From NCBI GenBank assembly GCA_019235245.1, contig JAFAKO010000152.1, positions 1 to 53,293 on the forward strand: 53,293 nucleotides of DNA, read 5' to 3'. Below are positions 1 to 53,293 of this stretch, one piece after another. A model generated the notes under the pieces. It made no database searches and was not told the origin of the DNA. It saw nothing but the letters and a program-made list of their open reading frames with translations. This stretch comes from Gammaproteobacteria bacterium (GTDB lineage Bacteria; Pseudomonadota; Gammaproteobacteria; Steroidobacterales; Steroidobacteraceae). Made by a program: the position numbers and the translations under genes. Position 1 is the first letter of the stretch. Each line of letters starts with the position of its first letter.

Positions 1-719
1 GACGGTACGTAGACGACCTGAGGATTCGCCTGCTCGATGATGATCACCTGCTGGCCGCTCTCGACGGTCTGCGTCTGTACTTTCTGTTGCTCGTTCGAGC
101 TGAGCGTGCCCTTCTCCTGCGCCTTCTTGCGCATGCGTTGCACGGCATCCATCACGTCTTTCTGCTGCGCCAGGAAGGCGTTACCGAGATCGGTCGTCCA
201 CTGGATGTCATCGGCGAGACGCTTGACGAGATCCGGCATGGCCGCCATCGACTGGACGCTCGCGTCCCATGGCTGCTTGGCGACTGCGTCCGCCAGAGCC
301 TTGTCCTTGAGCTTGGGATTCTTGGCGAGCCACTGCTGAAGTTGAATGATCTCGAGCGGATAGGTGGAGGCCGCCAGCACCTGCGCAAGCAGCGGGTCAG
401 GGTAGAGCGCGACGGGAGCAACGAGCGAGTCGAGCTGGTCCGGCGGAATCTGGCTCGTCTGGTTCTGCGCCGGCGGCTGGTTTTCCCCTGCTGCCTGGCT
501 CTGCGCCGCGGCAGGCTTCTGGGCGGGTGCCGCGCCCTGGGCTGATGCGCCCGCATTCTGCGGCGGCGCTGCCGCTGCGGCCTGTGCGGGCGGCGGCTGC
601 GACGCGCAACCTGTCAGCACTTCGCCGAGCCCGATGAGGACCGTGAGAACTGCCATCAGCCCAGTGCGGCTCGTTTCCGGAACGCAAGCTCGCGGAATCA
701 TGGACTTCCCCCGATCCAT
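1..719 (-). CDS. DUF3300-type lipoprotein, C-terminus cut by window edge
   Basis: Reverse-strand reading gives MDRGKSMIPRACVPETSRTGLMAVLTVLIGLGEVLTGCAS...PPDQLDSLVAPVALYPDPLLAQVLA...AQEKGTLSSNEQQKVQTQTVESGQQVIIIEQANPQVVYVP; lipobox (LTGC) and DUF3300 signature. Open to window start. Confidence 0.8.
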   Translation of the reverse strand, partial: MDRGKSMIPRACVPETSRTGLMAVLTVLIGLGEVLTGCASQPPPAQAAAAAPPQNAGASAQGAAPAQKPAAAQSQAAGENQPPAQNQTSQIPPDQLDSLVAPVALYPDPLLAQVLAASTYPLEIIQLQQWLAKNPKLKDKALADAVAKQPWDASVQSMAAMPDLVKRLADDIQWTTDLGNAFLAQQKDVMDAVQRMRKKAQEKGTLSSNEQQKVQTQTVESGQQVIIIEQANPQVVYVP

Positions 720-850
720 TTTCGGGGCGCGAAATGCGCCCGCCGCACGGGCGGCTCGCCCTGACAATGCCACACCCTAATTGGGCCTTTGGCGCGCCGC
801 CCTGACAAGCTGCCCTTTCGGGCAGTCAGCCGCCGCGGGCGGCGGCCGCT

Positions 851-1608
851 TCAGCTCTTGAGCTTGTAACCGGTTTTGAAGATCCAGCTTACCACCGCGA
901 TGCACAAAGCCAGAAAGCCGAACGTCGCGGCGGCGCTCGTGACCACATTGACGTCCGCCACACCGAAGAAGCTCCAGCGGAAGCCGCTGATGAGGTACAC
1001 CACCGGGTTGAACAGGGTGATCTTCTGCCACAGCGGCGGGAGCATGCTGATCGAGTAGAAGGCGCCCCCGAGGAAGGTGAGCGGCGTAATGATCATGAGC
1101 GGCACGATCTGCAGCTGCTCGAAGCTCTCGGCCCACAGGCCGATGATGAAGCCGAACAGGCTGAAGGTGACGGCGGTAAGAATGAGGAAGAGCGCCATCC
1201 ACGCCGGATGGGCAATGTGGTACGGCACGCACACCCGGGCAGTCACCAGGATGAGCACGCCGAGCATGACGGACTTGGTGGCGGCCGCCCCGACATAGCC
1301 GATGAGTGCCTCGACGTACGAGACCGGCGCCGACAGCAGCTCGAAGATCGTGCCGGACCACTTCGGCAGATAGATGCCGAAAGAAGCATTGGAGACGCTC
1401 TCGCTCAGGATCGACAGCATGATCAGTCCCGGAACGATGAAGGCGCCATAGCCCACGCCGTCGACCCGGCCCATGCGCGCGCCGATGGCGGCGCCGAACA
1501 CCACGAAATAGAGCGCGGTGGACAGCACCGGCGAGGCGATGCTCTGCATCAGGGTGCGGAAGGTGCGCGCCATCTCGAAGTGGTAGATGGCGCGGATGGC
1601 ATGAACGT

Positions 1609-1612
<4 letters not shown>
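851..1612 (-). CDS. ABC-2 type transporter permease
   Basis: [44 protein letters not shown]... multiple TM helices, ABC-2 signature; start overlaps end of the ATP-binding gene. Confidence 0.9.
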
Positions 1613-2550
<938 letters not shown>

Positions 2551-2565
2551 GCCGTTTCCGTGTCC

Positions 2566-3459
2566 TCAACCCTGGCGATCTAGAGCGTCGATGTCCCGCG
2601 GCCAATCGTCTTTCAGCAGCCGCGAGAGCGACCGGTCCGCGAGCAGCCGGCCGCCAGTCTGACAGCGCGCGCAGTAGTTGGTCTCGTTTTCGGCGTACCG
2701 AATCCGCTGAACCGGCGTACCGCAGACCGGGCACGGCTGCCGGAAGCGGCCGTGCACGGCCATGTCCTTGCGGAACGCGGTCACGCCTTCCGGAAACCCG
2801 CCACCTGCGAGCTGGCGCAGCCGTTCCGTCCAGAGCTGGAGCTGCTCGCGAACCGCAGCGTAGAGACGCGCAATTTCCGCATCATCGATCCGGCTGGTCA
2901 GCATGACCGGCGAGAGCCGCGCAGCGTGGAGTATCTCATCGGAATAGGCGTTGCCGATGCCACTGAAGAGTCTCGGGTCGGTGAGCGCGCGCTTGAGCGT
3001 GTGGTTCTCGCTGCGCAGACGCGCGGCAAACTGCTCGAAAGTAGACGGCAGGACCTCGATTCCGCCTGGATCGTGTTGACGCAGCGCCTCCTCCCCGCGG
3101 ATGAGATGCAGCGAGGCGCGCCGCTTGCTCCCGGCTTCCGTGAGGGTCAGCACTCCGTTATCGAACTCGAGTCGTGCCAGTGCTGCGCGCTTCGACGGCG
3201 TCGTGCCGCGATCGAACCAATGCAAGCGACCCGCAATCATCAGATGGAACACGAGCCACAGATCGCCCTCGAGTCCTATTGCCAGCCGCTTGCCGATGCG
3301 GCGTACCTCGTTCACGCGCCGGCCCTGTGCCGATTCGATCGGCGGCTCGGCCGTCCGCAAAAGGAACGGTGAGCGGATCAGCACGCGCTCGAGACGCTGG
3401 CCGACGATGCGCGCTTCGAGCGCCTCGAGGTATACCGTCACGTCTGGGAGCTCGGGCAT
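2566..3459 (-). CDS. Fpg/Nei family DNA glycosylase
   Basis: N-terminal MPELPDV (catalytic P-E), C-terminal zinc finger [28 protein letters not shown]. Confidence 0.9.
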
Positions 3460-3546
3460 GGGGCATCTTCGGGCATGGCGGCGGTGGACGTCCACGCGCC
3501 GCCTTCAGCGCCCGGCCATGACCGCGCTTACGCGGTTAACGTCCGC

Positions 3547-4890
3547 TCATTTGCCGGCAGAGCCGAGCGTCGAACGGAATACCACGCCGTTCTTCATCAC
3601 GAACCCTACGCTCTTCAGTGCGTTGACGTCCGCGAGCGGATCGCCCGTAACGGCGATGAGGTCCGCGTAGGCCCCCGGTGCAATCACTCCGAGGTGATCG
3701 CGCTCGCCGAGCAGCTCTGCGGCTCGCGAGGTCGCCGATTGAATCGCCTGCATGGGTGTCATGCCGAACTCCACCATGCGTGCGAATTCCTGTGCGATGG
3801 GATCAGTCCACACGAAGCCACCGACGTCGGTGCCGAAGGCAATGTGCACGCCGGCGCGCAGCGCCTTGCGGAACGAGACCCCATGGACCTCGACGCGCTT
3901 GGCATCGCGCTTCCCGGTCGGCGTGTCCGGCGGATCATGATCGTAGTAGTAGACGGCGAGGGTCGGCACCAACCAGGTGCCCTGCTTGACCATCTGGGCG
4001 ACCTGCGCATCGGTCAACTCAAGCCCATGCTCGATGGAATCGCAGCCACCATCCAGCGCCCGCTGCAGGCCGATGCCGTTATAAGCATGGCAGGCCACCT
4101 TCTTCCGCCAGCCGTGCGCCTCATCGACGATCGCCTTGAGCTCCTCGACCGTGAGCGTCGGTTGTGACACCAACGCGCCCTGCTCATCGACCCAAGAGCG
4201 ATGCGTCATGTACACCTTGATCCAATCGGCGCCGTGGTCCAGCTGCTCGCGGGTAGCTTTGCGCGCTTCCACTGGACCGTCGATGAGCTGCGCTCCCTTG
4301 GGCACGACGATTTCCGGGGCGTAGCCTTCCAGGCCGTAGCCGCCGGTCGACGAGATCGCGCGGGTCACCACGAACATTCTCGGGCCCGGGATATAGCCCT
4401 CGTTGATCGCCTGCTTGATGCCGACGTCGCCGTATCCCGCGCCCTCGGTCTCCACGTCCCGAATCGTCGTGAAGCCCTGCTCGAGTGCGTGCCGGGCAGC
4501 GACCACCGCGCGCGCCGCGCGGTAGGAGGCCGGGAACTTGAGCAGCTGCACGTCATAGCCGCCGGCTGCCGGGACCTCTCCCTGCAAGAAGATATGAGTG
4601 TGGCAATCGATCAGGCCGGGAAGGACCGTTGCGCCACCGAGGTCGAGCACCTCGGCACCCGCCGGCGTCGGACGCGTACCCGCGGAGTAGACAGCGGCGA
4701 TACGATCGCCGTGGATCAGTATTTCCTGGTTCGCGCGCGGTTGCGCGCTCGTGCCATCGATGAAGGTCCGTGCCCGAACGACGATGCTGTGTGCTGCTGG
4801 CGCCGTGCCTGCCGCCACGGGCGTTTCCTGTGCCAGGCACAGCGGCGTCAGGCACAGTCCGATCGTGCCGAGCAAAATGAGACGATGCAT
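3547..4890 (-). CDS. secreted amidohydrolase family protein (imidazolonepropionase-like)
   Basis: Signal peptide, GLIDCHTHIFLQ metal motif, ACHAYN, HGLELT, FGTDVGGF. Confidence 0.88.
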   Translation of the reverse strand: MHRLILLGTIGLCLTPLCLAQETPVAAGTAPAAHSIVVRARTFIDGTSAQPRANQEILIHGDRIAAVYSAGTRPTPAGAEVLDLGGATVLPGLIDCHTHIFLQGEVPAAGGYDVQLLKFPASYRAARAVVAARHALEQGFTTIRDVETEGAGYGDVGIKQAINEGYIPGPRMFVVTRAISSTGGYGLEGYAPEIVVPKGAQLIDGPVEARKATREQLDHGADWIKVYMTHRSWVDEQGALVSQPTLTVEELKAIVDEAHGWRKKVACHAYNGIGLQRALDGGCDSIEHGLELTDAQVAQMVKQGTWLVPTLAVYYYDHDPPDTPTGKRDAKRVEVHGVSFRKALRAGVHIAFGTDVGGFVWTDPIAQEFARMVEFGMTPMQAIQSATSRAAELLGERDHLGVIAPGAYADLIAVTGDPLADVNALKSVGFVMKNGVVFRSTLGSAGK

Positions 4891-5097
4891 GGCGAACCTC
4901 GCAGGAGTGATCGCAACAGTCTTCCGGCCGCGAATTATGCCCGCAACCCGGCGCGAGACGATCGACGGCTGCGCGCGCTCAGGGGAGAAGGTGACGCCGG
5001 AGCTGCGGGCGGCGCTCGCTCCGGCGCGTCAGGTCCTGCCTGCCACGGCGTCCTGGCTGGACGCCGCGGCAGGTGAGCGCTCACTCGCGGTCGCTGC

Positions 5098-7461
5098 TCA
5101 ATGTGCCGGGCATGAGGCCGGGGGCGGGGGCCAAGCAAGTTTGGAAAGCACGTTGGGGTCGTCAATCGAAACCGACGTGTCATTACCCGCGGCTGCGTTG
5201 AGGAGAAACCCCAGACCCAGGTTATCGCTGTGCAGAAGTCCCCAGGGATCCGACAGGCGCAACACCGAATTGGAGGGGCCAACCTCCGCGACGGGTGTGT
5301 GTGTCAGGATCTGATCACACTGATAGGTTTGGTAGGCTGCGCAATTATACTTTCCCTGCAATATCAGCGAGTCAGCACGTATGTAGCACGCCTGCAACGT
5401 CGACCTGACCGAAGCAGGCTGGAAATTTATCAAGGGCAGTAGGCCGGCTTGCAGGTAAAAGAGTTCGCTCCCGATCTCGTACACGAGTATCTGCTGGTTG
5501 GTCGCGGCCCCGGGGAGGTGCCTCCCTGGGACAGCGTGCATGAGCACCACGTTGTAGAGATAGATCGAACGCGCGGGCCTTCCGGTACTACCGCCGAGGT
5601 CGCAGAACTTCGTCGACGGGACAAATACAGGGGGCCCAACCCCATTGAATCCCAGCTGCTGCGGTTCCTGCGTCTCCACAACGGAGGCTGCGCGCGGGGC
5701 GCTGGCGATGAGCCCTCCGGTATATCCGCTATTCGCCGTGAAGGGGGCGGTGGGGCACGCCACAAGGTTGGTCGTCCCGTCGGGTAGGATGCCCGACGCC
5801 CACGGCTGCGGTGGGACGAAGGACGGGTAGACGTTGACTCCATTAATGCCGGCCAGCGTTTCGTCGATACCGTACTCGAGCCAGGCGCCACCTTTCGGAA
5901 TGCATATATTCGACGGAATCACTTCGTGGCCCAAAAAGCTCCCGCTTATCGGCTGAGCGGTCGAGCTCGAGCTCGTGTAGAGCGTCAAAGTCGAGACGTC
6001 CAAAGTAGTCGGCCGTCCCGTCAGGCCGTTGTAGCCGCAGTTATCCCCGCGCGGATCGCTCCGAATGAAGTATGCGGATACTGCCATCGGGAGAAAGGTG
6101 GGGAACGGCACGTCGGGGGGCACCGTGACTACCGTCGTGGATACCGGGCTGCTCTGGCAGGGCGACGCGGCGGTGCAATTTCCCGCCGTTGTGACCCCGC
6201 CCTGGCCCGGCGGTATCAACGACCCAGGCGATTCAAGCACATACCCGTAATAGATGGTGGGACCGCCTTGGGTGGTGGTGGTGCTTCCCTTATCCTCGCC
6301 TTTCGGATCGTCAGAGCCATAACATCCGTTGCAGCCACTGGCACCGGCTATGCCAGCCAGCGGGTCGTACAGAGTATGGATGTCCTCGGTCGGGCTTCCC
6401 GTCGTGGGCAGATACGCGTCCAGATACCACGCGGTGATATTCCCGTTGTTATCGGTAGTCACCCACGCGGCTGCGCCTGCGACCGAGGTTGCGCCTGCGG
6501 CGCATGGGGTGTTCACGGTGATCGTGTTCACGCCATCGTTCAATGTCAGGCTCAGGAAGTTAGGGTCGCAGAGAACATTTTCCGTCGTAGATGCAGCCAA
6601 CGGAGCAGCCGTCTGCAGCGCCGCAGTGACGGAGTTTTTCGTCCCATACGGGTTGCCGGGTCCCGGCGTCGCGCAATCGGGAGGGCTGTTCGTGCATTCG
6701 AAACGATTGAAGGCATTTCCGCTATACGCATAGGTCGTCGAGACGACCGTTCCAGTGAAAGAGTCTGGCGCGGTCGCCGGAGCTGGAGTTGTATACGCAA
6801 TCAGGTAGCCCGCACCACCCCGGCCGTCATAAAAGGAATACTGGCCGGGCGTGCCGGTGAACCCGGACTGGGGGCCGGCCCAGATATTGATTTCGTCGTT
6901 GCCAGTGAACCCCGTCCCGCACGCGGCAGCCGTGTTGGAAAACAGCAGCCCGTAAATGTCTGGAAAAGCCGGGTTCACCGCGGGTTGCAAGAGATCGTCG
7001 TAAAGGAAAAGCCCCAGGGGGGATGTCACAACCTGGCCTGGCGGAGCCCCTGTCGGCACCAGACAGTAGGTATTGTTGGCATCGAGCCCGCCCGTCATGG
7101 TGAGCGTGCCGCTCGTTGCCTGGTACAGACCGCCGCCTAAATTGGTAGCCGTCAGAGTTCCGGAACCGATATTCCCGCCCATGTTAAGGGTGAAGTTGAT
7201 CGTCGGATCTTTTCCACCGGTGCGGGTGAGGGTTGGTGACGGTCCGACTGTCGTGCCCGCCGGCGCCGCAAACGCCGCTCTTGGCAGCGTTATGGCGCCG
7301 GCCAGGACCAGGCTCGCCAAGATCAGGCTGCTTCGACCGACTTTGTTGGTGCTCAGGCGCATGACGCCTGCGAAATGGCCCCGAATGTTGGCCGGCGAGG
7401 GCGAGTTGCGGATCGTCACGGTGATATCCCCTGTTTCTTTTGGGCATCCCTCGTGCCGCAC
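5098..7461 (-). CDS. large secreted protein of unknown function
   Basis: 787-aa ORF with internal signal peptide (STNKVGRSSLILASLVLAGAITLPRAAFAAP); no recognised domain; true start may be downstream of the ORF start. Confidence 0.7.
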   Translation of the reverse strand: MRHEGCPKETGDITVTIRNSPSPANIRGHFAGVMRLSTNKVGRSSLILASLVLAGAITLPRAAFAAPAGTTVGPSPTLTRTGGKDPTINFTLNMGGNIGSGTLTATNLGGGLYQATSGTLTMTGGLDANNTYCLVPTGAPPGQVVTSPLGLFLYDDLLQPAVNPAFPDIYGLLFSNTAAACGTGFTGNDEINIWAGPQSGFTGTPGQYSFYDGRGGAGYLIAYTTPAPATAPDSFTGTVVSTTYAYSGNAFNRFECTNSPPDCATPGPGNPYGTKNSVTAALQTAAPLAASTTENVLCDPNFLSLTLNDGVNTITVNTPCAAGATSVAGAAAWVTTDNNGNITAWYLDAYLPTTGSPTEDIHTLYDPLAGIAGASGCNGCYGSDDPKGEDKGSTTTTQGGPTIYYGYVLESPGSLIPPGQGGVTTAGNCTAASPCQSSPVSTTVVTVPPDVPFPTFLPMAVSAYFIRSDPRGDNCGYNGLTGRPTTLDVSTLTLYTSSSSTAQPISGSFLGHEVIPSNICIPKGGAWLEYGIDETLAGINGVNVYPSFVPPQPWASGILPDGTTNLVACPTAPFTANSGYTGGLIASAPRAASVVETQEPQQLGFNGVGPPVFVPSTKFCDLGGSTGRPARSIYLYNVVLMHAVPGRHLPGAATNQQILVYEIGSELFYLQAGLLPLINFQPASVRSTLQACYIRADSLILQGKYNCAAYQTYQCDQILTHTPVAEVGPSNSVLRLSDPWGLLHSDNLGLGFLLNAAAGNDTSVSIDDPNVLSKLAWPPPPASCPAH

Positions 7462-7687
7462 TGCGGGCTAACGGAGGGACGTCACGCTATCTCAAGTGTG
7501 CGTTCTGGCCGCCAGTTCCTGTATTTATGGCCGCGGAAACTAACGGCGTGACGTGAACCGCAACGTAGCACAGTGGATGGGTCCCGGGCTTGAACGTTTG
7601 AGACGTCCGGCTCGAGTTAGCAAGTGTTTCATGGCAATTCCGATGTTGATGACAATCGCGCCGGCTTATGTCTCCTACGGCCGCAGC

Positions 7688-7780
7688 GTCCCCCGCCTCA
7701 ACGCGAGGCGTTGCTGCAGCGCACCGCCGGCTACCTCACCTGCGGGCCTCAGGGTCCCGCCTCGACGCGAGGCGCTGCTG
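7688..7780. repeat. two imperfect copies of a hairpin-containing repeat, GTCC(CC)CGCCTC(A/G)ACGCGAGGCG(T/C)TGCTG
   Basis: cgcctc-aacgc-gaggcg at 7694-7710 and cgcctc-gacgc-gaggcg at 7758-7774 with matching flanks; second copy lies in the 3' end of the TIR-TPR gene. Confidence 0.7.
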
Positions 7781-9949
7781 TTGGCGGTGGAGGTCGAGCA
7801 GATAACCGCGCACCAGCGCCCGATCGGACGCGAAGCCATACGGATCCTTGTTCACGATGGGGGTGCTTTCGTTGAGCAGCTTCTCGGCGTGCGCGTAATC
7901 GCCGAGACCGGTGAGCGCTGCGCCCTCGACGCAGGCGGCAAGCGCAGCCGCAAAGTAAGTCGGCGAAAAAGCGGCGGTATAGATTTCCCGTGCTGCTCGC
8001 GCGTCCCGCTCAGCCCCGGCAAACTTGCCCGTGACGACCTCGAGCATCGCGAGCTGCAACAGGCTCGAGGCGATGTCCGGATGTTTGGTGTCGAACAGTC
8101 GTCGCCGCATCGCGAGCGCGGCCTGCACCGCGCGGTCAGCGGCGGCGTAGTCGCCACCCAGCATCTCCCAGTAGCCGACGAGATTCATGGTCCGCGCAAC
8201 CTCGGCGTTATCCCCGGGGAAGAGGCGCTGGTACATGTGCAGCGACTCGAGCAAGGTCGCCATGCCTTCGCGCGTGTGACCTTCTTCGTACTGCACGAAC
8301 GCGATCTTGCCGAGGGTAAACGCCACGTCCGGGTGATTCTCGCCGAGTAGCTCGCGTAGCATCGTGTAGGCTTCGCGATAGGTCGCCTCCGCGCGCTCCA
8401 GGTCGCTCTTGCGCCAGTAGATCAGCGCGAGGTTGTTGAGTCCCATGGCGATGTTGGCGTGTTTTTCCCCGTACAAGCGCCGATACATTGCGAGCGATTC
8501 GACCATCAGCTTTTCCGCCTCTGCGGGCTGGTCATTATCTATCTGCAGAACGGCCAGATCGTTGATCGCTTCAGCGAGTGCCGGATGCGGCGCTCCGCCG
8601 CGAAGCCCGCGCTGTACCGCGACGGCTTCTACCATGAGCGGGATCGCCGACTTGAGATCGCCATTCTGGTCGAGGACTTTTGCCAGCTCCTTGAGCGTGC
8701 GCGCCGTGTCGTCGTTTGCCTCACCGTAAAGCGCGCGCCGCTCCGTGAGCGCTTCGCTCAAGCTAGCTTGCGCGTCCGTGCCACGGTCTTCCTGGGCAAG
8801 GACTATGCCGAGGCCGTAGTGCGCTTGCGCCTGGGCTTCCTGCCTGCGCCGGCCTTCGGGCTCGCTGGCGAGCAGTCGCAGCACTTCACGATAATCCTTC
8901 TCCGCGGCCGCAAAGTCCCCCTGCCAATCCAGCAGCTCGCCCCGGTGGTTGAGCGTCTCGGTGAGTTCCCCCGGCTCCGCGCGTGCCCGCCGCTCGCGCG
9001 CGGCGAGCGCGCTGTCGAGCAGCGGCCGCGCCTGGCTGTAGAGGCCGAGCCCCATGTAGACGGTGCCGAGGGTGTCCTGCAGAGTCGCCCGGATCTGTGG
9101 CTGATCCTTTAGCTGCGTCTGCACGCGCACCGCGCCCTTGTCCAGTACCTCGCGTGCCGTGAGGCTGTTGCCGCGCGCCTCGCTCGGATCGGAGACCTTG
9201 AACAGGTCGACGAGAAACGCGGTGGTCTGCCGCGCGGTCTCCGCCTCGCGCTTGGCGATGACGGTCTGCCGCTGTGCCTGAGCGCGGGCGATCAGCGCGG
9301 CAGCTGCGAGCCCGCTGGTGATCACCATGCCCGTAATGGCTCCAGAGGCGATCAAGAACAATTGACGCTGCCTGCGACGCTGCTCGCGCTGGCGCAGCCC
9401 GTCGAACCCCACGCCCAATAAGCCGGCGATGAGCTTCAGTTTGGCGTTGTTGCGCCCGTCCTTGCCCGGCCGGGCGTCTGCAGCGATCGGCTCCGTCCGC
9501 TCGGTGCTCAGATTGCCGTCGGGGCCGAGCTTGTAGCGCAACGCCGGCGGGAAGCACTCCTCCCCGGCTTGGGCCGGGTCATCCGATGCGTTGGGCTCGC
9601 CACCAACGATCAGGGCAAAAATACGGTCCTCGCGGCCGAGCCGTTTGAAGGCGAGGATCTCCTCGTTCACCCACTTCGAGCGGGCGGAGCTCGGCGAGCA
9701 GATGACGATCTGACAGGCAGACGCCTTCAGCGCCTCATTGAGGAGGGTGCCGAGATCGGTGGCGCTCGCGAGCTCCTCGCGGTCGCGGAAAATCGGGGTG
9801 AGACGCTTCGGCACGGGTCCGCGGGCGGTAACCGTACCGACGATCTGCTTGGGAGGCCGGTAAGACTCGAGCGACTTATGCAGCCACGTCGCCCACTTTG
9901 TGTCGCGGTGGCTGTAGCTCAAGAACGCCCGGTACTTGGGGGAATCCAA
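7736..9949 (-). CDS. TIR domain - TM helix - tetratricopeptide repeat protein
   Basis: N-terminal AFLSYSHRDTKWATWLHKSLE...TPIFRDREELASATDLG...SKWVNEEILAFKRL (TIR with W-x3-E), TM FLIASGAITGMVITSGLAAAALIA, then TPR units (GTVYMGLGLYSQARPLLDSALA, NNLALIYWRKSDLERAEATYREA). Confidence 0.88.
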   Translation of the reverse strand: MDSPKYRAFLSYSHRDTKWATWLHKSLESYRPPKQIVGTVTARGPVPKRLTPIFRDREELASATDLGTLLNEALKASACQIVICSPSSARSKWVNEEILAFKRLGREDRIFALIVGGEPNASDDPAQAGEECFPPALRYKLGPDGNLSTERTEPIAADARPGKDGRNNAKLKLIAGLLGVGFDGLRQREQRRRQRQLFLIASGAITGMVITSGLAAAALIARAQAQRQTVIAKREAETARQTTAFLVDLFKVSDPSEARGNSLTAREVLDKGAVRVQTQLKDQPQIRATLQDTLGTVYMGLGLYSQARPLLDSALAARERRARAEPGELTETLNHRGELLDWQGDFAAAEKDYREVLRLLASEPEGRRRQEAQAQAHYGLGIVLAQEDRGTDAQASLSEALTERRALYGEANDDTARTLKELAKVLDQNGDLKSAIPLMVEAVAVQRGLRGGAPHPALAEAINDLAVLQIDNDQPAEAEKLMVESLAMYRRLYGEKHANIAMGLNNLALIYWRKSDLERAEATYREAYTMLRELLGENHPDVAFTLGKIAFVQYEEGHTREGMATLLESLHMYQRLFPGDNAEVARTMNLVGYWEMLGGDYAAADRAVQAALAMRRRLFDTKHPDIASSLLQLAMLEVVTGKFAGAERDARAAREIYTAAFSPTYFAAALAACVEGAALTGLGDYAHAEKLLNESTPIVNKDPYGFASDRALVRGYLLDLHRQQQRLASRRDPEARR

Positions 9950-10126
9950 GGGAGTGTCCTGGTGGAGAATTCCTTCTGGCCGCGCGCGCCCCGAATGCGG
10001 CGGTCCGAGGTCTTTTTCGGGCCCCGAGTGTAGCGCAGCGACCGCTGAAAGCGCGAGGGCCGCCGCCTGCGGATCGCATACAATGACCCGTGGTAAAAAC
10101 CTGATATCCCAGCGGCGATCTTAGCT

Positions 10127-11902
10127 TTGTCGACGAACAGCCAGAACGACGCCGTCTCAGCTTTCGTGGTTGGAGTTTCCGGGCATCGGGATCTGCGGAG
10201 CGAGGACTTACCGCAGCTGCGCGCGGCGGTCGCCGATGTCCTCAGGCGCCTCGCCGAGCACCTGCCCGATTCCGAACTGCGAGTCATGGCGGGAATGGCG
10301 ACCGGGGCCGATCTGCTCGTGGCGCAGACCGCTCTCGATCTCGGTTTCGGCGTCGATGCCCTGCTGCCGATGCCACTCGAGCACTATGCGGAAGACTTCG
10401 ACACCGACTCCTTCGACGTTCTGAAGAGCCTTCTCGCCCACCCGCACGTCCGTCACCGCGAGCTGCCACTGAACCCGGCCGGGACTGAGGCGAGCACCGG
10501 TATTCCCGACCGGGACTTCCACTACGCCATGCTCACGCGGCACCTGGTGCGTGGTTGCAGTCTCCTCATCGCGTTGTGGGATGGAGAGCCCTCTGCACTC
10601 CCCGGCGGCACGGCGGACACGGTGCTGCGCTATCTCGGCGTGCGCACCGAACGGAACAAGGACGAGGAGCAGCTCGAGTTCTCCGATGCAGCGGCCGATG
10701 CGGACCTGCCGGCGCGGCTCGTGTACTGGATCCCCACAGTTCGCGCTAAAGCTGCGAACGGGCCGGCCACCGAGGCGGAAGCCACCGGCATGATCCCGTG
10801 CTTTCTCGCCGGGCTCGGTGACAACGCGCTGCAGCGCGTGCCGGCGATCCCGCGCAGACTCCAGGTCCATTTGCAGTCGCTCAACGCCTACAACCGCGAG
10901 CACCAGTATTTCATCAACAGCTGGCCGGCTCCGGGCAACCCGGACTCGCTGTTCGGCAGCCTGCCCGCGACCTTGCAGGTCGATCCGCACGACCAGCCGG
11001 TCCTCGAGTCGATCGATGCCCAGTACGGCAAGGCCGATGCGCTGGCGCTGCATTTCCAGAAGCGCTCGGACCACCTGTTCGCATTCTTCAACATCGTCGC
11101 GTTCGTGATGGGCCTCGCCTACCTCACGTACGAGAAGTTCATGAGCACGCGGCTGCTGTTGCTCGTGTATTTGCTCATCCTTACTTCCAGCGTGGGCGTT
11201 TATCACCTGCTCCACGAGCGGCACTGGTTCGCCAAGCACCTCATGTGCCGCGCGCTGGCGGAGACGCTGCGGGTCAAGTTCTACCTGCGGCTGGCGCACT
11301 GCGACCACCTGGTGAATGCGGAAGAGGTGCTGTCACTGTCGGGCATAAACCGCTTCCACGGCTTTGGCTGGATCGGCCACGTGCTGATCGGGGTCGAAGC
11401 GCCACCGCAGCTCGCTCCGGGAGCCGGCGCACAACGCGGTGGCATCGATCGGGCGTGGATCGAGAGTCAGTGCCAGTACTTCGTGCGCAAAGTGGCTAAA
11501 CTCCATCGCAGCGGCCTGCGGACCAAGTGGCTGAAGCGCCTGTTGTTCGGGGTGATCATCGCGGTGGTGGTGGTGCTGCTGTTACTCGGGGAAACCGCAG
11601 GGGAGAGCCGCATCCTCGGTATACCGATCGAAAATTCACTGACCTTCCTCCTGGGACTCGTGGCCGTGACCCTCGCATCCTGGGAGCTGCACCAGAACAA
11701 AATGGCAACCCGCGAGCTGCTGTGGCAGTACCGTAATCAGTTGAAGCACTTCTCGCGTGCCCGGGCGCAGCTCGCCCGTACGCTCGCCGCCGGTCGGCGG
11801 CTCGAGATCCTCGCCGACCTGGGAAAGGACTCGCTGATGGAGAGTTACCTGTGGACCATCCATCGGTTCCATCGCGAGCACGAGCCCCCGGGACGCGGCT
11901 GA
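10127..11902 (+). CDS. SLOG-like (LOG/DprA-type) nucleotide-sensor domain protein with C-terminal TM regions
   Basis: AFVVGVSGHRDLRSEDLPQLR...ELRVMAGMATGADLLVAQTALDLGFGVDALLPMPLEHYAEDF fits the SLOG pattern (GHRD...GADLLVA); two hydrophobic pairs (AFFNIVAFVMGLAYL/LLLLVYLLILTSSVGVY; LLFGVIIAVVVVLLLL/SLTFLLGLVAVTLASW) then a polar helix ELLWQYRNQLKHFSRARAQLA. TTG start. Confidence 0.78.
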   Translation: MSTNSQNDAVSAFVVGVSGHRDLRSEDLPQLRAAVADVLRRLAEHLPDSELRVMAGMATGADLLVAQTALDLGFGVDALLPMPLEHYAEDFDTDSFDVLKSLLAHPHVRHRELPLNPAGTEASTGIPDRDFHYAMLTRHLVRGCSLLIALWDGEPSALPGGTADTVLRYLGVRTERNKDEEQLEFSDAAADADLPARLVYWIPTVRAKAANGPATEAEATGMIPCFLAGLGDNALQRVPAIPRRLQVHLQSLNAYNREHQYFINSWPAPGNPDSLFGSLPATLQVDPHDQPVLESIDAQYGKADALALHFQKRSDHLFAFFNIVAFVMGLAYLTYEKFMSTRLLLLVYLLILTSSVGVYHLLHERHWFAKHLMCRALAETLRVKFYLRLAHCDHLVNAEEVLSLSGINRFHGFGWIGHVLIGVEAPPQLAPGAGAQRGGIDRAWIESQCQYFVRKVAKLHRSGLRTKWLKRLLFGVIIAVVVVLLLLGETAGESRILGIPIENSLTFLLGLVAVTLASWELHQNKMATRELLWQYRNQLKHFSRARAQLARTLAAGRRLEILADLGKDSLMESYLWTIHRFHREHEPPGRG

Positions 11903-13131
11903 TGGTCGCCGTGATGCCCGGGCCGATTCAGCGCGCCGCTGCCGCCATCACTGCTCCTGTCCATGCTCTCGCCGACCTCCTGCTCGTGCGCCGCGGCCCC
12001 TATGCGCGCGCTTTCGACAATCTCATCCTCGGTCTCATTATCTTCAGCGTTGCCTCGATTGGGCTCGAGTCCATTCCCGGACTTCCGGACTGGGCCGCAC
12101 AGGCATTGCACATCGCCGAGATCGTCGTCGTCGCGGTGTTCACCTTCGAATACCTGCTGCGCATCGTCGCTGCTCCGAACAAGCTCGCCTTCATATTCAG
12201 CTACCAGGGCCTGATCGACCTGCTGGCGATTGCCCCCTTCTACCTGGTCGGCGTCGACGCGCGCTGGCTGCGGGCTCTGCGGCTGCTGCGGCTCCTGCGG
12301 CTGCTGAAGCTCCAGACGCACATCCTGGAGAGCGTCGTCGAGCAGCGCACGCGGGAGCTGGCCGAGAAGAATGCGGCCCTGGAGGAAGCGCAGGCGCAGC
12401 TGAAAGCAGAGCTCGAGGTGGCACGCTCGCTGCAGCTGGCCATCCTGCCGTCATCTTTTCCGGCACGGCCCGGCTGCGAGGCTGCCGCGCGCATGATCCC
12501 GGCGACGACCATGGGCGGAGATTTCTACGACTACATCGAGCTTCCCGACGGGCAGATCGGACTCGTTATCGCGGATGTCTCCGGACACGGGGTGCCGGCG
12601 GCATTCTTCATGGCGGTGGCGCGCACCAACCTGCGCGAGCTGGCTGCTCACCACCCCGATCCGGGTGAGTGCCTCGCGCGGACCAACGACGCGCTGTGCG
12701 CGCAGAACCCGCTGGATCTGTTCGTGACTGTTTTCTACTGCGTGCTCGACCCGCAAACCGGCAGGCTGCGCTACGCAAACGGCGGTCACAATCCGCCCTA
12801 CGTGCGCCGTGCGGCCGGCGGGGTCGAAACCCTCAGCGGGGCCGGCGGCCTGGTGCTGGGCGCGATGGTCGGCGCCAAATTCCCGACCCACAGCGTGCAG
12901 TTGCTCGCGGGTGACCGCCTGGTGCTGTATACCGACGGGGTGACCGAGGCCTTCAATCCGGCCGAGCAGCTCTACGGAGCGCAGCGGCTTGTCGATGAGG
13001 TTCACGTGCACGGCGGCGGCACACCGGCAGCCCTGGTCGAGCGCATCTGCCAGAGCGTCACGGATTTCGCCGATACCGCGCCGCAGTCGGACGACATCAC
13101 ACTCGCCGTCCTCACCTGGGGCGCCCCATGA
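11902..13131 (+). CDS. voltage-sensor domain (S1-S4) fused to SpoIIE/RsbU-type PP2C phosphatase
   Basis: S1 FDNLILGLIIFSVASIGLES, S2 AEIVVVAVFTFEYLLRIV, S3 GLIDLLAIAPFYLVG, S4 RWLRALRLLRLLRLLKL; coiled coil EQRTRELAEKNAALEEAQAQLKAELEVARSLQLAILPSSFP; PP2C motifs GGDFYDY, IADVSGHG, ANGGHNPP, LYTDGVTEA, SDDITLAV. ATG overlaps the upstream TGA (TGATG). Confidence 0.9.
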   Translation: MVAVMPGPIQRAAAAITAPVHALADLLLVRRGPYARAFDNLILGLIIFSVASIGLESIPGLPDWAAQALHIAEIVVVAVFTFEYLLRIVAAPNKLAFIFSYQGLIDLLAIAPFYLVGVDARWLRALRLLRLLRLLKLQTHILESVVEQRTRELAEKNAALEEAQAQLKAELEVARSLQLAILPSSFPARPGCEAAARMIPATTMGGDFYDYIELPDGQIGLVIADVSGHGVPAAFFMAVARTNLRELAAHHPDPGECLARTNDALCAQNPLDLFVTVFYCVLDPQTGRLRYANGGHNPPYVRRAAGGVETLSGAGGLVLGAMVGAKFPTHSVQLLAGDRLVLYTDGVTEAFNPAEQLYGAQRLVDEVHVHGGGTPAALVERICQSVTDFADTAPQSDDITLAVLTWGAP

Positions 13132-13487
13132 ACCTGCAGATCGAGGCCGACGGCGCCACTACGTACCTGGTGCCCGTGGGCCGGATCGATTTCGACGCGG
13201 CACCCGCGTTTCAGCAGGCGGTCGAGCGTGTTCTCAGTGGCGCCGGGCAGACACCGCCCACGACGGTCATCATCGATGGAGCCAAGCTCGAGTACGTCTC
13301 GAGTGCCGGACTTCGGGCCGTGCTGTTGCTCGCGCGCGCCGCGCAGCGCGCGCACATCGCGTTCGCCCTCTGCGCACTGCAGGCGCCGGTACGCGAGGTG
13401 TTCAACCTCTCTGGCTTCAGCCAGATCATGGCGATCCATTCGGACCGGGAAACCGCGCGCAGCCAGTCGCAGCCGCCGCGTACGTGA
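13128..13487 (+). CDS. STAS-domain anti-sigma factor antagonist
   Basis: YLVPVGRIDFDAAPAFQQAV...VIIDGAKLEYVSSAGLRAVLLLARAA; STAS with candidate phospho-Ser; 4-bp overlap (ATGA) with upstream gene. Confidence 0.88.
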   Translation: MNLQIEADGATTYLVPVGRIDFDAAPAFQQAVERVLSGAGQTPPTTVIIDGAKLEYVSSAGLRAVLLLARAAQRAHIAFALCALQAPVREVFNLSGFSQIMAIHSDRETARSQSQPPRT

Positions 13488-13921
13488 GCGAGCAGCGGAT
13501 GTCGGTCGCTGCGCAAGCGGCTCACCTTCCGCAACTGACGGCTTTCCTGGAGCAGTTCTGGTCGAGCGCGTCGCTCCCTCCCGGGGGATGTCCGGCCTTT
13601 GCGCTGGCGCTGGAGGAGCTGTTCGCGAACGTGGTCATGCACGGCTCCGCGGGAGGGGCGCTGCAACAGGTCGAGGTGTCGCTCGCACTGACCCCTGAGG
13701 GGGTCACCATGACCATCGAGGACGATGGCCCGGGCTTCGATCCCCTGTCGCTGCCGCCGCCCGATCTCACGGCGAGCCTCGCGGAGCGGCCGGTGGGTGG
13801 GCTCGGCGTATTCCTCGTTCGCAAGATGATGGACACGGTGAGCTACGCGCGCGTTGCCGGACGCAACCAGGTGCGCATGAGCAAACGGCTGGCGCGTGCA
13901 GCGGGGGCAGAATTCGCGTAG
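13484..13921 (+). CDS. RsbW-like anti-sigma factor ATP-binding protein (HATPase_c)
   Basis: N-box FALALEELFANVVMHG, G1 IEDDGPGFDP, G2 GGLGVFLVRKMMD; GTG start overlapping upstream TGA (GTGA). Confidence 0.87.
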   Translation: MSEQRMSVAAQAAHLPQLTAFLEQFWSSASLPPGGCPAFALALEELFANVVMHGSAGGALQQVEVSLALTPEGVTMTIEDDGPGFDPLSLPPPDLTASLAERPVGGLGVFLVRKMMDTVSYARVAGRNQVRMSKRLARAAGAEFA

Positions 13922-14077
13922 CGTAGCCTCGACGGGAGGGCCAGGGCGACGGCGATACTCCCGTATAAGAAGAAGGGCGCATGTTCGGCATCGAGCCGGG
14001 CCCATGGGGGGAAATTCTACGTACAGGCCTATTCCGGCCATCCGCGCAGCGGCGGCGACGCCGCGCCTTGCGGAACG

Positions 14078-14103
14078 ACCAACTTTTTAAGGGCTGGACA
14101 GTA
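14078..14103 (+). promoter_or_regulatory. candidate ECF-sigma promoter motif (copy A)
   Basis: ACCAACTTTTT-N9-ACAGTA; same two blocks and spacing as 15346-15371; fits AAC-N17-GTA. Confidence 0.5.
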
Positions 14104-14106
14104 ATT

Positions 14107-14646
14107 GTGAGGGAGGAGGACGACCCGACCCTGGTGCAGCGCTGTCGGGACGGTGAACGTGATGCCTTTGAGCGGCTCGTCATTCGTTACCAGAAGCCCG
14201 TCTTCAACGTGGCGCTGCGGATGCTGCGCAACCGGCAGGACGCCATGGACGTCGCCCAGACGACCTTCCTCAAGGCCTTCGAGCATCTCGGAGATTACGA
14301 TCCAGCGTTCAGGTTTTATAGCTGGCTGTACCGCATCGCGATCAACGAAAGCCTCAACGCGCTTGCGCTGCGCAAGCCGCGTGGGGAGCTCGACGCGAAC
14401 GTCGCGGACGAGTCACCCGGCCCGGATCGCGCTGCCGAGGGTAGCCAGGCGCTTCAGGCGCTCGAGGATGCGCTGATGCAGATCAGCCCGGAGCTTCGCG
14501 CTGTGCTGCTGCTGCGACATGTCGCACAGCTGAGCTATGAGGACATGGCCCAGGCCCTGGGCTTGCCTGAAAAGACGGTGAAATCCCGGCTGCATACCGC
14601 GCGGGAGCGCCTGCGCGACCACTTAATGCAAGACGGAAGCATGTGA
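14107..14646 (+). CDS. ECF-type RNA polymerase sigma factor
   Basis: LVQRCRDGERDAFERLVIRYQKPVFNVALRMLRNRQDAMDVAQTTFLKAFEHL (sigma2) and LLLRHVAQLSYEDMAQALGLPEKTVKSRLHTARERLRDHL (sigma4). Start codon uncertain (ORF open from 13981). Confidence 0.9.
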   Translation: MREEDDPTLVQRCRDGERDAFERLVIRYQKPVFNVALRMLRNRQDAMDVAQTTFLKAFEHLGDYDPAFRFYSWLYRIAINESLNALALRKPRGELDANVADESPGPDRAAEGSQALQALEDALMQISPELRAVLLLRHVAQLSYEDMAQALGLPEKTVKSRLHTARERLRDHLMQDGSM

Positions 14647-14647
14647 C

Positions 14648-15331
14648 GTGATCGACGACCAACGCATGTCCCTCATTCATGCCGAGCTCGACGGCGATCT
14701 CAGCAACGAGCAGCGCGCCGCTCTCGCGCGGCTGCTGCTCGCCGATCCGGAGGCGCGGGCGTTGCGCGAGGAATTGCGGGGTCTCTGCGGCCGTCTCGAC
14801 GCAGTGGGGGCGATCGAGCCTCCGCCGCATCTCAAGGATTCGATTCTCCAGCGACTGCCCCCGGTCCCACGCGCCGCCTCGTACCGCAAAGCATCCCTGG
14901 GCCGCTGGCGGCTGGCCGCGATGGTCGCGGGGCTCCTCACGGCCGGGACGATTATCTACGAGACCATGCAGGGACCCGCCCCTGGCACCCGGGAGATCTC
15001 CGGCACGCTGGCGGCGGACGCACAGACGGCCCTCGATTCGGTAGCCCTCGACGGCGGCCGCGTTACCGGCCGCGCCACCCTTTATCGTGACAAGACTGGA
15101 CTCGCGGTGGGGTTGGAGGTGTCCGCGTCGGAGCCCGTGGACCTGATCATCGCTTCGGGGGGCCACTCGTTCCGAATCAATGGGTTGGGGCGCTCGAGCC
15201 CTGGCGGGACCAAGCCCCAGACCGTTGCGCTGACCGGCGTTCCGATGCAGGGCCAGGACATCGAGCTGTCGTTCCTGAGCGGCGAGCGGACGGTGAGTCG
15301 CGCGAGGCTGCATGCTCCGTCGGATCGCTGA
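14648..15331 (+). CDS. putative single-pass transmembrane anti-sigma factor
   Basis: GTG start right after sigma stop; N-term LIHAELDGDLSNEQRAALARLLLADPEARALREEL typical of anti-sigma factors; TM LAAMVAGLLTAGTIIYETM; extracytoplasmic C-domain. Confidence 0.75.
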   Translation: MIDDQRMSLIHAELDGDLSNEQRAALARLLLADPEARALREELRGLCGRLDAVGAIEPPPHLKDSILQRLPPVPRAASYRKASLGRWRLAAMVAGLLTAGTIIYETMQGPAPGTREISGTLAADAQTALDSVALDGGRVTGRATLYRDKTGLAVGLEVSASEPVDLIIASGGHSFRINGLGRSSPGGTKPQTVALTGVPMQGQDIELSFLSGERTVSRARLHAPSDR

Positions 15332-15345
15332 GGCGGGCAGTTCCC

Positions 15346-15371
15346 ACCAACTTTTTCAGAAGTCGACAGTA
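15346..15371 (+). promoter_or_regulatory. candidate ECF-sigma promoter motif (copy B)
   Basis: ACCAACTTTTT-N9-ACAGTA, 57 nt upstream of the repeat-protein ATG, matching copy A upstream of the sigma gene. Confidence 0.6.
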
Positions 15372-15428
15372 CTTATTTCAGAGCATCAACAAACCGAATC
15401 ATCCAAACAATCCTCAGGGAGACGCAAA

Positions 15429-15881
15429 ATGTCGGGCAAAACAGTGTGGGTAGTCGGCGGACTGGTACTTGCGGTTGGTGCCGTCGCGTATCTCAGCTAT
15501 CACGAGGCTCCATCGGGGAAGGACGCGGCAGGAACAATCGTCGCGGCAAAGCGGGCGATCTCTGATGGGACGAGCGTACCGAGCTCCGACAATGGCGCGA
15601 GCAACAACGGAAGCGACGCCAGTGACGGACGCGATGCCAGCGACAGCCGCGACAGCCGCGACAGCCGCGACAGCCGCGACAACCGCGACAACCGCGACAA
15701 CCGCGACAATCGTGACAACCGCGATAACCGCGACAACCGCGATAACCGCGACAACCGCGACAACCGCGACAACCGCGACAATCGTGACAACCGCGATAAC
15801 CGCGATAACCGCGATAACCGCGACAATCGCGACAATCGTGACAACCGCGATAATCGTGACAACCGCGACGCGGCCGAATAA
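15429..15881 (+). CDS. membrane-anchored protein with tandem D-(S/N)-R tripeptide repeats
   Basis: MSGKTVWVVGGLVLAVGAVAYLSYHEAPSG then DSR x4 and DNR x21; RBS-like AGGGAG upstream; repeat units differ almost only at synonymous third positions. Confidence 0.8.
   Translation: MSGKTVWVVGGLVLAVGAVAYLSYHEAPSGKDAAGTIVAAKRAISDGTSVPSSDNGASNNGSDASDGRDASDSRDSRDSRDSRDNRDNRDNRDNRDNRDNRDNRDNRDNRDNRDNRDNRDNRDNRDNRDNRDNRDNRDNRDNRDNRDAAE
15642..15866 (+). repeat. 9-bp tandem repeat array (gacagccgc x4, then gacaaccgc-type x21)
   Basis: Direct reading: 25 consecutive 9-bp units inside the CDS at 15429-15881. Confidence 0.97.
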
Positions 15882-15917
15882 CTAGCTACATCACAACGAA
15901 AAAGTCGACCAAGCAAC

Positions 15918-15956
15918 AGCGAGCGGCCCGAGCCTACCGGCGGGCCGCTCGCTTTT
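15918..15956 (+). terminator. rho-independent terminator
   Basis: Perfect 13-bp stem agcgagcggcccg / cgggccgctcgct, 10-nt loop, followed by a T run (cttttaact), 37 nt after the repeat-protein stop. Confidence 0.88.
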
Positions 15957-15966
15957 AACTTTATAG

Positions 15967-18900
15967 TTGCGTAATAACAGCGACGTGCCTGGGGGAGCGC
16001 GGAGCTCGCTCTGCGTGGCAACACTCTTGGTTGCGGCGCTGAGCGGAGCCTCGGTCGCGCGCGCCGATCAGGAGATTGTAGAAACCAAGGACTTGCGCGT
16101 CGTCTATTACGACCCGGCCGAGACGTACCTCGTGCCGCACGTACTGCAGTCCTTGCTGAGTGGGCTCAGGGCCCACGAAAAGCTGTTCGATTACACCCCT
16201 GACGGGCCCTTGAATGTCTGGCTGAAAGACTTCAGCGATCGCGCCAATGCCCATGCGCGCGCAGAGCCCCGCAATCGGCTCTCCTTCGACATCGCCGCAA
16301 CGAACGATCCGTATGAGACGCTGAATTTCGGCGACCGGTTCGAATCGTTGGCCACTCACGAGCTCACACACATCGTGACGATGGATCGCGCCGCCCCTGT
16401 CGATGCGCGGTTTCGGCGACTCTTCCACAGCAAGGTCGGACTCGATCCCGCACACCCGGAGACTCTTCTCTACTATTACCTCACGGTGCCGCGCGCCACT
16501 GCCCCGCGTTGGTTCCACGAAGGCAGTGCGGTGTTCATGGAAACCTGGCTGAGCGGAGGCCGAGGGCGCGCGCAGGGCGGCTACGATGAGATGGTTTTTC
16601 GTGCCATGGTCAAGGAGAACGCCAGGTTTTACGACCCTTTAGCGCTGATGTCGAAGGGTACCGAGATAGACTTCCAGACCGGAGCGAACGACTACCTGTA
16701 CGGCACGCGTTTCATGAACTATCTGGCGTTTAAGTACGGGGCAAAACACTTGCTCGACTGGTGGCGGAGAGATGCCGCGAGCCGGCGCTACTATGCCGAC
16801 GACTTCCAGCGCGTCTTCGGCCTGCCGCTCGACAAGTCGTGGCATCAGTGGATCGAATTCGAGCACGAATTTCAGCAACAAAACCTCCAGTCCGTCCACG
16901 AGCACCCCCTGACCCCGTACCGTGACCTCACGCGAAAGGACCTCGGCGCAATATCACGCAGTTTTCTCTCGCCGGACGGAACCCGGCTCTACGCCGCCGT
17001 CCGCTATCCTGGCCAACTCGCACATATCGTGTCGATCGACCTGAGCAACGGTGCCGTCACCAGGCTGAACGAGGTAAGGGGCGCCGCCAGTTACGTGGTG
17101 ACCTCGCTTGCTTACGACCCCGGCAGTCAGACCCTGTTTTACACAACGGACAACAGTAACTTTCGCAATCTCGAGGCACTCGACCTGCGCTCGGGCAAGT
17201 CTCGCCAGCTGCTCAAAGCCGCGCGGATCGGAGACATCGCCTTCAATTCAGCGGATCGCTCGTTGTGGGGACTGAGGCTCGACAATGGATACGTGCAGCT
17301 CGTGCGCATCCCTTTCCCTTACCGGGACTGGGAGAAACTCTACGTTTTTCCGCCGCTCGTGAAGGCCTTCGATCTGGATCTCTCGCCGGACGGGACATTG
17401 GCGTCAGTATCTGTCTCGGGCGCCGGACTTAAATCGGGCTCATCTCAGGTAACTCAGGTCAGGGTTCTGCGCACCGACGCGCTCATGAGAGGAAAGGCGG
17501 CCCCACTGCACACTTTCGAGATGGGAGCAGCGGTCCCAGAGAGCTTCGTGTTCTCGAGAGACGGTCGTTACCTGTACGGCAGCAGCTATTACACCGGGGT
17601 ATCCAACGTCTACCGTTATGAGATAGCGACCGAGACCCTGACAGCGGTAACCAACGCGGAGACCGGCTTCTTTCGTCCGCTGCCCCTCGATGACTCCAAG
17701 CTCATCGTGCTGCGTTACGGGGCCAAAGGGTTTGTACCAGCGGAGATCGAAGCGCGGCCGACGGAGGACTTGAGCGCAGTCAATTTCTTGGGGGAGCAGG
17801 TTGCGGAGAAGTACCCGGAGGTGCAGAGCTGGGTCGCCGCGCCGCCTTCGTCGATGCCATACGAGTCTCAGATCCAGCACGAGGGACCCTACCGGCGTAT
17901 GAGAGAGCTGTCACTCGACTCGGTGATTCCGGTCATCGAGGGCTACAAAGACTCGGTGGCATTGGGCGCCAGTGCCCGCTTCAGCGACCCGATCGGTCTG
18001 GATTACCTCAGCGTCGACACGAGCTACAGTCCCGACGACGCGCTGCCCTCCAAGGAGCGTCTGCACGTCTCCACCGAGGCTCATCACCGAGACTGGACCG
18101 TGGGCGCGACCTGGAACGCCGCTGACTTTTACGACCTCTTCGGCCCGACGAAACGCAGCCGGGCAGGCTACAGCGCGTGGATCGGCTACGACTACGTGTT
18201 GATCGTCGAGCCGCCAAAGTACGCGGACTTCGTAACCAAGGTCGCCTACTATGGTGACCTGGACACGCTGCCGGGATTCCAGAACGTGCCCTCACCGTCG
18301 CAGCAGCTCTTTACCGCTGAAGCGGGTTTCCTTGCTGGCGACCTGCGCCGATCGCCGGGGGCTGTGGATGATGAAGCGGGCTACCGTTGGGCGGTCAAGG
18401 GACATGCGTACGGCGCGGCCGGCGATCTGATCCCGAGCGTCGCCGGGACGCTCGATATCGGGTTCCCGCTGCCAATCGATCATTCCTCGATCTGGCTCAG
18501 AACTGGCGCAGGCATCTCGGCCGCTGCGCATTCAAGCTCGCTCGATCCGCTTGCCAACTTCTATCTTGGCGGATTCGGTAACAACTATGTCGACAGCCCC
18601 AGGTACGGCAGTCCACAGCGCTATCGCGAGCTGCTCAGCATGCCGGGATTCGCTATCGACGCGCTGTCCGGCAGATCGCTGGTCAAGGGTCTGCTCGAGT
18701 GGTGTCTGCCGCCCGTACGGTTCGAGTCGCTAGGTTCACCCGGTTTCTATGTGAGCTGGGCGCGTCCAGAGCTGTTTGCCGGCGCCCTCGAGACCGATCT
18801 CGGTACCTCCGGAACTCGCCGGAATGCCCAGGACGTAGGGGTGCAAATTGACTTCCAGCTTCACGTGATGCACCGGCTGATGATGATGCTCTCGTTCGGT

Positions 18901-18969
18901 GCGGCCCAAGGCTACGGTGGCGGCGGACTGGGTACCACCGAATTCATGGCGTCGTTGCAGGTACTCTGA
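15967..18969 (+). CDS. peptidase MA-like metallopeptidase / beta-propeller / outer-membrane-barrel protein
   Basis: Signal peptide; LATHELTHIVTMD...RWFHEGSAVFMETW (HExxH with downstream HEG); mid-region propeller-like segments (ISRSFLSPDGTRLYAAVRYPG, FDLDLSPDGTLASV); C-terminal barrel-like strands. TTG start at 15967 or GTG at 15985. Confidence 0.75.
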   Translation: MRNNSDVPGGARSSLCVATLLVAALSGASVARADQEIVETKDLRVVYYDPAETYLVPHVLQSLLSGLRAHEKLFDYTPDGPLNVWLKDFSDRANAHARAEPRNRLSFDIAATNDPYETLNFGDRFESLATHELTHIVTMDRAAPVDARFRRLFHSKVGLDPAHPETLLYYYLTVPRATAPRWFHEGSAVFMETWLSGGRGRAQGGYDEMVFRAMVKENARFYDPLALMSKGTEIDFQTGANDYLYGTRFMNYLAFKYGAKHLLDWWRRDAASRRYYADDFQRVFGLPLDKSWHQWIEFEHEFQQQNLQSVHEHPLTPYRDLTRKDLGAISRSFLSPDGTRLYAAVRYPGQLAHIVSIDLSNGAVTRLNEVRGAASYVVTSLAYDPGSQTLFYTTDNSNFRNLEALDLRSGKSRQLLKAARIGDIAFNSADRSLWGLRLDNGYVQLVRIPFPYRDWEKLYVFPPLVKAFDLDLSPDGTLASVSVSGAGLKSGSSQVTQVRVLRTDALMRGKAAPLHTFEMGAAVPESFVFSRDGRYLYGSSYYTGVSNVYRYEIATETLTAVTNAETGFFRPLPLDDSKLIVLRYGAKGFVPAEIEARPTEDLSAVNFLGEQVAEKYPEVQSWVAAPPSSMPYESQIQHEGPYRRMRELSLDSVIPVIEGYKDSVALGASARFSDPIGLDYLSVDTSYSPDDALPSKERLHVSTEAHHRDWTVGATWNAADFYDLFGPTKRSRAGYSAWIGYDYVLIVEPPKYADFVTKVAYYGDLDTLPGFQNVPSPSQQLFTAEAGFLAGDLRRSPGAVDDEAGYRWAVKGHAYGAAGDLIPSVAGTLDIGFPLPIDHSSIWLRTGAGISAAAHSSSLDPLANFYLGGFGNNYVDSPRYGSPQRYRELLSMPGFAIDALSGRSLVKGLLEWCLPPVRFESLGSPGFYVSWARPELFAGALETDLGTSGTRRNAQDVGVQIDFQLHVMHRLMMMLSFGAAQGYGGGGLGTTEFMASLQVL

Positions 18970-18996
18970 TGGTGGGGTCCGTCCAAGGGCGCTGCC

Positions 18997-20013
18997 GTGA
19001 GCGCTGATGCGCTGACGCGCGCGCCGATCGCGCTGCTGCCGGTGCTGCTGTTCCTGGTCGGCCTGGTGCAGCTCGATGGCTACAAGCTGGTGCGCATGCG
19101 GATGATGTTCCTCCTGCTCTTGACCGGCGCGCTCGCCGCCGGCGTGAGCTACCTGCTGAACAACTTTGCCTTCGCGCATTTCCACGGCTCCTTCGTCACT
19201 TACTCGCGCTACGTGTCGCCGTGGATCGAGGAGTCCCTGAAGGCTGCGCTGCTGGTGTTTCTGATCCGCACCCGGCGCGTCGGCCTGCCGGTCGATGCCG
19301 GCATCGCCGGTTTCGCGATCGGCACCGGCTTCGCTGTCGTCGAGAATCTCTACTACCTCGCCGCGCGCCCACATACCGTGCTCGCCGTGCAGGTGATCCG
19401 CGGCTTCGGCACGGCAATCATGCACGGGGGCACGGCTGCCATCCTCGCCATGATCTCCAACACCCTCTACGAGCGGCGGCCAAGCGGCGGGCTGCATCTG
19501 CTGCTGCCCGGCCTGTTCGCCGCAGTTGCTCTGCATACCGGCTACAACTATCTGCTGGTGCGGCCGGCGCTCGCCACGCTCGCGACGCTGCTGGTGCTGC
19601 CGTTCGTCATCTATCTGGTGTTCGATCACAGCGAGCGCATCCTGCGCACCTGGATCGAGGTGGACCTCGAGACCGACGTCAAGCGCCTCGAGTCAATCAG
19701 CACCGGGACATTTCTCGACAGTCCCTCGGGGCGCTACCTGCAGGCCTTGCGCGACCGCTTCAAAGGCGAGCAGCTCGCGGACATGCTGTGCTACCTGCGG
19801 GTGCACGGGGAGCTCGCGGTGCGCGCGAAGGGGCTGCTGCTGCTGCGGGAGACGGGTATGCCGGAGCCCCCGCTGGACGCTGAGACACGCGCCAGACTGG
19901 CCGAGCTCACGCAGCTCGAGCGCGCGATAGGCAAAACCGGCCTGCTCGCGCTACGGCCGCTGATGATGGCGACCGGCAAGGAGATCTGGCAGTTGACGCT
20001 GCTGCGCGGCTAG
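18997..20013 (+). CDS. PrsW family intramembrane metalloprotease with cytosolic C-terminal extension
   Basis: VSPWIEESLKAALL, GFAVVENLYYLA, RGFGTAIMHGGTAAILAM, ALHTGYNYLL motifs in a multi-TM protein; GTG start. Confidence 0.85.
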   Translation: MSADALTRAPIALLPVLLFLVGLVQLDGYKLVRMRMMFLLLLTGALAAGVSYLLNNFAFAHFHGSFVTYSRYVSPWIEESLKAALLVFLIRTRRVGLPVDAGIAGFAIGTGFAVVENLYYLAARPHTVLAVQVIRGFGTAIMHGGTAAILAMISNTLYERRPSGGLHLLLPGLFAAVALHTGYNYLLVRPALATLATLLVLPFVIYLVFDHSERILRTWIEVDLETDVKRLESISTGTFLDSPSGRYLQALRDRFKGEQLADMLCYLRVHGELAVRAKGLLLLRETGMPEPPLDAETRARLAELTQLERAIGKTGLLALRPLMMATGKEIWQLTLLRG

Positions 20014-20054
20014 TTGCGCTAAAATCCGCCCTCCAGGAAGGCGGGAGGATCACC

Positions 20055-20396
20055 ATGCAATTGCAGCTCGCGGATGCGGGGGATGGAGTCCTGAACGTCC
20101 TGCTGGTCGGCCGGCTGGACACCCCGGGTGTCGACCGCATCGAGACCTCGCTCACCGCTCAGCTCGTGCCGCGGGCGGCCCGCGCGATGATCGACCTGTC
20201 GCAGGTGACCTTCATCGGCTCCGGTGGCATTCGCATGTTCATCACCATCGCGCGCTCCCTGGTGAGAAAGGGCGGCAAGCTGGTTCTCTACGGCGCGCAG
20301 CCGCTCGTGGCACAGGTCTTCGAGACGACCTCCCTGAATGACATCGTGCCGGTGCGCGCCGACGCCAGCGCCGCTGCCCAAGCGGTGCGCGGCTGA
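20055..20396 (+). CDS. STAS-domain protein (anti-sigma factor antagonist)
   Basis: LNVLLVGRLDTPGVDRIETSL...AMIDLSQVTFIGSGGIRMFITIARSLVRKGGKLVLYG...VFETTSLNDIVPV. Confidence 0.88.
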   Translation: MQLQLADAGDGVLNVLLVGRLDTPGVDRIETSLTAQLVPRAARAMIDLSQVTFIGSGGIRMFITIARSLVRKGGKLVLYGAQPLVAQVFETTSLNDIVPVRADASAAAQAVRG

Positions 20397-20413
20397 CCAC
20401 TCCTCCCGGCGAG

Positions 20414-20848
20414 TTGCCTAACGATGCGCACGCCGCGCGCATCGAGATCCGGTTTCCCGGCACGCATGCGGGGTTCGCGCAGGGTTTTCTCGAGGCCCGT
20501 CAGGCGCTCGATGCGCACGGGCTCGCGGGTGGTCCGCGATACAACGCCGAGCTGGTGTTCGAGGAGATCACGGCGAACATCGTCTGCCACGGGTCTCCGG
20601 ATGGACACGCACTCGAGGTGTGGTTCACGCTGGAAGATTGCGGGGATGCGATCGTCCTCACCTTCGAAGATAACGGTGTCCCATTCGATCCGCGCACACG
20701 CCCGGATCCGCCGCGGCAGAAATCTCTCGAAGAAGCGCGGATCGGTGGTTACGGACTCATGCTGGTGCGCCATGCCGCGACCTCCATCGATTACCTGCGG
20801 ACCGCAGCGGGCCGCAACCGGACCACCGTCCGGCTGCCTCACCCGTGA
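20414..20848 (+). CDS. RsbW-like ATP-binding (HATPase_c) protein
   Basis: LVFEEITANIVCHG, LTFEDNGVPFDPRTRPDPP, GGYGLMLVRHAATSIDY; TTG start 17 nt after STAS stop (start uncertain). Confidence 0.85.
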   Translation: MPNDAHAARIEIRFPGTHAGFAQGFLEARQALDAHGLAGGPRYNAELVFEEITANIVCHGSPDGHALEVWFTLEDCGDAIVLTFEDNGVPFDPRTRPDPPRQKSLEEARIGGYGLMLVRHAATSIDYLRTAAGRNRTTVRLPHP

Positions 20849-20849
20849 G

Positions 20850-22352
20850 TCAGTTGCCCGCTGCCGTTAGTCCGGCGCGGTTTTCCGATGGCCCGAGGAA
20901 GTCCAGTCGCCCATACAGGCCGCCCAGCGCTGCGCGGGCTCCGGCGCTGAAGAACAGCGTGGTTGCGGGCTGATCGCTCTCGTCGTTGCCGAAGGTCAGA
21001 CCGTGCAGGCCAGGTATGGCGAGCAGCGCGCCGCGCTCATCGGCCAGTGAGCCCAGCGGGAGGCCCGTGCCGAGGTCGAAGGCACTGATGGTGCCATCGC
21101 CCGTGTTTGCCACCAGCAACGCGCGCCCGCAGGGAACAGCACGCGAGTCAGGAGTTCTCACCATCGCCCACGGCGCGTCCAGCGCTCCGCCCGGCGCCAC
21201 CCGCCGGCTCACGAAATCGCCATCGAGCGTGAAGACATCGATGAGGCCGAGCCCGGCGCCTGCGACCGGCACTGCGGCACCGCTCACGGACCGCTGCGCG
21301 TAGGCGACGTACAGCAGCCCATCGATGACGGCGAGCCCGAAAGGCGCGTAGTCGGGCGGCAGAGTCGGGTCCGCGAATGCGAATCTCGTCGTGGTCGGCG
21401 TCTGCCTGATGAACGCGCCATCGAAGACATCGATCCGGCCGTCGTAGAAATCCGCTGCATAGAGACGGCTCGCGCCCGGGGTACTGGAGATCGTAATCGC
21501 GAGGGCCGTGTAGGCCGCCCGGTCCGTCGCGCCATACACGAGGAGCGGGCCGCCACGGAGCTCCGGGGACCACGCGGCGATCGAGCCGCCCCTGCCGCCA
21601 TAGACCAGACGCGCCGGCGCCGACTTTCCGGCGGCGGCGATCATGAAGTCCTCCCCGGAGTTGGCGACGATGCCCGTGGCGCCAAAGGAGCCGCCCATGG
21701 CACCCGTGAGACGCAGCAGCAGCGGCGCCGCCAGCGGCTGCGAGCGACCCGCCCCGTCATAGGAAGTCGAGGTGTTGCCTTGCCGGCTCGCCACGACTGC
21801 CCCGAGGCCATCGGCCAGCACGAGACCCCAGGGGTCCTCGAGATTCGCATCGGTGCGCCGGGCGAAAGTGCCTGCGCCGCTCGCGACGAGATCCGTACGC
21901 ACAACCCTGGCGACCCGGCGGCCGGCCATGAGGTGGTGCGTCTCGCTCGCCATGCCCATTCCGGTGACGGTCAGCGTCGCGGATTGTGCTATCGAGCCCG
22001 TCGGGGCCGTCGTGCAATTGAGGACGTACGCGAAGGTGCCGGCCGTCGCGGGGGTTACCCTGGTGGAACCGGCTGGATTCTGCGGGCCACTCCAGGCGCC
22101 GCTGGCAGTGCATGCCGTGACGCCGGCCGACGACCAGGTGAGCACGGCACTTTGGCCGAGAGTGATGGTCGTGGGGGCGACACTGATCGATACGGTGGGC
22201 GTCGGCGTGGGCGGGGGAGTGGGAAGGAAGTCCGGGCTCGAGTTATTGAAGGAGCAGGCGAAGAAAGAGGAGGCCTGGGCGCAAAGCATGGCCGCAGCAA
22301 TGCACCAGATGACCAGTCTCGAGCGGGAATTGCGCCTGTTCGACACGTGCAT
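20850..22352 (-). CDS. secreted TIGR03118-like protein with N-terminal Ig-like segment
   Basis: Signal/lipobox-like N-term, PTPTPTVSISVAPTTITLGQSAVLTWSSAGVTACTASG, then RTDLVASGAGTFARRTDANLEDPWGLVLADG...ANTGDGTISAFDLGTG. Confidence 0.75.
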   Translation of the reverse strand: MHVSNRRNSRSRLVIWCIAAAMLCAQASSFFACSFNNSSPDFLPTPPPTPTPTVSISVAPTTITLGQSAVLTWSSAGVTACTASGAWSGPQNPAGSTRVTPATAGTFAYVLNCTTAPTGSIAQSATLTVTGMGMASETHHLMAGRRVARVVRTDLVASGAGTFARRTDANLEDPWGLVLADGLGAVVASRQGNTSTSYDGAGRSQPLAAPLLLRLTGAMGGSFGATGIVANSGEDFMIAAAGKSAPARLVYGGRGGSIAAWSPELRGGPLLVYGATDRAAYTALAITISSTPGASRLYAADFYDGRIDVFDGAFIRQTPTTTRFAFADPTLPPDYAPFGLAVIDGLLYVAYAQRSVSGAAVPVAGAGLGLIDVFTLDGDFVSRRVAPGGALDAPWAMVRTPDSRAVPCGRALLVANTGDGTISAFDLGTGLPLGSLADERGALLAIPGLHGLTFGNDESDQPATTLFFSAGARAALGGLYGRLDFLGPSENRAGLTAAGN

Positions 22353-22518
22353 GGCACGCGCTGCCCTTTTTTGGCAACCCGACGGGGTCCTTGTCGGTGG
22401 CGGACCCTACGCCGTCCGGGCGGCTGAGTCCGTCAGACTGTGTATCTCATTTACGCCCGCGGCGGGCCGGCGGCAAGGGGCGGAACGGTCAGTGCACGCG
22501 CGGCGCGCTTCGGGGGCT

Positions 22519-23160
22519 TCAGCCGGCGCGGTCCTCGAACCGGTAGGCCAGTTCCGGGCTGCCGGTGCCTTCGTAGGCAAGGTGGGCGACGAGGAGCGAA
22601 AAGGGCTCCGTGTAACGGGCGTTGCGCAGGGGACCGGCATCGACCGGATCGAAGCCGACGTCGCGAATCAGCCCCGCGCACAGCTCCTTCGCCGCCGCGT
22701 CGTCTCCACAGTAGACGAGGCTCGGTCGCGCGGGCTTGGCACGGGCGTCGAACACGCTGAACAGCACCTCACTCGGAACCGTGCCGAAAGCGGATACGAC
22801 GCGCAGCGGATGCACCATGCGTGCGAGCTCCTCGGCTCCCGAAGAGCTATGGCCGACCACGAGCGCCGTATCGTCCGCATTCATCGGCAGTGAGCAGCTG
22901 ATCAGCACCGCGCGCGTCAGCTTGCCGGCCTGCTGCAGCACCTCCTCGAGTCTCGACCAGTGAACGGCGAGCAGCAGCGCGTCCGCCTCGCGTGCGGCCT
23001 CGGCCGGCGTACCGCAGCGCGCGCCGGGCGCCCCGCAGGCGAGCCGCCGCAGCTTCTCATCGCTGCGTGCATAACTGAACACCACCTCGTGACCGGCGCG
23101 CGCGAACAGCGTGCCGAGCTTGCCCCCCATGAGGCCCGAGCCGAGGATGCCTATGCGCAC
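22519..23160 (-). CDS. NAD(P)-binding F420-reductase-like oxidoreductase
   Basis: GTG start, VRIGILGSGLMGGKLGTLFARAGHEVVFSYARS Rossmann motif, ADALLLAVHWSRLEEVL. Confidence 0.85.
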   Translation of the reverse strand: MRIGILGSGLMGGKLGTLFARAGHEVVFSYARSDEKLRRLACGAPGARCGTPAEAAREADALLLAVHWSRLEEVLQQAGKLTRAVLISCSLPMNADDTALVVGHSSSGAEELARMVHPLRVVSAFGTVPSEVLFSVFDARAKPARPSLVYCGDDAAAKELCAGLIRDVGFDPVDAGPLRNARYTEPFSLLVAHLAYEGTGSPELAYRFEDRAG

Positions 23161-23179
23161 GCTCGTGAGTCCTCGCGCC

Positions 23180-24190
<1,011 letters not shown>

Positions 24191-24314
24191 TCAGCGCTTC
24201 CCCCGCGTCGTGACAACCTCGGCGGGCAGGCGCCGCAGTGAAGCCACACCTTGCGCTTGAGGTAAGCTCTGCACCCTTTGCCGAGTTCGACCCAACATTT
24301 GAGGTAGGCAGCGA

Positions 24315-27300
24315 ATGACGCACATCAGAATGCCCGGCCCCTGGCTCATCCTCGCCCTCGTGGCGCTCGGCGGCGCGGCCGGCGCGGCCACCCCAGCGCC
24401 ATCGCCCCAGGTTCCGCAGGAAAGCGAGTTCAAGTTCCGCTTCGTCGGCCCGAAGGTCGGCAATCGCATCGCGGCGGTAGCCGGGGTTGCCGGGGATCCA
24501 AGTACCTATTACGCCGGCGCGGCCTCAGGCGGGGTGTGGAAATCCACCGACGGTGGCAATCGCTGGCAGCCGCTGTTCGACAAGCAGAGCGCCGCGGCGA
24601 TCGGTGCGCTCGCGGTGTCACCGTCGCAGCCGGGCACCGTCTGGGCGGGCACGGGAGAGGCCTGGGTCATCCGCGACAGCGACGTGATGGGAAACGGTAT
24701 CTACAAGTCGACCGATGCCGGGCGCACCTGGACCAACATGGGGCTGCCCGACTCCGGACGTATCGGCCGCATCATCGTTCACCCCGCCGACCCAGACATC
24801 GTGTACGCCTGCGTGCTCGGACGCGCGACCGGACCGCAGCAGGATCGCGGCGTCTATCGGACCACCGACGGCGGCCAGCACTGGTCGCGGGTGCTGTTCG
24901 CCGATGAGAGCGCCGGCTGCTCGGGGCTCTCGATGGATGCGCACGACCCGCTCACACTGATCGCGGGCATGTGGCAGCTGGAGATGCACACCTGGGGCGA
25001 GTACAGCGGCGGCGCGCACAGCGGCATCTACATCACGCACGATGGCGGAACGAAGTGGACCCGCATCGAGGGCCACGGTCTGCCGGCCTCTCCCCTCGGC
25101 AAGATCGACGTGGCCATCGCGCCGACCAACTCCAAACGCATCTATGCCCTGATCCAGACCAGGGATCAGGGCTCGGTATGGAGATCGGACGACGCGGGCG
25201 AGCAGTGGCGGCGAGTCAATTCGCAGCGCGCGCTGATCGGGCGCGCGGGCTACTACATCCGCCTCGCGGTATCCACGGGAAGCGACAACGAGGTGTACAT
25301 CGCCAACAGCTCCTTCCACCAGTCACTCGACTGGGGTGAAAGCTTTCACGAGGTGCGCTGGGGCGGCGACACGCACGATATCTGGATCGATCCCGCCAAT
25401 CCCGATCGCTTCGTGATCACCGACGATGCCGGCATGATCATCACCACGGTGCACGGACGCGGATTCCACCGCGTCAATCTGCCCATCGGGCAGATGTACC
25501 ACGTCGCGGTCGACAACCAGATTCCCTACTACTTCTACAGCAACATGCAGGACGACGGGAACATGCGCGGCCCGAGCGTGCCTGGCGAGTCGGAGGAGGC
25601 GGGTTGGGACCGCCACATGGGCGGCTGCGAGTCGGGCTTCACCATTCCGGATCTCGCCGACCCGAACGTCGTCTGGGCGACCTGCTACGGCGACACGGTG
25701 ACGCGCTGGGATGCGCGCTACAAGGAAGCGCATTCGGTGAGTCCGTACAAGCACACGCTCGACTCGCCGCCGAACGATGTGAAGTACCGCTGTCACTGGA
25801 CTCCGCCGCTCGCGATCGATCCCTTCGACCACAACACCGTGTACTACGGCTGCCAGGTCATCTTCCGCACCAGCGACGCCGGTCGCAGCTGGTCGGTGGT
25901 GAGCCCGGATCTCTCGAGCGGCGATCCGGCGCACATCAAGCCTTCCGGCGGCATCGTCGGCGACAACCTGGGGCAGTTTTACGGCGAGGTCGTCTTCGCC
26001 ATCGCACCCTCGAAGATCCAGAAGGGGCTCATCTGGGCCGGCACCAATGATGGCCAGGTGTGGTATACGCGCGATGGCGCCGGCAACTGGACCAATGTCA
26101 CCGGCAGCCTCAAGGGACTGCCCGCTGGCGGCACGATCACCAGCATTGCGCCTTCGAGCTTCGATGCCGGCACCGCCTACGTAAGCGTCGATTTCCACCT
26201 GGTCGACAACCGCGACCCTTTCATCTTCCGCACCCGCGACTTCGGCAAGAGCTGGACACGCATCAACAGCAACCTGCCGAAGCATTCGCTGTCGTACGTG
26301 CGCAGCGTCACCGACGACCCCAACTGTCCGGGGCTGCTGTTTGCAGGCACCGGCAACGGGCTCTACTACTCGCTCGATGACGGTGGCCGCTGGCAGGCGC
26401 TGCAGAACGGGCTGCCGCCCTCGCCGGTCACCTGGGTGGTGGTGCAGAAGGAATTTCACGACCTGGTGCTCTCCACCTACGGGCGCGGACTCTACATCCT
26501 CGATGACATCAGCCCGCTCGAGCAGCTCGCGCGCCGCGGCGCGCCCTCCGCCGTGCAGCTGTTCGAGCCGCGCAAGACCTATCGCTTCGTGCGCGGCGGC
26601 GAGGCCGCCCTCACTTACTCCCTCGCGGCCGCGCCCAAGGACCCGGTGCAGCTCGAGATACTGGACTCCGCGGGCAACCTCGTGCGCAAACTCGAGGGCA
26701 AGGGCCTGGCCGGAATCAACCGGATCAAGTGGGACCTGCGCTACGAGTCCCCGCGCGTGGTGGCGCTGCGCACTGTGGCCCCCGATAACCCGCGCATCTG
26801 GCAGGAACCGCGATTCCGCGATGCCGACTCGCGTCCGATCACGCACTGGGGCTCGAAGCCCGCCGAGGTCGGGCCGATAGCAGCCCCGGGAACCTACTCG
26901 GTGCGCCTGACGGTCGATGGCCAGCCGTCCACGCAGTCACTCACGATCGTGAGCGATCCACACTCACCGGCCACCGATGCGGACCTGCAGCTCTCGGTTA
27001 AGACGCTGTTGCAGATCCGCGATGACATCAGCCACGTCTCCGATACCATCAACCAGGTGGAGTGGCTGCGCAAGCAGCTGGAGGTGATCCAGAGCATGCT
27101 GCGGCCGGCAAAGGCACCCGAGAAGCTGAAGTCCGAGATCGTTGAGGACGGCGATGAGGATGAGGGGGAGCCAGCGCCGGCACCGGCGCGGGTGCTGAGC
27201 CCGGCAGAGGAACAGCAGCGCACCGAGTTGCTCACGGCCGCCGAGAACCTCGACAAGAAGCTGGTGACGGTGGAGTCGCGGCTGGTCTCGCGGGCCCTGC

Positions 27301-27605
27301 GCAACAGCGATGACAAGTACTTCGTCGAGGTCGACGGCGTCTATCTCGACCTGGTGTGGCTCAATGCCGAGGTCGGAACCGGCGGCGGCGATGTCGCGGG
27401 CGGGGCGGATTTCGCGCCCACCGCGGCGCAGCTGCAATCGCTCCAGAGCCTGGAGGAGGAAATGGCGAGCGTCACGGCGCAGTACCGCGAGATCCAGCAG
27501 AGCGATCTGCCCGCTTTCAATCAGGCGCTGGCGCGTGCGAGCCTGACACCGCTCCTCTCCGAGGAGCGGTACGCGGTTCCCACGGAGGCACAGCCGTCGC
27601 CATGA
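24315..27605 (+). CDS. secreted BNR/VPS10-like repeat glycosyl hydrolase-type protein
   Basis: Signal peptide; repeated GGVWKSTDGGNRWQPL, GIYKSTDAGRTWTNMG, GVYRTTDGGQHWSRV motifs. Confidence 0.9.
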   Translation: MTHIRMPGPWLILALVALGGAAGAATPAPSPQVPQESEFKFRFVGPKVGNRIAAVAGVAGDPSTYYAGAASGGVWKSTDGGNRWQPLFDKQSAAAIGALAVSPSQPGTVWAGTGEAWVIRDSDVMGNGIYKSTDAGRTWTNMGLPDSGRIGRIIVHPADPDIVYACVLGRATGPQQDRGVYRTTDGGQHWSRVLFADESAGCSGLSMDAHDPLTLIAGMWQLEMHTWGEYSGGAHSGIYITHDGGTKWTRIEGHGLPASPLGKIDVAIAPTNSKRIYALIQTRDQGSVWRSDDAGEQWRRVNSQRALIGRAGYYIRLAVSTGSDNEVYIANSSFHQSLDWGESFHEVRWGGDTHDIWIDPANPDRFVITDDAGMIITTVHGRGFHRVNLPIGQMYHVAVDNQIPYYFYSNMQDDGNMRGPSVPGESEEAGWDRHMGGCESGFTIPDLADPNVVWATCYGDTVTRWDARYKEAHSVSPYKHTLDSPPNDVKYRCHWTPPLAIDPFDHNTVYYGCQVIFRTSDAGRSWSVVSPDLSSGDPAHIKPSGGIVGDNLGQFYGEVVFAIAPSKIQKGLIWAGTNDGQVWYTRDGAGNWTNVTGSLKGLPAGGTITSIAPSSFDAGTAYVSVDFHLVDNRDPFIFRTRDFGKSWTRINSNLPKHSLSYVRSVTDDPNCPGLLFAGTGNGLYYSLDDGGRWQALQNGLPPSPVTWVVVQKEFHDLVLSTYGRGLYILDDISPLEQLARRGAPSAVQLFEPRKTYRFVRGGEAALTYSLAAAPKDPVQLEILDSAGNLVRKLEGKGLAGINRIKWDLRYESPRVVALRTVAPDNPRIWQEPRFRDADSRPITHWGSKPAEVGPIAAPGTYSVRLTVDGQPSTQSLTIVSDPHSPATDADLQLSVKTLLQIRDDISHVSDTINQVEWLRKQLEVIQSMLRPAKAPEKLKSEIVEDGDEDEGEPAPAPARVLSPAEEQQRTELLTAAENLDKKLVTVESRLVSRALRNSDDKYFVEVDGVYLDLVWLNAEVGTGGGDVAGGADFAPTAAQLQSLQSLEEEMASVTAQYREIQQSDLPAFNQALARASLTPLLSEERYAVPTEAQPSP

Positions 27606-28525
27606 GTACGCCGCCGGATGCCCGGTGGACGCGCCGGCGCTTTCTGGCGCGCAGCACCGGCGCCTCCTTCGGCGCATTGCTCGCCCCCGGGGCGATATCG
27701 CTGCTGCAGGCCACGCCGCTCGGCGGACCGGCGGGCATACAGCTGTATGCGGTCAAGGATGAGCTGCGCGCGGACCCCGCGCGCACTCTGCGGACGATCG
27801 CGCAGATCGGCTTCGGCGAAGTCGAAGCCGCGGGACTCGCGGGGCTGCCGGTGAGCGAGTTTCGCAAGCTGCTGGATGATGCCAACCTCAGGTGCCCGAG
27901 CGCGCATCTGCAGTTCGATGCGCGGGATCCCGGGCCTGCCTTCGAGGAGGCGCACGCGCTCGGCGCCCACTACGCCGCGAGCGGCAGCCTGCGGGACGCC
28001 GTTGCTGCCGCCGCGCGCACCGGGCCGCCGCTAGCGCCCGCGGCACAGGGCATGACGCTCGATGAGGCGCGCCGCACCGCCGAGCTCGCCAACCGCATCG
28101 GCGAGGAGGCGCGGCGCTCCGGACTCCAGTACGTGTATCACAACCACGATTTCGAATTCGCCGCGGAATCCGGTACCTGCGGCTATGACGTGCTGCTGAA
28201 GGAGACCGAGCCGGCGCTCGTGCAGTTCGAGATCGATTGCGGCTGGATGGTGCTGGGAGGCCGCGATCCACGTGAGTATTTCGCGCACTACCCGGGGCGC
28301 TTCCCCATGGTGCACGTCAAGGACTTCCTGCCGGTGGCCGCCCGCGGCGCCGGGCATCCGGGAGCCGAGCTCGGTCACGGCATGATCGATTACGGACCGA
28401 TCTTCGCGGTCGCCGAGAAGTCAGGATTGAAGCACTACTTCGCCGAGCAGGAAGGCCCGTTCACTCGCATGAGCCAGCTCGACGCCGCGCGACAGGCTTA
28501 CGACTACCTGCGCAACATCAAATAG
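27602..28525 (+). CDS. sugar phosphate isomerase/epimerase (TIM barrel), Tat-exported
   Basis: Tat-type TRRRFLARSTGASFGALLAPGA; GIQLYAVKDELRADPARTLRTIAQIGFGEVEAAGL; YVYHNHDFEF; MVHVKDF. Confidence 0.88.
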   Translation: MSTPPDARWTRRRFLARSTGASFGALLAPGAISLLQATPLGGPAGIQLYAVKDELRADPARTLRTIAQIGFGEVEAAGLAGLPVSEFRKLLDDANLRCPSAHLQFDARDPGPAFEEAHALGAHYAASGSLRDAVAAAARTGPPLAPAAQGMTLDEARRTAELANRIGEEARRSGLQYVYHNHDFEFAAESGTCGYDVLLKETEPALVQFEIDCGWMVLGGRDPREYFAHYPGRFPMVHVKDFLPVAARGAGHPGAELGHGMIDYGPIFAVAEKSGLKHYFAEQEGPFTRMSQLDAARQAYDYLRNIK

Positions 28526-28546
28526 CGCGAAAAGACTGCGGCGAGC

Positions 28547-29461
28547 TCACTCCGGCATCGGCACCGGCGAGGTGCGCTGCGCGGTCGCACTCCAGGTGGT
28601 GCCGATCGAGGCCAGGATGATCAGCGTGATCGCGAGCCACTGCACGGACGTGAGTCTCTCGTGCAGCATCACCCAGCCGACGAGCGCCCCGAACACCGGC
28701 TCGACGCTCATGAGGATGCCGAAGGTTCGCGCCGGCAGCCGCGTGAGCGCCACCATCTCCAGCGTGTAGGGGAGCGCCGTCGAGAGCAGCGCGATCGCGA
28801 GTGCGTACGGCAGGGCCTGCACGGCGAACAGCGCGGCGCCGGCCGAGGCGATGCCGATGGGCACCACGATTATCGAGGCGATGACGCTGCCGAGAGCTAC
28901 CGCCTGCGTGCCGTAGTCGGCACCAGCCCTCTGGCCGAAGACGATATAAAGAGCCCAGCATGCGCCGGCGCCGAGCGCAAACAGCGCCCCGGTCGGATCG
29001 ATGCTGCCGTGCCCCGGCACGAGCGGCAGCAGCAGCCCGAGGCCGGTCGCGGCGAGCCCGATCCACAGAAAATCGATCGCGCGGCGTGATGAAAGGACAG
29101 CGACGGCGAGCGGCCCGGTGAACTCGATCGAAACCGTGATGCCGAGCGGAAGGGTCCGCAGCGCCAGGTAGTAAAGCAGGTTCATGACGCCGAGCGAAAC
29201 ACCGTAAACGAGCAGTGCCGTGCGCGCGCCACCTGCGACCCTGGTGCGCCAGGGCCTAAGCACCCCGGCGAGCATGAGGGTCGCAAGTGCGGTGCGCAGG
29301 GCGACCGCGCCCGCAGCGCCGACGAGGTGGAACAGCGTCTTGGCGAAGGAGGCACCGAGCTGTATCGAGCCCATCGCCACGATCAGCAGCACCACCGACA
29401 GCAGATAGCGGCCCCGCGCTGCCGGCGGGGCTGAGGCGAGCGCGCCCGGTGCGCCGCTCAC
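28547..29461 (-). CDS. EamA/RhtA-like 10-TM exporter
   Basis: Hydrophobic DMT protein; YYLALRTLPLGITVSIEFTGPLAVAVLSSRR; GILMSVEPVFGALVGWVMLHERLT. Confidence 0.88.
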   Translation of the reverse strand: MSGAPGALASAPPAARGRYLLSVVLLIVAMGSIQLGASFAKTLFHLVGAAGAVALRTALATLMLAGVLRPWRTRVAGGARTALLVYGVSLGVMNLLYYLALRTLPLGITVSIEFTGPLAVAVLSSRRAIDFLWIGLAATGLGLLLPLVPGHGSIDPTGALFALGAGACWALYIVFGQRAGADYGTQAVALGSVIASIIVVPIGIASAGAALFAVQALPYALAIALLSTALPYTLEMVALTRLPARTFGILMSVEPVFGALVGWVMLHERLTSVQWLAITLIILASIGTTWSATAQRTSPVPMPE

Positions 29462-29479
29462 CGGCCCGCACCCGCGGGA

Positions 29480-31171
29480 CTAGGGCGCATAGCCGGCGCC
29501 CCGCAATACCTTGCCGGGCAGCGCGCCGGTCATTCTGCCGTCCTCGAGCACGGGCACACCGTTGACGAGCACGTACGACATTCCCGCGGAGAGGCGATTG
29601 GGGTCGTCGTAGGTCGCCACATCGTGCACCGCTGCTGGATCGAACACCACGAGGTCGGCCCACATGGCGAGCTTGATCACGCCGCGGTCGGTGAGGTGCT
29701 CGCGTTGCGCCGGCAGCGCGGTGAACTTGCGGATGGCATCCGCCAGGCTGAGCTTCCCTTCAGCGCGCACGTACCTCGCGAGAATCCGCGCAAAGGTTCC
29801 GTAAGCCCGCGGATGCGGACGATCCGCACCAAGGATGCCCTCGGGCGAGGTCGCCGAGTCATCGGTGCCCACGGATACCCAGGGCTGTTGCAGCGCCAGC
29901 GTGACATCCGCTTCGGACATGCCGAACACTGCAACGCCGGTGCCGGCTTCATCCTTGAGGAGCAGGTCGAAGATGGTGTCGATCGCGTCCTCGTGCCACG
30001 CGGCGGCAACTTCGCTCAAGCGCTTTCCCACGTAGGGCAGCAGTTCCTTGTGGTTCACCGCGCATATCAGCACGTCCTGTGCACCCCGGATTTCCTGCCA
30101 CTCGTTGTCCCACTTGTCCGATGGAGTCAGCATGTCGCGGCGCATCCTGCTGCGCAGCGCCGGGTCCTCGAGGCGCCGCAGGAGCTGCGCCTTGCCGCCA
30201 TCGTTGGCCCACGGCGGGGTAAATGCAGCGAGCGCATTGCTCCAGGCCGTGTAGGCGTAGGTGTCCGCGGTCACATCCACGCCCCGGGCACGCGCTTTCT
30301 CGATGCCCTCGATGAGTTGCGGCATGTTGCCGAAGTTCTGAACGCCGGCAATCTTGAGGTGAAAGATCTCGATGGGAATTCGCGCCGCGGTGCCGATGCG
30401 CAAGGTCTCGTCCAGCGCGGCCGCGGCGGTATTGCCCTCATCGCGCATGTGCGTCGCATAGATGCCGCCGTAACGCGCCGCGGCCCGGGCGAGCGCGATG
30501 AGCTCCGCCGTGCTCGCATAAGGTGCCGGTGGATATTCCAGGGCACTGGACACGCCCATGGCGCCTTCCCGCATGCCCTGCGCCACGAGCTCCGCCATGC
30601 GGCCCAGCTCCTGCGGCGTCGCCGCGCGGTCGGCGTAGCCCACGACCATCTCGCGCACCGAGGTGGCACCGATATAGGTGGCGAAGTTGATGCCGATGCC
30701 CTGTCGCTCCAGGCGCGCGAAATACTCCGCGAGCGTGCGCCAGTCGACCTTCAGCCCGTAGCGCTGGTAGCTCGCCTGGTTCTCCCGCAGCATCGGCTCG
30801 TTGAGCGGCGCCACCGATTCGCCCTCGCCGGTGATCTCGGTGGTGATGCCTTGAAATATCTTCGAGGGAGCGCGCGCATCGACCAGCAGCGTCAGCTCCG
30901 ACTGGCCGAGCATATCGATGAAGCCCGGCGCGACCACCATGCCGTGTGCATCGATGCTGCGCGCCGAGTCCGCAGCCGCGAGGTTGCCGATGGCGGCGAT
31001 GCGGCCGGCGCTGATGCCGAGGTCCGCCGCATACCAGGGCGAGCCGGTGCCATCGATGATGTGCCCGTTGCGAATGATGAGGTCATAGTGCACCGCGCCG
31101 GCACGGCAGATGGGCAGGGCGAGGATGAGCAGCGCCGCGGTGCATCGACGCAGCAGGAAGAGGGAGCTCAC
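29480..31171 (-). CDS. N-acyl-D-amino-acid deacylase-type amidohydrolase
   Basis: YDLIIRNGHIIDGTGSPWYAADLGISAGRIAAIG...GMVVAPGFIDMLGQSE...ATHMRDEG...SVGTDDSATSPEG. GTG start. Confidence 0.88.
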   Translation of the reverse strand: MSSLFLLRRCTAALLILALPICRAGAVHYDLIIRNGHIIDGTGSPWYAADLGISAGRIAAIGNLAAADSARSIDAHGMVVAPGFIDMLGQSELTLLVDARAPSKIFQGITTEITGEGESVAPLNEPMLRENQASYQRYGLKVDWRTLAEYFARLERQGIGINFATYIGATSVREMVVGYADRAATPQELGRMAELVAQGMREGAMGVSSALEYPPAPYASTAELIALARAAARYGGIYATHMRDEGNTAAAALDETLRIGTAARIPIEIFHLKIAGVQNFGNMPQLIEGIEKARARGVDVTADTYAYTAWSNALAAFTPPWANDGGKAQLLRRLEDPALRSRMRRDMLTPSDKWDNEWQEIRGAQDVLICAVNHKELLPYVGKRLSEVAAAWHEDAIDTIFDLLLKDEAGTGVAVFGMSEADVTLALQQPWVSVGTDDSATSPEGILGADRPHPRAYGTFARILARYVRAEGKLSLADAIRKFTALPAQREHLTDRGVIKLAMWADLVVFDPAAVHDVATYDDPNRLSAGMSYVLVNGVPVLEDGRMTGALPGKVLRGAGYAP

Positions 31172-31458
31172 GACGCGGGTGGGCCGAGCAGCTCTACCTC
31201 CAGGAAGCGGAACTCGAAGGCGTTGGCGTTCACCACGTTGTGCTCCACGCCCCGCTCGCGCGCGTAGGCGACCCCGCTCTGGAGCTGCGCCTCTCTGGAG
31301 CCGGAGCGCTCCTCGAGACGCAGGATCCCGGTGGTGAGCGGCACGACCACGTAGTCGTACTCGTGCACGTGATGCCCGGTCTCGGCTCCCGGCATGAAGC
31401 GCCACTCCGTCACCCTCGCCCACCCATTATCGACCTGCACCTGTTTCGTCGCTTTCAT
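31168..31458 (-). CDS. cupin-domain protein
   Basis: MKATKQVQVDNGWARVTEWRFMPGAETGHHVHEYDYVVVPLTTG; 4-bp overlap with downstream amidohydrolase. Confidence 0.85.
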   Translation of the reverse strand: MKATKQVQVDNGWARVTEWRFMPGAETGHHVHEYDYVVVPLTTGILRLEERSGSREAQLQSGVAYARERGVEHNVVNANAFEFRFLEVELLGPPAS

Positions 31459-31534
31459 GCTGCTGGCTCCGGCGGCCTTACCGTTTGCCGCAAGGGTAAC
31501 ATCGATGGATCCCCAGCCCGCGGCTGCGCAGCGT

Positions 31535-32251
31535 TCAGTCCGTCACCGTCGCGACTCGTCCGCCTGGCAGCACCAGCAGAACCCTCGCGAACACGCGGCG
31601 CAACCGCAGCGCCGCGCACACGGCGCGGAACGCACCGAGCGGTGCGATCCCCCGTGGATCGAGGACGATCAACCAGCGCTCGCGCGATGCAGCCGAAGAT
31701 CTCCGCTGGCCCGTGCCGGCGCGCGCGAGCAAGACGCGAGCCATGTCGATGAGTATCGCCGCATCCGGCGCAGGGTTGTGTACGAATCCGATCAGTTTGC
31801 TGGTGTCGCGGCCGCCGCCCCTGAGGATTGAAACCCGCACGCCGTTTCCGTGAAGGGTGCCCCTCCATTGCACACGGTGGCGGGCGAGGACCGAGCGGAT
31901 TCTCTCTTCGATAGCCGCTGCGGTCCTCGCAGGCAGCCGTATCGGCGCGGTGAGGGTGAAGATCACCGTCCTGCCTCGCGGCACAGCTTCCTCGAGCGAC
32001 TTCTGCACGCGCGCGACGACTGTGAGCGCCGTCCTGTCGAATCGCAGGCGCGGAGAGGTCGATGTCCGTGTGCGGCCCGGCGGCGATGGCCGGAAAAGCG
32101 CGGTGGTGAGGGCGACGCGCTTTCCCGTTACCGCAAGGCCGGTCTGGCACAGCGCCTCTGCCGCGACCGATGCAACACTCTTACTCAAGCTGCGCCTCCG
32201 GTGGGTGATGTACGACTTGCCGGCCACACGGACCGACACTATGTTCGCCAT
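31535..32251 (-). CDS. hypothetical protein
   Basis: 238-aa ORF, plausible coding content (MANIVSVRVAGKSYITHRRRSLSKSVASVAAEAL...); no family recognised. Confidence 0.6.
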   Translation of the reverse strand: MANIVSVRVAGKSYITHRRRSLSKSVASVAAEALCQTGLAVTGKRVALTTALFRPSPPGRTRTSTSPRLRFDRTALTVVARVQKSLEEAVPRGRTVIFTLTAPIRLPARTAAAIEERIRSVLARHRVQWRGTLHGNGVRVSILRGGGRDTSKLIGFVHNPAPDAAILIDMARVLLARAGTGQRRSSAASRERWLIVLDPRGIAPLGAFRAVCAALRLRRVFARVLLVLPGGRVATVTD

Positions 32252-32278
32252 GGGCCCATTGCGGGCCCGTTGCGGAGC

Positions 32279-32599
32279 ATGACCATGCGAGCAATCGTCA
32301 AGCTGGCGCTCGTGTGTACCGGATTCACAGCGATGACGGCTGCGGCCGAAACGCTGCGCTGCGGCGCGTCACTCATCCAGCCCGGTGATGATGGCGGCTA
32401 CGTGCGGGAGAAGTGTGGCGACCCCGACCTGGTGCCGAGCGGCGACGGTGCGGCCGAGGGTCTGCGCGTGTACTCGATCGGCAGCATGCGCGCGGACCGC
32501 TGGCGGTATCACCGCGGACCGGGCCGGTTCCCGGTGATCGTGACGCTCGGCGATGACGGGCGCGTCCTCGACATCCAGTTCGAGCGAGTCAGGGACTGA
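32279..32599 (+). CDS. DUF2845-like secreted protein
   Basis: Signal peptide then ETLRCGASLIQPGDDGGYVREKCGDPD... Confidence 0.8.
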   Translation: MTMRAIVKLALVCTGFTAMTAAAETLRCGASLIQPGDDGGYVREKCGDPDLVPSGDGAAEGLRVYSIGSMRADRWRYHRGPGRFPVIVTLGDDGRVLDIQFERVRD

Positions 32600-33632
32600 T
32601 CCGGGAGCCGGTGTCGGGTGCGGCTGCGCGCGGCGCCTCCCCCTGCAACGGGTCCGCGGAAGCGTCGGGCTCCGTGCGCGGTCGCCTGCGCCATTCACTC
32701 GGCGGTGCGCCCACCAGCTTCTTGAATGCGCGGCTGAATGCTGCCTCGGAGTCGTAGCCGACGCGATTCGCGATGACCATGACGCTGTCGGTGGTGCTCA
32801 GCAGCTGATTGGCGGCGATCTGCATGCGCCAGCTGGTCACGTACTGCATCGGCGGCGTACCCACGAAGCGCGTGAAATGCTCGGCAAACGCGGAGCGCGA
32901 CATGGCCACCTTGCGCGCGAGTACCTCCAGCGTCCAGTGAAATGCCGGATAGCGGTGAATCTCCGTCAGCGCGCGACCGATATATGGATCGCGCAACCCC
33001 GCGAGCCAGTCGAGACGGTCGGCGGGCAGGGTCTCGAGATACCGGCGAATGACGTCCACGAACATTAGCTCGCTCAGCCGCCCAAGAACGCTCTCGCTGC
33101 CGATGCGTGGCTGCTGCGATTCCCGCAACGCGATCTTCACGTACGCGGTCAGCGGCCCGTCCGCGTGGTCGCTCACCTTGAATACGTGCGGCAGCGAAGC
33201 GAGCAGAGGGTTGTAGGGCCGCGCATCGCAGCCGAGGAACCCGCAGACGAAGCCGGCCGACTCGGTGGCGCCATCCCCGATGGTAATGGCGACGGGCAGC
33301 TCCAGCTCGTTCGGTGAGCGGTAGCGGCTCACATCGTGCACGCCGCGCTGGCCCGGCGCGCTCGCGAGCACGTGCGCATGGCCGTGCGGGATCACGACTA
33401 CGTCCCCCTCCTGCAGCAGCAGCGGCGGCTCGCTCGCGACCGTGGCCCAACAGGTGCCGCGGGTTATGGCGTGATAGCAGATCAGGTTCTCGGCTGCCGG
33501 GAACATGCGCCCGACGATCTGCGCACCCGCCGGGGTCTCGGCAGCCCACGGATCCGCCGCGTGGACATCGAAGAATATCGCGCCTTTCAGCCGCACGGCG
33601 CGCAGCACGTCAGACAACGCATCCATAGCCAC
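32589..33632 (-). CDS. AraC family transcriptional regulator
   Basis: C-terminal HTH: VLARKVAMSRSAFAEHFTRFVGTPPMQYVTSWRMQIAANQLL...VANRVGYDSEAAFSRAFKKLVGAPPSEWRR. Confidence 0.93.
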   Translation of the reverse strand: MAMDALSDVLRAVRLKGAIFFDVHAADPWAAETPAGAQIVGRMFPAAENLICYHAITRGTCWATVASEPPLLLQEGDVVVIPHGHAHVLASAPGQRGVHDVSRYRSPNELELPVAITIGDGATESAGFVCGFLGCDARPYNPLLASLPHVFKVSDHADGPLTAYVKIALRESQQPRIGSESVLGRLSELMFVDVIRRYLETLPADRLDWLAGLRDPYIGRALTEIHRYPAFHWTLEVLARKVAMSRSAFAEHFTRFVGTPPMQYVTSWRMQIAANQLLSTTDSVMVIANRVGYDSEAAFSRAFKKLVGAPPSEWRRRPRTEPDASADPLQGEAPRAAAPDTGSRISP

Positions 33633-33748
33633 TCCGCAGACGATAGAGCATGAGGCGCGGACGACCGGTCATTCGAACGCCGCGCCCGCCTCACTACACT
33701 TTCGGCCCAGCGATCGATTTACCGCGATTTTACGCGAGGACTTCAATC

Positions 33749-34174
33749 ATGAGCACCTTGTCAGGACGCTGCTTTTGCGGAGAAGTTCAGTTCGAGGTCA
33801 GCGGCGAACCCGCTGCGATGGGCTACTGCCACTGCGAGTCGTGCCGTCACTGGTCCGCGGGCCCGGTCAACGCGTTCTCGCTGTGGAACCCGGCGGCGCT
33901 GCGCATTACGCGCGGCGGAGCGAGCATCGGTACCTACAACAAGACACCGATCAGTTACCGCAAATGGTGCACCACGTGTGGTGGGCACCTGTTCACCGAG
34001 CACCCGACGATGGGCCTGGTCGACATCTACGCCGCCACGCTGCCGCAGCTGCAATTCGCGCCGGCGCTGCACGTCAACTACCAGGAGGCCGTGCTGCGCA
34101 TCAGGGACGGCAAGCCCAAGATGAGGGACATGCCGAAAGAGATGGGTGGATCGGGCGTGTTGCTGGCGGAGTAG
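33749..34174 (+). CDS. GFA family protein (Mss4-like fold)
   Basis: MSTLSGRCFCGEVQFEVSGEPAAMGYCHCESCRHWSAGPV...WCTTCGGHLFTEHP zinc Cys pattern. Confidence 0.93.
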   Translation: MSTLSGRCFCGEVQFEVSGEPAAMGYCHCESCRHWSAGPVNAFSLWNPAALRITRGGASIGTYNKTPISYRKWCTTCGGHLFTEHPTMGLVDIYAATLPQLQFAPALHVNYQEAVLRIRDGKPKMRDMPKEMGGSGVLLAE

Positions 34175-34183
34175 CGGCGCCGG

Positions 34184-34966
34184 CTAGCGGCGCAGGCTGA
34201 TCCGCAGGCGCTGAATGCCGCGCCAGGAATCGGCCACGACCCATGCCGAGGCGGTCAGCAGCCACGAGTCGAGGGTCTCACTCCATTGGGAGGGATCCCG
34301 CGAGCCCGCCGCAACGATCGGCACCCACACGAGTAGCGTGAAGACCGCCATCTGCAAGGCCGCGAGCACGCTCGCGAGGCGCGCCTGGATGCCGGTCACT
34401 AGGGCGAGGCCCGCGGCGACATAGGCGCAGCCCGTAAGGTAAGCCCACGCGGCGTGCGCCGGCAGCCAGTGAGGCACGAGTGCGGCGGTCTCTCGCACGT
34501 AAACGAGGTGAGCCAGGCCGAGGGGTATGAGGGCGAGCCCATACAACACCCGCGCGATACGCATCCCGCTCGCGCCACTCGCGAAAGCGAGGTGCCAGCG
34601 GTCCCAGTCGGCGGCGCAGCGCGCATAGAGCACCCAGACGGCGGCCACCACGACCACCGTCTCCGCACAGCCTTCCCAGGTGCCTTCCACGGCCGGGGCG
34701 TGGAGAACGATCGGCACTCTGAAGAAGAAGAGCCACAGGAGGAGATAGACGAGCAGGATGCGGGCGGCCGCGGCTGCGGCGCGCGGCAGCAGCAAGCCGA
34801 TGCCGCACCCCAGGGAGATGAGCGCGCACAGATAGATCAGCAGCTCCCGTGCGGGCACGCCCTTGGGCACCGGTTGCCAGAGCGGCCCGAAATCGCGCTG
34901 GATGAGCCCGAGGATGCCGAGCGCGACGAGAGTCGCCGCAAATACCGCCGGTGCCACGCCTGGCAT
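34184..34966 (-). CDS. DoxX-like membrane protein
   Basis: [46 protein letters not shown]; multiple TM helices. Confidence 0.78.
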
Positions 34967-34982
34967 GCTGCGCCGCTCGCCT

Positions 34983-36449
34983 TCAGTTGCCCGTCGCGTT
35001 GGGGTCACGCCAGGCGCGCTCGAAGGGCAGACGCCAGGTGTTCGGGGCAATCAGCTGATGGATGGCGTTCGGCCCCCACGACCCCGGAGCGTAGGGACGC
35101 ACCGGCGGCGGCGCGTCGAGCAACGGCGTCGACACCGCCCACAGACGCTCGATGCCGACCGCGCTGGTGAACAGCGTGTGATCGCCGCGCATGGCATCGA
35201 GGATCAATCGCTCATACGCCTCGAGCACATCACCGACCCAGCCGGTGTCGTGCATGGCGAACTGCAGACTGAGCTTGTCGAGGCGCATTCCCGGGCCGGG
35301 GCGTTTGCCGTAGAACGACAGCGACATCTTCGAGGCATCCGCGAGATCGAATGTCAGATGGTCGGGCCCCTGCGCGCCGACGCCGGAATCGCCCGGAAAC
35401 ATGCTGCGTGGCGGCTCACGGAACGCGATGGAGATGATGCGCTCTCCCTCCGCAAGCCGCTTACCCGTCCGCAGGTAGAACGGCACCCCGGCCCACCGCC
35501 AGTTGTCGATGGAGCATTTCAGAGCGATGAATGTCTCGGTCTCCGACTCGGCATCGACGCCCTCTTCCGTGCGATAGCCCGTGTACTGGCCACGCACCAC
35601 GTCCGTCGGCTTGATGGACAGCATGCTGCGAAAGACCTTGTTCTTCTCTTCGCTGATCGAGGCGGGCTCGAGAGCGGTCGGTGGCTCCATCGCCATGAAG
35701 GCAAGTATCTGGAACAGGTGCGTGACCACCATGTCCCGATAGGCGCCGATCGTTTCGTAAAAGCCGACGCGCTTGCCGAGGCCGAGCTTCTCCGGCACGT
35801 CGATCTGCACGTGGTCGATGAAGTTGCGGTTCCAGATGGGCTCGAACAGGCCGTTGGCGAAGCGGAAAGCGAGGATGTTCTGTGCCGGCTCCTTGCCGAG
35901 GAAATGATCGATGCGAAAAATCCGCTCCTCCCTGAAAACCTCGTGCAGACTGCGGTTCAGCTCCACCGCGCTCTTGAGATCGACGCCGAAGGGCTTTTCC
36001 ATGACGATGCGGGCGCGCTCGACCAGCTCGGCTGCGCCCAGCATACGCACCGCCGAGAGCGCCGCAGCCGGCGGAACGCTCAGGTAGTGCAGTCGGCGGG
36101 TCTCGGCTCCCGCGAACGATTTCTCGGCTCTGTCGACGGCGGCCTTGAGCGCGCCGGGCCCGGCGGTGAGCGGCACGTAATCGAGGCTCGCCGCGAAGGT
36201 GTGCCACTCCTCCGCCGTGAACTTGCGCGAGGAATATTCATCGAGGGCCGCGCGGGCGAAATCGCGAAACGCGTCCGCGCTCAGCTCATCGAGCGACATG
36301 CCGACGATCCGGCACCCGGGGATGAAGCCCGACCTGGAAAGGTGAAACAGGCCCGGCAGAAGCCTGCGGCGCGCAAGGTCGCCCGTGGCGCCAACCAGCA
36401 CCACGACATGCGGATATCTCGGCCCGACGCCTGCGGGAATCTTGGCCAC
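34983..36449 (-). CDS. zwf: glucose-6-phosphate 1-dehydrogenase
   Basis: [57 protein letters not shown]. Confidence 0.95.
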
Positions 36450-36514
36450 GGTGCGAACCCTCGCACGTTGGTCTTATGGTGGCCCGCAAAATCTACACGC
36501 ACGAGCAGTCGGCG

Positions 36515-37918
36515 TCACCTGGAACCGGCGGCGGCCGGGAAGCGACCGTTACTCGCCTCGTTCCGCAGCGCGGGCGGGTTCAGCTCGGCATCGCCGTAGT
36601 CCCCGCGCAGCATCCCATCGCGCGCGAAGTCACGCACCATCCTGAAATAGCCGGAGGCGTAGCGAGTCGAGAGTCGCGAGCCGTCGGCGCCGGTCTCGAA
36701 GAGCGTCATGCCGTGCTCGGCCCTGGCGTAATAGGCGAGCGTGAAGGGCCTGCGCGCCGCGATGAGCGACTCGATCCGTCGGCGCGTCTCGGCACTCGGC
36801 GCCTCGTAATCCTCGCCGCCGAGGATCCACAGCTGCGGAGTCCTGTTGGCGCGCAACGCCGGCATCGGATCATAGTAAAACGGTGTTCCCCAGCTGAAAT
36901 CGGCGCGCATCGCGCGCAGCTCCGCCTGCGAACGGGGCAACAGGATCCAGGTGAAGTCGCCGCGCAGATCCTTGTACCAGGGTGCGTCTTTGTACCGTGC
37001 CCGCAGATCATCGAAGTCTTCGAAGCCGCGGGTAAAGCCGCTGGCGAACACTTTCTCCGCGGCGTCCGCAACCGCGAGCGCGTTGCTGATGTCCTGCGCG
37101 GAGTAGCCACGCTCGCGCAGCTGCAGCTCGACCGACTCCTGGTCCTCGTCGATCACATTGACGGCGAGACCGAAGCAGACGATGACAAAGTCGACTGCCG
37201 CGCGGTTGGCGGCGAGCGGCGCCACCCAGCCGGCCTGGCTCCCGCCCTGATAGCCGATGCGGCCGACGCGTCGCCCCGCGAGCTGGCGCGCGCTGCGCAA
37301 GGCCGCGACCGCATCATCGGCCAGCAGGCTGAAATCCTGGGTGTAGTGCCCGCTGGACGCGCCGGTGCCGCGCTTGTCGTAGAGGAAAACGCCGACGCCC
37401 TCGGCCGGCAGCATGCGCTGCAGCGAATAGGAGCTCAGCGCAGAGTCCTGCTCCGAGCCGTGGAGAAGAATGGCGATCGGCACCGGCGCATTTCCCGGCG
37501 GCATGACCAGTCGGCCCACGAGTGTGGTCCCGTGACTCCTGAAGGTCGTGTCCTTGACATCGAGCGCCACCTGCGAACCTGCGAGACCATCGAACTCGAT
37601 CCGACCGCTGCCGCAAGCGGAAAACGACACGGTGACCCCGTCGGGCCGCTCGGTCCACCCCAGCGTGCTTTTCCAGACCCCGTCGGGCCCCGGGTGGAGA
37701 GCGCCAGTCGCTCCATCGAATTGCCGCCAGCGCAGCGTGTCCCCCTCGGAGGGCGCGATATCGATCAGCCTGCCGTCGGTCAGACGATAGCTGCCGACGT
37801 GGCAGTCCGGCTTATCCGCCGCGCACACCATCGCGGGGAGCATGAGCAGCGCAGCGAGTGCACAGCAGCCGCGTGCACGGCCACGAAGCCATGACAGCAA
37901 ACTGATCCGCGATGCCAT
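36515..37918 (-). CDS. secreted alpha/beta hydrolase
   Basis: Signal peptide; VPIAILLHGSEQDSALS; GVGVFLYDKRGTGASSG; GRIGYQGGSQAGW. Confidence 0.88.
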   Translation of the reverse strand: MASRISLLSWLRGRARGCCALAALLMLPAMVCAADKPDCHVGSYRLTDGRLIDIAPSEGDTLRWRQFDGATGALHPGPDGVWKSTLGWTERPDGVTVSFSACGSGRIEFDGLAGSQVALDVKDTTFRSHGTTLVGRLVMPPGNAPVPIAILLHGSEQDSALSSYSLQRMLPAEGVGVFLYDKRGTGASSGHYTQDFSLLADDAVAALRSARQLAGRRVGRIGYQGGSQAGWVAPLAANRAAVDFVIVCFGLAVNVIDEDQESVELQLRERGYSAQDISNALAVADAAEKVFASGFTRGFEDFDDLRARYKDAPWYKDLRGDFTWILLPRSQAELRAMRADFSWGTPFYYDPMPALRANRTPQLWILGGEDYEAPSAETRRRIESLIAARRPFTLAYYARAEHGMTLFETGADGSRLSTRYASGYFRMVRDFARDGMLRGDYGDAELNPPALRNEASNGRFPAAAGSR

Positions 37919-38112
37919 GAGCGTCGGCCTCCATCTGTCGGCAACGGTTCGTCTTTTAGAGTATTCACGGCGGTCGGTATTGGACGGATTCAAGGTACCG
38001 GGGCGCACATCTCCCTGACGACCCTTCCTTTCGCCTTGACGGGTTTCCCTTGACGGCTTTTGGCACGACTCTTAATTAAGATTAAGCAACTGCCTTCTCC
38101 CCGAGGAGACCG

Positions 38113-38871
38113 ATGCTGCCAAGCTTCAGCGGAGCCCGTATCCGCAGGGTGATCGACAGGAGTCATGCCTGCGTGCCGGAACACGCACATGACTGGCCGC
38201 TGCTTTCGCTGTTTGTAATGGGCTCCTATCTGAACCACACCGAGCTCGGGCAGAGATTCATCTGCGGACCGTCGGCAGTTTTCTATCGTGCCGGGGCTGC
38301 CCATCGCAACGCGACCGCTGCGGTGGGATTCGAGCAGATCGAGATCGAGTTCGATCCCTGCTGGCTGGGAAGCCCACTGCTTCCGGACCGCCCCGTCACG
38401 CTCTGGACCGGAGGAGCCGCGGCGAGACAGGCGCGAACCCTCGCGCGCGTCTGCGGCACCGACCCTTCCGAGCAGCACCTGCGGGCAGCGATCCGGCAGC
38501 TCCTGGAAGTGGCTCATCGCCAGGCTGCCCCGCGACCCCCGGAATGGATGGATGCGATCGCACGGCGTCTGCGGGAAGATGCGCGCCTGAGAATCGGCGA
38601 GCTTGCGCTGCAGGCCCGCCGGCATCCTTCGTGGCTTGGGTCCGCGTACCGGCACGCCACCGGCGAGGCGGTTCAGGAGACCGCCGCACGGCTGCGCGTC
38701 GAACGCGCCACGCACCTCTTACGGGAGACCGGCCAGCCCCTCAGCTCCATCGCCCTGGACGCCGGGTTCTGCGACCAGAGCCACATGAACCGATCCTTCC
38801 GGCGCGTGCTCGGCCGTTCGCCCGCTACTGTCAGACTGGAACGCCGCGAATTTCGCCAGACCCCGAGGTGA
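38113..38871 (+). CDS. AraC family transcriptional regulator
   Basis: C-terminal HTH: LRIGELALQARRHPSWLGSAYRHATGEAVQETAARLRVERATHLLRETGQPLSSIALDAGFCDQSHMNRSFRRVLGRSPATVR. Confidence 0.93.
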   Translation: MLPSFSGARIRRVIDRSHACVPEHAHDWPLLSLFVMGSYLNHTELGQRFICGPSAVFYRAGAAHRNATAAVGFEQIEIEFDPCWLGSPLLPDRPVTLWTGGAAARQARTLARVCGTDPSEQHLRAAIRQLLEVAHRQAAPRPPEWMDAIARRLREDARLRIGELALQARRHPSWLGSAYRHATGEAVQETAARLRVERATHLLRETGQPLSSIALDAGFCDQSHMNRSFRRVLGRSPATVRLERREFRQTPR

Positions 38872-39830
38872 TCCCGGCGCGCGCCCAGATTCCCTACCAG
38901 CTCGCTGCTTATGCCGACGCCCGCTACACTCAGACCGTCTACTTCGACGGTCATGCCGTGGTCAAGAGTGGCGATGTGATCGGTGCAGTGCCGCTGGAGC
39001 TGAGCAATCGCGCGCCGAGCGACACGCTCCTGTTCGCGACCACGTTGGTCGTGCTCCTCAGCCTCGAGGCTCTGCTGCTCAAGCCGGCCGCGGCCGCTGA
39101 GCCCGAAGCGACGCCGTGGGAGTTCTCGCTGACGCCGTACGCGTGGTTGCCGCATGTCGACGCGACGCTGCGCTACGAAACTCCCGGGACCGGCGGAACT
39201 CCGGTCTCGATGACGGATATCCTCAAGTACCTGAACGGCGCGCTGTTTCTCAACGGCGACGTGCGCAAGGGCAGATGGGGTGTCGCGGCCGACTTTGTCT
39301 ACTGCGATTTCCAGAAGGTCGGCAGCGACGTGACCACGGTGGTGGGTCCGATCGGCGGAAGCGAGGTGCCCGTCAACACCGGCACGACCACGAGCCTCAC
39401 CGGTTACATGGCATCGCTGATGGGCACCTATTCCGTGGTGCGCGAAACCAATACCAGCTTCGACGTGCTGGCGGGGCTGCGCTACACGCATATCGGCACG
39501 ACGCTGGACTGGTCGTTCGACAGCACCGTTGGCAACCTGCCGGCTCGCACCGGCACGGTGGGACAGAGTACCGATCTGTGGGACGGCGTGGCCGGTTTGC
39601 GCGGTAACGTCAGGTTTGCAGGCGGTAAATGGTTCGTCCCTTGTTATCTGGATGCGGGTGCCGGCACGTCCAAATTCACCTGGCAGGGGATGCTCGGCAT
39701 GGGTTATGCCTTCGGCTGGGGCGACCTGCTCCTCGTCTACCGCTATCTCTCGTTCCAACAAGCCGACACGCAACCGATCGAGCACTTCTCCCTGGCTGGC
39801 TTCGCGCTCGGCGCGACATTTCACTTCTGA
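38868..39830 (+). CDS. outer-membrane beta-barrel protein
   Basis: Hydrophobic leader TLLFATTLVVLLSLEALLLKPAAAAEP; WEFSLTPYAWLPHVDATLRYETPG...; ends in GFALGATFHF. Start uncertain (GTG 38868 or later). Confidence 0.7.
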   Translation: MIPARAQIPYQLAAYADARYTQTVYFDGHAVVKSGDVIGAVPLELSNRAPSDTLLFATTLVVLLSLEALLLKPAAAAEPEATPWEFSLTPYAWLPHVDATLRYETPGTGGTPVSMTDILKYLNGALFLNGDVRKGRWGVAADFVYCDFQKVGSDVTTVVGPIGGSEVPVNTGTTTSLTGYMASLMGTYSVVRETNTSFDVLAGLRYTHIGTTLDWSFDSTVGNLPARTGTVGQSTDLWDGVAGLRGNVRFAGGKWFVPCYLDAGAGTSKFTWQGMLGMGYAFGWGDLLLVYRYLSFQQADTQPIEHFSLAGFALGATFHF

Positions 39831-39841
39831 CCGTTCTGCGC

Positions 39842-41593
39842 ATGCGGGTCGCCCGGCAACTGCGGCTTTTCTGCCTCGCGAGCGTCTTGCCGCTCCTGCA
39901 CGCCACGGCGGCCGCCGAGGATACCGCTCTCGCGCGAATAGTTGCCGAGGAATCCGCCATCGAGCGCGAAACCGATCCGAAGGACGGACCCGGCTGGCCG
40001 GATGTAAGCAAGCCGGCGGAGGGTCGCCGCACCGCTGCGCTCAAAGCACTGCAGGTGCAACTGGCCGCCCTGCCACCAGCGCCTGCCGGGACCGAGGATG
40101 CCCTGACCCGCCGCCTGCTGGAGTGGCGGCTCGGCATGCGCATCGAGGCCGCACGCTTTGACGAAGCGCGCATTCCCTTCGACAACGGGGACGGTTTCTT
40201 CAACACCGCCAACTACGCGGCAGAGACGACCGTCATCCGCACCGCGGCCGACGCCACCGCGTGGATAGCCCGCCTGCAAGCCTGGCCTCGTTACCTCGAT
40301 CAGGAGATCGACAATCTCAGGCGCGGCATCGCCACCGGATTCGTTCAGCCCCAACCGACGGCGACCGCGGTCCTCGCCATTCTCAAGCTCGCCGCCGAGC
40401 AGCCCGCGGCAGAGAGCGCGCTGCTCGGACCGCTGAGACAACTGCCCTCCACCATCCCCGCCGACCGGCAGGCAGCCCTGCGTGCCGAAGCGTTGGCCGC
40501 GATCGAGCAGGCGGTCAAGCCGGCGCAGCACGAGCTGGCTTCGTTCTTCGAGCGCGACTACCTGCCGCACGCACGTCCGCAGCTCGGCGCCTCGAGCCTG
40601 CCGGATGGCCGAGCGTGGTACGCATTCCAGGTGCGGCGCTCGACCACCATGGAGATGAAACCGGACGAGGTGTTCGCACTGGGGGAGCGGGAGGTGGCCC
40701 GCATCGGTGTCGCAATGGAAAGCGCGATGCGCTCGACCGGCTTCACGGGCTCGCTGGCCCAATTCATAGCGACGTTGCGCACCGACCAGCGGTTCTACGC
40801 GCCGGACCTCCAGACCTATATCGAGAAGGCGAGCGAGATCGGCAAGCGCACCGATGGCCTGCTGCCGCTCTGGTTCGGCCGCCTGCCGCGGCTCACGTGG
40901 ACGTTCCGCCTCAAGCCGCCGGAGCTCGAGGCATCCTCGAGCGGCTACGACCTCGGAGATCCGGAAAAAGGCGCACCGGGCACGGTGGTCATGAGCTTGC
41001 ACTCGTACCAGAGCCCGCTGTTCGCCTTGCCTGCCTGGGTCCTGCACGAGGGCGTGCCCGGTCACCATCTGCAGATCGCGCTGGCCCAGGAGCGCACCGA
41101 CCTGCCCGCCTTCCGGCGCAAAGACGAGCCCACGGCATTCGTCGAGGGCTGGGCTCTGTATGCGGAGCAGCTCGGTGAGGTCATGGGCGTGTATCGCGAC
41201 GCCTACGAGCACTTCGGCCGGCTGTCCTTCGAGATGTGGCGCGCGTGCCGGCTCGAGATGGACGTTGGCATTCACTGGAAGGGCTGGAGCAAGGAGCGCG
41301 CCGAGAGTTGCCTGCGGAACAACACCGCCCTGCCGGAAGGCGCGGTGGTCGGCGAGACACAACGTTACATCGCGTGGCCGGCACAAGCGCTCGCCTACAA
41401 GATCGGCGAGCTGCAGTTTCTGGCCGAGCGCGACAGAGCCGCGCAGGCTCTGGGCGCAAGCTTCGATATTCGCGCCTTTCATGATGCAGTGCTGGACGCT
41501 GGGCCGATGCCGATGTCGGTTCTGCACGAACAGATCAGTCGCTGGATCGACGCCAGGACGCCGCATGCGACCAGCCGTGCGTCGGCGAAGTGA
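39842..41593 (+). CDS. DUF885 family secreted metallopeptidase-like protein
   Basis: Signal peptide; VLHEGVPGHHLQIALAQER and FVEGWALYAEQLGEVMGVY. Confidence 0.93.
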   Translation: MRVARQLRLFCLASVLPLLHATAAAEDTALARIVAEESAIERETDPKDGPGWPDVSKPAEGRRTAALKALQVQLAALPPAPAGTEDALTRRLLEWRLGMRIEAARFDEARIPFDNGDGFFNTANYAAETTVIRTAADATAWIARLQAWPRYLDQEIDNLRRGIATGFVQPQPTATAVLAILKLAAEQPAAESALLGPLRQLPSTIPADRQAALRAEALAAIEQAVKPAQHELASFFERDYLPHARPQLGASSLPDGRAWYAFQVRRSTTMEMKPDEVFALGEREVARIGVAMESAMRSTGFTGSLAQFIATLRTDQRFYAPDLQTYIEKASEIGKRTDGLLPLWFGRLPRLTWTFRLKPPELEASSSGYDLGDPEKGAPGTVVMSLHSYQSPLFALPAWVLHEGVPGHHLQIALAQERTDLPAFRRKDEPTAFVEGWALYAEQLGEVMGVYRDAYEHFGRLSFEMWRACRLEMDVGIHWKGWSKERAESCLRNNTALPEGAVVGETQRYIAWPAQALAYKIGELQFLAERDRAAQALGASFDIRAFHDAVLDAGPMPMSVLHEQISRWIDARTPHATSRASAK

Positions 41594-41624
41594 ACCCGCA
41601 AACGCGTGCATGCGCCGAGGATCT

Positions 41625-43346
41625 ATGAGAAACCTGCTGTGGCTCGCTCTCGCTGGCGGCCTGCTCTTCTCGCTCGAGTCGATGGGGGCGGACGGGTCCC
41701 TCAAGGCCGACTCGAAGCAGGTCTCGACCGTCGAAGATCTCTATGCAGAGGTCAGTGATGCCAACACCATCCTCGCCACCATCGACTCGGGCCTCCTGAG
41801 CCGCTACCAGGGCAAGGACCGCGCGGCCTGGCAACGTTTTTATATCTCCCGGCGCGCCGAGCTCGGCAGGCAGCTCGACAGCCTGCCGACCGCCGGGCTC
41901 TCCGGGCGGGATGCCAGGGCCGTCGCCGCCATGCGCAAGCAGATGCAGGGGTTCACCGGCGGCGGAGCGCTTTTCAGCCCGGCGGCCAAGTGTCCCGATG
42001 CGGCCCGCAGGGACATTCCATATCCGCAGCTGAAATCCGCTCTGGTCGCCTGTTTCACCGAAATCGGCAACAGCCTCAGCTTCGAGGGCGGCAAGATCAA
42101 CCGCGTTTCGGCCCTCGACCTGCTGCACGAGACCGCCGACGCGGCGCGCCGCAAGGCGGTGTTCCTGGCCTTCGTGCCGTTGTGGCAGGCGATCAACGGC
42201 AACAACGAGCCCGACAGTCCCTACCGGCGCATGATCGCCGGCGCCGCCACCGAGGCGGCCAAAAGCGGCTCCGAGATCGACAATGCCGCCCGCGATGTCG
42301 GCATCGATACGGGTGAAGTCGAGCGCTGGCTGGTGCAGATGCTCGAGGCGTGGCGCGAGTCGAGCGGCGATGCCGCGATCGAGCCCTGGGACTTCCGGTT
42401 CCAGGGGAGCGAGGCCGATCGGCTGCTGGGTGCCTACATCCCGCGCGCAGCGCTGCAGCCGATCAATCAACGTTACTACCGCGACCTGGGCGCTGATCTC
42501 GAGCAGCTGGGGACGCTCTACGATCTCGCGCCCCGCCCGGACAAGGCCGCACTGGCTTACACGGAATTCGTCACCCACGGACGCATCGTGCACGGGGCCT
42601 GGTGGCCCACCGTCGCGCGCGTATCCGCGCCGTACGAGCGTGGCGGCCTGTTCGTCCTGAACGAGCTGGTGCACGAGAACGGCCACGTGGCGAACATCAC
42701 CGCCATTCGCAATCGTCCCGCCTTCGTCGACTGGCCGAGCGATCTGTTCGCCGAGGCGTTTGCCGACGTCCCGGCCTGGAGCACGTACGAGCCCGCCTGG
42801 CAGCGCCGCTACCTGGGTCATGAAGCGCCGGAGCAACTCTCGCTCCGCGCCCTGTATTCGGTGGTGGTGCTCGATGTGGCCTGGTCCCTGTTCGAGCTGC
42901 GGATGTTCCGCGCTCCCACGACCGACCCCAACGCACTTTGGACCGATATCACGAGCCGCTATCTGCACATCGTGCCGCACCCGGAATTCTCCTGGTGGGC
43001 GATGCGCGTACAGCTCGCAGACCTTCCGGGTTACATGGTGAACTACGGCCTCGGCGCCGTCCTCACCGCCGAGATGCGCAGGCACATCGCAGACGCGCTG
43101 GGTGGTTTCGATACCGGCGACCCCCGCTGGTACCGCTGGCTCTCGGAACACCTGCTGCGCTATGGCTCAGAGCGCGACACGCGCGAGCTGATGCAGGATT
43201 TCCTGGGCCGTCCGGTGTCGCCGCAGGCATTTCTCGAGCAGATTCACCGCCTGAAACCCTTGGACAACGGGCGCCACCGCGCCGAGACTGCCCGCGGCGA
43301 TGGTCGGTACCGAACAGCGGCTGCGCCTGAAAGGGACTCTTCATGA
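41625..43346 (+). CDS. secreted gluzincin-type metallopeptidase (M2/M3-like)
   Basis: Signal peptide; HENGH metal motif in LNELVHENGHVANITAI with downstream LFAEAFADVPAW. Confidence 0.75.
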   Translation: MRNLLWLALAGGLLFSLESMGADGSLKADSKQVSTVEDLYAEVSDANTILATIDSGLLSRYQGKDRAAWQRFYISRRAELGRQLDSLPTAGLSGRDARAVAAMRKQMQGFTGGGALFSPAAKCPDAARRDIPYPQLKSALVACFTEIGNSLSFEGGKINRVSALDLLHETADAARRKAVFLAFVPLWQAINGNNEPDSPYRRMIAGAATEAAKSGSEIDNAARDVGIDTGEVERWLVQMLEAWRESSGDAAIEPWDFRFQGSEADRLLGAYIPRAALQPINQRYYRDLGADLEQLGTLYDLAPRPDKAALAYTEFVTHGRIVHGAWWPTVARVSAPYERGGLFVLNELVHENGHVANITAIRNRPAFVDWPSDLFAEAFADVPAWSTYEPAWQRRYLGHEAPEQLSLRALYSVVVLDVAWSLFELRMFRAPTTDPNALWTDITSRYLHIVPHPEFSWWAMRVQLADLPGYMVNYGLGAVLTAEMRRHIADALGGFDTGDPRWYRWLSEHLLRYGSERDTRELMQDFLGRPVSPQAFLEQIHRLKPLDNGRHRAETARGDGRYRTAAAPERDSS

Positions 43347-45034
43347 CCTGCCGGAAGTCAGTTCCGCGCGCCGCAAGCGTGGCAGCGCCCACTGCGGTCA
43401 CTACACTGCTTTGTGCGCTCGCCGGAGCTGCAGCAGCGGCTGACCCGCCCACCGACGCTTTTGACGCGGCGCTCGCCGGGATACGACCCGAAGCCATCCG
43501 CGCGGATATGCGGTTTCTTGCCGATGACCTGCTCGAAGGCCGGCGAACCGGCACCCGCGGTCATCTCCTCGCTGCGCAGTTCATTGCGTCGCAATTCGAG
43601 TCCATGGGACTTATACCGGCGGGAGATCACCGCAGCTTTTTCCAGGATGTGCCGTTGCAGTCGGTGAGCGTCGATGAGCCCGCCTCATCCTTCGGGTGGA
43701 CGAACGCTGCGGCGACCGAATCGCTCAAGTTCCGTGAGGACTACATTCTCTACGGCGATCCGGGACGCGAGGATTCGCAGGTCACCGCTCCGATCGTCTT
43801 CGTCGGTTACGGGATCACCGCGCCAGACCAGAATTACGACGATTACAAGGGCGCCGACGTGAAAGGGAAGATCGTCGCGATCGTGTTCGGAGCCCCCGAC
43901 TTCCCCTCGGCCGTCAAAGCGCACTATTCCGCCTCCTGGCTCAAGCGTAAGAACGCGGCCGCCCACGGCGCCGCCGGCCTGTTGCTGTTCTATGAGCCGC
44001 GCTTCGAGAGCCTGTATCCCTTCGCCAAGCAGGTCCGCGATCTCGCCGTCCCGCGCATGAACTGGCTGGATGCCGCAGGTGCGCCGGATCACTACTACGC
44101 GGCGCTCAAGGCCTACGGCGCGGTGAGCATGCCCGCGGTGAGGCGGCTGCTGTCAGGAAGCGGCCACAGCGCGGAAGAGATCTCCGCGGGCATGAAGAGC
44201 GGGAAGCTCGCCGCCTTCCCGCTGCCGGGCAGCGCCGAGATTCGCACCGTCAGCCGCCGCGCGCTCGTGCACAGTCCGAACGTGGTCGCCAAGCTCGAAG
44301 GAGACGATCCGAAGCTGAGCGCCGAATACGTGGTCTACACCGCGCACCTCGATCACCTCGGTATCAGTACGCCGGTCAACGGCGACAGCATCTACAACGG
44401 CGCGCTGGACAACGCCTCGGGAGCCGCGGAGGTCCTCGAGATCGCACGGGCCTTCACCCGCATGCCCCACAAGCCACGCCGCTCAGTGCTTTTCATCGAG
44501 GTCACGGGTGAGGAAGAGGGCCTGCTCGGCTCGGACTATTTCGCCTCCAACCCGACCGTTCCACCCGCTGCCATCGTGGCGGACGTCAACATCGACGAAG
44601 ATCTCATGCTGTGGCCGTTGCGTGATGTCGTGGCGCTCGGTGCCGAGCATTCGAGCCTCGACGCGGTCGTGCGTCGGGCCGCCGACCGGCTGCGCCTGGC
44701 CGTCAGCCCGGATCCGCAGCCGGAGCAGGTGGGCTTCGTCCGCAGCGACCAGTATTCCTTCGTACGGCAGGGAGTTCCCTCGTTCGCGCTGACTGCCGGA
44801 TTCAAGTCCGACGATCCCAGCCTCAAGCCCGCGAAGATCTCTCAAAACTGGGAGGCTCATTTCTACCACCAGCCGCAGGACGACATGCAGCAGCCGGGTC
44901 TGAATTTCGACGCGGCGGCGCGCTTCGCGCAGGTGGGATTTCTGTGCGGAGTCTATGTCGCGCAGGACAACGATCGTCCGCGGTGGAATCAGGATGACTT
45001 CTTCGGCACGGCCTTTCCCGGCGCCAAGCCTTGA
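43343..45034 (+). CDS. M28 family zinc peptidase with PA domain
   Basis: YTAHLDHLGIS, GALDNASGAAEVLEIARAF, FIEVTGEEEGLLGSDYF; overlaps upstream stop. Confidence 0.93.
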   Translation: MTCRKSVPRAASVAAPTAVTTLLCALAGAAAAADPPTDAFDAALAGIRPEAIRADMRFLADDLLEGRRTGTRGHLLAAQFIASQFESMGLIPAGDHRSFFQDVPLQSVSVDEPASSFGWTNAAATESLKFREDYILYGDPGREDSQVTAPIVFVGYGITAPDQNYDDYKGADVKGKIVAIVFGAPDFPSAVKAHYSASWLKRKNAAAHGAAGLLLFYEPRFESLYPFAKQVRDLAVPRMNWLDAAGAPDHYYAALKAYGAVSMPAVRRLLSGSGHSAEEISAGMKSGKLAAFPLPGSAEIRTVSRRALVHSPNVVAKLEGDDPKLSAEYVVYTAHLDHLGISTPVNGDSIYNGALDNASGAAEVLEIARAFTRMPHKPRRSVLFIEVTGEEEGLLGSDYFASNPTVPPAAIVADVNIDEDLMLWPLRDVVALGAEHSSLDAVVRRAADRLRLAVSPDPQPEQVGFVRSDQYSFVRQGVPSFALTAGFKSDDPSLKPAKISQNWEAHFYHQPQDDMQQPGLNFDAAARFAQVGFLCGVYVAQDNDRPRWNQDDFFGTAFPGAKP

Positions 45035-45930
45035 GCCCGTGCCACCGGTGCAGCAACGTGTCTTTTCAGCCCGTCCACCAGGGCATCGAATGTAACGCGG
45101 CAGCGCGGACTGCTGCGCAAGTCCTGGTGCATGACGATCCAGGTATCGAGCAGCAGTGAGTATTGCCGGCCGAGCACGCGTACCAGGCCATCGCGTCTGC
45201 CGATCGGCACCTGGCAGGCGCCGATGCCGGCCCCGGATCGGATGAGGGCGAGCTGCGCCAGGTCGCTGTCCGCGCGTATGGAAAAAGTCTCGCGGCGCAG
45301 CGGAAACGATTTGCTGGCCGCGCGAATGAAGGCGGTCGGCCGATCGAAGCCGATGAGCGCGTGCCCGTGCAGATCCGCCGTGGTGGCCGGGGTTCCGTGG
45401 CGCTCGAGGTATTGCGCCGTTGCGTGCAGTCCCACATCCACCTGACCCACGCGCCGCGCGATGAGCAGTTGCTGGGCGGGACGGGCCATGCGCACCGCGA
45501 TATCCGCCTCTCGCTGCAGAAGATCCTGCATCCTGTTGCTGAGCACCAGCTCGATCTGAAGATCGGGATGACGCTCGCGCACGCGCGCGAGGATCGGCGG
45601 CAGGACCTCGACTCCGATCACGTGGCTCGCCGTTATTCGAACGACTCCACGTACGCCAGCCCCCTGGCTTGCGGCAGCGCGCTCCAGGGCCGCAACCGCG
45701 GTGCTCATCGCCTCCGCATAGGGCCGCAGTGCCAAGGCTGACTCGAGCGGCAACAGCCCGGTTTGCGAGCGGGTGAACAGCGGCATGCGCAACGCCCGCT
45801 CCAGGGCAGCGACGTGCCGCCCCACGGTCGGTTGCGCGATATCGAGCGAGCGGGCTGCACCGGAGAGCGATCCCTCGGTCAGCACCGCGAGAAAGGACCG
45901 GTACAGCTCCCATGCGACGTGCGCTTCCAT
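44989..45930 (-). CDS. LysR family transcriptional regulator
   Basis: WELYRSFLAVLTEGSLSGAARSLDIAQPTVGRHVAALERALRMPLFTRSQTGLLPLESA. Confidence 0.94.
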   Translation of the reverse strand: MEAHVAWELYRSFLAVLTEGSLSGAARSLDIAQPTVGRHVAALERALRMPLFTRSQTGLLPLESALALRPYAEAMSTAVAALERAAASQGAGVRGVVRITASHVIGVEVLPPILARVRERHPDLQIELVLSNRMQDLLQREADIAVRMARPAQQLLIARRVGQVDVGLHATAQYLERHGTPATTADLHGHALIGFDRPTAFIRAASKSFPLRRETFSIRADSDLAQLALIRSGAGIGACQVPIGRRDGLVRVLGRQYSLLLDTWIVMHQDLRSSPRCRVTFDALVDGLKRHVAAPVARAQGLAPGKAVPKKSS

Positions 45931-46028
45931 GCATAAATGTATAGCTGTTGAGGTATGTCATGCAATTCCATCCAGCAGCAGGAGAGCTCAGCATTCACCC
46001 ATCGATCAGGCAATTGTGGGAGAGAGTC

Positions 46029-47015
46029 ATGGGAAAGGCAGGCACGGTCCTGGTGCTGGGTGCGACGGGGGGCATCGGCGGCGAGCTGGCACGGCAACTG
46101 CTCGATGCAGGGTGGGAGGTCCGGGCATTGAGCCGCCACGCGCGAGTGGCCATCGAGGAGCGCGAAGGTATCACCTGGATGCGCGGGGACGCCCTGCGCC
46201 GCGATGACGTTGGCACCGCGGCGCGGGGATGCGCGGTTATCGTGCACGCCGTCAACCCACCCGGATATCGACGCTGGTCGGAGCTGGTGCTGCCGATGCT
46301 CGACAACACCATTGCCGCGGCCACCTCTGAGCGGGCCACGATCGTGCTTCCGGGTACGGTATACAACTACGGCCCGGATGCCTTCGGCGTCGTGACCGAG
46401 GAGTCTCCGCAGCACCCGCTGACCCGAAAAGGCGCGATCCGCGTCGAGATGGAACGACGATTGCGGGAGTTCGCCGCGCGCGGCGGAAGGGCGCTCGTTG
46501 TGCGCGCCGGAGATTTTTTTGGTCCGCAGGCCGGCAACAACTGGTTCTCGCAGGGACTGATCAAGCCCGGCCGGCCGGTCGCTAAGATCACCTATCCCGG
46601 CGCACGCGGTGTCGGGCACCAGTGGGCGTACCTGCCCGATGTGGCGCGGACGATCGTCCAGCTGCTCGGCCGGCGCGATTCGCTGGAGCCATTCGCGACC
46701 TTCCACATGAGGGGACACTGGGATCCCGATGGCACGCAGATGACGCGGGCCATCCAGCGAGTGGTCGCACGACGCACGCAGCTGCAGCCGGTGCGTGCAA
46801 AATTCCCCTGGTGGCTCATCGTGCTGGCTGCGCCGCTCGTCACGACGTTTCGCGAAATGCTCGAGATGCGTTACCTGTGGCGCGTTCCACTGCGCATGGA
46901 CAACGCGCGACTCGCGGCCGTGCTCGGCAGCGAGCCGCATACACCACTAGAGCAGGCGGTCGAGACGGCACTGACCGGCCTCGGATGCCTGGGAGAGACA
47001 GCCGTGGGCCGATGA
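46029..47015 (+). CDS. NAD(P)-dependent epimerase/dehydratase-like protein
   Basis: TVLVLGATGGIGGELARQLLDAGWEVRALSRH Rossmann motif; divergent from the LysR gene. Confidence 0.92.
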   Translation: MGKAGTVLVLGATGGIGGELARQLLDAGWEVRALSRHARVAIEEREGITWMRGDALRRDDVGTAARGCAVIVHAVNPPGYRRWSELVLPMLDNTIAAATSERATIVLPGTVYNYGPDAFGVVTEESPQHPLTRKGAIRVEMERRLREFAARGGRALVVRAGDFFGPQAGNNWFSQGLIKPGRPVAKITYPGARGVGHQWAYLPDVARTIVQLLGRRDSLEPFATFHMRGHWDPDGTQMTRAIQRVVARRTQLQPVRAKFPWWLIVLAAPLVTTFREMLEMRYLWRVPLRMDNARLAAVLGSEPHTPLEQAVETALTGLGCLGETAVGR

Positions 47016-47524
47016 CGCCTTGATTCGGATCGATGCATCGCCGACGATCGGGGCGCGATGCGAGCCGGAACGCTGGTGGTGGACGGCGGCCGCATCGTCG
47101 AAGGGGTGGCGCCGGGCCGGCCGGTCCTGGCCGATGCCCGCGGACGATGAGTGCCTGAGTATGCCTGCTTCGCCGGGCGTCCTGATCGTCACGATAAGCA
47201 AATACCCGTAGTGATACCGGCAGCGTGCCTCGTCATTTCCCGCGACTGCCCCTCGCACGAAACACCACACGTGCGCGGGGGTTGCTCCACGGCAACCGCA
47301 AGGCAAGGCAAATCTCCTGTGCGCTGGTGTTACACTCGCTGACGATTCCTTACCTCGTCGCTCAGGATTCATGCCCTGAACAGAGGGCAAGCGTATTAAC
47401 GCCACTCCGTGCCCGTGACGGCTGATAACAACAAGCCGGCCCACTCCAGATCACCAAACGGTGTTTGTCGTCAGGGCAGCCAACACTCCATAACTTACCT
47501 ACAAAGCACTTCGGAGGAGCCAAC

Positions 47525-49225
47525 ATGACCGACCGCATACCACCCGTAGTGAAGCCGGATCAGGTCGAGATGCCCGAGGACGTTGCGACCGATCGGAGCT
47601 GCCAATCTCCCGCCCGACGTTCGTTCCTGACGACCGCCGGCATCGGCGCGACGGCCGCGGCCGCAGCCGCGATGGGGCCCGCGTTGCTCGTGAGCGGGCG
47701 CGCTGAGGCTGACGGGTCTTCTGATGATGAAGGCTCACGCGCCGACCGGGCTTTCGATGCCCGCGTGCAGGCAGCGAAACAAGAGCGCTCCGTCCCGGTT
47801 CCGCGTCAGATCCATAACGGGGATGAGGCGCGCTACGACAACTACATCGGCAATTTTTCGCAGGGCTTGCCTCACAACAGCCTCGGGGAAGTCGACCCCA
47901 ATGCGTACGCGGCACTGCTCACCGCGGTCAGGAGTGGCGATCCCAGCGACTTCGCCAATATTCCCCACGGAGGGACGGTAAAGCTGACGAATCCCCAGGC
48001 GGGTCTCGCGTTCACGTTGCAGGGAACCGATGTGGGTCAGGTGACGATCCCGCCCTCCCCGACACTGGCGAGTGCCGAGCGGGCCGGCGAGATGGTGGAG
48101 GACTACTGGATGGCGCTGACCCGCGACGTTCCCTTTTCGCAATACGGGAACGAGCCGCTCACCGCCGCGGCCATTGCGGATCTCAATCGCCTCTCCGACT
48201 TCCGCGGGCCAAAGGCCGGTGGTCTGGTGACGGCGGGGACACTGTATCGCGGCACCACGCCGGGTGATCTGATCGGCCCGTTCGTTTCGCAGTTCTTTCT
48301 GAACGCCGTCGCCTTTGGAACTCTCGGTATCAAGCAGATCTACAACACCTATCTCCCCGGCCAGGATTACTGCACCGACTACGCCTCATGGCTCGCAGTT
48401 CAGAATGGTCAGGGGCCCTTCCCTGCCAACGTCGTCTCAGGCACCAGCTACATCAAGAACGGCCGTGACCTCGGGGCATTCGTGCACTCGGACATCCCGT
48501 TCCAGGAATATCTGGTGGCGGCGCAGTTTCTGCTCGCCAAGGCCCCGCTCAATCCGGGCAACCCCTACCTGACCAGCAAGAATCAGGCCGGGCTCATCAG
48601 CTTCGGCTCCGGGCACATCCAGAATCTGCTTGGCGAGGTGACGCAGGCGGCGCTCAAGGCCATGTGGCATCAGAAGTGGTTCGTGCATCGCACGCTGCGG
48701 CCACTGGCGTACGGCGGGCTGGTTCACAACACCCTGACGGGCGCTGCGAAGTACCCGATCCAGAGCGACGTGTTGAATTCCGCGGCCATCAGTCACATCG
48801 TCGGGAAGTACGGCACCTATCTGCTGCCGGCTGCCTATCCGGAAGGCGGGCCGCAGCATCCCTCCTACGGCGAGGGCCACAGCAGCGTCGCAGGTGCCTG
48901 CGTCACGGTGCTCAAGGCGTTCTTCAACGAGGCCTTCGTGCTGCCAAACCCGGTCGTGCCCTCCGACGACGGACAGTCGTTGCTGCCCTACACGGGAGCC
49001 GATGCCGCTCTCATCACCGTCGGCGGAGAGCTCAACAAGCTCGCCCACAACATTGGACTGGGTCGGGATATTGCCGGGGTCCATTGGCGCGCGGATGCCA
49101 GGCAGGGACTGCTGCTCGGTGAAAAGATCGCGATCAGTGTGCTGCGCGACCAGCGGCTGACTTTCAACGAGCCGTTCCAGGGATTCACCTTCACGAAGTT
49201 CGACGGGACGACGATTACGGTCTAG
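47525..49225 (+). CDS. vanadium-dependent haloperoxidase, Tat-exported
   Basis: SPARRSFLTTAGIGATAAAAAAMGPALL; KWFVHRTLRP, PSYGEGHSSVAGA, RDIAGVHWRADARQG. Confidence 0.88.
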   Translation: MTDRIPPVVKPDQVEMPEDVATDRSCQSPARRSFLTTAGIGATAAAAAAMGPALLVSGRAEADGSSDDEGSRADRAFDARVQAAKQERSVPVPRQIHNGDEARYDNYIGNFSQGLPHNSLGEVDPNAYAALLTAVRSGDPSDFANIPHGGTVKLTNPQAGLAFTLQGTDVGQVTIPPSPTLASAERAGEMVEDYWMALTRDVPFSQYGNEPLTAAAIADLNRLSDFRGPKAGGLVTAGTLYRGTTPGDLIGPFVSQFFLNAVAFGTLGIKQIYNTYLPGQDYCTDYASWLAVQNGQGPFPANVVSGTSYIKNGRDLGAFVHSDIPFQEYLVAAQFLLAKAPLNPGNPYLTSKNQAGLISFGSGHIQNLLGEVTQAALKAMWHQKWFVHRTLRPLAYGGLVHNTLTGAAKYPIQSDVLNSAAISHIVGKYGTYLLPAAYPEGGPQHPSYGEGHSSVAGACVTVLKAFFNEAFVLPNPVVPSDDGQSLLPYTGADAALITVGGELNKLAHNIGLGRDIAGVHWRADARQGLLLGEKIAISVLRDQRLTFNEPFQGFTFTKFDGTTITV

Positions 49226-49245
49226 CGAGACCCTGAAGCGGGTTG

Positions 49246-49277
49246 GGCCGGGCGGCAGCGCGGGCAGCCGCCCGGCC
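49246..49277. terminator. strong inverted repeat, possible terminator between convergent genes
   Basis: ggccgggcggc / gccgcccggcc perfect 11-bp arms, 10-nt loop, 20 nt after haloperoxidase stop; no clear U tract. Confidence 0.4.
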
Positions 49278-49333
49278 ATGAGCTGACGCTCGCGCGATGC
49301 TGCGTGCGGGTCCATTCGGTTAAGCTGCCCTGC

Positions 49334-49392
49334 GTGACCGAGCCTTCGCCCGCAGTATTCCTGAGCTACGCCTCACAGGACGAGGGACCAGC
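49334..49392 (+). pseudogene. truncated TIR-domain N-terminus (gene remnant)
   Basis: GTG-initiated V-T-E-P-S-P-A-V-F-L-S-Y-A-S-Q-D-E resembles the start of TIR proteins; similarity ends near 49385 where the convergent gene begins. Confidence 0.5.
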
Positions 49393-49393
49393 G

Positions 49394-49807
49394 CTAGCGG
49401 ATGCCGGTGTCCAGTTCGAAGTCAGCGTGGGCCGTCTGGTTCGCGACAACGCTGAAATGCTTCGGGGTCGCGCGTATGTGTCCGGGCGCGCGCCCTTTGG
49501 CATCGAGAACATAGTCGCCCGGCGGCAGAGCGACCCGATAGTTTCCCGCCTTGTCCGCGGTGATTTGGGCGATTTCCTTGTCACCCTTGCTGCTCAAAAC
49601 GAGCAGCGGATATTGTGCGTAGTCCACCCCGGTGCCCTTAACAGCACCGCCTTCAGCGAGCTCCACGGTGCGGGGTGAACTGATCTTGAGGTGTCCCTCG
49701 AGGTAACCCGGCGAAGCGACCTCTCCCGCTCCGATGGCAGCGGGAGAGGTCGCCAGGATGCCGGCTGCGACCAGGTACCTGAGGGGCAAAACTACCTCAA
49801 TCGTCAC
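49394..49807 (-). CDS. small secreted protein (carboxypeptidase-regulatory-like fold)
   Basis: GTG start VTIEVVLPLRYLVAAGILATSPAAIGAGEV signal; AGNYRVALPPGDYVLDAKGRAPGHIRATPKHFSVVANQTAHADFELDTG; overlaps stop of upstream BNR gene. Confidence 0.72.
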   Translation of the reverse strand: MTIEVVLPLRYLVAAGILATSPAAIGAGEVASPGYLEGHLKISSPRTVELAEGGAVKGTGVDYAQYPLLVLSSKGDKEIAQITADKAGNYRVALPPGDYVLDAKGRAPGHIRATPKHFSVVANQTAHADFELDTGIR

Positions 49808-52745
49808 CCGAAGGTAGCTGCAGCGACCAGGCGCTTCGACCGTGGGTGGCTGCAAACAACTTGCGTCCCGACTGGGAGATGGTCAAGCCGTTCACTTCGA
49901 CCATGGGCAAACCGGTGCCTGCCACGGACCACTTCGTCGACCCCCTGCGCAGTTTCATCACGCCGAAATCGCTCGACACGTAGAGGTCGCCGGTGCGGTC
50001 ATCGCGCACCACGCCGGTCGCCGGCAGGTCCGCCAGGCCGCCTGACCCACCATCGATCTGCGTCCACGTCGCGTCACTGCCATTGTAGGTGACCTCGAAG
50101 ACGTGACCGGGCTGGCTGGGCGTGTTGAAGTCATAACCCGAATAGGAGATCCAGGCGTGGTTCGCGTTCTTCGGATCGATATAAATGCCCGTGATGAACC
50201 TGCTGGGAGACGAGCCCGCGCTCGGCAGCGAGTCCAGTCGCTTGAAGATCACCGACCCCGGGGCCGCGTCCGCGTTCTTCGATATGAACACGCGGCCCTT
50301 GCCGGTTGCCACCCAAACCGTTCCGGTGTCACTGCGCGTACGTGCGATCCAGGCCACTGCACCTCCTTGCCGATCGGCGCCATAGACCGCGGGCCCATAG
50401 AGTCCCGAGTCCGTGAGGTCAGTCGCGTTGGCGGGACCGATCTGGATGAAGTCGCCGCACGCCGGATTGTTCCCCGCGGTAAAGAACTCGGGGCAGTTAG
50501 CCTCGAGATACGCCTGGTTACCGGCCCAGTCCTGCGTCCGCCAGACACTGAGCGAGCCCTGGAAGATCGAACCGGCCCGGGCGGGGTTGGGGTCGGCAAT
50601 GACTGGCGCATAGAAGTACGCGTATGGAGCCTCTGCGCTGGCGGCGATCGGGCCGGTGCCGATGACCCACTTCGTCGGACTTCCGTTCTGGAAGTTGACG
50701 TCGCTGTACGGGCCCGTATAGGAATTGAAGCGCAATGCCGGATTGGCGGCATTCCAGCCTGACTGGCCGCCGTCGCCGTAGATGATCTGCGGCCACAGCA
50801 GGCTCGTGCCGTCCGTTGCCATCGTGCCGTTGTCCTGGGTGCCGCCCATCAGGTCGTTCGCGTTGTAGGGATTCACCGAAAGACTCTGGAACTGCAGGGT
50901 CGAGAGGCCGTCATTGAGGCTGTAGAGGCGCGTCGGCACCCGCGACAGCAGCTGCTGACACAGGCTCAGAGTGGCCCCGCTGAGGCCACGGGCGACACAC
51001 TGCGACGAGATGTCGGCAAACCTGCCGCTGGTGCGCGTGAGCCCACCATCACCGCCAAAGAACGCGGCGTTGGTGCCCGGGATCGCCGCTATCGCGTGCG
51101 AATCCGGGTGCATGCCGTTGGGTGCGATCGGATTTGGCTGACAGCACGAGCCGGGCACCGTCGGCGTGGTCGTCGCATCCCAGGTCACATCCGTGAAGCT
51201 GTTGCCGGCGTCCGTCGAGTAGATGAAGGCACGGCCATTGTTGACAAAGGCGTAGTTGCTGTAGTCGAACGAACCGCCCAGGTAGACGACGTCGGGCTGG
51301 CCCGGTGGCGAATAGACCACGTTGTCATACCAACACTGGGCCGTGCAGTAATTGATGTTCTGCGTCGTGGTCAGGTCGGTGAAGACCGGGGTCGGTGCGG
51401 CGGCATCATCCGTACGGAAGAAGCGCGCCTCGTAGCTCCCACCGGTACCTTCGCCCAGGTAGATGCGGGTCTTACCGTTACGCAGCCGGGTCACCGCAAT
51501 CGAGGGGCGATCCGTGTTGTCGGTGCTGATACTCGGCTGGATCTGCGTGAAGGTCGCACCACCGTCCATCGAGCGCCAGACCCCCTGGCCGAACGCCGAC
51601 GCATACAGGATGTCCGGGTTACTCGGATCGAACGCCACATCGATCACGCCGCGGACAGAAGCGTTCCCATTCCAGATGAAGCTGAAAGTGGCGCCCCCGT
51701 CGGTCGACTTCCACAGCCCGAATGGCGGCCGTGGTGGCGTCGGGCTGGACGTCACGCCGCCTGAGGAGACGGAGCTCACGCCGCGCACTCCGCGCGTCGA
51801 GGCGACGAAGATTACGTTCGGGTTGCGCGGATCGACGATGATTCCCGCAATCGAGCGGTTGGCGAACGCATCGCCGGTGTAGGTGCCGTTGCCTGGGGTC
51901 GTGATGGCGGTCACCAGGTCCGCGAGCTTCTTCCAGCGGCGACCTCCGTCCGTCGTTTTATAGATGCCGACGCCTGCCTCGGAGTCGGCTGACGCATTGG
52001 GCTCACCCGTTCCGGCGTAGAGGGTGTTGCCGCTCTGGTCCGTCGGGTCGACGATGAGAGTTCCGATCGCGTTGGTGCCGAAACTGCCGGACAGGAATTC
52101 CCACTGCCGATTACCGTTGGTGCTGAAGGGTTCATCGGTTCGCCAGATTCCGCCACCCGCCGCACCGACATAGAGAGAGCAATGCTCTTCGCCGCAACGC
52201 GGCGAGAGAACCAGCGCAGTAATGCGGCCGGAATCGATGTAGTTGGCACCGCTGAAGGTCAGTACGTTGGGAAAGGCCACGCCGCTTGGGCCAAGCAGCT
52301 TCCACGCATTGGGCTGTTCATCGTCACTGCCCCGCGCCTGGACCTTGGCGAACGCCGCCTGCGCGTTGCGTGTCGCCACGAGGGGTATGTCCGCTGCCGG
52401 ATAGGCGCGATGCATTACGTCCTCTTCGGCGGCGGTCAGCGGGCCGCGGAGTCGCAACTCCGGTCCCGGCCGCTCCTGCTTGTTGTCAGAAGCCTGATCG
52501 CGGTCTTCTCTGAACTTCGAGTAACGCTGGTCTGCGTCCACTGCTCGGGGAACGATCTGCTCGAGCGCGCTCATGAACTGCCAGCGAGTCTCCGCTCCAT
52601 TGCACCCCGCGGAACCCGCGACCACGTTCAGATCGGGTGCGCAAGTCGGCTCGGTGGAAGCCCGCGCCGCATGACTGGAAAGCGAAAGGCCCAAGGCGGC
52701 GCACACGAATACGGTGTAGCCCATTCCCTTGCTCGAGACGTTCAT
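49797..52745 (-). CDS. large secreted BNR/VPS10-like repeat protein
   Basis: MNVSSKGMGYTVFVCAALGLSLSSHAARAS signal; VGIYKTTDGGRRWKKL, GLWKSTDGGATFSFI, GVWRSMDGGATFTQI. Confidence 0.9.
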   Translation of the reverse strand: MNVSSKGMGYTVFVCAALGLSLSSHAARASTEPTCAPDLNVVAGSAGCNGAETRWQFMSALEQIVPRAVDADQRYSKFREDRDQASDNKQERPGPELRLRGPLTAAEEDVMHRAYPAADIPLVATRNAQAAFAKVQARGSDDEQPNAWKLLGPSGVAFPNVLTFSGANYIDSGRITALVLSPRCGEEHCSLYVGAAGGGIWRTDEPFSTNGNRQWEFLSGSFGTNAIGTLIVDPTDQSGNTLYAGTGEPNASADSEAGVGIYKTTDGGRRWKKLADLVTAITTPGNGTYTGDAFANRSIAGIIVDPRNPNVIFVASTRGVRGVSSVSSGGVTSSPTPPRPPFGLWKSTDGGATFSFIWNGNASVRGVIDVAFDPSNPDILYASAFGQGVWRSMDGGATFTQIQPSISTDNTDRPSIAVTRLRNGKTRIYLGEGTGGSYEARFFRTDDAAAPTPVFTDLTTTQNINYCTAQCWYDNVVYSPPGQPDVVYLGGSFDYSNYAFVNNGRAFIYSTDAGNSFTDVTWDATTTPTVPGSCCQPNPIAPNGMHPDSHAIAAIPGTNAAFFGGDGGLTRTSGRFADISSQCVARGLSGATLSLCQQLLSRVPTRLYSLNDGLSTLQFQSLSVNPYNANDLMGGTQDNGTMATDGTSLLWPQIIYGDGGQSGWNAANPALRFNSYTGPYSDVNFQNGSPTKWVIGTGPIAASAEAPYAYFYAPVIADPNPARAGSIFQGSLSVWRTQDWAGNQAYLEANCPEFFTAGNNPACGDFIQIGPANATDLTDSGLYGPAVYGADRQGGAVAWIARTRSDTGTVWVATGKGRVFISKNADAAPGSVIFKRLDSLPSAGSSPSRFITGIYIDPKNANHAWISYSGYDFNTPSQPGHVFEVTYNGSDATWTQIDGGSGGLADLPATGVVRDDRTGDLYVSSDFGVMKLRRGSTKWSVAGTGLPMVEVNGLTISQSGRKLFAATHGRSAWSLQLPSGDD

Positions 52746-53052
52746 GCTCTCTCCCCGTCTGCCTGATCGGCGTGCTGGTTGATTTTTGATGCCGCGACGT
52801 CGCTTACCGGAACTTTTAGTACCGTCGCGAAACGGATGCTGCACTGGCAACGAAATCCAAGTCAATGTCCACAACGCCTACAGGCAGCCGCAGCGTTCCC
52901 GGTCGCGCTGCTAAGTTGGAGGGTCGGGTCTGCGCGCAAATGGATTTCGGCTAAGTGTTTCTCCCCTTCTTATGAGATATCTGTCCGCGCCGGTCTCAGG
53001 CGGAACCAGTTTCACATAATGCAAATCGAAGGCGCGCGAAAACTCCGCAGTT

Positions 53053-53293
53053 TCATGCGCGTGCGCCGGCCATCCCGCTGACCGGATGGCCGCGATATCG
53101 TCTGAGTGCGGTCACGCCGACCACCACGAACAACGCCAGCGTCCCCAGTTGGGCGACAAGGAATGGCGGCTCCTTGCCCGTCGGCGCCAGGGCGTGCAGG
53201 AAACTGATCTTCAGGAATGCCTGCACCACCGCGACGAACACGTTGAAGTACACGGCCAGCACCATCGCCACGACGTAGATGCCGCGCCAGGCG
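53053..53293 (-). CDS. membrane protein, 5' end cut by window edge
   Basis: VVAMVLAVYFNVFVAVVQAFLKISFLHALAPTGKEPPFLVAQLGTLALFVVVGVTALRRYRG; reading frame open to the right edge. Confidence 0.6.
   Translation of the reverse strand, partial: AWRGIYVVAMVLAVYFNVFVAVVQAFLKISFLHALAPTGKEPPFLVAQLGTLALFVVVGVTALRRYRGHPVSGMAGARA

Follow-up and report, generated by a model that had tools for sequence, protein, structure and literature searches.

Does any bacterial enzyme take its instructions directly from the membrane potential? The question is raised by the window analyzed here (the whole 53,293-nucleotide stretch of DNA), in which one uninterrupted plus-strand frame of 409 codons, from the ATG at 11902 to the stop at 13131, joins a voltage-sensor domain (VSD) to a SpoIIE/RsbU-type PP2C phosphatase. 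An upstream GTG at 11851 would lengthen this frame; ATG 11902, which shares bases with the stop codon of the gene before it (CTGATGG), is the better start. An earlier note on this DNA had described the protein as a pore-less voltage sensor fused to a phosphatase and had suggested that membrane potential may gate dephosphorylation of an adjacent STAS protein.

A voltage-sensor domain joined to a PP2C phosphatase without a pore

The gene and its parts are as follows.

11902..13131, plus strand: VSD-PP2C fusion protein, 409 aa (open frame; Pfam Ion_trans and SpoIIE; AlphaFold; eight genomes)
12007..12312, plus strand: voltage-sensor domain S1-S4, residues 36-137 (aligned to 42 bacterial Kv VSDs that have a pore; Foldseek to Kv structures)
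12259..12312, plus strand: S4 segment, residues 120-137, with six basic residues at i+3 spacing (kept in 8/8 fusions)
12313..12447, plus strand: coiled-coil linker, residues 138-182, helix continuous with S4 (predicted helix 120-180; homologous to the RssB linker)
12448..13119, plus strand: SpoIIE/RsbU-type PP2C phosphatase domain, residues 183-406 (Pfam; homologue invariance; Foldseek)

The two-domain architecture is directly observed. The Pfam scan proposed in the earlier note, for Ion_trans plus SpoIIE without a pore domain, matched both domains: Ion_trans at residues 36-140 (E = 1.3e-16), covering only model positions 2-111 of 241, which is the S1-S4 part, and SpoIIE at residues 215-406 (E = 9.1e-58), with 191/192 model positions covered. 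The voltage-sensor hallmarks that the earlier note had listed are all present, namely FTFEYLLR in S2 (residues 80-87), D106 in S3 and the six i+3 basic residues of S4 (R121, R124, R127, R130, R133 and K136), with E56, E73, F80, E83 and R87 completing the key residues of the sensor. The phosphatase was rightly called complete, as GGDFYD, ADVSGHG, NGGHNPP, TDGVTEA and SDDITL each occupy their expected places and the metal-binding aspartates D207, D225, D345 and D398 are all retained. The claimed absence of a pore also holds: S4 passes directly into a helix ending at residue 180, followed by PP2C. Neither an S5-P-S6 pore nor a K+-filter motif was found in any of the eight fusions by Pfam match extent or filter-motif pattern. 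A hidden pore or truncated channel was ruled out, since the Ion_trans match ends at model position 111 of 241 and PP2C comes after the linker.

Sequence and structure comparisons agreed with this layout. By sequence, the N-terminal 146 residues matched the structures of Kv3.1 and Kv4.2 (both at ~1e-8) as well as a bacterial Nav channel, all within 1e-8 to 1e-7; the C-terminal part matched RssB of Pseudomonas aeruginosa, SiaA and the RsbU domain of Rv1364c. An AlphaFold2 model of the full fusion (54 aligned sequences) reached a mean pLDDT of 92.3 and placed a PP2C fold after residues 120-180, predicted as a single helix comprising S4 and the linker; this was the S4-coiled-coil geometry that the earlier note had proposed to check. 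The best Foldseek matches of the full-length model were PPM phosphatases (RsbU domain of Rv1364c, RssB and SiaA). For a model of residues 1-175 (46 VSD sequences; mean pLDDT 90.5), the 50 best PDB matches were all Kv/KCNQ channels. Both models are monomers in one state, and a pTM of 0.72 leaves it unsettled how the domains are placed relative to one another. The domain matches are far above chance. Judged by its sequence, the fusion belongs both to the SpoIIE/RsbU-type PPM phosphatases and to the VSD superfamily. It is neither an ion channel nor an animal voltage-sensing phosphatase (VSP) and lacks the Hv1 signature, but it may work like a VSP. Bacterial six-transmembrane (TM) Kv channels share ~34-52% identity with it over S1-S4 and have the same charge-transfer centre, whereas the fusion is without S5-P-S6.

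To gauge how unusual a missing pore is, 114 distinct VSD-bearing ORFs were compiled from the window's phylum, the phyla of the Planctomycetes genome G975 and the Terriglobia genome G979, and scattered loci. A K+-filter motif was recognized in 106 by pattern and in two more by eye (AVGYG and TVGHG); the remaining ORFs were the fusions and one truncated at the edge of its contig. All intact non-fusion VSD ORFs in this three-phylum census (108/108) carried the motif. Additional VSD matches in the window's family were single- or tandem-VSD proteins with a filter, apart from one with its filter in a shifted frame and one that runs off its contig. The tandem-VSD K+ channels, in which two VSDs precede one pore (ASVGYGD; L236, L241, L243-L246, L253, L257 and L020), are a common feature of one genus (g6) in this family. 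A further Kv-like channel (L193:1414-2643) with a TVGHG filter has a C-terminus that, by eye, looks Schlafen/AlbA-type. According to a 2023 review that drew on database searches, every prokaryotic VSD known so far has a pore for K+, Na+ or Ca2+ alongside it (PMC10377628), a statement to which the VSD-PP2C family is an exception. A literature search for VSDs with SpoIIE or PP2C, confined to open-licence PMC and not exhaustive, returned nothing relevant, and no bacterial report of a pore-less voltage sensor on a signaling enzyme was found.

Distribution and gene neighborhood of the fusion

The fusion occurs, with the same joint, in eight independent genomes of uncultured bacteria from four genera of one family. 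Four of the 58 genomes in the window's genus carry it (the window's own, G000, with G106, G122 and G283). A VSD-profile search of 217 family genomes yielded four further fusions in three other genera (G1519, G1506, G1508 and G1496), bringing the family frequency to 8/217; Pfam also confirmed both domains in G1519 and G1496. Beyond these, no fusion turned up among 296 sampled genomes of the order and 369 of the class, in scans that were dominated by PP2C hits and could have missed divergent sensors. Some carrier genomes are fragmented, and the copy in G283 is frameshifted within S2, ~200-300 bp away from the end of its contig, where an assembly error and a recent break cannot be distinguished. 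In an rpoB tree, the three carriers having rpoB are scattered and a close sister lacks the fusion (the window's genome is absent, no rpoB having been found there). This patchiness (4/58 in the genus, 8/217 in the family, a sister without the fusion) counts against reading the protein as a voltage-controlled phosphatase.

The genes around the fusion in the window are listed below.

7736..9949, minus strand: TIR-TPR protein (Pfam TIR_2 2.8e-11, TPR)
10127..11902, plus strand: 591-aa SLOG-like and multi-TM protein (weak matches: NCBIfam SLATT_3 E 0.033, Pfam DprA/SLOG 0.06)
13128..13487, plus strand: STAS anti-sigma-antagonist-like protein, 119 aa (Pfam STAS 2.8e-14, TIGR00377 5e-16)
13484..13921, plus strand: RsbW/SpoIIAB-like HATPase_c_2 protein, 145 aa (Pfam 1.1e-27)
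13981..14646, plus strand: ECF sigma factor, start uncertain (Pfam Sigma70_r2/r4_2, TIGR02937)
14648..15331, plus strand: probable membrane anti-sigma protein, 227 aa, one hydrophobic segment (position after the ECF gene; co-conserved; no significant family match)
15967..18969, plus strand: 1000-aa protein (within the genus, present in exactly the 4/58 genomes that have the fusion)
18997..20013, plus strand: PrsW-like intramembrane protease (Pfam 2.2e-19)

The STAS gene that the earlier note had placed beside the fusion does adjoin it, its start overlapping the fusion stop by 4 nt (ATGA); the HATPase start overlaps the STAS stop in turn by 4 nt (GTGA), and the stop of the 591-aa gene overlaps the fusion start (TGATG). 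Because of these stop/start overlaps, the 591-aa gene, the fusion, STAS and HATPase genes are probably one transcript.

Synteny was observed in the relatives. Each of the seven loci with sufficient flank has STAS and RsbW-like HATPase genes in the cluster, and an ECF sigma gene is at the same place in five of these seven. Class A loci (G000, G106, G122, G283 and G1519) run in the order fusion, STAS, HATPase, second STAS, ECF sigma, anti-sigma-like, repeat protein, 1000-aa protein and PrsW, except that the window's locus lacks the second STAS gene and the 1000-aa gene of G122 lies on a separate contig. In relatives, the second STAS gene precedes the ECF sigma gene at L052:7941-8459, L053:1740-2183, L054:7070-7390 and L258:11121-11486. 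Class B loci (G1506 and G1508) run TIR-TPR, an 844- or 1028-aa protein, fusion, SLOG/TM protein, STAS and HATPase, the STAS genes having been identified by eye; no ECF gene was seen near these loci. The G1496 contig ends just past the fusion. Since two homologous loci have no ECF sigma gene nearby, the sigma link is not general: the constant core is the fusion, the STAS protein and the RsbW-like kinase, and the ECF sigma factor is a frequent companion. From the scattered carriers, the sister without the fusion and the co-occurrence of the 1000-aa protein, it follows that the cluster behaves as a unit lost or moved together. No plasmid record spanned 80% of the query.

Several neighbors have features of their own. 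The 591-aa protein has an N-terminal SLOG-like motif (GVSGHRDL and GMATGAD) and about four likely TM helices. It stands beside the fusion in four loci. As an obligatory partner it was rejected: 24/58 genus genomes have it, and it is not beside the fusion in G122 or G1519. More speculatively, were it to form a nucleotide-gated pore, it could depolarize the membrane read by the VSD. PADLOC returned no anti-phage defence match in the fusion or the 591-aa neighbor. The TIR-TPR neighbor is kept in both locus classes (four loci: G000, G106, G1506 and G1508). The frame at 15312-15881 encodes a TM segment and ends in near-perfect RDSRDN/RDN repeats; relatives keep its start and differ in the repeat part. 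The 1000-aa protein contains an HExxH motif (HELTH) and has no Pfam match.

Conservation of sensor and catalytic residues, and rival readings

Pairwise identity among the fusions is 60-92% in the VSD (~60-75% for most pairs) and 65-85% in PP2C, and residue conservation among them is therefore informative. The earlier note had named loss of the S4 arginines, loss of the PP2C metal ligands or a pore in homologues as outcomes that would refute it; none materialized. All eight fusions keep the six basic residues of S4, F80, E83, D106 and the four PP2C aspartates and lack a pore, and E56 and E73 are kept in the seven having that part in frame. When the fusions were aligned with the 42 pore-bearing bacterial VSDs, F80, E83, R87, D106, P112, R124 and R127 were invariant and E73, R130, R133 and K136 nearly so; in this alignment the charge-transfer residues of the fusions are as invariant as those of the channels. 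The spacing of E73-F80-E83-D106 is identical to that of E226-F233-E236-D259 in Kv1.2. In PP2C, D207, D225, D345 and D397/D398 are invariant across 54 homologues and the eight fusions. Pairwise dN/dS among four orthologues was 0.22-0.36 for the VSD, 0.12-0.29 for the linker (one pair saturated) and 0.12-0.25 for PP2C; purifying selection acts on all three parts alike.

This conservation bears on what the VSD does. It could be a membrane anchor or dimerization platform, or sense lipid, pH or stretch, with the phosphatase regulated by a partner or constitutive. Membrane tethering alone is common among SpoIIE-type phosphatases, and the SLOG/TM neighbor could be the true signal input where present. 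An anchor, however, needs no six i+3 basic residues within the membrane plus F80, E83 and D106, yet every fusion keeps them, at a VSD identity of ~60-75% for most pairs, and charges in the membrane are costly unless used. We consider such a role unlikely, without dismissing it.

Much harder to sustain is a proton (Hv1-like) or cation leak path through the VSD, with the phosphatase answering local pH or ions. Hv1, too, is a VSD without a pore in which a coiled coil follows S4, and the topology of the fusion is the same. The Hv1 signature comprises RxWRxxR in S4 and an aspartate in mid-S1, whereas S4 of the fusion reads RWLRALR (R-W-L-R) and its S1 has no acidic residue in the middle, only D39 and E56 at the ends; the fusion also differs in having an enzyme attached. 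Prokaryotes have no known Hv channels (PMC10377628).

A chimeric assembly or functionless, decaying fusion, for which fragmented genomes, the frameshifted G283 copy and the patchy distribution might be cited, is already refuted for the family as a whole and hardly credible, as the same joint recurs in eight genomes of four genera with purifying selection on every part and conserved STAS/HATPase neighbors. This independent occurrence excludes the assembly artefact that the earlier note had allowed for, and together with the Pfam and Foldseek matches it also led us to reject a chance motif.

A sensor slot in PPM phosphatases and the proposed mechanism

The reading we prefer is that of a voltage-sensing protein phosphatase, in which a Kv-derived S1-S4 domain replaced the usual sensor of an RsbU/SpoIIE-type PP2C. 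We hold it to be quite probable, with voltage gating inferred in the absence of a functional measurement. The closest PP2C relatives share 55-63% identity with the fusion over the joined linker and PP2C, and before the same linker they bear REC (L025), PAS-like (L027), dCache-like (L026) or multi-TM (L001) N-termini, as judged from the sequences without a domain scan. Because these nearest relatives carry other sensors on the same linker, the VSD occupies a sensor slot. The alignment with RssB begins at residue 145, within the linker. The fusion resembles RsbU/RsbP/RssB/SiaA-type PPM phosphatases in its PP2C domain, the preceding coiled-coil linker and the STAS and RsbW-like neighbors. For Bacillus subtilis RsbU, experiments support a coiled-coil linker that dimerizes and activates the phosphatase domains, and from these it was proposed that diverse exchangeable sensors signal through such linkers in PPM phosphatases (PMC12143880). 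The sensors discussed there include the RsbU N-terminal domain, PAS, GAF, REC and HAMP; voltage is not mentioned, and in having a voltage sensor the fusion differs from that class (PMC12143880). A voltage sensor with S4 continuous into the linker fits the exchangeable-sensor scheme directly.

In the proposed mechanism, the resting potential would hold S4 inward and depolarization would let it move outward. This movement should shift, rotate, zip or unzip the linker, which in this phosphatase class aligns two catalytic domains, and so switch the phosphatase; dimerization of the fusion is itself inferred. That depolarization is the active direction is inferred by analogy with Ci-VSP, and the sign could be reversed. 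The most likely substrate is the phosphorylated form of the adjoining STAS protein, whose dephosphorylation is inferred to be the natural reaction because the STAS and RsbW-like genes adjoin the fusion. Dephosphorylated STAS protein would bind the RsbW-like kinase and free the kinase's captive, which may be the ECF sigma factor in some species and something else in others. The interpretation in the earlier note is supported, with voltage gating, depolarization as the active direction and a sigma-factor output remaining inferences.

The animal Ci-VSP/TPTE proteins are alike in having a pore-less S1-S4 domain to which a cytoplasmic phosphatase is attached via the end of S4. The phosphatase of Ci-VSP is a PTEN-like lipid/tyrosine enzyme, whereas the bacterial fusion has an unrelated Ser/Thr phosphatase (PP2C), a Kv-like VSD and a coiled-coil linker; no PTEN-like domain was found in it, only SpoIIE (PP2C) by Pfam and fold. 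The two may work alike, apparently by convergence, without the fusion being a member of that family.

It is fairly likely that this is the first voltage-gated prokaryotic enzyme, in which the potential sets PP2C activity and then gene expression or another output through STAS/RsbW, and which arose independently of animal VSPs by placement of a Kv sensor onto the PPM coiled-coil slot. If so, bacterial electrical signaling would gain a direct enzymatic reader beyond ion channels alone, and the Ci-VSP principle would have evolved independently with a soluble, readily assayed phospho-protein as its substrate. Two questions come within reach of experiment: do bacteria read membrane potential by means of an enzyme, and does the PPM slot accept any sensor that moves a helix?
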